Source of the DNA: Verrucomicrobiota bacterium
GTDB lineage: Bacteria > Verrucomicrobiota > Verrucomicrobiia > Chthoniobacterales > JAFAMB01
Direction of reading: 5' to 3'
Assembly: GCA_019246215.1 (NCBI GenBank)
Contig: JAFAQT010000031.1
Span: forward strand, 1 to 44,092
DNA length: 44,092 nt
Shown: positions 1 through 44,092 of the stretch, piece by piece
How the letters are laid out: each line of letters starts with the position of its first letter
How positions within the stretch are numbered: position 1 is the first letter of the stretch
Notes under the pieces: generated by a model
What the model was told of the DNA's origin: nothing
The model's input: only the letters and a program-made list of their open reading frames with translations
The model's database searches: none
Program-made: the position numbers and the translations under genes

Positions 1-231
1 CTCCAAAGAACCGGCTCCAGAACTCTGGAAGATGAAGCGGCCCTCAACGGTTCTGGACAGACAGTGGTAAAAACCCTGCCCCTCGGCTTTGACCCGGGGA
101 AAACGCATAAGCGAGGGCTACATTACACAACATAGAATAAAAGTGTAGATCAAATTAAACATTCGCCGCAACATTTGACCTGTCCGTGCCACAACCCCAC
201 ATTTGACCTGTCCCCTTCATAACCTTCTGTC
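1..231. repeat. Intergenic repeat region with CTGTCCCC-headed tandem units
   Basis: ATTTGACCTGTCC occurs at about 173-185 and ATTTGACCTGTCCCC at 201-215. The 19-base unit CTGTCCCCTTCATAACCTT is then repeated exactly twice in tandem (208-226, 227-245). The same ATTTGACCTGTCCCC string recurs at the other end of the window. Such strings resemble dispersed palindromic repeats of the REP/RAYT kind, but no transposase is visible beside them. Before the repeats, 1-126 has two short open frames entering from the left edge, one ending at TAA 68-70 and one at TAG 124-126. I recognise neither and cannot say whether a gene 3' end is present. Confidence 0.6.
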
Positions 232-520
232 CCCTTCATAACCTTCTTGGACTGTGCGGCCAACGCTTTGCCGTTATCGCGCTCCAAGATCCGATCCTCT
301 CCGAGCGGATCGTTCTTGCCGGCGATCAAACCGTGGATCGGATCAGCCGCAACTGGTCATGACCATTCAGATCTTCGTAGCCCAAGACCAAGCCATGAAT
401 CCGCTGACTGAGAAGTTCCTGAACGCTGTGTCGATCTAGCGCTGGTCACGGTAGTCGATGAAACACCCGCTAAAATCTCGCAACAACCCGCCGTGGCGCT
501 CAAATACGCGAAGGATTAAG
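232..520 (-). pseudogene. Decayed IS1380-family transposase fragment
   Basis: Reading the minus strand, three frames in succession give pieces that together look like the conserved N-terminal third of an IS1380-family transposase: FERHGGLLRDF then FIDYRDQR, next QELLSQRIHGLVLGYEDLN followed by HDQLR, then DPIHGLIAGKNDPLGEDR and ERDNGKALAAQS. Family members carry the series FTDHRDP, QR.xGLALGYEDLNDHD, DPL and RDxGKALAGKSTLNRLE in this order. At least two frameshifts and an in-frame stop separate the pieces, and the catalytic core further downstream is missing. The piece stops where the CTGTCCCC repeats begin. The 61-aa plus-strand ORF of the track at 254-439 is its antisense shadow. The family call is by eye from these motifs. 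Confidence 0.72.
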
Positions 521-621
521 CCGCCCGATCGCTAGAGAGGTAGCCGCCTCCGAAATCTACCTCTACGTTCCGGTTACCTGATTCTTAAAATAGCCAACGT
601 CGTTCTCTACACTCTGTCATC

Positions 622-690
622 GAAGCGGCGTCCTTTTTGTAAAGTTAACTTGCTGAACACAAAGAACTTACAAAATCAGGGCGCCGCTTT
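622..690. repeat. Long imperfect palindrome (about 25-bp arms)
   Basis: AAGCGGCGTCCTTTTTGTAA on the left pairs with TTACAAAATCAGGGCGCCGCTT on the right around a loop of about 20-25 bases. It lies just beyond the 3' end of the minus-strand glycosyltransferase gene. It has no T-run in the right place for an intrinsic terminator, so it fits a palindromic repeat element or a MITE remnant better. Nothing gene-like is seen in 521-724. Confidence 0.55.
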
Positions 691-724
691 GCTAGTTTGT
701 TTGTGAGTTTTTCAGGTTAGGGGG

Positions 725-1891
725 TTACGTCAACGCTTTCTTTCGCCACTGTTCGATAGCCTCAAAATAAGCCGATTCGAGAAATTCAGTCTGGCGCGGC
801 TGCGCGAATTCAGTGGCTACCGTCCGTGAGGCAGATGCGCCTAACGTTTTCCAGCGTGGAGGATCTTCAACGAGGTTGAATAGAGAGTTTACCAGTCCGT
901 CATCGTCTCGTTCCGCGACCAGCAACCCGTTCACGCCATCAGTCACCGCTTCGGGAATTCCACCGTGGCGAGTTGCCACCACGGGCAGCCCGCTGGCCAT
1001 GGCCTCAAGCATTGAATTTGGAATCCCCTCCTCATTTGAATCTGGAGGCAATTCACTCGGATGCATAAAAATGTGCGCCTTTTCGTACAGCGCGCGCAGT
1101 TGGGATTGACCGAGAAATCCAAGAAAGACAACGACATTTTGCAGACCCAATTGTCGCACCAATTGTTCCAGCTCTCGACGCAATGGACCGTCGCCCGCGA
1201 TCAGGAACCTGGATCTTGGAAATGCTTTTACGAATCGGGCGAATGCTCGCAAAGCCGTTACCAAACCTTTCTTGGGAACTAATCGACAAGCTTGAACAAT
1301 TGTCCATGCGCCTGCTACCGGAACGTTTCTGGCCAAGTACGGAAATTCCTCCAATGGAATTCCCGTGCGGTTCAACCGAATTTTTTGCGGATCGCAATCA
1401 AGTTCAATCAGTCGCTGCGCGATAGATCGACTGCGAACCAGTACAAGCGGCACTAGCCGAAGGAGCTTCCTTAACTTGGCTTCGTAATCTCGCTCGTTTT
1501 TCCGGCGTTGAACGTCCATCCCGTGGAACGAAACGACGCATGGGCGATCCCATCTCTCGATGAGTGGCAGCAGATGGACGCCGGTATTCCCGAAATAAAT
1601 GTGCATGAGATCCGGATTCCGCCGCAGGAGCACGCGCCGGATGACTTCGAACTCGCCCCTGTACACTAAGGCAGGCGCTCTGACCAGATACTTCAACCGC
1701 CCCCGAAAAACAGGACTTAGGTTGGAGCTTTTAAGCAACTCTAGATCTTGAAATGGATAGAGCGCCGCATTTTCCCTGATTTTCGCGATAACAAATGTAT
1801 GGACCCTTTGCAGTGAAGTGATCTGACGATAGATGTGAAGCATCTCCGCCTTGAGAAAATAGGTGCAAAAACTGGCAACGATCGGTTTCAT
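725..1891 (-). CDS. GT4-family glycosyltransferase (GT-B fold)
   Basis: A 388-aa retaining glycosyltransferase of the GT4 type, probably cytoplasmic and building a cell-surface polysaccharide. The N-terminal half holds an acceptor-side Rossmann domain with SFHGMDVQRRK. The C-terminal half has the GT-B donor domain (glycosyl transferase group 1): RLVPKKGL, AGDGPLR, then the E-x7-E nucleotide-sugar motif in EEGIPNSMLEAM and GLPVVATRHGGIPE. Length is normal for the family. It is the last gene of a minus-strand run after obg, from which it is separated by about 120 nt, so co-transcription is uncertain. The sugar donor and acceptor cannot be told from sequence; the closest general resemblance is to exopolysaccharide (colanic-acid-type) glycosyltransferases. 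Confidence 0.88.
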   Translation of the reverse strand: MKPIVASFCTYFLKAEMLHIYRQITSLQRVHTFVIAKIRENAALYPFQDLELLKSSNLSPVFRGRLKYLVRAPALVYRGEFEVIRRVLLRRNPDLMHIYFGNTGVHLLPLIERWDRPCVVSFHGMDVQRRKNERDYEAKLRKLLRLVPLVLVRSRSIAQRLIELDCDPQKIRLNRTGIPLEEFPYLARNVPVAGAWTIVQACRLVPKKGLVTALRAFARFVKAFPRSRFLIAGDGPLRRELEQLVRQLGLQNVVVFLGFLGQSQLRALYEKAHIFMHPSELPPDSNEEGIPNSMLEAMASGLPVVATRHGGIPEAVTDGVNGLLVAERDDDGLVNSLFNLVEDPPRWKTLGASASRTVATEFAQPRQTEFLESAYFEAIEQWRKKALT

Positions 1892-2010
1892 TTTGAATTT
1901 GAAGCAGCAGCCGAGGGTCCCACAGGTTCTTCATAAGCGAGGAGACAGGACCGGTTCGCTTTTCAACGCTTGCCCCCGACCTCCTTCCCAAAGAGTTCCC
2001 CACGACCAGT

Positions 2011-3075
2011 TCAAGGGTTTAAAAGCGTTTGCAGCGCCATTTTGAAATCTTCAACACCGCGGCCGTTTGCGGCAATCATCGGCACTATGACCTTATCGGA
2101 AAATCTGTTCCGGATAATTGCCAGATTCTCTTCAACGCCGTGCAAATCCATCTTATTGGCCGCAATAATCCATGGTCGTTGACTCAGCGTCGGATCGTAC
2201 AGGTCGAGTTCGCGGCGCAGGCAACGGAGGTCCTCGATCGGATTACGTCCTTCGCTGCCGGCGATATCGAGAACGAACACCAACAACTTACAACGAACAA
2301 TATGCCTGAGGAAGTCATGGCCCAATCCCATGTTCTGATGCGCTCCCTGGATGAGGCCTGGGATATCCGCGACCGTTGCGCGCTTGTATCCTTCAAATTC
2401 CACAACCCCAACTGCGGGGTTCAAGGTAGTGAACGGATAAGGCGCAATCTTGGGATGTGCGGCAGAAACCTTGCCAAGCAGGGTCGATTTGCCAGCATTC
2501 GGATAACCGACTAGCCCGACATCAGCAATCTTTCGCAGTTCCAGGAGAAAATAGCCTTCTTCACCCGGTTCACCTTCGGTGAACTGCCGCGGAGCGCGAT
2601 TAGTGGAGCTTTTGAAATGTGTGTTTCCTTTGCCGCCGGACCCGCCCCTGCACAAGACCAATTCCTGATTTTCCTGACACAGATCAGCCACCAATTCACA
2701 ATCGCCCGGCGAAATCACTGGCTTGGGTGGGGGCACATCCAATGTCTCCTCTATCAGAGGCAGCTCGAAAATTCGAGATGGTATCCGGTAGATGAGCGTG
2801 CCTGCGGGCACTTTGTAGACAGCGTCTTTGCCCGCTTTTCCGTACATGTTCTTGCCCATTCCATGTTCGCCACGCGACGCTTTCAGTAGCGGCTGAAAAT
2901 AAAAGGCCACCAGGTTGTCGGTATGCACATCAGTTCGAAAGACGATATCCCCGCCTTTTCCACCGTTCCCGCCGTTTGGGCCGCCTCGCGGCACAAATTT
3001 TTCCCGCCGAAAACTGACGCACCCGTTTCCGCCATCTCCAGCCTTTGCATGAATTCTGATCCGATCAACAAACAT
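2011..3075 (-). CDS. obg: GTPase Obg/CgtA
   Basis: Ribosome-associated GTPase needed for late large-subunit assembly. The N-terminal glycine-rich Obg fold is unmistakable (AKAGDGGNGCVSF, FVPRGGPNGG...GGKGGD). The G domain follows: G1 GYPNAGKST, G2 PYPFTTLNP, G3 DIPGLIQGAH, G4 NKMD and a G5-like AAN near the C-terminus. At 354 aa it is the short form lacking the C-terminal OCT extension. In many bacteria obg follows rplU-rpmA; here it follows glycogen synthase on the same strand with a 61-nt gap, and neither ribosomal gene is in the window. The start begins the Obg fold at MFVDRIRIHA and is secure. Confidence 0.96.
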   Translation of the reverse strand: MFVDRIRIHAKAGDGGNGCVSFRREKFVPRGGPNGGNGGKGGDIVFRTDVHTDNLVAFYFQPLLKASRGEHGMGKNMYGKAGKDAVYKVPAGTLIYRIPSRIFELPLIEETLDVPPPKPVISPGDCELVADLCQENQELVLCRGGSGGKGNTHFKSSTNRAPRQFTEGEPGEEGYFLLELRKIADVGLVGYPNAGKSTLLGKVSAAHPKIAPYPFTTLNPAVGVVEFEGYKRATVADIPGLIQGAHQNMGLGHDFLRHIVRCKLLVFVLDIAGSEGRNPIEDLRCLRRELDLYDPTLSQRPWIIAANKMDLHGVEENLAIIRNRFSDKVIVPMIAANGRGVEDFKMALQTLLNP

Positions 3076-3085
3076 GAGCGTTCAT

Positions 3086-3111
3086 CGTTCACCGTTGGGC
3101 GAAAGTGAACG
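3086..3111. repeat. Short inverted repeat between glycogen synthase and obg
   Basis: CGTTCAC and GTGAACG form a 7-bp inverted repeat with a 12-nt loop in the 61-nt gap between the two minus-strand genes. There is no T-run, so it may be an RNA hairpin or an operator-like site. It could also be chance. Confidence 0.25.
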
Positions 3112-3136
3112 TGATAGGCGAACCGAGGACGTTACG

Positions 3137-4339
3137 CTAAGCTAGGAGCGATTCGTACATTTTTTTTGTTTCGGCAGCGATTGTCGACCAGCTGAACTTT
3201 TCGACAGCTCGCTCGCGCCCAGCTTCTCCGAAGGCTTTGCGTAATGCTGGGTCGGCCATTAATAGATTTATTTTCTCAGCCATATCGCGAGAGAATTTGT
3301 CTGGATTTAGTGGCTCGAAGGGGGTCGTCTTCATCTGTTCCAGGGGCACAAGAAACCCGGTTTCTCCATCAACCACAACCTCTTTAATTCCTCCGACAGC
3401 TGCCGCAACAACCGCGGTTTCACAGGCCATTGCCTCAAGATTGATGATTCCAAAGGGTTCGTAGATTGAGGGGCAGACGAAGACAGCCGCATGGGTGTAA
3501 AGCTGATAAACAACCTCTTTTGTCACCATTTCGTCAATCCAGATGACCCCTTCTCTCTTGCTTATGGCTTCTGTCACAGCGCGTTGCATTTCCTGGGCAA
3601 TCTCGGGCGTGTCAGGTGCGCCAGCACAAAGAACGATCTGGAATCCCGGGTCCATATATTTGATCGCGTTGACGAGATGGATGATACCCTTCTGCCGGGC
3701 GATCCGACCGACAAATAATACAAATGGTTTGCTGGAATCTATCCCGTACTTTGGCAGCCGGTCACTGGATTTGCGGGGGTAATATTCTTCAGGATCAATA
3801 CCGTTGTAGATAATGCGAATTCGCGCAGGATCGATATTGAAGAGTCGCAGGACGTCGCTCCGCGTTCCCTCAGAGACAGCGACCACCGCATCCGCCATTT
3901 CGGTCGCCGTTTTTTCCAGCCAGGTAGAACAATCGTAGCCGTAGCCCAACTGTTCACGTTTCCACGGTCGAAGCGGTTCCAGCGAATGAACGGTCAGAAC
4001 CATTGGGACATGGTAATTGAGTTTGGCCAAAATACCGCCGAAATGAGAGTACCAAGTGTGGCAATGGACTATATCAGCGTCCAAACCTACCGTGTTGAAA
4101 TCGATGCAACGCCGGATCGCTCCAAACACCGAATTCAGATTCTTAGGGCAACGGAAGACCGCGCTGTTGACCCCAAATCCTCTTACACTCAAATGTGGCT
4201 GATCGAATTCCTGATCCCCAAAACAGCGCACCTCGACGTCCATTATTTTCGCCAGTTCACGACTCAGGTAATCGACGTGAACCCCGGCGCCCCCATAAAT
4301 GTTAGGGGGGTACTCGTTCGTTAGAAAGAGGGCTTTCAT
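3137..4339 (-). CDS. glgA: Glycogen synthase of the corynebacterial type (GlgM-like, GT4)
   Basis: A 400-aa GT4 glucosyltransferase. The start is MKALFLTNEYPPNIYGGAG, 18 codons inside the track ORF, because homologues begin at this Rossmann strand. YPPNIYGGAGVHVDYL and VRCFGDQ are characteristic of the corynebacterial glgA family (TIGR02149), distinct from E. coli GlgA with its KTGGLADV start. The C-terminal donor domain has VGRIARQKG, CAGAPDTPE and the E-x7-E motif in EPFGIINLEAM. Actinobacterial relatives (GlgM) use ADP-glucose and glucose-1-phosphate to make maltose-1-phosphate for the GlgE glucan pathway, so the true product could be maltose-1-P instead of direct glycogen elongation. No glgB, glgC, glgE or treS is visible here. 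Confidence 0.88.
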   Translation of the reverse strand: MKALFLTNEYPPNIYGGAGVHVDYLSRELAKIMDVEVRCFGDQEFDQPHLSVRGFGVNSAVFRCPKNLNSVFGAIRRCIDFNTVGLDADIVHCHTWYSHFGGILAKLNYHVPMVLTVHSLEPLRPWKREQLGYGYDCSTWLEKTATEMADAVVAVSEGTRSDVLRLFNIDPARIRIIYNGIDPEEYYPRKSSDRLPKYGIDSSKPFVLFVGRIARQKGIIHLVNAIKYMDPGFQIVLCAGAPDTPEIAQEMQRAVTEAISKREGVIWIDEMVTKEVVYQLYTHAAVFVCPSIYEPFGIINLEAMACETAVVAAAVGGIKEVVVDGETGFLVPLEQMKTTPFEPLNPDKFSRDMAEKINLLMADPALRKAFGEAGRERAVEKFSWSTIAAETKKMYESLLA

Positions 4340-4411
4340 GCTGGCATTAAGAATTGAAGACGACCAGAAGGCAAGCAGGAGAAGCGCTTCCACCGAGCGG
4401 TGTTACTTCTC

Positions 4412-6496
4412 TTATTTGAAGACAATCGGGATAATCAGAATGGCTACGATGTTCGCAACTTTGATCATGGGATTGATGGCGGGGCCTGAGGTGTCTTTGT
4501 ACGGATCGCCGACCGTATCGCCAGTGACAGCAGCTTGGTGCGCGGGAGATCCTTTCCCGCCGTGGTGACCTTCCTCGATATATTTCTTGGCGTTGTCCCA
4601 TGCGCCGCCGCCGGAAGTCATTGAGATCGCAACAAACAATCCAGTCACAATCGTCCCGACCAGAACAGCTCCCAGCATCACATATCCAAAAAACGATGCC
4701 ACTAGGACAAACACCACTGGGAGAAGCGCCGGAACAATCATCTCCTTCAGAGCTGCTTTGGTGACGATATCCACGCATTTTCCGTATTCTGGGGTTTCAG
4801 TTCCGGTCAAAATCCCAGGTTTACTCTGCAGCTGTCGGCGCACTTCTTTCACGACTGCACCGGCAGCTTTTCCGACAGCTTGCATGCTGAGCGAACTGAA
4901 AAGAAAGGGCAAGAGTCCGCCAACGAATAGTCCGATGATAACTTTGGGCTGTTCCAGCGAATATTCAGAAGAATGCGTTTCGTGACCCCCGAGAGAAGAG
5001 AAATGAGCCCTCAGTTCCGAGACATAGGAACCAAAAAGAACTAGGGCTGCCAATCCGGCGGAAGCAATCGCGTAGCCCTTTGTAACCGCTTTCATTGTGT
5101 TTCCGACTGCATCCAATTCGTCGGTTACCGCCCTAGTCGATTTAGGCAAGTCGCTCATCACAGCCACTCCGCCCGCGTTATCGGTAATCGGACCGAACGC
5201 ATCGAGGGAAATGATTGTCCCGGCCATGGAGAGCATGCTCATCACTGCGATTGCGATCCCGTAAAGTCCAACGCACGAATAACTCAGGATGATCGCAAGC
5301 CCGATAAAGATCACCGGCAAAGCTGTCGCTTGCTGACCGATCGCTAGACCGGAAATGATATTGGTAGCGTGACCGGTCTCTGACGCGAGCGCAATACTGC
5401 GAACTGGTTTGAACGCCGTCGACGTGTAGTAATTCGTGATCGCAACGATGATTCCTGTCATCACCAGGCCGATCAGAGTGGCCAGATAAATCTGTCTGGA
5501 CGTGTAAGCGGATGGTCCAACCTGAATCGTGGCTGGAAATAGTAACTTTGTTGCAGGCCAGTAAAGAATTGCGGAGACAAGCGCGTTCACCCCGACTGCC
5601 TCCACCAGTACCTGTGTCGGACCCGTTTTCCGAAAGCTCACCCACCAAATCGCCACAATCGCACCGATTACCGAGATCCCACCCAACAGGAAAGGGTAAA
5701 CAATGGCCGCGGGCGAATTTTGAACGGTCAGGGACCCTATAAGCATCGCCCCGATAACGCTCACCGCATACGTCTCGAAGACATCCGCAGCCATCCCAGC
5801 ACAGTCTCCCACGTTATCGCCGACGTTATCCGCGATGGTGGCGGGATTCCGAGGATCGTCCTCCTCGAGTTGACTCTCGATTTTGCCGACCAAATCGGCC
5901 CCGACGTCCGCGGCCTTCGTATAGATGCCGCCGCCTAAACGGGCAAAAACGCTGATCAGACTGGCTCCGAGCGCTAACCCAACCAGACTGTTGACGGCTC
6001 TCTCCTGGCTTCCAAGGACCGCTTCTCCGACCTTGTAATACAGTCCTACCGATAATAAAGCGAGACCGACAACCAGCAATCCCGTCACCGCCCCGCCGTT
6101 AAAGGCGACGCGAAGCGCCGCATGCTTTGAACTCATGGCGGCCTGTGCGGTGCGCGAATTTGACAACACAGCGATACGCATGCCGATGTATCCGGCGGCC
6201 ATTGAGCAAGCGGCTCCGAGAAGGAACCCAAGCGACGTATAAAAACCTCTGGCAAAAACCAGGATCACGAAAATCACAGTTGCGATCAGGCCCACGGACA
6301 CGACCTGTCGATGCAGGTACGCCTTTGCCCCTTCCTCCACAGCGCCGGAGATCTGAATCATGCGGTCATTGCCGGCAGAACACGAAATCACCGAACGAAC
6401 GAGATAATAAGCGAAGCCTAGACCCACGAGTCCGCACAACAGGGCTAACCAAACACCAGAGTTTGAAAGGAAGGTTAAAAAAAAAGGAAACATCAT
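4412..6496 (-). CDS. hppA: Membrane-bound H+-translocating pyrophosphatase, K+-independent type
   Basis: A 694-aa integral membrane ion-pumping pyrophosphatase, about 16 transmembrane helices in the family. Substrate-site motifs are intact: [14 protein letters not shown], the acidic [19 protein letters not shown] and, near the C-terminus, [13 protein letters not shown] followed by [18 protein letters not shown]. At the K+-dependence position the sequence is [13 protein letters not shown], with lysine where K+-dependent enzymes have alanine (GNTTAA). By the family rule this predicts a K+-independent, proton-pumping enzyme. The methionine before that lysine is unusual; threonine is the norm. 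It lies between argF (63 nt upstream) and glycogen synthase (72 nt downstream). It would turn biosynthetic PPi into a proton gradient. Confidence 0.95.
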
Positions 6497-6559
6497 AATT
6501 GAAGCGTGAAAGTGGGAATCAGTGGCTGACCAACTGCACCTTTACAACCTGCAACGCAA

Positions 6560-7459
6560 TCATTTTCTCACGTCGCTCAGGATTGCTTTTTGAACATGGA
6601 GACGGTTTTCGGCCTGGTCGAAGATCGTCGCGGCATGCTTTTCCAGCGTCTCGGCGCTGATTTCCCTGCCGCGGTAAGCAGGTAAACAATGCAGTACCAG
6701 CGCTTTTGGGGCTGCCCTCGCGACAAGCGGCTCGTTGATCTGAAACGCGTCAAGTTCCGCGAGACGACGAGCGCTTTCTTCTTCGAAACCCATACTGACC
6801 CAGACATCGGTATACAAAACATCCGCCTGATCAGCGCCGGCAAGAGGGTCGTCAGTTACGAAGATTCTGCTGTTTGTCATCTTTTCGAGTATGGAATCTG
6901 CCGGACGATAACTGTCTGGAGCCGCAATTCGTAGCTCGAATCCCAGCCGCTCGGCCGCCCAGATCCACGAGTACGCAACATTGTTCTTGCCGTCTCCTAT
7001 AAAGCATACCTTTAAATCGTCCAGACTCCCGCGTTTCTCCAAGATGGTGAGAAGATCGGCCATGATCTGGCAAGGATGCTCGTAGTCGGTCAAAGCGTTT
7101 ATGGTCGGTATCTGACTGTACTCAGCAAACTGCTCAATATCGGATTGAGCAAACGTGCGTATTACCGCGCCTTGAACCATTCGGCCCAAGACGCGAGCCG
7201 TGTCGATAATTGGTTCGCCTCTGCCCAGTTGAATATCGCCGCGAGAAAGGAAAATGACGGCTCCTCCCAATTCACGAATGCCAACCTCAAAACTGACACG
7301 AGTACGCGTCGAGGGTTTGCTGAAAAGCAACGCCCATGTTTGCCCATCCAGAAGCGATTCCGATGCCTTGCCCCGATTTGCCTTAAACTGAACAGACGAT
7401 TCCAGCAAAGCTACCAAGTGCTCCGCGGTCTCGGATTCGATCGAAAGAAAATGCTTCAT
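6560..7459 (-). CDS. argF: Ornithine carbamoyltransferase
   Basis: Makes citrulline from ornithine and carbamoyl phosphate in arginine synthesis. The start MKHFLSIESETAE is 22 codons inside the track ORF and gives 299 aa, the usual length; the upstream extension is not conserved-looking. Carbamoyl-phosphate loop STRTR is at about 50-54, HPCQ at 128-131, the ornithine-side DVWVSMG near 218-224 and HCLP at 257-260, all the expected active-site elements. It follows argD on the same strand (174-nt gap containing a perfect 9-bp hairpin). With argC, argJ, argB and argD it completes most of the ornithine-to-citrulline route in this window. Confidence 0.95.
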   Translation of the reverse strand: MKHFLSIESETAEHLVALLESSVQFKANRGKASESLLDGQTWALLFSKPSTRTRVSFEVGIRELGGAVIFLSRGDIQLGRGEPIIDTARVLGRMVQGAVIRTFAQSDIEQFAEYSQIPTINALTDYEHPCQIMADLLTILEKRGSLDDLKVCFIGDGKNNVAYSWIWAAERLGFELRIAAPDSYRPADSILEKMTNSRIFVTDDPLAGADQADVLYTDVWVSMGFEEESARRLAELDAFQINEPLVARAAPKALVLHCLPAYRGREISAETLEKHAATIFDQAENRLHVQKAILSDVRK

Positions 7460-7529
7460 AGGCTGAGGCGACCATTTAGCCAGACCGAAAATCAACAGGC
7501 TGAGATGCTCGAGAGATTTTCGCACTATG

Positions 7530-7550
7530 GAGCCGCTTTGGAAGCGGCTC
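7530..7550. repeat. Perfect 9-bp hairpin between argD and argF
   Basis: GAGCCGCTT-TGG-AAGCGGCTC is a perfect palindrome in the argD-argF gap. There is no following T-run on the minus strand, so it looks like an intercistronic RNA hairpin (possible processing or stability element) rather than a terminator. Confidence 0.5.
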
Positions 7551-7633
7551 GGGACGAACTTTGGAAGTAATCAGGAATAAAACAGCGTGTGGACTCTTTT
7601 GAAGTTTGTAGGCGACTCAAGCTAAAACCGCCA

Positions 7634-8920
7634 TTACCGAGGGCGTATTTCATCCAGGCTCCTAGCCAGAATAGACACGGCCTCATCAATGTCAGTTCGA
7701 GAGACGTTGAGCGGGGGTAGCCACCGAATCACTGATGGGCCCGCCGGTACGGTCAATAGCCCGTTCTGCATCGATCTGACCACAATGACCTGCGAAGGCG
7801 TCTTTCCATTCACTGCCAGGGGCGCAAACTCTTCACCCAATTCGATTCCGAGCATCAACCCTATCCCGCGCACTTCCTTTATTCCTGGGAGAGCCGAGAG
7901 CTGCTTTTTTGCATAATCGCCATGGTTCCGGGCGTGTTGGAGCAAGCCTTCCTGCTCAATCGTCTCCAAAACGGCCAACGAGGTCGCGCAGGCCAGAGGC
8001 GTGCCTCCGTAAGTCGTTCCATGGGTTCCCGGTTTCAACAGATCGCAGAGGTCGACAGCTGCTCCTGTAAAACTGTGAATAGGCTTTTTGCGGATCCAGG
8101 TGGCGCCCAAGGGAAAACCGCCACCGATACCTTTGGCCCAACTGATAGTGTCGGGAACCAATTCCTCTTTCACGATCTCTTTCCATCCGCACCAGTTTCC
8201 AAGACGACCTAACCCGCATTGAATTTCATCCAGCATGAGCAGGAGGCCGTGGTGATCGCAGAGCCGGCGTAATCCGAGCAGAAATTCATTGCTGGCGGGA
8301 TAAATACCGCCTTCACCTTGGACCGGTTCGATCAGGATGGCTACAGTTTCGCCGGTAATCGCTTTTTCCACAGCTGCTAGCTCATTGAAAGGCAGATGTT
8401 TAAATCCGGCCAGCAACGGCGCAAATCCTTCTTTGATCTTCTCTTGGGCAGTAGCCGAAATCCCGGCTATAGTCCGCCCGTGAAACGATCGATGAAAGGT
8501 CAGGATCTCAAATTTAGGACTGCCGTTTTTGAGAGGTCCCGAGCATTCGTTGCCGAACTTTCGAGCTAGCTTGATAGCAGCTTCATTGGCCTCCGCGCCA
8601 CTGTTGGAGAAAAAGACCTTCCCCTGTACGTCAACGAGTTCGACCAGCTTACGGGCCAGTTCACCCTGGGGCCGCGTGTAATAGAGATTCGAAGTATGAA
8701 TCAGCTTGCGCGCCTGTCGGTCCAATGCCTCGATCATACGCGGATGCGCGTGCCCCAGAGTCGAAACTGCAATTCCCGCGCCGAAATCCAGATACTCTTT
8801 CCCCTCTTCGTCCCAAACGCGAGAACCCCGTCCCCGAACCAAAACAACATCGTAGCGGCTATAAGTGGGAACAACGAATTCTTCGAAGAGATTGCGGGTA
8901 TCTGGCTCGTCGGTAGGCAT
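7634..8920 (-). CDS. argD: Acetylornithine aminotransferase (class III, PLP)
   Basis: A class-III PLP aminotransferase converting N-acetylglutamate semialdehyde to N-acetylornithine. The start MPTDEPDTRNLF (15 codons inside the track ORF) gives 428 aa, somewhat longer than the usual 400. Seen motifs: DFGAGIAVSTLGHAHP, the phosphate-cup SNSGAEANEAAIKLAR, LDEIQCGLGR with the PLP-binding aspartate, and AKGIGGGFPLGA with the Schiff-base lysine. Position immediately upstream of argF and in the arg block supports ArgD over an ornithine or GABA aminotransferase, though the fold alone does not exclude dual use in lysine synthesis (N-succinyl-DAP). The ATG at 8965 is an alternative start. Confidence 0.92.
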   Translation of the reverse strand: MPTDEPDTRNLFEEFVVPTYSRYDVVLVRGRGSRVWDEEGKEYLDFGAGIAVSTLGHAHPRMIEALDRQARKLIHTSNLYYTRPQGELARKLVELVDVQGKVFFSNSGAEANEAAIKLARKFGNECSGPLKNGSPKFEILTFHRSFHGRTIAGISATAQEKIKEGFAPLLAGFKHLPFNELAAVEKAITGETVAILIEPVQGEGGIYPASNEFLLGLRRLCDHHGLLLMLDEIQCGLGRLGNWCGWKEIVKEELVPDTISWAKGIGGGFPLGATWIRKKPIHSFTGAAVDLCDLLKPGTHGTTYGGTPLACATSLAVLETIEQEGLLQHARNHGDYAKKQLSALPGIKEVRGIGLMLGIELGEEFAPLAVNGKTPSQVIVVRSMQNGLLTVPAGPSVIRWLPPLNVSRTDIDEAVSILARSLDEIRPR

Positions 8921-9173
8921 GGGAAAAGGTCGAAAGTAGCCTTTTTCGGACCTTCGCACAAGCAACAGGCTTTTAGGTTGACAGCAGGTTCGCCGAAGCT
9001 CTAATAGAAGCCCGGACTTGGTTTTTTTGCCCTTCGAAAAAAGTCAGCTTGCATAGGCGTGAGTTTCCGATCTGTGCCGGTCATTTTGAATCAAAGTATC
9101 AAGTCGATTACCGCTCCATCACACTACTGTTAACACTACGAAGCTTCCCACGCTGGAAGGAGTTACAACGATT
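8921..9173. promoter_or_regulatory. Divergent intergenic region, argD / alpha-galactoside operon
   Basis: About 250 nt separate argD (minus) from the solute-binding protein gene (plus), so both promoters should lie here. I could not pick a convincing sigma-70 pair or a clear LacI-type operator. A strong ribosome-binding site GGAAGGAG at 9155-9162 precedes the plus-strand ATG at 9174 by 11 nt. Confidence 0.4.
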
Positions 9174-10475
9174 ATGCGTATCAAGTTCCCCCACATCTTG
9201 CCACTCGCAGTTGCGCTCGCAGCCACAACGTCGGCGGGGTTCGCCACCGAGCTCGATCTCTGGTTTACACCGCTCTCAGCCGAAGGGCCAATGAAGGCTC
9301 CTTTGACCCAATGGTTGAAAGAACACCTGCCCAAGGATCTACCGGGGATAACCGTTGGAAACAACTTCGGACCTCCCGTGTATCAGGACGGGCAACAAAA
9401 GTTTGTCGTTCAAGGTCGCAAAGGCAAACCCGACGTGATTGAGTCCGTGCTCGAAGGGATGATCGCTTATCAGAGGGCCGGGTTGCTGGAGCCGCTGGAT
9501 GATCTGTTCGACAAATGGTCCGACAAAGACCAGTTCATTCCGAGTACAATCAAAGCTTTAACGCTGAACGGAAAATTGTTCGGCGTCCCATACAATACCA
9601 ATGTCCGCGTCCTGCTCTATCGGAAAGATCTCTTTCAGAAATATGGGCTCACGATTCCAAAAACGTGGGACGATTTCCTTCGGGACGCGGCAACAATTTC
9701 CTCCAAGGAGTCCGGCGTTGCTGGCGTAGGGCTAACGACAAAAAATGGAAGTGTCAGAACTTTCCAGGAATTCATCTCTTTCTTCTTTGAGGTGAACAAT
9801 GGCGAGAATCCCTACAAATACGATGAAGCGGGCAAAAAATGGGCAATGAACACCACCCCGGAAAAGCTGACTCAGGTCCTGAAGCTGTACAGCGATTTCT
9901 TTTTCGGAGCAAGCCCGTCGGCTGCCAATCAGAATACGCGTGGAAACGACTATCAAGCCACAGACACCGACTATGTCTCTGGTAAAAGCGCTATGGTACC
10001 AATGGGTCCGTGGATCTACAGCTACCGGACGAACGGTGAGGTCGCGAAAAAGATCCTCGAAGAAGAAACGGGTGTAGCTCCGCTGCCGCTGCCGCCCGAA
10101 GGTGTCCAGGCGACTTATTTGGAAGTTAAGCCGATCTCGATCAACGCATTCAGCAAGGATAAAAAGGATGACTGGGATCTCGTCAAGATTTTGACAAGCA
10201 AAGACTTCGTTGCGACGGCGAACCGGATTGAAGGGGTTAACCCGCCAAGAAAAGACGTCGCGCAACTGCCAGAATTCAAAAACGATTGGTGGGAACAGGC
10301 CTTCATCGCGCAGTTGCCAACTGGCGTGGCGCTGGCGCCGATCAACTGGGGACTTGTTATCAACGATATTACAGAGGCCCTGCAAAAGGCGATTTACAAG
10401 AACGCAACCCCGGAAGTAGCGGGCAAGGCGCTTTACAATACCCTCGAACAGCGGGCTAAGGACAATCAGCTCTAA
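9174..10475 (+). CDS. Sugar ABC transporter solute-binding protein (family 1)
   Basis: A 433-aa extracellular solute-binding protein of the maltose/multiple-sugar class. It starts with a Sec signal peptide (MRIKFPHILPLAVALAATTSAGFA, cleavage near residue 24-26) with no lipobox cysteine, so it should be periplasmic. KPDVIESVLEGM, the hinge-region PYNTNVRVLLYRKDLF and KSAMVPMGPWI are typical of this family. A strong GGAAGGAG site sets the start. It leads a plus-strand run with two inner-membrane permeases and a GH4 alpha-galactosidase, pointing to an alpha-galactoside (melibiose, raffinose or galactinol type) as cargo; that substrate is inferred only from context. No ATPase gene lies nearby. 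Confidence 0.9.
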   Translation: MRIKFPHILPLAVALAATTSAGFATELDLWFTPLSAEGPMKAPLTQWLKEHLPKDLPGITVGNNFGPPVYQDGQQKFVVQGRKGKPDVIESVLEGMIAYQRAGLLEPLDDLFDKWSDKDQFIPSTIKALTLNGKLFGVPYNTNVRVLLYRKDLFQKYGLTIPKTWDDFLRDAATISSKESGVAGVGLTTKNGSVRTFQEFISFFFEVNNGENPYKYDEAGKKWAMNTTPEKLTQVLKLYSDFFFGASPSAANQNTRGNDYQATDTDYVSGKSAMVPMGPWIYSYRTNGEVAKKILEEETGVAPLPLPPEGVQATYLEVKPISINAFSKDKKDDWDLVKILTSKDFVATANRIEGVNPPRKDVAQLPEFKNDWWEQAFIAQLPTGVALAPINWGLVINDITEALQKAIYKNATPEVAGKALYNTLEQRAKDNQL

Positions 10476-10490
10476 CTGATTCAGAAATTG

Positions 10491-10620
10491 TAGCCAGGCT
10501 CTCAGCTTGTACGAAGCCTCTTGCTCTATGCCGCGCGCGCGCGTTGTTCATGGGCGCAGATTTCGAATCATCTTAAAAGCTCCGCTCGAAGAGAAAATTG
10601 CAGGCTGGAGGCTTAGGCTA
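10491..10620. repeat. 130-bp inverted-repeat (MITE-like) element inside the sugar operon
   Basis: TAGCCAGGCTCTCAGCTTGTA at the left is the near reverse complement of TGCAGGCTGGAGGCTTAGGCTA at the right (10599-10620). The interior has a CGCGCGCGCG run and no ORF. It fills the gap between the binding-protein gene and the first permease gene, so it is transcribed if the four genes form one operon, and could fold into a long hairpin that lowers expression of the downstream genes relative to the binding protein. Confidence 0.55.
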
Positions 10621-10641
10621 CCTTGACTCCGAACTCCACGG

Positions 10642-11565
10642 ATGATCGCAGTGACTCCGCAGAGAAACAGTTCGCTCTCACTTTGGCAAAATCTCGGGCG
10701 GAGGAGCTTCGCTTACTGGCTCATTTTTCCGGTCTTGCTTCTCATCCTCGGGTTGAACCTTTACCCGACGATCCAGGGGATTCTAACTTCTTTTACTAAT
10801 CAGTCCCTCATCGATCCGAGCCATTCCGGATACATCGGGATCGACAATTATTTCAAACTCCTGCAGGACCCGGTCTTCCGGGTGTCGTTGGGCCATTCTT
10901 TGGAGCTCACTTTTGCTGCCGTTCTGCTCCAGGTGATACTCGGCCTCATAATGGCTCACCTCCTGATCCAGAAAGTGCCCGGCATCCACTTTTTTCGAAG
11001 CGTCGCAATGATCACCTGGGTGCTCCCAATCATCGCTTCGGTCGTCATGTTCCGGTTCATAACTCTACCAAATTACGGCCTGATTAACATCGTTTTGAAG
11101 GAGCTGGGCCTGGCACCGCTTGCCCGGAATTGGTTTGGCGACGAAAAGTACGCCTTTCTTCTTGTATTGATCATGCACCTGTGGCGAAATGTGCCATTTT
11201 ACGCAATCGCCTTCATGGCGGCCATGCAGGCGATTCCCGCGGACTTGTACGAAGCCGCACGGATCGACGGAGCAGGCGATTGGCGCCAATTCTGGTTCGT
11301 TACACTTCCTAATCTGAGATATATCATCCTAGTGATGGTCGTGCTGCATGTGACCTTCACCTTCAATAATTTCGACTTTGTTTTTCTCTCAACCGGGGGC
11401 GGTCCGGTAAACGCCACGGAAGTGTTGCCCACCTACATCTACAAGCAGGCTTGGAACGGATACGCCCTCGGATACGCCAGTGCAGGTGGCGTGATCATGC
11501 TCGTAATCCTCGTTGTCCTGGTACTGGTCTGCAACAAGTTCATTAAGGGCTTGTCAGAGCAATGA
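10642..11565 (+). CDS. Sugar ABC transporter permease (MalF-type)
   Basis: A 307-aa inner-membrane permease with about six transmembrane segments, the first near residues 25-48 (FAYWLIFPVLLLILGLNLYP). The cytoplasmic EAA loop, which docks the ATPase, is clear: YEAARIDGAGDWRQFWFVTLP. This is the MalF/UgpA-type partner of the carbohydrate uptake family CUT1. The start ATG has no strong Shine-Dalgarno sequence. Its 3' end overlaps the next permease by 4 nt, so the two are translationally coupled and should form the usual heterodimer. Confidence 0.92.
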   Translation: MIAVTPQRNSSLSLWQNLGRRSFAYWLIFPVLLLILGLNLYPTIQGILTSFTNQSLIDPSHSGYIGIDNYFKLLQDPVFRVSLGHSLELTFAAVLLQVILGLIMAHLLIQKVPGIHFFRSVAMITWVLPIIASVVMFRFITLPNYGLINIVLKELGLAPLARNWFGDEKYAFLLVLIMHLWRNVPFYAIAFMAAMQAIPADLYEAARIDGAGDWRQFWFVTLPNLRYIILVMVVLHVTFTFNNFDFVFLSTGGGPVNATEVLPTYIYKQAWNGYALGYASAGGVIMLVILVVLVLVCNKFIKGLSEQ

Positions 11566-12392
11566 AAGGAGCATTTCCAATCCGCCGACTCGTCACCTAC
11601 TTCGGGCTCTCAATTTTTTATGTGTTTCTGCTGCTACCGATTGCTTGGCTAGTCCTCTCCAGCTTCCGCAACAGTGATTCGGTTCAATCGGGTCGTTTGA
11701 TTCCCGCATCGTCGGAACTCACATTCCAGAATTACGTCGAAACCTTCCAGATCAGCAACTTTGTTACCTACCTGGTCAATTCCTTCGTCATCGCATTCAG
11801 TGTGATGTTACTGACCGTTTTCCTGGGCAGTCTCGGCGCCTACTCTTTGAGCCGGTTTGCCATGAAAGGCAAAAAGCTTTTTATGATGGCCGCTCTGCTG
11901 CCGCAATTTTTTCCCTACGTCCTGGTTCTGATCCCGTTCTATGTTCTAATGTCAAGCTTGAACCTCGTCGACACCCATGTTGGCCTAATCCTCACGCACA
12001 GTTCGCTTACGCTCCCGTTTGCGCTCTGGATGTTGACCGGCTACTTCAATGCTATTCCGGTGGAACTTGATCAAGCGGCACTGATCGACGGTTGCTCGCG
12101 TCTTGGTGTGCTGTTTCGCATCCTTTACCCGGTTGCGATTCCGGGGTTGGTGGTTGCCGGATTCTTTGCCTTTGTGGTTTCTTGGGGCGATTACCTGTTC
12201 GTTTCGATTTTGTCGCAGAGCAACCAGACTCAAACGCTGCCGATCGGTTTGCAAACGTTTATGAGCAGTTTGGAGGTCCGATGGGGATTGATAACCGCAG
12301 GAACAGTCCTTGCCATCATACCGACGGTGATTTTCTTTTCGATCGTGCAGCGCCGATTGGTCTCGGGTCTCACGGCGGGCGCGGTCAAATAA
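11562..12392 (+). CDS. Sugar ABC transporter permease (MalG-type)
   Basis: A 276-aa CUT1-family inner-membrane permease, the MalG/UgpE-type half. Start ATG overlaps the stop of the preceding permease (ATGA). Transmembrane segment 1 lies near residues 14-33; the EAA loop reads DQAALIDGCSRLGVLFRILYP. The C-terminus FSIVQRRLVSGLTAGAVK is typical of MalG homologues, whose tail contacts the ATPase dimer. The operon has no MsmK/UgpC-like ATPase, so a shared ATPase encoded elsewhere is expected, as is common for CUT1 systems. Confidence 0.93.
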   Translation: MKGAFPIRRLVTYFGLSIFYVFLLLPIAWLVLSSFRNSDSVQSGRLIPASSELTFQNYVETFQISNFVTYLVNSFVIAFSVMLLTVFLGSLGAYSLSRFAMKGKKLFMMAALLPQFFPYVLVLIPFYVLMSSLNLVDTHVGLILTHSSLTLPFALWMLTGYFNAIPVELDQAALIDGCSRLGVLFRILYPVAIPGLVVAGFFAFVVSWGDYLFVSILSQSNQTQTLPIGLQTFMSSLEVRWGLITAGTVLAIIPTVIFFSIVQRRLVSGLTAGAVK

Positions 12393-12485
12393 GAGCCAGA
12401 GGATTTTTATTTAAAGACAAAAATAATCGCGAGGATGTCGGATTGACTTGAAGCAGAGTTCCCCGACTTTCCGAGGAGAACAGCG

Positions 12486-13808
12486 ATGCCAAAGATTGCC
12501 ATCATCGGTTCTGGAAGCCTGGTCTTCACCCGAAACCTTTGCAGCGATATGCTGCTGGCGCCTTGTCTGCGGCGATGCACGATCAGCCTGATGGATGTCG
12601 ATTCGCAACGCCTTGAACAAAGCCGCCAAATCGTCCAATGCATTGCAGAGCGACGAAAGTTACCCGCTAAGATTGAGGCGACAACAGACCGCAAGGACGC
12701 TATCCGAGATGCCGATTACGTCATCACCACTTTTCAACAAGGCGGCCTGGAGGCATACAAAACGGATATCGAGATTCCTCAGAGGTACGGCGTGGAACAG
12801 TGCGTAGGCGATACGCTCGGTCCGGGTGGAGTATTTCGAGCGCTCCGCACAATTCCCGTTTTGGTCGACCTTTGTCTGGAACTTGACGACTTTGCGCCGG
12901 ACGCCCTCTTATTAAATTATGTAAACCCGATGGCGGCAAATTGCTGGGCGATCGATGTCGCCACCGGTCGCCCCCAGGTTGGCCTTTGCCACAGTGTTCA
13001 GGGAACCGGCGAGATGCTCGCAAACTGGATCAATGTCCCCTATAACGAGATCACGTTTTTCTGCGCCGGGATTAATCACCAATCGTTCTTCCTCGAGTTC
13101 CGACGGGGAAAAACAGATCTCTATCCCATGATCTGGGAAGCGGCCGAGCGGCCGGAGAATTACGCAAAAGAACCGGTCCGCATCGATCTCATGAAATACC
13201 TCGGGTTTTTTGTCACCGAGTCCAGTGGTCACGCCAGCGAGTATGTTCCGTACTTCCGGAAGAGCGCAGCGATGGTGAAGGATGAACTAGTCCCGAAATT
13301 CAGCGACGAAATCAACGCCTGGTTTGACTATGGGCGAACAGGCGGATATCTGCGGCACTGCCTGGATCGGCTGCAGAAATTCCAGCGGGAATTCGAAGAA
13401 ATTTTGGCGCAGGGTCCTGCGACAACCCGTAGCCACGAGTACGGCTCCTTCATTATTGAGGCTATGGAATCGCACTCGCCGATCTGTATTAACGGCAACA
13501 TTCCAAATACGGGGCTGATCGATAATTTGCCCGAAGATTGCTGCGTCGAGGTTCCCTGCCTAGTGGACGGGAATGGCGTGCAGCCCACAAAAGTAGGTTC
13601 TCTGCCACCCCAACTGGCTGCTCTTAACCGGACTAACATTAACGTTCAGGAATTGATCGTCGAAGCGGCCCTGAACGGGAGGACTGAATCAATCTATCAC
13701 GCCCTAATGCTGGATCCGCTCACGGCGGCGGTTTGCACCTTGCCCCAGATTCGAAGCATGGTGGACGAAATGCTGGAAGCGCAAAGACAATGGCTCCCAC
13801 AATTCTAA
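12486..13808 (+). CDS. melA: GH4 alpha-galactosidase (NAD+/Mn2+-dependent)
   Basis: A 440-aa glycoside hydrolase family 4 enzyme, which cleaves by a redox-elimination route needing NAD+ and Mn2+. The N-terminus is a Rossmann motif (IAIIGSGS). The metal/substrate motif is CHSV at residues 168-171 followed by QGT; in GH4 the CHSV variant marks alpha-galactosidases, while CHEV, CHGF, CNVP and CDMP mark other specificities. GINH at 195-198 supplies the second metal histidine. DTLGPGGVFRALRT is also MelA-like. GAGGAG-type Shine-Dalgarno at about 12473-12479 sets the start. With no PTS or 6-phospho signature and an ABC importer upstream, it probably hydrolyses non-phosphorylated alpha-galactosides in the cytoplasm. 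Confidence 0.88.
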   Translation: MPKIAIIGSGSLVFTRNLCSDMLLAPCLRRCTISLMDVDSQRLEQSRQIVQCIAERRKLPAKIEATTDRKDAIRDADYVITTFQQGGLEAYKTDIEIPQRYGVEQCVGDTLGPGGVFRALRTIPVLVDLCLELDDFAPDALLLNYVNPMAANCWAIDVATGRPQVGLCHSVQGTGEMLANWINVPYNEITFFCAGINHQSFFLEFRRGKTDLYPMIWEAAERPENYAKEPVRIDLMKYLGFFVTESSGHASEYVPYFRKSAAMVKDELVPKFSDEINAWFDYGRTGGYLRHCLDRLQKFQREFEEILAQGPATTRSHEYGSFIIEAMESHSPICINGNIPNTGLIDNLPEDCCVEVPCLVDGNGVQPTKVGSLPPQLAALNRTNINVQELIVEAALNGRTESIYHALMLDPLTAAVCTLPQIRSMVDEMLEAQRQWLPQF

Positions 13809-13810
13809 AG

Positions 13811-13991
13811 AAAGTTGCCAGTAAGTTGTCGGTTATCAGTGAATTGAGCATCACGGGCATTGCTGGCTTATCGTCGGCAAAAATAATGACCAGAACTTCG
13901 TCAAATTGAACGTTTCGAATCCACGGCCTCGCCTCCAATTCCGTTCAGAACACTGACAACTGAAAAAACTGGCACTGGCACCGGCAACTTT
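13811..13991. repeat. Inverted-repeat element, copy 1 of a GTTGCCAGT family
   Basis: Left arm AAAGTTGCCAGTAAGTTG and TTATCAGTG pair with a right arm CACTGACAACTG and ACTGGCACTGGCACCGGCAAC. The element fills the gap between two convergent genes, melA (ends 13808) and argB (ends 13991), and its right tip runs into the argB stop codon. Related arms occur at 31815-31965 and 33151-33345. The interior shows no ORF. Confidence 0.65.
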
Positions 13992-14866
13992 CAGGGAACT
14001 ATCTCCGTGCCGATGCCGCCGGCTGTGAAAACTTCGAGCAGCAGCGCGTGTGGTATCCGCCCGTCGATCAGGTGAACTTTCCCAACGCCTTCATTAAGGG
14101 CCTCGATTGCCGAAAGGACCTTTGGAATCATGCCTCCTTCGATGGTGTCATGTTCGATGAGACGCGCCGCATTCTCTCGACTGACCGTCGGAATGAGCGA
14201 ATTCGGATCTTTTACGTTGCGCATGACCCCCATCACGTCACTGACATAGATCATTTTGGCGGCCTTCAGAGCGCCTGCCATCGCGCCCGCTGCTACATCG
14301 GCATTAACATTGAGAATGACTCCTTCCTCGGTTTGCGCGATCGGCGAGATGACCGGCACCACTTCCCGATCGATTGCTTCCGTCACCCCGCTGAGCTCGA
14401 GTGAGGTGACCTCCCCCACAAACCCGATATCCACCAGATTCTTACCATCGATCTGAGGAACCAACCGCTTAGCTTTAAATACATCCCGACCGGAAAAGCC
14501 CTCCGCGCGTCCACCAAATTGCTGCATCGTCTCTACGATGCGAGGGCGGATCACGGTGTCCAGAACCTCCTCCACAATTTTGATGGCAAACTCGTCGGTG
14601 ACGCGGAGTCCATTGACAAAACGCGGCGTCAATCCAGCCTCGCGCATCCGCTGGGTGATTGATTTCCCGCCGCCGTGAACAAGCACGGGATTGATGCCTA
14701 CGGCTTCAAGAAAAACGACGTCACGAAGCAACCGTTCGATCAGGTGATCATCCTCCATGGCACTGCCCCCATACTTGATCACGAAAGTTTGACCGCGGAA
14801 CTTTTGGATGAAAGGAAGCGCCTCTAGAAGGGCCTCTGCCTTTCCGACTCCCGATTGATTCTGCAT
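13991..14866 (-). CDS. argB: Acetylglutamate kinase
   Basis: Phosphorylates N-acetylglutamate in arginine synthesis (291 aa, amino-acid kinase fold). Seen: VIKYGGSAM (phosphate-binding lysine), LVHGGGKSITQRM, NVNADVAAGAMAGALKA and KMIYVSDVMGV. The N-terminal helix before KYGG (KAEALLEALPFIQKF) and the C-terminal TAGGIGTEI fit the arginine-inhibited hexameric type, which is expected when ArgJ recycles acetyl groups and makes this kinase the feedback point. It lies 23 nt after argJ on the same strand. Its 3' end abuts the inverted-repeat element that separates it from the sugar genes. Confidence 0.96.
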   Translation of the reverse strand: MQNQSGVGKAEALLEALPFIQKFRGQTFVIKYGGSAMEDDHLIERLLRDVVFLEAVGINPVLVHGGGKSITQRMREAGLTPRFVNGLRVTDEFAIKIVEEVLDTVIRPRIVETMQQFGGRAEGFSGRDVFKAKRLVPQIDGKNLVDIGFVGEVTSLELSGVTEAIDREVVPVISPIAQTEEGVILNVNADVAAGAMAGALKAAKMIYVSDVMGVMRNVKDPNSLIPTVSRENAARLIEHDTIEGGMIPKVLSAIEALNEGVGKVHLIDGRIPHALLLEVFTAGGIGTEIVP

Positions 14867-14889
14867 TCCTGTTTCTCCCTCTGCTCGAG

Positions 14890-16104
14890 TTACTCGCCCA
14901 TGTTAAACTTCACGTACTCGGGCGTTAAGTCGGTCGTAAAGACCTTGTATTCGGCCGAGCCCAAGTGGAGGTTGATGGTAACTGTAAACTTTCTGTTTCC
15001 GAGAACTTCTTTGAGCGTTTCCTCCGGAGTTCCGCTTGCCATCCCGTGCTGGGCGGCAACGGCCCCGTTGAAAAATATATCGATCATCTCTTCCCGGACT
15101 TTCGCCGAAGAATAGCCGACTGCATCCATGACTCGGCCCCAGTTTGGGTCTTCACCGTACCAAGCGCATTTCACCAGCGCGGAATTGGCGACCGCCTCGG
15201 CGGCCTTTCTTGCGTCCTGATAGGTTGCTGCGCCCTTCACATGAACCTCGACAAACTTTGTTACGCCTTCTCCATCTTCAATGATCATCCGGGCCAATTG
15301 GCGCGTCACAAAATTGAGGCCGTCAGTGAACCGCCCGTATTCTTCGTTATCCTGCTCGATGGGTGCAACGCCCGCCTGCCCATTCGCAAGGCAGATAGCG
15401 GTGTCGTTGGTGCTCATATCGCCATCGATCGTAATGCAGTTGAATGATTGCTCCACGCTGTCGGAGGTTACCTTTTGCAAGTCTCTCTTCGAAATCGAGG
15501 CGTCGGTGGTAATCAAGCAAAGCATTGTCGCCATGTTAGGGTTGATCATTCCGGCCCCTTTCGCTATTCCCCCAATCCGAACACACCTACCGCGCAGCGG
15601 CAGTTCTACGGCGATTTCTTTGTGGAAGGTGTCCGAGGTCATGATTGCTTTTGCCGCATCCTCACTTCCATTCGCACTCAATCCTGCTACCAACTCCGGC
15701 ATGGCCGCCTCGATTTTTTCAATTGGCAAATCGCGTCCAATCCGGCCAGTCGAACAAACCAGGACTTGTCGCTCTTTAAGACCCAATTGCCGCGCGACAG
15801 CCTGTGCCATCTTCTTTGCATTTTGGATACCGGTTGAGCCGGTGCAGGCGTTCGCATTTCCGCTGTTTGCGATAATCGCGCGTGTATCGGCGGCTCGCAA
15901 ATGCGCCGCCGAAACACGCACGGGCGCCGCTTTGATCTTATTCGACGTGAATGTGGCCGCCGCCACTGCCGGGTGATCGGAAATAATCAAACCAAGGTCG
16001 GATTTCTCAGAAGTCCGCTCCTCGATGCCGCATCGAACCGCCGCCGCACGGAAGCCTCTTGGCGCTGTAACACCTCCACCGATTTTAAAATATGTCGATT
16101 CCAT
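14890..16104 (-). CDS. argJ: Bifunctional ornithine acetyltransferase/N-acetylglutamate synthase
   Basis: ArgJ moves the acetyl group from N-acetylornithine to glutamate and, in bifunctional forms, also makes N-acetylglutamate from acetyl-CoA. The start chosen is ATG (MESTYFKIGGGVTAP), 404 aa; the track used a GTG six codons upstream. The self-cleavage site is intact in KGAGMINPNMATML: the nucleophilic threonine is about residue 193 after Ala, giving alpha and beta chains. TSNKIKAAPV and NSGNANACTG are also conserved. It sits 57 nt after argC and 23 nt before argB. Presence of ArgJ indicates the cyclic acetyl route. Confidence 0.95.
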   Translation of the reverse strand: MESTYFKIGGGVTAPRGFRAAAVRCGIEERTSEKSDLGLIISDHPAVAAATFTSNKIKAAPVRVSAAHLRAADTRAIIANSGNANACTGSTGIQNAKKMAQAVARQLGLKERQVLVCSTGRIGRDLPIEKIEAAMPELVAGLSANGSEDAAKAIMTSDTFHKEIAVELPLRGRCVRIGGIAKGAGMINPNMATMLCLITTDASISKRDLQKVTSDSVEQSFNCITIDGDMSTNDTAICLANGQAGVAPIEQDNEEYGRFTDGLNFVTRQLARMIIEDGEGVTKFVEVHVKGAATYQDARKAAEAVANSALVKCAWYGEDPNWGRVMDAVGYSSAKVREEMIDIFFNGAVAAQHGMASGTPEETLKEVLGNRKFTVTINLHLGSAEYKVFTTDLTPEYVKFNMGE

Positions 16105-16161
16105 GGTTGAAAGGCGGTTCACCGTGATACAATAGGACGAGACTTCTGCCGAGAAATTTCG

Positions 16162-17205
16162 CTATGTTCCAAGTCCCAACGCTTCGTTCCAGCCATTCAT
16201 GATATTGAAACACTGGATCGCCTGCCCGGCGGCTCCCTTGACAAGATTATCTTCTGCGGACATCAAAATGATTCGCCCTGTCCGCGGATCAACCCGCCAG
16301 GCAATTTCCAGACGATTGGTGCCAACCACGTTTTTGAGGTCCGGATATCGAGTTAACCCCAGCAATCGGACAAACGATTCAGAGCCGTAGGCAGTCTCGT
16401 AGACTTCTTCCAGAGATTTGGGGCTCACCCCGGTGACCGACTCTGCATGAGTCGTCGTTATGATTCCACGGCTCAGCGGGATCAAGTGTGGTGCGAATTG
16501 AATGATCACCGGCTCTTTGGCAACGCTCGAGAGTTCCTGCTCGACTTCCGATAAGTGCCGGTGCAAAGGCAGCCCGTAGGGTCGGGCGCTCTCGTTGCAC
16601 TCGACAAAAAGCAAATCCATTTCCGCTTTGCGCCCAGCACCGCTGACGCCGCTCAAGCTGTTTACAACAATACTTGTCAGGCGAATCATCTTTGCGCGAA
16701 CGACTGGCAACAACGGCACCAGAATACTCGTTGGATAACAACCGGGACATGCGATCAATTGGGCGTTTCGAATCTGATCCCGGTAAGCCTCGGGGAGCCC
16801 GTAAACAGAATTCTTCAACAGGCCGGGCACCGGATGCTCTTGATGGTAAAAATACTTGTAGACGTCCGGGTCCTTTACCCGGAAATCTGCACTGAGATCG
16901 ATAACCCTGATCCCCAGTTCCAACAAAGGCACGGCGAACTCGCATGCGACGCCATGCGGTAGCGCCAGAAAGGCGAACTCGATTCCGAGAGACCTCATCA
17001 ATGTCAGGTCAGGGTAGGAGAATTCGAAATTTATCAATGACGAGCGAGGGCCGATCCAACCAAAAACGTCGGACGCTTTTTTGCGCGCGTGCTGGCGCGA
17101 AATGAGGCAACCGAGTTCGACCAAGGGATGTTCGGATAAGCGCTTCACCAATTCCTCGCCCGAATAACCGCTTGCTCCAAAAATCGCTACTTTGGCCTTC
17201 TTCAT
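16162..17205 (-). CDS. argC: N-acetyl-gamma-glutamyl-phosphate reductase
   Basis: Reduces N-acetylglutamyl phosphate to the semialdehyde with NADPH. The start MKKAKVAIFGASGYSGEEL is 25 codons inside the track ORF, giving 347 aa; the Rossmann GASGYSG falls at the right distance from it. The catalytic cysteine is in ACPGCYPTS (about residue 156), and the later HLIPLSRGI and HRHLSE segments match ArgC. It is the first gene of the arg run, with its start 154 nt from that of divergent thrS, so that gap must hold both promoters. I see no obvious ARG box. Confidence 0.95.
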   Translation of the reverse strand: MKKAKVAIFGASGYSGEELVKRLSEHPLVELGCLISRQHARKKASDVFGWIGPRSSLINFEFSYPDLTLMRSLGIEFAFLALPHGVACEFAVPLLELGIRVIDLSADFRVKDPDVYKYFYHQEHPVPGLLKNSVYGLPEAYRDQIRNAQLIACPGCYPTSILVPLLPVVRAKMIRLTSIVVNSLSGVSGAGRKAEMDLLFVECNESARPYGLPLHRHLSEVEQELSSVAKEPVIIQFAPHLIPLSRGIITTTHAESVTGVSPKSLEEVYETAYGSESFVRLLGLTRYPDLKNVVGTNRLEIAWRVDPRTGRIILMSAEDNLVKGAAGQAIQCFNIMNGWNEALGLGT

Positions 17206-17359
17206 GATGGTGTTCGTGTCGTGCACCAGGGACCCGGTCAGTATAGCTTTTGGCGGGCTGGTAGAAAAACCAAAACTCAAAACTCAATTTTCAGAAATTC
17301 TCAGTTTTTCCCTCTGGTCAGCTCCTTTCGGCACGTGTATTTTCCCACCCCTTCAAACC

Positions 17360-19237
<1,878 letters not shown>

Positions 19238-19266
19238 GTGCACGGCGGGCACCCCGGATGCACTCT

Positions 19267-19283
19267 GAGGAGATAGGTTTATT
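19267..19283 (+). promoter_or_regulatory. infC: infC ribosome-binding site and ATT start codon
   Basis: GAGGAGAT at 19267-19274 lies 6-8 nt before ATT at 19281-19283. No ATG, GTG or TTG lies in frame between the upstream stop TGA (19266-19268) and the start of IF3 homology. Translation from ATT gives a normal IF3 N-terminus (QQQQIRVNGRIRAREVRVI). E. coli infC also uses AUU, the basis of its autoregulation by IF3. Confidence 0.7.
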
Positions 19284-19862
19284 CAGCAACAGCAGATTCG
19301 AGTCAATGGTCGAATTCGCGCACGCGAAGTGCGGGTTATTCTGGGAACAACCAACGAACAGTTGGGGATAATGAAATTGCAGGATGCCCTGCGAAGAGCC
19401 CAGTCCATTGGGCTTGATTTGGTCGAGGTTGCTCCGACTGCAAGTCCCCCAGTTTGCAAGATCGTCGATTTTGGAAAATACAGGTACGATCTGTCCAAAC
19501 AGGAGAAGGATCGCAGGTCAACCGCCTCAAAGCTTAAAGAGATCAAGTTCCGGGTTAATATCGATCCGCACGATTACGGCATAAAGGTTCGACACGCGGA
19601 ACAATTCCTCGATAGGGGCAACAAAGTGAAGTTCCAGCTCCAGTTTCGCGGCCGCGAAATGAGCCACAAGGAATTAGGCGACCTTCTAATGCGACGTTTG
19701 AAAGATGACCTCTCAACAATGGGACAGGTGGAGATGGAACCCAAGTTGATGGGAAAGAGCATCAATATGACAATGTCCCCTCTTCCTGTGGCAAAGCGGA
19801 AACGAAAATTCACCGTCGAGGACGAAGAGCTCCTCCCAGACCCGTCCGATACGGAAATATAA
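19281..19862 (+). CDS. infC: Translation initiation factor IF-3
   Basis: IF3 binds the 30S subunit and checks the start codon. From ATT 19281 the protein is 193 aa: N-domain with RVNGRIRAREVRVI, EQLGIMKLQDAL, DLVEVAPTASPPVCKI and DFGKYRYD, a linker, and a C-domain with KEIKFRVNIDPHDY, HAEQFLDRGNKVK and FRGREMSH. The track start (GTG 19329) would cut off the conserved first strand. A short basic-then-acidic tail ends the protein. It follows thrS by 43 nt, the classic thrS-infC order, but rpmI-rplT, which normally come next, are on the opposite strand near 27.4-28.1 kb. Confidence 0.95.
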   Translation: MQQQQIRVNGRIRAREVRVILGTTNEQLGIMKLQDALRRAQSIGLDLVEVAPTASPPVCKIVDFGKYRYDLSKQEKDRRSTASKLKEIKFRVNIDPHDYGIKVRHAEQFLDRGNKVKFQLQFRGREMSHKELGDLLMRRLKDDLSTMGQVEMEPKLMGKSINMTMSPLPVAKRKRKFTVEDEELLPDPSDTEI

Positions 19863-19877
19863 TCGTCTGGTGGTTTA

Positions 19878-19908
19878 ATGGGCAAATCCGCCTGAAGGCC
19901 TTGCCCAT
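19878..19908 (+). terminator. Hairpin after infC (possible terminator without T-run)
   Basis: ATGGGCAA and TTGCCCAT form a perfect 8-bp stem with an inner GCCT/AGGC stem, starting 15 nt after the infC stop. No T-run follows, so it could be a weak or factor-assisted terminator or an mRNA-stabilising hairpin at the end of thrS-infC. Confidence 0.4.
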
Positions 19909-19992
19909 GCAAAGCTGCGTGGAAGCGGCACTTAGGCGATACCGGATAACGTGGCGGCCTGATTTTCCAGACATGAACTCGCCGAACCCTAC

Positions 19993-20040
19993 TTGACACG
20001 CACTCCCTCGGGATGTACTGATGGCGTCCCGCCATTTTTG
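19993..20040 (+). promoter_or_regulatory. Possible rplI promoter and leader hairpin
   Basis: TTGACA (19993-19998) is a consensus -35 box; the hexamer 17 nt later, TACTGA, is a poor -10. Just downstream ATGGCG-TCC-CGCCAT followed by TTTTT (20021-20039) has the shape of a small intrinsic terminator, ending 14 nt before the rplI ATG with only a Shine-Dalgarno GAAGG between. This could be an attenuator in the leader, or, if the promoter is real, partly untranscribed DNA. Confidence 0.3.
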
Positions 20041-20052
20041 AAGGTGTGCTCT

Positions 20053-20589
20053 ATGGCTGACACCCAAATTATTCTGAAAGAAAATGTTCCCGGTCTCGGC
20101 GCCGAGGCCGAGGTCGTTAAAGTCCGTAAGGGCTTTGCGCGAAATCATCTGATTCCTACTGGGAAAGCCTACGAGGTGACTACCTCTAATCTCAAGCGTT
20201 TGAACCACTTGAAGGGTGTCCGGGCAGAGCGCGAAGCCCGAGAGCTTAATGATGCCGAGGATTTCGCCCGCAAGATCGGAAAACTAAAGCTCGGATTTAC
20301 GCTAGAAACCGGCGAGACCGGAAAAGCCTTCGGCTCGGTGACGACCAGAGATATCGAGGAGAAGCTTCAGTCGGAGTTCGGCATCACCATCGACCGACAC
20401 AAAATCGAATTGGAGCGGCCAATAAAGGATAGCGGCGAAAAAGAGATCTCAATCAAGCTTCACCCCGAAGTTGTCGCAACATTGAAGATCGAAATTAAAT
20501 CGTCGACTCCAGCTGCGCCGGTTCGCCAGGAGCGCGAATCGGTTGAAGCGAAACCAAGAGCAAAAAGGAAAGCCAAACCCGGCGCCTGA
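20053..20589 (+). CDS. rplI: Large ribosomal subunit protein bL9
   Basis: A 178-aa bL9 from ATG 20053 (MADTQIILKENVPGLG), 20 codons inside the track ORF. The N-terminal RNA-binding domain shows EVVKVRKGFARNHLIPTGKA; the long helix and C-terminal domain (GKAFGSVTTRDIEEKL, IELERPIK, LHPEVVATLKIE) follow. The last 25-30 residues are a basic, low-complexity extension (AKPRAKRKAKPGA) beyond the usual 149 residues. It is 6 nt upstream of dnaB, the common rplI-dnaB pair; rpsF, ssb and rpsR, often found with them, are absent here. Confidence 0.95.
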   Translation: MADTQIILKENVPGLGAEAEVVKVRKGFARNHLIPTGKAYEVTTSNLKRLNHLKGVRAEREARELNDAEDFARKIGKLKLGFTLETGETGKAFGSVTTRDIEEKLQSEFGITIDRHKIELERPIKDSGEKEISIKLHPEVVATLKIEIKSSTPAAPVRQERESVEAKPRAKRKAKPGA

Positions 20590-20595
20590 CGACTG

Positions 20596-22071
20596 ATGCC
20601 AAATGGTTCTCACGGTTGGACCAAACCCGTCGAGAACCCCTTGAACACCGAAGGGGCAGACACTGGAGCAAAAAAAACGGGTTATTCACAGGATCTTCAC
20701 AGCTCGTTCACCACGCAGCGGGTGCCTCGCTCCCTCCCATTCAGCGAAGATGGTGAAAAGGGCGTCCTTTGTTCGCTGCTGCTTTCGCCACGGGACGTCG
20801 GCGACCTTTGCGTTCTGCACCTTCGGTCTGAAGCGTTCTACATTCCCGCTCACGAAATCATTTATCGACTGGTGCTCGAGTTTGGCGATAAGTGCAAACC
20901 AATTGACTTTATCTCACTCAAGCAGGCTCTCAAAGATCGCAATCAGCTGGAAGAGATTGGGGGACAGGAATTTCTCAGTGAGCTCTATAGTTTTGTTCCT
21001 ACCGCTGCCAACGCAGGCTACTACATCGATATTGTCCGCGAAAAGTATGTCCTGCGGCGATTGATTTCTGTCTGCACGAGGCTTTCGACGCAGTGTTACG
21101 ATCAACAGGGGGAAATCGAACCCCTGTTGGACGAAGCTGAGCGACACATTTTTGCGATCACCGGAGAACACGTAAAAACCGAAATTGTTCCGACCAAAGA
21201 TCTGGTCATGGAGGCAATCGAACAAATTGAAAGATTGTACGAGAACCGTGGTTCGGTGACGGGTTTGGCCACTGGATTTGTGGAACTAGACCGAATGACG
21301 AGCGGACTACATCCAGCAGAAATGATTGTCATTGCGGCACGGCCGGCTATGGGCAAAACGGCTTTCGCCATGAACATTGCGGAGCATGTAGCGATGGACA
21401 TTGGTAAGGCGGTAGCCGTCTTTAGTCTCGAAATGAGCAGTCAGCAACTGGTCCAAAGGATTCTTTGCTCGCGAGCCAGAGTCGATCTGCAGCGTGTGAG
21501 AAACGGGTTCTTGTCAGAGCGCGATTTTCCAAATCTTACTGCTGCCGCCTCACAAGTCGCGGCCGCGAAAATGTTCATTGATGACACGCCGGCCCTCTCG
21601 GTCACGGAACTGCGCGCCAAGGCTCGCCGGATGAAATCGCAGTACGATATTCAGCTTATCGTGATCGATTATCTTCAGCTGCTGCGTTCGATGAGCCGTA
21701 GGGCGCAAGACAATCGACAATTGGAAATCTCCGAGATATCCGCTGGGATAAAAGCCCTCGCCAAGGAGCTTGGTCTACCGATTATTGTGATCGCTCAATT
21801 GAACCGGCAACCAGACGCGCGCGCGAAAGAGGGAGGGCGTCCCCGCCTAAGTGACTTGCGCGAGTCGGGCTCGATCGAGCAGGACGCTGACGTTGTCGGG
21901 CTCCTTGTCAGACCGGAGTACTACGAGACCGATGATGAAGCAAAACAGGAACGAGCCGGCGAAGCGGAACTTATCATCGCTAAACAGCGAAATGGCCCGA
22001 CCGGCGACGTACCGCTGACATTCCTCAAGCAGTACACGCGATTTGAGACGCGCGCTCGCGAGCATTCGTGA
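20596..22071 (+). CDS. dnaB: Replicative DNA helicase DnaB
   Basis: The ring helicase of the replication fork, 491 aa. An unconserved N-terminal stretch of about 45 residues precedes the N-domain (LPFSEDGEKGVLCSLLL, typically the start of homology), so a start further downstream is possible. The RecA-like domain has Walker A ARPAMGKTAFAM, FSLEMSSQQL, Walker B LIVIDYLQLL, IAQLNRQPD and the arginine-finger/L2 region ADVVGLLVRPEYY plus IIAKQRNGPTG. No intein interrupts it. It follows rplI by 6 nt and precedes nrdR. Confidence 0.95.
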   Translation: MPNGSHGWTKPVENPLNTEGADTGAKKTGYSQDLHSSFTTQRVPRSLPFSEDGEKGVLCSLLLSPRDVGDLCVLHLRSEAFYIPAHEIIYRLVLEFGDKCKPIDFISLKQALKDRNQLEEIGGQEFLSELYSFVPTAANAGYYIDIVREKYVLRRLISVCTRLSTQCYDQQGEIEPLLDEAERHIFAITGEHVKTEIVPTKDLVMEAIEQIERLYENRGSVTGLATGFVELDRMTSGLHPAEMIVIAARPAMGKTAFAMNIAEHVAMDIGKAVAVFSLEMSSQQLVQRILCSRARVDLQRVRNGFLSERDFPNLTAAASQVAAAKMFIDDTPALSVTELRAKARRMKSQYDIQLIVIDYLQLLRSMSRRAQDNRQLEISEISAGIKALAKELGLPIIVIAQLNRQPDARAKEGGRPRLSDLRESGSIEQDADVVGLLVRPEYYETDDEAKQERAGEAELIIAKQRNGPTGDVPLTFLKQYTRFETRAREHS

Positions 22072-22211
22072 GCATTTAATCGTTCGAATCAGGGGCCAAA
22101 GCTTCCGTCGGCTGCTTGGCGCGGTGCAATCGTCAGAATGAAAACTCGTCTTGTATTTTTGTGAGCAGTAACCACAATATATTGGGGGGAGCATTCCATC
22201 CCACTTTAACC

Positions 22212-22703
22212 ATGCGATGCCCAAAATGCGGAAACCTTGAAGACAAGGTTATCGATTCCCGGTCAGCAAAGGGTGGGGCTGCTATTCGTCGTCGTCGCGA
22301 GTGCCTTGCATGCCAGCATCGATTCACGACTTACGAAGAGATTGAGCGTCGCGACTTGCGCGTGACTAAGCGGGACGGACGCCATGAGCCGTTCGATCGG
22401 CAAAAGTTGCTGAGCGGAATGATCAAAGCCTGCGAGAAGCGCCCTGTCAGCTATGATGCCTTGGAGCGCGCAGTCGAAGAGATCATTCAGGAATTAGAGC
22501 AGGCGTATACCCACGAGGTGCCTACTAAGGCCATCGGCATCCGCGTAATGGAACGGCTTCACTCGCTGGACGAGGTTGCATATATCCGATATGCGTCCGT
22601 TTACAGACAATTTCAGGATATTGGAGAATTTATCAACGAGATTGAATCTCTTGGTCGCAAAACAAAACGCAACGCACTTCAACCCGATTTGTTTGTGCCA
22701 TGA
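22212..22703 (+). CDS. nrdR: Transcriptional repressor NrdR
   Basis: Represses ribonucleotide reductase genes when its ATP-cone senses (d)ATP. From ATG 22212 (MRCPKCGN) it is 163 aa, the family length; the track ORF adds 32 unconserved residues. The zinc ribbon has CPKCG and CLACQHRF; RRRRECLACQHRFTTYE is the family hallmark. The ATP-cone covers about 49-139 (VTKRDGRHEPFDRQKLLSGM to IRYASVYRQF). No nrd gene or paired NrdR boxes are visible here. Its stop overlaps the next ORF by 4 nt. Confidence 0.96.
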   Translation: MRCPKCGNLEDKVIDSRSAKGGAAIRRRRECLACQHRFTTYEEIERRDLRVTKRDGRHEPFDRQKLLSGMIKACEKRPVSYDALERAVEEIIQELEQAYTHEVPTKAIGIRVMERLHSLDEVAYIRYASVYRQFQDIGEFINEIESLGRKTKRNALQPDLFVP

Positions 22704-23260
22704 TAGCTTTACGTGACTCCTTGCCGCTTCTTCGACAACGGGACAATGAGTACTGTTCCATCCGACAGGACTGGCTTTGTTTTTGTCTATTTCGCGCTGC
22801 GCAGAAGGCCGGCTACAGTCGTTGGTGGCTTGCAGAACACGTCTCAGCGAGTGTGTTGTGTTATCTATCCAAAACGAACGAAAGCAATGTTGTTACGTCA
22901 AAACAACTGCGCGAGATGGTTGTGTCCGCTCTGCAGGCGATTGGCTACGCGGAGATCGCGCTGCGTTTGGACGTCATTGGTCCGCCATTCGAGCTTTCTT
23001 TGGTGGAGTTGGCAAAAGAGGCCGGTCCTGGATACGAGCTGGAATTTTTTCGGCTATTGAAAGAACGGATTCAACCGGCGCTCTGTGATGGCGCTTTGAG
23101 CCTCGAAATCTCTGGACTGCAGTCGTGCGTGCGGCACTTGAGATCGGCAAAGACCTGGAGTCGTGAGTGTTCAATGCTGAGGAACGAAATCGTGAATTTC
23201 CTTCGAGCACATCTGGAACGAACCAAAGTGAAAACTGACATCCACCTGACGATCAGATGA
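22700..23260 (+). CDS. Unknown protein coupled to nrdR and HIT gene; possible ATP-cone-like domain
   Basis: A 186-aa protein I do not recognise. Both ends overlap neighbours by 4 nt (nrdR upstream, HIT gene downstream), so translation is coupled across all three, which argues that it is real. Residues about 24-92 (WLCFCLFRAAQKAGYS, HVSASVLCYL, VVTSKQLREMVVSALQAIGY) follow the helical spacing and hydrophobic pattern of an ATP-cone: an alanine-rich helix, a helix ending in YL, then an Ile/Val-Thr-x-x-Leu helix and a G-Y turn. The ATP-binding basic residues are not obvious, so a degenerate cone is only a suggestion. No signal peptide or membrane segment. Confidence 0.7.
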   Translation: MIALRDSLPLLRQRDNEYCSIRQDWLCFCLFRAAQKAGYSRWWLAEHVSASVLCYLSKTNESNVVTSKQLREMVVSALQAIGYAEIALRLDVIGPPFELSLVELAKEAGPGYELEFFRLLKERIQPALCDGALSLEISGLQSCVRHLRSAKTWSRECSMLRNEIVNFLRAHLERTKVKTDIHLTIR

Positions 23261-23595
23261 CATTGTTTCAAAAAATTGTTGCGCGCGAGATTCCCGCAAA
23301 AATTATTTCGGAGGACGACGAATCGATCGTCTTCCACGATATTAATCCACAGGCGCCGATTCACGTTTTACTGGTGCCAAAAAAGCCGATACCGCGCCTC
23401 GCCGAAGCGACGGAAGAGGACAGGATTCTTTTAGGCAAATTGCTGCTCAAAGCTCAGGTGACGGCCCATGCGCTTGGAATTTCGCAGACAGGATTTCGAA
23501 TCGTGATCAATAGTGGACGCCACGGCGGAGAGACGATTCCCCATTTGCATCTACACCTGCTTGGCGGACGTCCGCTCGGCTGGCCGCCCGGCTAG
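23257..23595 (+). CDS. HIT-family nucleotide hydrolase/transferase (HINT-like)
   Basis: A 112-aa histidine-triad protein of the HINT/PKCI branch, which hydrolyses purine nucleoside phosphoramidates and similar AMP conjugates. Seen: TLFQKIVAREIPAKII, the mid-region FHDINPQAPIHVLLVPKK, and the signature HLHLHLLGGR containing the catalytic histidine triad. Length is standard. It starts inside the stop of the upstream unknown gene (ATGA). Its natural substrate here is unknown. Confidence 0.94.
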   Translation: MTLFQKIVAREIPAKIISEDDESIVFHDINPQAPIHVLLVPKKPIPRLAEATEEDRILLGKLLLKAQVTAHALGISQTGFRIVINSGRHGGETIPHLHLHLLGGRPLGWPPG

Positions 23596-23951
23596 CTAGC
23601 CCGGGATATCAAGCCAAAGTGCCAAAGCACTGGTCGTAGTTTGCACTGTAATGCCGCTCGAAAGAAAGAGGAGTCGAAAAGAAAGGAAACAGGGTGTCTA
23701 CTCACTTCGAGAGTTTCCGAGCGATACACCTTCAGAGTTTGCCCCACAAATGTCGTTCAGGCGAAGCTCCCATTCCCCTTTGAAATAAGGGCGGATAACC
23801 GCTGACGTGAACTTTGACTTCCAATCAAGGCCTGTCATTGTCACACGCGCAGCCTGGCCTCCTGGGATCTGAATTAGTCGGGTCTGGGGCATTGGCCTTA
23901 AATCCCGAGCACCGCAGGGCAAATTCTCAAATCTTCCCACTCTCTAAAGAA
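23596..23951. other. Convergent gap with a doubtful 80-aa minus-strand ORF
   Basis: The 356 nt between the HIT gene and pheT hold one open frame on the minus strand, 23698-23940 (GTG start, MGRFENLPCGARD...), beginning 11 nt after the pheT stop. I recognise no family, see no good Shine-Dalgarno sequence and no clear codon signature, so I do not call it a gene. No strong terminator hairpin with a T-run was found for either convergent operon. Confidence 0.4.
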
Positions 23952-26303
23952 CTACTCACGTAACGCCACTCCCAGGCGCTCGACGAGCTGCGATTTCAAG
24001 CGGCTGTGCGCCGCATTCGCTTCTTCTTGTGTCAACGTTCGATCGGTTGCTCGATAAGTCAAACTGCAAGCGATTGATTTCTTGTTCATCGGCACTTTTT
24101 CACCGCTCGGATCCACGAAGAGATCGAATAACTGAACATCGACCAGAAGCGGTTCGTTCGCGGAACCAAACGCATCCAGGACCGACTGGTACTTCAGCTC
24201 TTTGTCCGCTAGAAAAGCCACGTCTCGGGCCACCGCCGGGAAACGATCCAACGCTCTATAACGGAATCGTTTCAAATTTGCACTAGGCGCTATAGTGACT
24301 TCGGTGACCAGCACAGGGTTGCGCGCTCCAATTTCTTTTGCCAGACTCGGGCGAAGTTGCCCAATTTTACCGATTGAGTTTCCCTCCCCATCGATCATCC
24401 CGCAGAGGAGCGGAGCGAAACTGGTCGGCTGTTCTCGGAAGAATATTAAATCCCTGGAAAGGGCTGCCTTCAGAATACCTTTGAGATCGAATAGGTCGAA
24501 GGTGGTGGCTCCCTGATTCCAACTTTTGCTTTGTCGTTCTCCGCAAACAAGAACCGCAAGAGAAACTGATTCTTCCTGTGTCGCGACCTTGAAAACGCGG
24601 CCGATTTCAAAGATCGCCACGCTGCTCGAGCCACGATTGAGATTTCGCTCGGCCGCTCGAACGAGCCCCGGCACCAACGATGGTCTCAGAACCTTCTGAT
24701 CTTCGGTCAATGGATTTCGCAATCTGAGAGCGTTTGATGTTGGCTCCATCGTGTACTCCAAGTCCCGTTCGTCCATGAGCGCCAGGCTTCGGGCTTCAAA
24801 CAGACCCAGACCTACAAGTCTTTGGCGCAGCTGCATTAAATCATCATAAGCGCGATCGGAAGGTGAGCTTTCGGTGGCAGAACCAAAAAGACGCGAAGGG
24901 ATTTTCTGGATGCCGGCCATCCGACAAACTTCTTCGATCAGGTCTGCCTCTCGAGCGAGGTCCTGGCGATAGCTTGGGACCCTCCAGCGATTTTCACCTG
25001 CATGTTTGAGCCCGAGCCGAGCCAGGAGTTGGGCCGAGTCAGGAACCTTCACACCTAAGAGCTTATTGCAACGTTCCGGGCGCATTTCCACGACTCGATT
25101 CCAGGGCAGTATGGATCCGCCGATCACTACGCTTTCGTCGGCCTTACCTCCACCGACTTCCAAGACAAGATCCATCGCCCTGCAAGAAGCGGGCATTACC
25201 GCTCCCGGATCGACCCCCCGTTCAAAGCGAAAACTGGATTCCGAAATCAACCCTAGACGTCGACTGGTCCGACGAATGAATCCGGGGTTGAAATAAGCAG
25301 CCTCGAGGAGGATATCGATAGTGGTCGTCGCCACACCGCTCTGCTGGCCGCCCATTACGCCGGCGATCGCCAACGCCCGCTCATGATCCGCGATGACGAG
25401 ATCGTCAGGATGCAGCTCATATTCCTTCTCATCCAGCGCTAGCAATCGCTCCCCGGGATTAGCCATTCGAACAATGATACCCCCTCTGATATTCGCGAGA
25501 TCGAATGCGTGAAGCGGTTGGCCAAGTTCCAGCAGCACGAAATTCGTAACATCGATGACATTGTTAATTGAACGCAACCCCGCCGCTTCTAACTTCTGCC
25601 GGAGCCAGCCAGGACTTGGTCCCACTCGGATCCCCCTGATCACACGTGCGATGTAAAAGGGACATCCTTCTGGAGCTTCGAGCTTAACAACGCCGGGATC
25701 TTCACGAACTCTCTCGGAAATGGCGCTTATCTCGGGCACTTTTGCTGGCGGAAGATTAAGCAAAGCAGATAGATCTCGGGCGATTCCGTAGTGGCTCAAT
25801 AAGTCAGGTCGATTTGGCGTCACCTCGATTTCGAGCAATGTGTCCGGTGGATAAATATCAGACAATGGAGCTCCGAGGGGCGCCTCACGGGGCAAAATCA
25901 GGAGACCGGCGGCATCCTCCGCAACCTTCAGTTCCCGCGAACTGCAAAGCATGCCTTCGGATTCAACGCCGCGTAATTTGCCTGCTTGGATTTTTACGCC
26001 GTCCGGCAAAAGAGCTCCGGGCAAGGCCAACGGCACCTTGTCTCCTGCGCGGAAGTTTTTCGCTCCACAGACCACCTGTCGCGGCAGACCAGAGCCGTCG
26101 TTGACGCGGCAAACACTCAAACGATCCGCGTTGGGATGTGGCTCGAACGACTCGATCTGCGCCACGATAACTTTCTCGAAAAGCGCACTAGGTTGCTGGA
26201 CACCTTCGACTTCGATCCCAGCAAATGTCAATGCTTCGACAATCTCGGGGACCGAGCGCGTAAGGGGCAACATTTCTTTGAGCCAATTGAGAGACACTTT
26301 CAT
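23952..26303 (-). CDS. pheT: Phenylalanyl-tRNA synthetase beta subunit
   Basis: A 783-aa PheRS beta chain, partner of PheS in an alpha2-beta2 enzyme. Domains in order: N-terminal start MKVSLNWLKEMLPL, tRNA-binding OB fold (FEPHPNADRLSVCRVN, about 50-155), B3/4 editing domain (LEIEVTPNRPDLLSHYGIARDL and later), B5 DNA-binding-like domain, the pseudo-catalytic core, and a C-terminal FDX-ACB anticodon domain (FPAVARDVAFLADK ... YRATDRTLTQEEA). Full length, with no gap. Its start overlaps the pheS stop by 4 nt. Confidence 0.96.
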   Translation of the reverse strand: MKVSLNWLKEMLPLTRSVPEIVEALTFAGIEVEGVQQPSALFEKVIVAQIESFEPHPNADRLSVCRVNDGSGLPRQVVCGAKNFRAGDKVPLALPGALLPDGVKIQAGKLRGVESEGMLCSSRELKVAEDAAGLLILPREAPLGAPLSDIYPPDTLLEIEVTPNRPDLLSHYGIARDLSALLNLPPAKVPEISAISERVREDPGVVKLEAPEGCPFYIARVIRGIRVGPSPGWLRQKLEAAGLRSINNVIDVTNFVLLELGQPLHAFDLANIRGGIIVRMANPGERLLALDEKEYELHPDDLVIADHERALAIAGVMGGQQSGVATTTIDILLEAAYFNPGFIRRTSRRLGLISESSFRFERGVDPGAVMPASCRAMDLVLEVGGGKADESVVIGGSILPWNRVVEMRPERCNKLLGVKVPDSAQLLARLGLKHAGENRWRVPSYRQDLAREADLIEEVCRMAGIQKIPSRLFGSATESSPSDRAYDDLMQLRQRLVGLGLFEARSLALMDERDLEYTMEPTSNALRLRNPLTEDQKVLRPSLVPGLVRAAERNLNRGSSSVAIFEIGRVFKVATQEESVSLAVLVCGERQSKSWNQGATTFDLFDLKGILKAALSRDLIFFREQPTSFAPLLCGMIDGEGNSIGKIGQLRPSLAKEIGARNPVLVTEVTIAPSANLKRFRYRALDRFPAVARDVAFLADKELKYQSVLDAFGSANEPLLVDVQLFDLFVDPSGEKVPMNKKSIACSLTYRATDRTLTQEEANAAHSRLKSQLVERLGVALRE

Positions 26304-27325
26304 CTGGCAAACTGGGCTAAAAATCGTTGATCATTCTCGATCAGCAGCCTGATGTCAGGCAAACCAAACAAGGACATGGCCAAACGTTCGAGCCCCATGC
26401 CAAAGGCGAACCCAGTCCAGTCTTCGGGATCATAAGCGCTGTCTCCGCGCTTCGCGTTGATTTCCTCAAACACGGCGGGGTGGACCATTCCGCACCCCAA
26501 CAGCTCCATCCATTTTCCGCCTTGAATGGCCTGCAAACGGATGTCGAGTTCAAAACTTGGTTCGGTGAACGGGAAAAAGTGGGGCCGCAGGCGGGTCTGT
26601 ACCTCGTGACCAAGCAGCTCGCGCACAAAGTATTCCAAAGTTCCTTTCAGGTCGGCGACACTGACGTCGCGGTCGACATAAAGTCCCTCCAGCTGATTGA
26701 ACTGATTGAGGTGGGTGGCATCGATTTCATCACGGCGGTAAGCTGCTCCGGGGCCAATCACACGCACGGGAGGTTTCTGCGCCCCCATCGTTCGGATCTG
26801 AACGCTTGAAGTGTGCGACCGCAACAATCTTCCATCAGGAAGGTAAAAGGTATCCGAATCATTGCGCGCGGGGTGATTCGCCGGCGTGTTCAGCGCGTCG
26901 AAACAGTGCCATTCCGTTTCAATATCAGGGCCATCCGCGAGTGCAAACCCCAATCGACGGAAAGTTCGTACGGCCTGATCCTGAAGAAGCGTCAACGGAT
27001 GCAGACCGCCGACCCGAAATCGGGTGCCCGGAAGCGTTTCGTCAATATCGCTCAGAATTTGCGCCGTGCCTTCCGCCTCGATGGTATCGAGGCGGCTCTC
27101 GAGGGCCGCAGTGACAGCGTTCCGAATTTCATTTAGCAGCTTGCCCGTATGAGGCCGATCCTCTTTCGGCAGCTTGCGCATGTTTTCGCTCAATCGTGAA
27201 ATCGCGCCAGCTTTCCCCAGAAACTTCACCCGAAGATTCTCGAGCGCCATTTTGCTCTCAGCCTGCTGGATTTCATCCAGCGCCGTGCGCTGCAATTTGT
27301 AAAGATCGTTGTCCATCAGTAGCAA
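26300..27325 (-). CDS. pheS: Phenylalanyl-tRNA synthetase alpha subunit
   Basis: The catalytic PheRS alpha chain, 341 aa. N-terminal coiled-coil (residues about 1-90), then the class-II core: GGLHPLTLLQDQ, TSSVQIRTM, FNQLEGLYVDRDVS, RLRPHFFPFTEPSFE and GFAFGMGLERLAM. Start choice: GAGGAGG lies 6 nt before a TTG (27325), while the first ATG (27316) is 15 nt away, so I keep the TTG; the two differ by three residues. It overlaps pheT by 4 nt and follows rplT by about 57 nt. Confidence 0.95.
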   Translation of the reverse strand: MLLMDNDLYKLQRTALDEIQQAESKMALENLRVKFLGKAGAISRLSENMRKLPKEDRPHTGKLLNEIRNAVTAALESRLDTIEAEGTAQILSDIDETLPGTRFRVGGLHPLTLLQDQAVRTFRRLGFALADGPDIETEWHCFDALNTPANHPARNDSDTFYLPDGRLLRSHTSSVQIRTMGAQKPPVRVIGPGAAYRRDEIDATHLNQFNQLEGLYVDRDVSVADLKGTLEYFVRELLGHEVQTRLRPHFFPFTEPSFELDIRLQAIQGGKWMELLGCGMVHPAVFEEINAKRGDSAYDPEDWTGFAFGMGLERLAMSLFGLPDIRLLIENDQRFLAQFAR

Positions 27326-27382
27326 GTGGAGCCTCCTCGGCTTGCCTACTTACCTGAGCAAATTAAGAGCGTTGGCTTACAA

Positions 27383-27754
27383 TCAGGCGGCGCTTTTCCG
27401 ATCTAACGCCACGGCAGCTTTGTCCAAAAGAGCCTTGAATGTCGCCTCGTCGGTGACAGCCAAGTCAGCCAGGACCTTGCGATCAACTTCTATTTTGGCG
27501 GCGGCCAGCCCTTCGATAAAACGGCTGTAGGTCGTGCCAAATTGCCGGCAGGCAGCGTTGATTCGCAGGATCCAGAGGTTTCGAAAATTGCGTTTTCGGG
27601 TCTTACGGTCACGATAAGCCCAATATTTCGCTTTCATGGTAGCGTCTTTGGCATACCGAAAAAGTTTGGAGCGACGCCCTCGGTATCCTTTGGCGCTGTC
27701 GAGAACTCTTTTGCGGCGTTCTCTACTCGCTGGCGCATTCGTTGCTCTAGGCAT
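27383..27754 (-). CDS. rplT: Large ribosomal subunit protein bL20
   Basis: A 123-aa bL20 from ATG 27754 (MPRATNAPASRERRK), five codons inside the track ORF. Basic N-terminal RNA-binding tail with RVLDSAKGYRGRRSKLFRYAKD, then RDRKTRKRNFRNLWI, RINAACRQFGTTYSRFI and LNRKVLADLAV-like EVDRKVLADLAV. It sits between rpmI and pheS, its normal neighbours. No L20-binding pseudoknot leader was recognised. Confidence 0.96.
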   Translation of the reverse strand: MPRATNAPASRERRKRVLDSAKGYRGRRSKLFRYAKDATMKAKYWAYRDRKTRKRNFRNLWILRINAACRQFGTTYSRFIEGLAAAKIEVDRKVLADLAVTDEATFKALLDKAAVALDRKSAA

Positions 27755-27870
27755 ATTTATGGTCGGCAATCGCCGAATCCTTACGCACAGGTTGTTTCAC
27801 AATTCGTCCTCCGACCTCACCTGTTGCATCAGTCCGAAGGTTTCGCGCAGGTGGAGAAAGTTGGCCGCTT

Positions 27871-28080
27871 TTAGTGGAACGGCAGGTTTTCTTTTATCCG
27901 CGCTACATCAGTTGAATCCAGCACCTCGGGCTTCGCAAGATGGCGTTTGCGCTTTGCGCTCTTGGACACCAGCAAGTGTCGACGGCCAGCGTGGCCGCGC
28001 AACACTCTGCCGGTTGCCGTTATTTTGAAGCGCTTTGCCACTGCTTTTTTTGTTTTCCGTCTCGCTATCGGTTTTGGCAT
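27871..28080 (-). CDS. rpmI: Large ribosomal subunit protein bL35
   Basis: A 69-aa bL35 beginning MPKPIARRKTKKAVAKRFKIT at ATG 28080; the 45 extra N-terminal residues of the track ORF are unconserved. GHAGRRHLLVSKSAKRKRHLAKPEVL is the usual basic core, and the length fits the family (about 65). It is the first gene of the minus-strand rpmI-rplT-pheS-pheT group, with about 116 nt to rplT. Confidence 0.95.
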   Translation of the reverse strand: MPKPIARRKTKKAVAKRFKITATGRVLRGHAGRRHLLVSKSAKRKRHLAKPEVLDSTDVARIKENLPFH

Positions 28081-28211
28081 AGAGAGCGTGGAATCTATAC
28101 TCTTGGAACCAGTTCGCAATAAGAAAACGACGGGCAGAGAAAGCCGCCAGGCGGCGCATCTTCCCGCTTCGCGCGGCGGCTTGGAAGCAAAACGGGGAAG
28201 CTTTCCCCTAC

Positions 28212-28838
28212 TCAAGGCTGAAATTCAAACCTGCACCGGTATAACCCAGACGCCATCTCTTCCTCGCGTTCAACGCGCACACCGAGAATTCGCTCCATCA
28301 TTTCCCGTTCGAGACGTCTGACCAGAGGGAACGCTTCGAGCAGATCAAAAATGGGTGAGTGATACTCCACGATAGCGATCGGATCACCACTCGAAAGCTC
28401 GGACATATAACCCTCCTGCTCGCGGATTTTCACCAGCCTTTCAGCAAGCTCGAGTACCGTTTTCCCGTGCAGCTTTCTCATGTAATCCTCCGTTTTCAAG
28501 GAGAAGACAGAATACAACAATTTCTCCCCGGCCGCGTGACCGTAGAGCCGATTGGCAGCGTGCAGGACTTCAATCGTCATCGCGTTGGTCGCACTCGGGA
28601 AAAAAATGTGCGCTTTCGGAGTCAGCCGATAGACCATCTCTGGGCGTCCCACCGGTTTCGGACGACGCCAGGTATCAACATAGCCGTGCCGCTCAAGCTC
28701 GTCGCAATGCTGTTTCACACCCATGTAACTGAGCTTCAGCCGTTCCCCGAGTTCCTTGACACAAAGTCCCTGGGTCTTTTTCAACGTGTCAATAATTCGC
28801 ATTCTCTGCGAACGGCCTACTTCACTTATCCGTTTCAT
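28212..28838 (-). CDS. Winged-helix transcriptional regulator (SufR/DeoR-like)
   Basis: A 208-aa DNA-binding protein from ATG 28838 (MKRISEVGRSQRMRII). The N-terminal winged helix covers about 8-80: RMRIIDTLKKTQGLCVKELGERL, MGVKQHCDELERHGYV and the wing RRPKPVGRPEMVYRLT. The C-terminal part (GEKLLYSVF, LELAERLVKIREQEGYMSEL) resembles SufR-type regulators, but the cysteine cluster used by SufR to hold Fe-S is missing (only one cysteine in the C-terminal half), so it is unlikely to be an Fe-S sensor of that kind. Its start codon overlaps the stop of a 51-codon ORF upstream. Target genes are unknown. Confidence 0.8.
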   Translation of the reverse strand: MKRISEVGRSQRMRIIDTLKKTQGLCVKELGERLKLSYMGVKQHCDELERHGYVDTWRRPKPVGRPEMVYRLTPKAHIFFPSATNAMTIEVLHAANRLYGHAAGEKLLYSVFSLKTEDYMRKLHGKTVLELAERLVKIREQEGYMSELSSGDPIAIVEYHSPIFDLLEAFPLVRRLEREMMERILGVRVEREEEMASGLYRCRFEFQP

Positions 28839-28990
28839 CGAATTTCTGCACTGCGACGGCGATCGCCCGTAACAATCCGTTCGGGGACAACGGTTGCCCA
28901 CATGAGCAAATCCCGTCCGGTGAACCGAACCAGAAAGCCTTCCGTTCCGCCGGGAATGGGCAGGTCCCGACTTTTTTGGACCAGCCGCAT
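28835..28990 (-). CDS. Possible 51-aa protein coupled to the regulator
   Basis: This ORF is too short for the track. It starts at ATG 28990 and ends in TGA that overlaps the regulator's ATG (ATGA). The product begins MRLVQKSRDLPIPGG and contains EGFLVRFTGRDLLMW; no family recognised, no signal peptide. An in-frame stop lies just upstream of the ATG, and there is no clear Shine-Dalgarno sequence. Translational coupling and normal-looking codons favour a real gene, small size argues for caution. Confidence 0.4.
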   Translation of the reverse strand: MRLVQKSRDLPIPGGTEGFLVRFTGRDLLMWATVVPERIVTGDRRRSAEIR

Positions 28991-29018
28991 TCTCAGAGCA
29001 GAATCAGGGACGCGCAGA

Positions 29019-30452
29019 TCATTTACCGATCTTTACAATGGAATAGGTTTTTACACCCTTGCGATCCAGCAAAAGCAAAAGGTTCGGCTTACCTTTCTGG
29101 TCAGCCAATGCTTTTTGGAACGATTCCGTATCGGTTACCTGGTTTCGCCCAACTTCAGTGATCACGTCCCCTGTCTGAATATCGGCCACCGCCGCAGGAC
29201 TGTTCGGGATAACCTCGGTCACCACAACCCCGGAATCCGACTTTAGTCCTAACTCTTGTCTCAGCCCGGGAGTTACGTCCTGGACCTGAACGCCGAAGCT
29301 GGACGCCACATTTTCGCGTTGCGAGGGGGGTGGCTGATTACTCGCCAATTTGTTGGTGTCGCTCGGCAACTCTTCGGTAACAACGTTCACAGTGGTTTTC
29401 TTGCCATTCCGCCAGACGCCGAGAGTAACTTGTGCACCTATTTTTTTCTTCAAGACCTCGTTTTGGAGTTCCCTTGCACTGGAGACTTGGACGCCATCCA
29501 CATCCGTGATGACATCTGCCGGACGCAAATCGCTCTTTGCCGCAGGGGCATCGGCTTGAATCGTTCGCACAACCACTCCACTGTCCACTCCTTTGAAAAC
29601 CTCTGCGCGGTTCTGATCATTGAGACTTTCGATGATAATCCCAAGCCATGGCCGAACAATTTTGCCCGAAGCGATAAGTTGATCGCTGACCCGCTTGGCA
29701 AGATTGCTGGAGATCGCAAAACCTAGCCCGCGGTTCAGGCCATGGATCAGCGTATTCATGCCAACAACGTTGCCATCAATATCACACAGCGGACCGCCGC
29801 TGTTTCCGGGATTGATTGCGGCATCCGTCTGGATGTAGTCCTCATATTTATCCGGTAAGAGTTCGTTGCGTCCTTTGGCACTGACCACGCCTGTCGTAAA
29901 TGTGTAAGCAAATTTGTACGGCGTTCCGATCGCACACACTATCTGACCTACTTTCAGCTCGTCGCTGTTAGAGAAAGCGACGGTGGGGAGATTGGCGGCA
30001 TCGATCTTTAAGACCGCCACATCGGTACGCTCATCAGAGCCAATGACCTTGGCTGCGAGCGTTCGCCCGTCCTTCAGTTTAACGTTTATCTTATCTTCGC
30101 CCTCAATAACATGGTTATTCGTGACGATGTACCCGTCCTCACGCACAATAAAGCCGGAACCTTCGCTCTGATCGGGCTGCTCACTTTCATCGCGTGGACC
30201 TCTAAAAAAGAAATCAAAACCATCCATCGGATTAGTGGAATTCCCCGCTCGCCCACTTTTCTCGACATCAACCACCACCACTGCCGGAGCAACTTTTTCG
30301 TACACGGCCGTATAAGCATTGTTCAGCTGGTGCGCGATATCTTTCGCCGAGTCCGAGGCCGACGTCTCGGCATAAAGTGGCTGGGGCGCCGGTTGGCTTA
30401 ACAGAAGTAGCCCCCCAAAGGCGAGGGCCGAGACACGATCAATTAGGCTCAT
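29019..30452 (-). CDS. degP: Periplasmic serine protease/chaperone DegP (HtrA family)
   Basis: A 477-aa HtrA protease from ATG 30452 (the track start is a TTG 45 nt upstream). A signal peptide (SALAFGGLLLLSQPAPQPLYA) sends it to the periplasm. The trypsin-like domain has the full triad: His in VTNNHVIEG, Asp in ERTDVAVLKI, Ser in AAINPGNSGGPL. Two PDZ domains follow, each with a carboxylate loop (around RPWLGIIIESL and SFGVQVQDV), and a linker rich in Pro/Gln separates them. A flexible acidic loop (FFFRGPRDESEQPDQSEG) comes before the protease domain, as in the LA loop of DegP/DegQ. It should degrade or refold damaged envelope proteins. Confidence 0.94.
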   Translation of the reverse strand: MSLIDRVSALAFGGLLLLSQPAPQPLYAETSASDSAKDIAHQLNNAYTAVYEKVAPAVVVVDVEKSGRAGNSTNPMDGFDFFFRGPRDESEQPDQSEGSGFIVREDGYIVTNNHVIEGEDKINVKLKDGRTLAAKVIGSDERTDVAVLKIDAANLPTVAFSNSDELKVGQIVCAIGTPYKFAYTFTTGVVSAKGRNELLPDKYEDYIQTDAAINPGNSGGPLCDIDGNVVGMNTLIHGLNRGLGFAISSNLAKRVSDQLIASGKIVRPWLGIIIESLNDQNRAEVFKGVDSGVVVRTIQADAPAAKSDLRPADVITDVDGVQVSSARELQNEVLKKKIGAQVTLGVWRNGKKTTVNVVTEELPSDTNKLASNQPPPSQRENVASSFGVQVQDVTPGLRQELGLKSDSGVVVTEVIPNSPAAVADIQTGDVITEVGRNQVTDTESFQKALADQKGKPNLLLLLDRKGVKTYSIVKIGK

Positions 30453-30614
30453 AATGCAAGTACGCTGCGACAGGGGGGAGGTTAACCGCCTGTTCAATCT
30501 TCGGATTCTCCGCTACGGGTGGCATGAACGCAACCATGGTTCTAAGAGGTAAGGGGTCCACCTGATTGACAATCGGAAGTGAGCCCTTACTCTTTAACCA
30601 ACTAGTCAATCAAA

Positions 30615-31811
30615 ATGCACAGCTTAGCCGAAACCGCCGATAAGCGGTTCCTTTCTTTCGCCCCAGGTTTCTGGTCAACGATCGTTCCTGAACTCTGGAA
30701 TGACTGGAAATGGCAACTTAAGAATCGGATCACTAATCTTCAGCAACTTGAACAAAAGTTTGCCTTAACCCCCGAGGAGCGGGCCGGGGTGATCCTGTCC
30801 GGAAATAAGCTTGCGCTCGCGATCACACCTCACTTTTTTAATCTCATCGACCCGGAAGATGCAGATTGCCCGATTCGTCGACAAGTCATTCCGCGTGTCG
30901 AGGAGTCCTATCAATCTCCGCTCGAAATGGCTGATCCGTGCGGCGAAGACTCCCACATGCCAGTCCCGGGACTTGTCCATCGCTATCCCGATCGGGTGCT
31001 CTTTCTGGTTACCGACCGATGCGCCTCGTATTGTCGCTATTGCACTAGGAGCCGCGTGGTGAGTGGCGTTGGCGAACACGAGTTGCACACCAATTTTGAG
31101 GAAGCTTATCGATATTTGGAAACTCACCTAGAAATCCGAGATGTCTTGCTTTCCGGTGGAGATGCCCTGCTACTTTCCGACGATAAACTCCGCGGGATTT
31201 TGCGGCGTTTGCGCGCCATCGAACACATAGAGTTTGTCCGGATCGGCACACGTGTCCCAATTTTCCTGCCGCAACGGATCACACCGGAGTTGTGCCGGAT
31301 GCTCCAGGAATTTCATCCCCTCTGGATGAGCGTTCACGTCAACCATCCCCGCGAGTTGACCACCGAGGTGAGGACAGCTCTCGAACGCCTCGTCGATCAT
31401 GGAATACCGCTCGGAAACCAGAGCGTGCTCCTGAAAGGGGTAAATGACGATTTGACTGTGATGAGGGCACTTGTTCACAAACTGGTGATGTGCCGCGTCC
31501 GCCCGTATTATATCTATCAGTGTGACCTCATCCACGGGTCGGCTCACCTCCGAACCTCCGTGGCGAAAGGGATCGAGATTATCGAAGGTCTCCGGGGTCA
31601 CACGACCGGCTACGCTGTACCGCAGTTCGTCATCGATGCACCAGGGGGAGGCGGTAAAGTTCCAATAAACCCAGGATACATTCTCTATCATGACCACGAG
31701 AAGATCGTGATCAGAAATTACGAAGGGAAAATCTTCGAATATCCTGAATCGGAGACGACTGGGCATTCCAGTGCCAGCTCAGACTATGTAGACGAATATT
31801 TGTACTCCTGA
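30615..31811 (+). CDS. kamA: Lysine 2,3-aminomutase (KamA, radical SAM)
   Basis: A 398-aa radical-SAM, PLP-dependent mutase that turns L-lysine into L-beta-lysine. The [4Fe-4S] motif is C136-x3-C140-x2-C143 in CASYCRYC. Substrate residues of true lysine aminomutases are present: the aspartates in KGVNDD and in YQCDLIHGSAHLRT. PLP lysine lies in PGGGGKVPINPGY. The extra N-terminal region and length (Clostridium enzyme 416 aa) favour KamA over the shorter EpmB that modifies elongation factor P. No lysine-degradation (kamDE, kdd, kce, kal) or ablB gene is adjacent, so whether beta-lysine is fermented, used as an osmolyte or goes elsewhere is open. Confidence 0.9.
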   Translation: MHSLAETADKRFLSFAPGFWSTIVPELWNDWKWQLKNRITNLQQLEQKFALTPEERAGVILSGNKLALAITPHFFNLIDPEDADCPIRRQVIPRVEESYQSPLEMADPCGEDSHMPVPGLVHRYPDRVLFLVTDRCASYCRYCTRSRVVSGVGEHELHTNFEEAYRYLETHLEIRDVLLSGGDALLLSDDKLRGILRRLRAIEHIEFVRIGTRVPIFLPQRITPELCRMLQEFHPLWMSVHVNHPRELTTEVRTALERLVDHGIPLGNQSVLLKGVNDDLTVMRALVHKLVMCRVRPYYIYQCDLIHGSAHLRTSVAKGIEIIEGLRGHTTGYAVPQFVIDAPGGGGKVPINPGYILYHDHEKIVIRNYEGKIFEYPESETTGHSSASSDYVDEYLYS

Positions 31812-31814
31812 AAG

Positions 31815-31965
31815 CAGTTTGCCAGCGTCAATTGTCAGTTGCCAGTTAAAGAAAGATAATTCGGAACCGCGCAGCTTCTCCCACGGCTAACTGCATTCGA
31901 GCGCTGGAATCTGGGCGCGACGCTGCTTTTCCAGCTGGCAACTGACAATTGAGACTGGCAAACTG
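31815..31965. repeat. Inverted-repeat element, copy 2 of the GTTGCCAGT family
   Basis: Arms of 33 bp match at 30 positions: left 31815-31847 starts CAGTTTGCCAGCGTCAATTG, right 31933-31965 ends TTGAGACTGGCAAACTG. The interior is about 85 bp with no ORF. It fills the space from kamA's stop to 13 nt before the methyltransferase ATG. Confidence 0.75.
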
Positions 31966-31978
31966 GTATACTGCTTGC

Positions 31979-33148
31979 ATGGCCGGGATCGTCGTCAAAC
32001 CGCGTGCGCGGATTTTCCACGGACACGACTGGGTCTACAGCTCAGAGGTTCTGAAGATCTTTGGTAACCCAGAGGCTGGGGATGTTATCTCGCTCAAAGA
32101 CGCGCAAGATCGCTTGTTGGGATCTGCGATCTACAATCCGAATTCGCAGATCATTGCCAGACGATTCTCGCGGCGCAAACAGGCGTTAGACCACGATTTC
32201 TTTATCCGTAGAATCGGCCAAGCGATTTCCTCCCGCGAAAAACTCGGGATTCTGCGAAGCCCAGGGCGAGTCGTGTGGAGTGAAAGCGACGGATTGCCCG
32301 GGGTGATTATCGATCGTTACGGAACACATCTCGTTCTGCAAACTCTCACCCTGGCGATGGATCGGAAAAAGGAGTTAATTGTCGAAGTTGCCAAACAGCT
32401 CCTGTCGCCCGGTTCGATTATCGAAAGGAATGACGCACCGATCCGGAAAGCAGAAGGCCTCAAAAGCGCCGCAGGTCCCCTCTATGGGGAGCAGCCGGGC
32501 ACGATCACAATCGAGGCGAAGGGAATACGGTTTCATGTCGACCTGATGACAGGACACAAGACGGGACTTTACCTAGACCAACTGGACAATTATGAGGCAG
32601 TAGCAAAACTCTCTAATGGTTTAAGGGTCCTCGACTGTTTTGCAAATCAAGGGGCATTTGCGATTGCATGCGCCAACGCTGGAGCCTCGACTGTCACGGC
32701 CGTCGAAATCAGCGATCAATTAGTGAAGCTGATCGACGAGAACGCTCAACTGAACGGAGTCAGCATCACCACGGAGGAAGCGAATGTCTTTGACTACCTT
32801 TCGACGCAAATTCGAGAAAACGTGCAGTTTGATCTAATAATACTTGATCCCCCTTCTTTCACCAAAACCAAAGAATCGCTCAACAGCGCGCGGCGAGGTT
32901 ATAAGGAGATTCATTTACGCGCTCTTCAATTGCTGGCGCCGGACGGATATCTGGCGACATTCTCCTGCTCACATCACGTTTCACGTGAAATGTTCCTGGA
33001 GATGATCGTCGATGCTAGCGTGGATGCAAAGCGACACGTGCGAATCATCAAGTATCTATCGCAGCCGCTCGATCACCCGATTCTTCCACACATTCCGGAG
33101 ACCGAGTATCTAAAGGGGTACCTGCTCCAGGTGCTGCCGGGACGTTAA
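31979..33148 (+). CDS. rlmI: SAM-dependent rRNA methyltransferase, RlmI-like
   Basis: A 389-aa class-I methyltransferase of the RlmI family (23S rRNA m5C in E. coli). Start ATG 31979 (MAGIVVKPRARIFHGH); the track start lies in the repeat. N-terminal PUA domain (about 1-75), then a central EEHEE-like region with DGLPGVIIDRYG, then the Rossmann core: DCFANQGAFAIACANAGA, VEISDQLVKLIDENAQLNG and the catalytic motif LDPPSFTKTK. Near the end FSCSHHVSREMF is encoded by DNA containing a parS-like palindrome. The exact methylation site is inferred from the family only. Confidence 0.88.
   Translation: MAGIVVKPRARIFHGHDWVYSSEVLKIFGNPEAGDVISLKDAQDRLLGSAIYNPNSQIIARRFSRRKQALDHDFFIRRIGQAISSREKLGILRSPGRVVWSESDGLPGVIIDRYGTHLVLQTLTLAMDRKKELIVEVAKQLLSPGSIIERNDAPIRKAEGLKSAAGPLYGEQPGTITIEAKGIRFHVDLMTGHKTGLYLDQLDNYEAVAKLSNGLRVLDCFANQGAFAIACANAGASTVTAVEISDQLVKLIDENAQLNGVSITTEEANVFDYLSTQIRENVQFDLIILDPPSFTKTKESLNSARRGYKEIHLRALQLLAPDGYLATFSCSHHVSREMFLEMIVDASVDAKRHVRIIKYLSQPLDHPILPHIPETEYLKGYLLQVLPGR
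32977..32992. promoter_or_regulatory. parS-like palindrome inside rlmI
   Basis: CGTTTCACGTGAAATG contains the perfect 12-bp palindrome TTTCACGTGAAA and matches the bacterial ParB consensus TGTTTCACGTGAAACA at 13 of 16 positions. parS sites often lie within genes near the replication origin. The codons encode a conserved part of the methyltransferase (SHHVSRE), so coincidence is possible. Confidence 0.4.
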
Positions 33149-33150
33149 GG

Positions 33151-33345
33151 CAGTTGCCAGTGCCAGTGTTAACGTCAGTGCTTGCCAGAGGGGGAGCGTA
33201 GCCGGCGTGGCGGTGCTCTTGACGGTGGGACCCCTCGTCCGAATCCGGCAAAGTAGCTCGCGGCCAAATAGGAGGCTGGACCTGCAAATCCCGGCTCAAC
33301 CTACCCGCGGTTCAACACTGGCATTGCCACTGACACTGAGAACTG
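33151..33345. repeat. Inverted-repeat element, copy 3 of the GTTGCCAGT family
   Basis: Left CAGTTGCCAGTGCCAGTGTT and GTCAGTG pair, with gaps, with right AACACTGGCATTGCCACTGACACTG. The arms are built of CAGTGCCAGT-like words as in copies 1 and 2, but here are less regular. The interior is about 135 bp. The whole 254-nt gap after rlmI shows nothing else apart from the start of the next gene's leader. Confidence 0.6.
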
Positions 33346-33402
33346 GTTTGAGATCACAGATTTTCGTTGCGGCCGCCTTTGTTTTCCTGACAATGGAGTT
33401 TC

Positions 33403-34014
33403 ATGTCGGAGAGTATGAAAGAACCGTTTCTTGATCTTCCGGACGAGCAATCTCCCTCACCTGAATTGCTCGATTCGCAGGTCCAACGGGCTCAGGAGCA
33501 GCTTCTGCAGCTAAAGCGGCAGCAGGAGCAGATCGAAAAACAGAAACGTGAACTCGAGGAGCTCAGCCGGAAACAGGAGGACCTTGAGAAGGGTCGCGCC
33601 GACATGATCGAAAAGCTCACCCGATCGCTCGTGGTGATCGAGCGAGAAACCTATGAAGCCGAAAAACGTGTGGAACAGTTGCGGCTCACAAACGCGACCT
33701 TCGCGCAACATCTCGATTCTCTCGAAAGGATTAATCCGAAAAGTTGGAGCAATTCGGATCTCCACAAAGAATTGAGCAAAGCGTTGAGCGCGGTGGATGA
33801 CGCCCGCGCCGAATACACGAAATCACTTACGAAAATCAATGCCAAGTCCGATGGAGAAGTAATCAAGCCAGGTCCGACGGTGGAGGAGGGTTACTATACG
33901 CCACCAGACGATGCCAGCTTCGCGGTGTGGCTCAAAAGGGGTTTCGCATTTACGCTCCCCGTTTTAATTTTTGGGTTAAGCGCGCTGCTGGTTTTCTACT
34001 TCATGCGCGGATGA
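33403..34014 (+). CDS. Tail-anchored coiled-coil protein
   Basis: A 203-aa protein of unknown function. Residues about 25-110 form a strong coiled coil rich in Gln, Glu, Lys and Leu (QVQRAQEQLLQLKRQQEQIE); a looser helical part follows to about 150. A single membrane segment closes the protein (LPVLIFGLSALLVFYF, about 180-198), leaving only a few residues beyond it. There is no signal peptide, so the coiled coil is probably cytoplasmic and anchored by its tail. A second protein of the same architecture follows 12 nt later. The second ATG (SESMKEP) is an alternative start. Confidence 0.75.
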   Translation: MSESMKEPFLDLPDEQSPSPELLDSQVQRAQEQLLQLKRQQEQIEKQKRELEELSRKQEDLEKGRADMIEKLTRSLVVIERETYEAEKRVEQLRLTNATFAQHLDSLERINPKSWSNSDLHKELSKALSAVDDARAEYTKSLTKINAKSDGEVIKPGPTVEEGYYTPPDDASFAVWLKRGFAFTLPVLIFGLSALLVFYFMRG

Positions 34015-34026
34015 TACTGTTAAGCG

Positions 34027-34404
34027 ATGGGACGCAGACGATTTAACGATTCCCCGATTTCGGCGAAACAGGACGAGCTCGCGAAACAGGAAGAAGAGCT
34101 GCGTCGCCAGATGGAGGAATTGCAGCGCAAGATCGAGGAAGCCCCAAAGTTGGCGCAGGCCGAGCAGGAACGGCAGCGACAGGAAAGGATCGCGCGGGCA
34201 TCCACGAGACGGAGCCCACTGGATTCCCCGGACATCTTGCAGGATTCGCGGCACGGCGAGGATTTGTTCACAGAGCGCCCGCGTCGGCCGAGACGCGCGC
34301 AACGGCGTCAAGCCCGACTGCGCCTGTTGATTTCCTGTTTGGCGGTGCTAGTCCTGGTTGCCATCGTTATCTTTCTGACGATCCAGATGTTCAATCACCT
34401 CTGA
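34027..34404 (+). CDS. Second small tail-anchored coiled-coil protein
   Basis: A 125-aa unknown protein. Residues about 10-55 form a charged coiled coil (QDELAKQEEELRRQMEELQ), then a very basic stretch (RPRRPRRAQRRQARLR) sits directly before the C-terminal membrane segment (LLISCLAVLVLVAIVIFLTI, about 99-120), as expected for a cytoplasm-facing tail anchor. It lies 12 nt after the previous gene and about 100 nt before gatC. The shared layout suggests the pair works together; low-complexity composition makes similarity searches weak. Confidence 0.7.
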   Translation: MGRRRFNDSPISAKQDELAKQEEELRRQMEELQRKIEEAPKLAQAEQERQRQERIARASTRRSPLDSPDILQDSRHGEDLFTERPRRPRRAQRRQARLRLLISCLAVLVLVAIVIFLTIQMFNHL

Positions 34405-34501
34405 GTAGCGAAGTCTCAGTGCCGGTCTGCTGATAAAATCTACAGGCCCTTCTCTCGGTTGCGAAACGCCCGCACTAGCCCTATTCGTTACCACGATCAC
34501 C

Positions 34502-34789
34502 ATGAGCTCAAAGAACTTTGACGTCGAATACCTGGCCGAACTGGCCCGCATCAAATTGACTCCAGACGAGATCAAAACATTCGAAGCCCAATTAGGACTA
34601 GTGCTAGAGCACGTAGCAAAACTGAATGCGATCGACGTCTTACAAGTCGAACCAATGGCTCACAGTTTCCCAATTTACAACGTCTTTCGCGAAGATGAGA
34701 TGGGAGAAAGCTTGGATCGCGAGGCAGCTCTCGCGAACGCGCCGAAACAAGCCCAGGGATTATTCATCGTAACGAAAGTCGTGGAGTAA
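34502..34789 (+). CDS. gatC: Asp/Glu-tRNA amidotransferase subunit C
   Basis: A 95-aa GatC, the small stabilising subunit wrapped around GatA in the enzyme that amidates Glu-tRNA(Gln) and/or Asp-tRNA(Asn). VEYLAELARIKLTPDEIKTFEAQLG, VAKLNAIDVLQVEPMAHSFP and the C-terminal NAPKQAQGLFIVTKVVE are standard. It lies 4 nt upstream of gatA. gatB is not in the window. Confidence 0.95.
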   Translation: MSSKNFDVEYLAELARIKLTPDEIKTFEAQLGLVLEHVAKLNAIDVLQVEPMAHSFPIYNVFREDEMGESLDREAALANAPKQAQGLFIVTKVVE

Positions 34790-34793
34790 CGCA

Positions 34794-36296
34794 GTGGAAC
34801 TCACCTCGCTGACCGTTCACGAACTTCAGCCGTTGATCCGCACTGGGCAAATCTCGCCAAAGGAGGCTGTCGAAGCGTTGGGGCGCCGGATCGAAGAAGT
34901 GGATCCATTCATCCACGGCTACCTGTCACACGATCTAGACCGCGCAATTTCGGACGCTCAAAAAGCCGATGTGCGTCTTCCTCTAGGCGGTGTGCCGATT
35001 TCCATCAAAGATGTCATCAACGTCAAAGGCCATCCTTGCGGTTGTGCCTCAAAGATTCTCGAAGGGTACGTCGCCCCGTACGACGCGACGGTCATTGCGA
35101 AGTTACGGGCTGCCGGCGCTGTACCGTTCGGCCGAGTCAATATGGACGAATTCGCCATGGGTTCTTCGACCGAAAATTCGGCATTCGGTCCGACCCGAAA
35201 CCCGTGGGATCTTACGCGCATTCCGGGCGGTTCGAGCGGCGGCTCCGCGGCGGTAGTCGCTGCCGATGAGGCTTTCGCAGCTCTTGGATCGGACACAGGT
35301 GGTTCAATCCGCCAACCCGCTGCCTTTTGCGGTCGAGTCGGGCTAAAGCCAACTTATGGTCGAGTCTCGCGTTTTGGTCTCGTCGCTTTTGCCTCTTCAC
35401 TGGACCAAATCGGCCCGATCACGAAAGATGTGCGGGACGCGGCTATCCTGATGAATATTATTTCCGGTCCCGACGAATTTGACTCCACCTCCCTGGACGA
35501 CCACGTACCGGATTTTACCGTTGCCCTTGAGAAAGGAGTCAAGGGACTGAAGCTTGGTCTCCCGAAAGAGTATTTTATTGAAGGGCTCGATCTCGAGGTG
35601 GAAAAAACTGTGCGGGCGGCTGTCGCCAACCTTGAGGGACTTGGCGCCGAGGTGATCGAGATTTCGTTACCCCACACCGAATTCGCCCTAAGCACCTATT
35701 ATATCATCGCTCCTGCCGAAGCCTCTGCGAACCTCGCCAGATTTGATGGCGTACGGTATGGTGCCCGCGCCAAAGGAACAAAGAGTTTGCTGGAACATTA
35801 TGGCAAAACAAGAGAAGAAGGGTTCGGCCCGGAAGTCAAACGGCGGATTATCCTGGGCACGTACGTGCTGAGTTCGGGCTACTACGACGCTTATTATCTG
35901 CGAGCTCAAAAGGTTCGGACGCTGATACGACAGGATTTCGCCGCTGCCTTTGAGAAGGTCGATGCTATTGTCTGTCCGACATCTCCAACACCGGCGTTCA
36001 AATTAGGTGAACGGACAAATGATCCTCTTAGCATGTATCTCGCAGACATTTTTACGTTGGCCGCAAACATCGCCGGGATCTGCGGCATAAGTGTCCCGTG
36101 CGGTTTTCTCGAGAGAGAGGAAAAACAGCTTCCCGTTGGTCTCCAGATCCTTGGCAAGGAGCTAAATGAGCCCGTTGTGCTCCAGATCGCTTATGCGTAC
36201 GAACAGAACACAGTTTGGCATAAGGCGAAGCCGCGCGTCACCTTTTCGCCCGCGAAATCAAGCGAAGGAAGAAGCGACGAGCTCATCGCGGATTAG
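34794..36296 (+). CDS. gatA: Asp/Glu-tRNA amidotransferase subunit A
   Basis: The glutaminase subunit, 500 aa, amidase-signature fold. The Ser-cisSer-Lys triad is seen at K72 (SIKDV), S147 (PGGSSGGSAA) and S171 (GSDTGGSIRQPAAF), with the same spacing as in Staphylococcus GatA. NMDEFAMGSSTENSAFG and the later GLQILGK are also typical. The start is GTG at 34794, 4 nt after gatC. The gene ends 4 nt from the convergent acs gene. Presence of GatCA suggests that at least one of GlnRS or AsnRS is missing or supplemented. Confidence 0.96.
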   Translation: MELTSLTVHELQPLIRTGQISPKEAVEALGRRIEEVDPFIHGYLSHDLDRAISDAQKADVRLPLGGVPISIKDVINVKGHPCGCASKILEGYVAPYDATVIAKLRAAGAVPFGRVNMDEFAMGSSTENSAFGPTRNPWDLTRIPGGSSGGSAAVVAADEAFAALGSDTGGSIRQPAAFCGRVGLKPTYGRVSRFGLVAFASSLDQIGPITKDVRDAAILMNIISGPDEFDSTSLDDHVPDFTVALEKGVKGLKLGLPKEYFIEGLDLEVEKTVRAAVANLEGLGAEVIEISLPHTEFALSTYYIIAPAEASANLARFDGVRYGARAKGTKSLLEHYGKTREEGFGPEVKRRIILGTYVLSSGYYDAYYLRAQKVRTLIRQDFAAAFEKVDAIVCPTSPTPAFKLGERTNDPLSMYLADIFTLAANIAGICGISVPCGFLEREEKQLPVGLQILGKELNEPVVLQIAYAYEQNTVWHKAKPRVTFSPAKSSEGRSDELIAD

Positions 36297-36300
36297 ATGT

Positions 36301-38250
36301 TCAGTCGTGGACTCCTTTCAGTTTTGCCAGCACGTTGAAATCCTCGAGCGTTGTGGTGTCGCCTGTGACTTGGCCACCGCCCGCAATTTCTTTGAGCAGA
36401 CGGCGCATGATTTTTCCGCTTCGAGTCTTTGGCAAACCCTCCGCAAAACGGATATCGTCCGGCTTGGCAATAGCCCCGATCGCCGTTGCGACATGCTGTC
36501 GCAATTTTTCTCTAAGTTCCGGCGTGGGATGCTCCTTTTCCTTGAGCGTCACGAAAGCAACCACCGCTTGGCCCTTGATTTCATCGGGACGCCCCACTAC
36601 AGCGGCCTCCGCCACGCAGGGATGGCTGACCAATGCACTTTCGATTTCCGACGTCCCTAGCCGGTGCCCGGCGACGTTCAGAACGTCATCGATCCGTCCA
36701 ACGATCCAGAAGTAACCGTCCTTGTCTCTTCGCGCCCCATCGCCCGTAAAGTAGCATCCTTTGACCTCGCTCCAGTATTGTTTTTTATAACGTTGTTTGT
36801 CGCCCCAAATCGTGCGCAACATCGAGGGCCACGGCTTACGTACCACGAGTTTGCCTCCTACGTTCGGCGGCACTTCTTCCCCCTGGTCATCCACTACCGC
36901 CGCATCGATCCCAAAAAACGGCAGAGTCGCTGAACCCGGTTTAAGAGGCGTGGCGCCGGGCAGCGGAGTAATCATGATCGCTCCTGTCTCGGTCTGCCAC
37001 CACGTATCGACGATTGGGCAGCGACCACCCCCGATGACGGTGTGATACCACATCCATGCCTCCGGGTTAATTGGTTCTCCCACTGTTCCCAGCAATCGGA
37101 GCGAAGAAAGATCATGCTGATTTGGATATTCGTCGCCCCACCGAATGAAGGCTCGAATTGCGGTAGGCGCAGTGTAAAGCAGGGTTACTCCATACTCCTC
37201 GATCAACTCCCATAATCGATCCGGTTCCGGCCAGTTCGGAGCACCTTCGTAGATCAAAACCGTGGCGCCATTACAAAGCGGACCGTACACGGTGTAGCTG
37301 TGACCGGTGACCCAACCAATATCTGCGGTGCACCAGTAAATATCTTCGGATTTCAGATCGAAAACGTATTTCGTAGTTAGAGCCGTTCCCAACAAATATC
37401 CGGCACTGGTGTGCATTATTCCTTTTGGTTTGCCGGTCGAGCCGCTGGTGTAAAGGATATAGAGGGGATCTTCGGAATCCATCAACTCGGGCGGACAGTT
37501 TCCGTCGACATACTCCATTTCCCTGTGCCACCATGCATCCCGTCCTTCCTTGATGTGAATCTCGTTGTTCGCCCGACGAAAGACGATGACCCGTTCAATC
37601 TGCTCATTGTCTTTCAAGGCATCATCGACATTTTTCTTCAACGGAACGATGGCCCCGCGCCGATATCCGCCATCCGCGGTAATCACCATCCTGGCCCCGC
37701 AATCTTTGATGCGATCCTTAATGGATTCAGAACTGAATCCTCCGAAAACCACGGAATGAATGGCCCCGATTCTGGCGCAAGCCAACATTGCGATGGCAGC
37801 CTCGGGGCACATCGGCATGTAGATTATGACGCGGTCTCCCTTTTTGATGTGGTTCCGCTTCAGAACGTTGGCAAACTTGCATACCTCGCGATGGAGTTGC
37901 TGGTAGGTCAAAGTCACCTTATCACCGGGCTCACCTTCCCAGATCAAGGCTGCTTTATTTCGGGTTGCCCCGGTCAGATGCCGATCGAGACAGTTCTCGG
38001 AGACATTTAATTTACCGCCAACAAACCACTTTGCGAAAGGCTCTTTCCATTCTAGAACGGTCTTCCATTTTTTCCGCCAAAAGAGCAGCTCGCCTGCCTG
38101 TTTTGCCCAGAATTTTTCCGGATTAATTATCGATTTACGATATAACTCCATATATTCCGCCAAGCTGGTGATGTGCGCTTTTTTTGAAAGTTCTTTGCTG
38201 GGCTTAAAGATGCGATTCTCGACCAGATGCGATTCAATGTTGGTACTCAT
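36301..38250 (-). CDS. acs: Acetyl-CoA synthetase
   Basis: AMP-forming acetate activation, 649 aa from ATG 38250 ([15 protein letters not shown]), 15 codons inside the track ORF; E. coli Acs has 652. The adenylation core shows the P-loop-like [42 protein letters not shown] (acetate pocket) and DTWWQTETG; the hinge and C-domain have [18 protein letters not shown] and [15 protein letters not shown], whose Lys is the known acetylation-controlled residue. Tail to tail with gatA, 4 nt apart, with no room for a dedicated terminator. Confidence 0.96.
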
Positions 38251-38334
38251 AAGGGGGTACAAATTGTTCCTCGTTAGAGTCTCTATTGCAAACAAGAGAT
38301 CGGAAAGGAAGCACTATCGCCTTGCGGAGGCGGT

Positions 38335-38766
38335 TTATACTCTCATCACGGGAAGAGGATAGCGGAGGACCAGCTCGTCATCCAAAAGTATCTCGACGTG
38401 ATGCAAACCGTACTGTTGGAATTGCACGCCGGCGAACACGTTCACATTGGTCACGTGGCCGTCCAGTTCCTTCAGCTCGAATTCGATGTGCGATTCGGCC
38501 ATTATTTGCACCTCCTCGACACCTAGAATTCGAGATGTCTGGCGAAATTTGCCGAAACCGCCACACCAGCGCGTCCAGAGACAGAGTTTCAAGAGACCAA
38601 CTGGCAGCGTCGGAGTTGGGAGAACGTTAATCACTCCGACCAGAGTCTGGAGACCATTCACTTCCTGCCTAACATCTTCACATACGATCGATGCCTGGAG
38701 ATCAGGAAGAAGTTTGTCCGCTTCCATGAAATCTCTTTCGCCGCCGTTCCGGGGCCCCAGCTTCAT
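38335..38766 (-). CDS. DUF6941-like hypothetical protein
   Basis: A 143-aa cytosolic protein of unknown function. DLQASIVCEDVRQEVNGLQTLVGVINVL, followed by a beta-rich domain (AESHIEFELKELDGH, HHVEILLDDELVLRYPLPV), looks like the small family I recall as DUF6941. No catalytic motif or membrane segment is seen. GGAGATC lies about 8 nt before ATG 38766, supporting the track start; ATG 38727 (MEADKLLPDLQ) is an alternative closer to the conserved part. It lies 36 nt downstream of the PII gene on the same strand, which may mean co-transcription. Confidence 0.65.
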   Translation of the reverse strand: MKLGPRNGGERDFMEADKLLPDLQASIVCEDVRQEVNGLQTLVGVINVLPTPTLPVGLLKLCLWTRWCGGFGKFRQTSRILGVEEVQIMAESHIEFELKELDGHVTNVNVFAGVQFQQYGLHHVEILLDDELVLRYPLPVMRV

Positions 38767-38802
38767 CGTGCGATCTCCGGGATCGCTGCCCCCAAAAACG
38801 GC

Positions 38803-39195
<393 letters not shown>

Positions 39196-39230
39196 TCACG
39201 GCCACGGACCAATGCTGCATTCGTCGGCAC

Positions 39231-39827
39231 TTACGCTCGCCGGTGGAATCTTTCGGCGATTTCGGCGATCACCGCCGGCACAAGCACGTGTTCCGACTGC
39301 TGGATTCGAGCATGCAAGCTCTCCGGGGTGTCGCCCAACAATATCGGCACGGTCTTTGCGCCCAGAATCTCACCCGCGTCGACTGCCGCTTCGACATAGT
39401 GCACGGTGCATCCGGTCACTCTCTCGCCCGCTGCCAGAGCCTGTTTCCATGCTTCCAGTCCGGGAAACTTCGGCAGCAATGAAGGGTGAATGTTGATAAT
39501 TCTTCGTGGAAAAGCGCTGAGCAACGGTTGCTTGACGATTCGCATGAAGCCGGCAAGAATAACGAGTTCGACTTGCGCTTCCTGCAATAGACGAACGATG
39601 TTTTCTTCAATTTCCGGCTCAAGCCTAGTTCTAAACCGACCGGGGCAAACATACAGGCCGGGAATCTTAAAATCGCGAGCAACTTTTAGAATACCGGAAT
39701 TATCCACGTCGGAAATAACGATCCGTACTTCAGCATCCAATTGGCCATCGACGATCTTTTCCACGATTGCTCGGAAATTCGACCCCTTTCCGGATCCCAG
39801 CACTCCAAGCCGCAACGGACGTTTCAT
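39231..39827 (-). CDS. purN: Phosphoribosylglycinamide formyltransferase (folate-dependent)
   Basis: GAR transformylase of purine synthesis, 198 aa. GVLGSGKGSNFRAIVE begins the fold; INIHPSLLPKFPG holds catalytic Asn and His; HYVEAAVDAGEIL holds the catalytic Asp. Length is usual. Its start overlaps the upstream nucleotidyltransferase stop by 4 nt, coupling purine synthesis with an LPS-precursor gene, probably only for co-expression. Confidence 0.95.
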   Translation of the reverse strand: MKRPLRLGVLGSGKGSNFRAIVEKIVDGQLDAEVRIVISDVDNSGILKVARDFKIPGLYVCPGRFRTRLEPEIEENIVRLLQEAQVELVILAGFMRIVKQPLLSAFPRRIINIHPSLLPKFPGLEAWKQALAAGERVTGCTVHYVEAAVDAGEILGAKTVPILLGDTPESLHARIQQSEHVLVPAVIAEIAERFHRRA

Positions 39828-40303
39828 CTTCGCTGAATAGCCTTAACGAGCTTCGAAGTCGATTTATCGGGCACCAAAGGTAGAATTTTAATTGTCGCAC
39901 CGATCTCCTCGAGTGCCGCCACTTCGTTCGGATCCAAAGTCTTGACGGTATAATCCCCTCCCTTCGCATAGACGTGCGGACGCACCTGCCGCAGAAGGTT
40001 GTCGACCCGCTTTTCACTGAAAATGATCACGTAATCAACTGCCTCGAGCCCGGCCATCACTTCCGCTCGATCTTCCTGCGAATTCAATGGACGGCCATCC
40101 CCTTTCAATTCTCGAACCGAGGCGTCCCCATTCAGACCGACGATCAGAATGTCCCCGAGTTGTTTGGCTGCTGCCAAGTACCGCACGTGACCCGCATGTA
40201 AGATATCGAAACAACCGTTGGTGAAGACGATCGTTTTCCCCTTATGCAGGCTTCGCAGATCCACGGCCTTCATTCGATCCAGAATCTTAGTCACCCCGAT
40301 CAT
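39824..40303 (-). CDS. rfaE2: D-glycero-beta-D-manno-heptose 1-phosphate adenylyltransferase
   Basis: A 159-aa stand-alone nucleotidyltransferase making ADP-heptose for the LPS inner core. TNGCFDILHAGHVRYLAAAK contains the HxGH site; LNGDASVRELKGDGRP and KGGDYTVKTLDPNEV are typical of RfaE2 or the C-terminal half of HldE. The kinase half (RfaE1) is not in the window. It is the first gene of the rfaE2-purN pair. The enzyme implies a Gram-negative envelope with heptose-containing LPS, or ADP-heptose made for another glycoconjugate. Confidence 0.92.
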   Translation of the reverse strand: MIGVTKILDRMKAVDLRSLHKGKTIVFTNGCFDILHAGHVRYLAAAKQLGDILIVGLNGDASVRELKGDGRPLNSQEDRAEVMAGLEAVDYVIIFSEKRVDNLLRQVRPHVYAKGGDYTVKTLDPNEVAALEEIGATIKILPLVPDKSTSKLVKAIQRR

Positions 40304-40354
40304 CGTTTTTTGTGTTGCAGTAGCAGGTTATCCCACTAAGTCTACTCATTTCCC

Positions 40355-41467
40355 ATGACAGATGCGCGTTTTGACGTTTTAGCAGAGGTTTTGATCGGTT
40401 TCTCAACTAAGCTGAAAAAAGGCGAGCGGGTCCTCATCGATGCCTTCGATGCACCCGCGGAAATGGTTATCGCTTTGATCCGCTCCGCGCGCTCCAAAGG
40501 CGCGTTTCCGTTCGTTAATCTCCAATCAAATGTCATCGCGAGGGAGTTGCTCAGAGGCGCTGAAGATGAACAATATCGGACGTTTCGCGACTTCGAGATG
40601 GCTAGGATGAAGACGATGGACGCCTATATCGCACTTCGGGGGAGCCACAATGCAACCGAATTTTCAGACGTAGATCCCGTGCGAATGCAGCTCGCAATGA
40701 AACTCCTCCAGCCAGTTGTCGAGCAACGTGTGAACAAAACTAAATGGGTTGTCCTGCGTTGGCCAACTCCAGCCATGGCGCAGATGGCCGGGATGAGTAC
40801 GGAGGCATTTGAGGAATTGTATTTCAATGTCTGTACGCTCGATTATTCCAAAATGAAGCCCGGCATGGAGGCCCTGAAGTCACTGATGGACAAGACGGAC
40901 CACATCCAAATCACTGGACCGGGAACCGATTTACGTTTCAGCATAAAAGATATTCCCGCAATCATGTGCGGCGGGGAGCACAATGTCCCTGACGGCGAAG
41001 TCTTTTCCTGCCCCGTGCGAGAATCCGTAGAGGGTCACGTTCAGTTCAATGCTCCGACCGTTTATCAGGGAACTGCTTTTGATTCCGTCCGCCTCGAATT
41101 CAAAAACGGCAAAATTGTAGACGCCGTCTCGAGCAACACGAAGCGCCTAAACGCAATTCTCGATTCAGACGAAGGCGCTCGGTACATCGGTGAGTTCGCA
41201 CTTGGATTCAATCCCTACATCCGCGAGCCGATGCGCGACATTCTCTTTGACGAAAAGATCTGCGGTTCCTTCCATTTCACACCGGGGCAAGCCTATGAGC
41301 GCGCTGACAATGGCAACCGCAGCCAGGTCCATTGGGATCTCGTCTGCATCCAGCGACCCGATTATGGCGGGGGTAACATTTACTTTGACCAGAAGCTTAT
41401 CCGGAAAGATGGCCTCTTCTTCCCGAAAGAACTTCAAGCGCTCAATCCGGATAATCTAAAATCCTGA
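40355..41467 (+). CDS. M29-family metallo-aminopeptidase
   Basis: A 370-aa cytosolic aminopeptidase of the thermophilic M29 family (AmpS/AmpT-like), dimeric with two metals. Metal ligands appear in the expected segments: [24 protein letters not shown], and [26 protein letters not shown] with two His and an Asp. Length is slightly below the usual 400-410 aa. Its 3' end overlaps the minus-strand immunity-like gene by 34 nt, so the two are convergent and overlapping. It likely releases N-terminal residues from small peptides. Confidence 0.9.
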
Positions 41468-41907
41468 TAAGTCGGATTCAATTTGAGCTCGGGCCGCTTT
41501 GCCATCAAGTCCGTGTCCAACCGGCGGGCAAAATCCCTTACCAGTTCTCCGAATGCAGCAAACGGCACGGTAATCTCTCCCGCCGTGTAACTACCACTGA
41601 TCGTCATTTCGTCCCCTCGTCGATCAAACTGAAGTGTTGCGTCCGATTCGGTAAACTCGAACGTTTCGCTTCCCTCCGTGACCGCCAAGGCTTCCTCGAT
41701 CTCCCGCAAAGCCAGTGCAAAATCGATCAGCGGTATCCAGCCCCATTTCGCGCTCAGGTCTGTCTGATCTGTTCGAAGAATGACGTCGCCGGTTGCCGCA
41801 CAATAGCGGAGATCCGTCTCATCCGCTGCCGCTAGATCGATCAAATTCTCCTCCCAATCTTCGGAAAGCCGGTAGTCGATATGCATGGAGAGCTTCGTAG
41901 GTGTCAA
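41434..41907 (-). CDS. Acidic immunity-like protein (unknown family)
   Basis: A 157-aa soluble protein with no signal peptide, rich in Asp and Glu (for example [18 protein letters not shown]). It has a beta-rich layout with [37 protein letters not shown] and a C-terminal helix [12 protein letters not shown]. This resembles small acidic cytosolic proteins of the polymorphic-toxin immunity kind (I recall DUF7878-like proteins), but I cannot name the family with certainty. It starts 30 nt after the stop of a secreted nuclease-toxin-like gene on the same strand, the usual toxin-then-immunity order. Its 3' end overlaps the aminopeptidase gene. ATG 41886 (MHIDYRL) is an alternative start. Confidence 0.65.
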
Positions 41908-41937
41908 TCGCAGACCCGAGCGGTTACGCGATTTAGT

Positions 41938-42369
41938 TCAGAATGGAAATGCGGTAAGGAGTTGGTTCGACCGGTTCACAACGACCCGTAGCCGAGATGC
42001 CGGACTGCCATCAACGCCTATCCCGATCGGACGACCAAAATCGTATTCGTAAATTCTGCCGGGTCGTCCGTGTGTATTCTGTCTAACTCGCCCATTGGCG
42101 CAAGCTTCGAGCACAAGCTGTCTGAGAGATTCTTCGGTAATCCCGGGAGAAAACTTGCCGGCGCCCTGGGCAGGGCTGTTGGGCCAATGCCGCTCCTCGA
42201 TGTGACGAATCGCCCGCTGGGTAACGATCATCTGACCCGAGGATCCGCTGCCGGCATCGGCCCGGTCTTGCGCACGAGCACAGCAAACGCCGGACAGAAT
42301 CATCCCGATCAGGATCCATACAGAGCATGGAAGCGCCTGGAAAACGCTGGAAAATCGCCCTGCCCCCAC
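41938..42369 (-). CDS. Secreted small protein with nuclease-toxin-like domain
   Basis: A 143-aa protein with a Sec-type signal peptide (WILIGMILSGVCCARA, cleavage about residue 32-34), a short Gly/Ser linker, and a compact C-terminal domain of about 95 residues. The domain has IRHIEERHWPNS (His56, Arg59, His61), GKFSPGITEESLRQLVLEA, GRIYEYDFGRPIGIG and a terminal TAFPF. The order HI..RH, KF, an IG turn and a final TAFP is that of polymorphic-toxin RNase domains of the BECR/CdiA-CT sort. That is recognition by eye and the exact family is not certain. GTG start directly after the rpe stop. An immunity-like gene follows at 30 nt. Confidence 0.62.
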   Translation of the reverse strand: MGAGRFSSVFQALPCSVWILIGMILSGVCCARAQDRADAGSGSSGQMIVTQRAIRHIEERHWPNSPAQGAGKFSPGITEESLRQLVLEACANGRVRQNTHGRPGRIYEYDFGRPIGIGVDGSPASRLRVVVNRSNQLLTAFPF

Positions 42370-43023
42370 CTACTCGCGCAACTCCTCGATTGCCAGAGCG
42401 GCATCCTGAGCTCTGAAGATATCGGTGCCTGCTACCATAACATTCGCGCCGCATTCACGGGCGATCGCGGCGGTATTTGAATTGATGCCTCCATCCACTT
42501 CGATATGAAATTCAAGCGCACGTTCAGTACGAAGCTGAGCCGCCCGCATCACCTTGGCCATCATCGGCTCTATGAAACTTTGCCCCCCGAACCCGGGATT
42601 AACAGTCATCACCAGTAACAGATCGATCTGATCAAGGTATGGTTCCACTTTTTCGAAGGGTGTCGGCGGGCTGATCGCCAAACCGCATGTCGCGCCTGCG
42701 GCTCGGATACCCTTCAATGTATTTCCGATGTCATAATCGGGCTCGACATGGATCGTTATATTGTTCACGTAGGGAACGAATCGCGGAAAGAAATGATCCG
42801 GCCGCTCGATCATGAGATGGGTATCGAGGGGAACAGTGGCGATCTTAGCAATCGACTGCACAACGGGCGGACCAAACGAAATATTGTCGACGAAATGACC
42901 GTCCATCACGTCGAGATGCAGCCAATCCGCGCCGGCTTTCTCTATTCGCACGCACTCCGCTTCAAGACGGTTGAAATCACATGCGAGTACCGAGGGAGCC
43001 ACGATTATCGGTTTGCTGTTCAT
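42370..43023 (-). CDS. rpe: Ribulose-phosphate 3-epimerase
   Basis: Interconverts ribulose-5-P and xylulose-5-P, 217 aa from ATG 43023 (MNSKPIIVAPSVLACDF). The track start (43053) is unlikely because it would overlap the divergent tadA start. TIM-barrel motifs: LHLDVMDGHFVDNISFG, DTHLMIERP, ITIHVEP, VMTVNPGFGGQSF and EVDGGIN with the metal and catalytic aspartates. The next gene, the secreted toxin-like protein, begins immediately at its stop codon, so they are probably one transcript. Confidence 0.95.
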   Translation of the reverse strand: MNSKPIIVAPSVLACDFNRLEAECVRIEKAGADWLHLDVMDGHFVDNISFGPPVVQSIAKIATVPLDTHLMIERPDHFFPRFVPYVNNITIHVEPDYDIGNTLKGIRAAGATCGLAISPPTPFEKVEPYLDQIDLLLVMTVNPGFGGQSFIEPMMAKVMRAAQLRTERALEFHIEVDGGINSNTAAIARECGANVMVAGTDIFRAQDAALAIEELRE

Positions 43024-43051
43024 TGCTTTTGCTTTCTCTTTAGCCCTTATC

Positions 43052-43522
43052 ATGACCGATTTACTGGATTTATCGAGCGATACCTATTTTATGGGCGAAG
43101 CTTTGCGACAAGCGAGGAAAGCCGAATCGCAGGATGAAGTTCCGATCGGCGCAGTGGTCGTTCGCAACGCTGAAATTATCGCGCGCGCCTGGAACCAGGT
43201 GGAAATCCTGAAAGACGCCACCGCTCACGCAGAGATGCTTGCGATCACGCAGGCTGAAAGTGTCGTCGACGACTGGCGACTGGACGATTGCGATCTTTAT
43301 GTCACCAAGGAACCGTGCCCGATGTGCGCAGGAGCCATCGTTCATGCCCGGCTCCGGCGCGTTGTTTACGGTTGCCCGGACCCAAAAACCGGCGGGGCCG
43401 GCGGTATGATCAATCTGCTCCAAATGCCGCCCTTCAATCATCAATGCGATATCACACGCGGCGTGCGAGAAAGCGAGTGTCGCGAGCTTCTGCAACGGTT
43501 TTTCAGAGCAAAACGAGGTTGA
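43052..43522 (+). CDS. tadA: tRNA(Arg) adenosine-34 deaminase
   Basis: Makes inosine at the wobble position of tRNA-Arg(ACG). From ATG 43052 (MTDLLDLSSDTYFMGEAL) it is 156 aa; the longer track ORF would overlap rpe. Zinc and catalytic motif: H59-A-E61 in ATAHAEML and PCPMC at 88-92 (Cys89, Cys92). DVPIGAV-like DEVPIGAVVV, YGCPDPKTGGAG and the C-terminal CRELLQRFFRAKR are family typical. Only 28 nt separate its start from that of divergent rpe, so promoters must overlap or lie within the genes. Confidence 0.94.
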   Translation: MTDLLDLSSDTYFMGEALRQARKAESQDEVPIGAVVVRNAEIIARAWNQVEILKDATAHAEMLAITQAESVVDDWRLDDCDLYVTKEPCPMCAGAIVHARLRRVVYGCPDPKTGGAGGMINLLQMPPFNHQCDITRGVRESECRELLQRFFRAKRG

Positions 43523-43680
43523 TCCCGAGAGAAGGCACCCGTACACGCATTTTGCAGGACCTAGCAAACTGCCAATTCGAGGAGCGTTCCGATCTTCGGG
43601 GACTTTTGTGCCGCAGAATCGCTTTTGTTTCTTCGACAGCCAGGTCTCACGTTCTCAAGCCAGCGACAGTTCAAATCTTG

Positions 43681-43758
43681 GGACAGCCGAAAGGGAGGGA
43701 TTACCGTTGAACTCGAGGACAGCCGAAAGGGGACGACAGCCGAAAGGGACAGGTCAAA
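43681..43758 (-). repeat. GACAGCCGAAAGGG direct repeats
   Basis: Three copies of GACAGCCGAAAGGG (near 43682, 43719 and 43735) end in GGGACAGGTCAAA at 43746-43758. On the minus strand each reads CCCTTTCGGCTGTC, so the cluster has the same CTGTCCC-head-plus-tail construction as other repeats here, in the reverse orientation to those at 43883-44082. TTGAACTCGAGGA beside them recurs with one change near 43858. Confidence 0.6.
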
Positions 43759-43882
43759 GGTTGATGTCCGCTCGCAAACCTGTCTGCGGGGATTGAAAAC
43801 CGGTCTCCCTAAATAGGAGGGCAGAAATCGGCTCAGCCACCTTTCATCATTACCGCTGAACTCGAGGATTTAGCTGCGCGTG

Positions 43883-44082
43883 ATTTGACCTGTCCCCGTG
43901 GCTATAGCGTAGCGTTGCCCCCGCAGCTATATAAATGTCCTGCGGTAAGAGAATTTCGGACCATCCACCAGATCTCGCACCTGCGCCCCGATATCTGACC
44001 TGTCCCCTGACTTCGGGCTCCTGTCCCCTGACTTCGGGCTCCCCTGACTTCGGGCCGTGCTGTCCCCTGACTTCGGGCCGTG
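43883..44082 (+). repeat. CTGTCCCCTGACTTCGGGC tandem repeat block
   Basis: ATTTGACCTGTCCCC at 43883-43897 is identical to the string at 201-215. From 44000 the unit CTGTCCCCTGACTTCGGGCTC occurs twice in tandem, then a shortened copy, then CTGTCCCCTGACTTCGGGCCGTG to 44082. No gene is visible in 43523-44092; the last 570 nt are repeats and unassigned sequence. Repeats this short and near-identical often stop assemblies, so the window edge may be a contig end. Confidence 0.65.
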
Positions 44083-44092
44083 AATTTCGACC

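Follow-up and report, generated by a model that had tools for sequence, protein, structure and literature searches.

The infC gene of the DNA stretch analyzed here (44,092 nt; hereafter the window) is very probably translated from the AUU codon at position 19281, with negative feedback by its product, translation initiation factor IF3, as in Escherichia coli. The start at ATT 19281 is confirmed at the level of the sequence; initiation at this codon in the cell, and its repression by IF3, we infer. The window comes from a soil, Chthoniobacterales-like bacterium (assembly G000, 443 contigs), and the relatives compared with it are MAGs of Verrucomicrobiota, many of them titled Chthoniobacterales. 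We compared infC across 242 genomes of the phylum, 152 of them from the order; the family of the window (f1) comprises 10 genomes from four genera.

On the plus strand, thrS is followed by infC and then by rplI (Table 1); rplI is also the gene after infC in the window's family. The infC gene is present in a single copy in the genome, and solved IF3 structures align with residues 7-171 of its predicted product. The downstream gene, rplI, also starts with ATG in the relatives of the window's family. The rplT gene is located away from infC (27428-27748, minus strand) and lies together with rpmI at 27428-28081, near pheT and on the strand opposite to infC. Neither rpmI nor rplT was found 3' of infC in any locus of the order with at least 1.3 kb of downstream sequence.

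Table 1. Coordinates of the features distinguished around infC in the window
Feature	Position	Strand	Basis or remark
thrS reading frame, upstream of infC	17192-19237	+	TIGR00418, 667.5 bits; stop codon 19235-19237
GGGTGCC within thrS codons, putative distant pairing partner of the hairpin loop	19168-19174	+	Covariation in the family
Hairpin 5' arm, GAGTGCA	19236-19242	+	Predicted fold
GGCACCC in the hairpin loop, proposed to pair with 19168-19174	19248-19254	+	Covariation in the family
Hairpin 3' arm, TGCACTC	19259-19265	+	Predicted fold
Shine-Dalgarno (SD) sequence GAGGAGAT	19267-19274	+	Duplex of -9.2 kcal/mol, 7-nt spacer to ATT; conserved in the family
Predicted infC start codon, ATT	19281-19283	+	No other near-cognate codon lies at SD distance in the interval from the in-frame stop to the conserved IF3 N-terminus
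infC coding sequence (193 aa), translation initiation factor IF3	19281-19862	+	TIGR00168, 187.4 bits; PF05198, PF00707
GTG, first canonical codon in frame, rejected as start	19329-19331	+	Without SD; cuts into the IF3 N-terminal domain
rplI (bL9), downstream of infC, ordinary ATG start	20053-20589	+	TIGR00158, 125.7 bits

The infC frame opens after TGA 19266-19268 with the codons GGA GAT AGG TTT ATT (19281) CAG CAA CAG CAG ATT CGA GTC AAT, and continues with GGT CGA ATT CGC GCA CGC GAA GTG (19329). Between this stop codon and GTG 19329 it contains no ATG, GTG or TTG. The SD core is GAGGAGA, and the spacer of 7 nt is counted from the paired bases to ATT 19281. The corresponding duplex energies at other codons are +0.1 (GTG 19329), -2.2 (ATT 19296) and -2.5 kcal/mol (ATT 19314), all calculated with the usual anti-SD, which was assumed because no 16S rRNA gene was found in the window's own assembly. 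An equally strong SD at a distance of 4-10 nt, whatever codon follows, occurs at 0.9% of all window positions. Three further codons were rejected as starts: (i) ATT 19296 and (ii) ATT 19314, for which the SD is distant or weak, and (iii) AGG 19275, which reads AGT or GGT in relatives and is closed off by a stop codon in genus g4.

Alignment of the infC upstream regions of relatives, the check suggested in the first-pass annotation, placed ATT in the same column, behind a conserved SD, in 10 of the 10 genomes of family f1. In five of them a stop codon precedes ATT by two codons (e.g. GGAGATAA GGT ATT), and therefore no start is possible further upstream there. No better canonical start was found in the relatives of this family; two carry a TTG directly after the thrS stop codon, with a poor SD. 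The start ATT is likewise invariant in families f6 and f7 (25/25 together) and f13 (14/14), whereas the neighboring isoleucine codons are a mixture of ATT, ATC and ATA; since these vary in the third base and the start does not, the site behaves as a start and not as an isoleucine codon. A MAG titled Chthoniobacter flavus, which belongs to f6, likewise has ATT in the aligned position. The first-pass annotation had proposed ATT 19281 as the infC start, with a correctly placed SD and no usable ATG, GTG or TTG between the upstream stop and the conserved IF3 N-terminus; all three proposals were upheld, by the SD, the missing canonical alternative, the extent of the profile match (see below) and the relatives.

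Across the order, 119 of the 152 genomes have no in-frame ATG, GTG or TTG upstream of the conserved asparagine (within 30 codons, or back to the stop codon). When ATG, GTG, TTG, ATT, ATC, ATA and CTG were allowed to compete on SD strength with the codon class ignored, this SD-only rule chose ATT, ATC, ATA or CTG for 180 of the 199 distinct infC genes having an SD. For the control genes, taken from the loci carrying them and mostly from outside the window's order, the same rule chose ATG (50/51 for rplT and 40/43 for rpmI). Most families of the order start infC with ATH or CTG, and nearly all families outside the window's class with ATT, ATC or ATA. Canonical starts (ATG, GTG or TTG) were found in f4, f12, f14-f17, f19, f28 and part of f35; their presence in several lineages indicates that the poor-start device is dispensable. 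On a tree of IF3 built without the N-terminus, the states ATH, CTG and canonical require 9 changes within the class (a count from one short protein on an unrooted tree). What is kept is thus the class "poor start codon", and not one particular codon. Retention of the class while the codon itself drifts agrees with the negative feedback by IF3 described in E. coli. A start that wanders among AUU, AUC, AUA and CUG, and sometimes to ATG, GTG or TTG, makes it possible to separate selection on the codon class from selection on a single codon, and the data set supplies natural replicates with which to ask under what conditions IF3 feedback pays off.

Two families of the data set have less distinct starts. 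In f5, loci such as L183, L142 and L248 have putative ATA or ATC starts that follow a structured leader and lack any SD; many putative ATH starts of this family have no SD, so the start call is weaker there. In four f9 loci (L002, L004, L005 and L023) no clear infC start was seen, either canonical or near-cognate with an SD.

The most unusual member of the set is f8 (49 genomes), a sister family of f1, for which a CTG start is predicted. The aligned start codon is CTG in 47 of the 49 genomes, TTG in one and CTA in one, and the other conserved leucine codons of these genes are a mixture of synonyms. In most f8 infC genes a stop codon lies just 5' of TTT AAT CTG, and no other near-cognate codon is found at SD distance. 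An ATT is located one codon upstream in the CTA genome and in six of the CTG genomes, forming the tandems ATT-CTG (L191, L206, L212, L214, L234 and L238) and ATT-CTA (L231). The ATT-CTG tandems are possible intermediates between the two starts: a subsequent change of ATT to AAT would move the infC start one codon on, to CTG. Such a handover pattern argues for the retention of a poor start codon. Our literature search found no paper linking a CTG start codon with infC.

In the window, 43 nt separate thrS from ATT 19281, and they contain a hairpin (19236-19265) adjoining the SD. The fold of this region is not unusually stable (z -0.73); the arms of the hairpin co-vary between relatives (GAGTGCA/TGCACTC, GAGTGA/TCACTC and GAGCG/CGCTC). 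Its loop can pair with thrS codons, and the predicted pairing covaries in the family: GGGTGCC/GGCACCC in the window, GGAGCTG/CAGCTCC in L024, GGGGCGT/ACGCCCC in L113, and GGGAGTTG/CAGCTCCC in L117, L118 and L123, with one mismatch in L020 and L029. Over the family, the own partners pair at -15.0 kcal/mol compared with -12.2 kcal/mol for swapped partners, a difference reached in 0.0001 of permutations; after near-identical genomes were merged, the own pairing ranked 2 of 720. At L113 (near 385-410) thrS appears to end prematurely and, relative to other members of the family, has a 7-base insertion at its 3' end, yet the loop-thrS pairing is kept. The structure before infC was not seen in f6, f12 and f13.

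Family f8 has no thrS upstream of infC. There, approximately 130 nt before CTG form a hairpin with a loop that pairs to a downstream segment, and in a second pseudoknot (GAGTG/CACTC) the pairing is into the loop of a hairpin adjoining the SD. An example of this leader is L188:1199-1341 (minus strand), with which 46 further f8 loci were aligned; a promoter-like CTTGCC...TACAA occurs upstream. Among these 47 sequences, changes on both sides of a pair were found in 99 cells, compared with 45 in shuffled controls and at most 43 in slid controls, and in the first hairpin 10 of the 11 pairs show such double changes. A covariance model of the leader (R1) scored 84 bits on an f8 member excluded from its building, and gave weak full-length matches in the right place in L019, L124, L119 and L133. 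Its match in the window region (11.5 bits) skips most of the model and is not by itself evidence of homology. Relocation of the leader together with rpmI-rplT was also considered, and no R1 match above noise was found upstream of rpmI. In wide-window duplex tests, which are noisy, the first pseudoknot was significant in both f8 and f5 (about 0.001 each); the second was not, and one distant f8 control window reached 0.012.

These structures point to a possible second layer of control that can be put to the test. Our tentative proposal, which may well not hold, is that infC of Chthoniobacterales carries two stacked controls: (i) a poor start codon, whose class would be kept while AUU changes to AUC or AUA, or to CUG via AUU-CUG tandems, and (ii) a pseudoknotted RNA absent from Rfam and adjoining the SD, which in the window would be made partly of the 3' end of thrS and, in families that have lost the upstream thrS, would have turned into a free leader with its own promoter. 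The two together would make up a new cis-acting regulator of IF3 synthesis.

It is unlikely, in our view, that infC is controlled chiefly by the upstream RNA, i.e. the hairpin with its loop-thrS pairing or the pseudoknotted leader, with the start codon secondary. Both the covariation of the long-range pairing in the window's family and the strong covariation of the f8 leader speak for such control, as does the gene order: in loci of the order with sufficient downstream sequence rpmI-rplT is never found behind infC, and the structure is therefore not readily explained by an L20 circuit serving that operon. However, f6 and f13 show no evident structure of this kind, yet the ATT start is kept there, and the SD is unpaired in the centroid fold predicted for this part of the window.

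In the preferred reading, that of feedback through the start codon, AUU 19281 would be the infC initiation codon, placed by the SD. IF3 destabilizes initiation complexes at codons other than AUG, GUG and UUG, and translation of infC would therefore drop when free IF3 is plentiful and rise when it is scarce. The predicted IF3 of the window, in its alignment with solved IF3 structures, has the equivalents of E. coli Y75, R99, R112 and R147, with R116 replaced by Q and R168 by K; these E. coli residues, including five arginines of the C-domain, serve codon discrimination. Three of the five arginines are present, which favors the feedback, and the two replacements weigh against it. For E. coli, IF3 is described as repressing its own AUU-started gene, repression being abolished by the change of AUU to AUG (Butler 1987, as cited in PMC5472188 and PMC1780047), and IF3 feedback has been cited for other bacteria too (PMC5472188, PMC13009471). 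The AUU start probably lets IF3 limit its own production in this bacterium. Self-limitation through ATT had been put forward in the first-pass annotation, and the drift among ATT, ATC, ATA and CTG across the order strengthens it.

An alternative that we regard as improbable is that AUU serves only to hold IF3 at a low, constant level, without feedback. The lineages with canonical starts would agree with this, as feedback is evidently not essential in them, and their SD is on the whole weaker, as would be expected if they lowered expression by other means, although the SD comparison between canonical and poor-start lineages is biased because starts elsewhere were partly chosen by SD. In f14, f15, f16, f17 and f19, which belong to other orders of the window's class, infC starts with ATG or GTG and has almost no SD; codon strength and SD strength behave there as if they traded off. 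Against a constant level stand two points: (i) the drift of the codon stays inside the set rejected by IF3, and (ii) discrimination against AUU is a general property of IF3 in E. coli, from which some feedback follows if IF3 is active.

Initiation at GTG 19329, which would give an IF3 of 177 residues whose N-terminal domain is missing its first strand, is highly improbable: this codon is the first ATG, GTG or TTG in frame, but it has no SD, reads GTC or GTA in some relatives, and as a start would cut the conserved domain, removing conserved residues that align with solved IF3 structures. The TIGR00168 match begins at 19287, upstream of this codon, and the protein from GTG 19329 scores 171.4 bits, 16 bits fewer than the 187.4 bits of the full product, entering TIGR00168 at position 19 and Pfam IF3_N at position 13 (first 12 positions lost). 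The earlier statement that this start loses 16 conserved residues is correct as to their number (TIGR00168 covers about 14 of them and IF3_N about 9) but too broad as to conservation, since the first ones (QQQQ) are unconserved beyond close relatives. Annotation restricted to ATG, GTG and TTG would truncate IF3 in this way; that gene finders choose GTG 19329, as the first-pass annotation states, is an expectation based on its place as the first such codon in frame.

The infC gene is the classic AUU-start gene, and that of the window belongs to a known kind; what a specialist might not expect is the drift to CTG and the RNA structure. It shares with E. coli infC the encoded factor, the AUU start, the SD and a thrS gene directly upstream. 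It differs in being followed by rplI, whereas E. coli infC is followed by rpmI-rplT, and in the hairpin with thrS-loop pairing that precedes the SD; autocontrol was proved in E. coli and is deduced here. Non-canonical infC starts are also found in Streptomyces (ATC; PMC5472188), Bacillus subtilis (ATT; PMC1805508, PMC6097659) and Staphylococcus aureus (AUA, by ribosome profiling; PMC13009471). Those of S. aureus and Streptomyces come from the same codon set, but differ from the window in codon and phylum, and the S. aureus start is backed by start-site profiling, whereas that of the window is predicted from sequence. B. subtilis shares the ATT start with the window, but has an infC-rpmI-rplT operon with an L20-interacting leader, whereas in the window rpmI-rplT lies elsewhere on the minus strand and no leader is recognized by Rfam. 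The described L20 leader was rejected as a candidate for the window, as it gave no Rfam match and rpmI-rplT is not downstream of infC. Searches with Rfam gave no match in the window, nor at infC in 20 relatives, except for one sub-threshold match. This match was to the fluoride riboswitch, near infC in a relative of another class (L280:653-709, minus strand), and scored 25.4 bits (gathering threshold 34).
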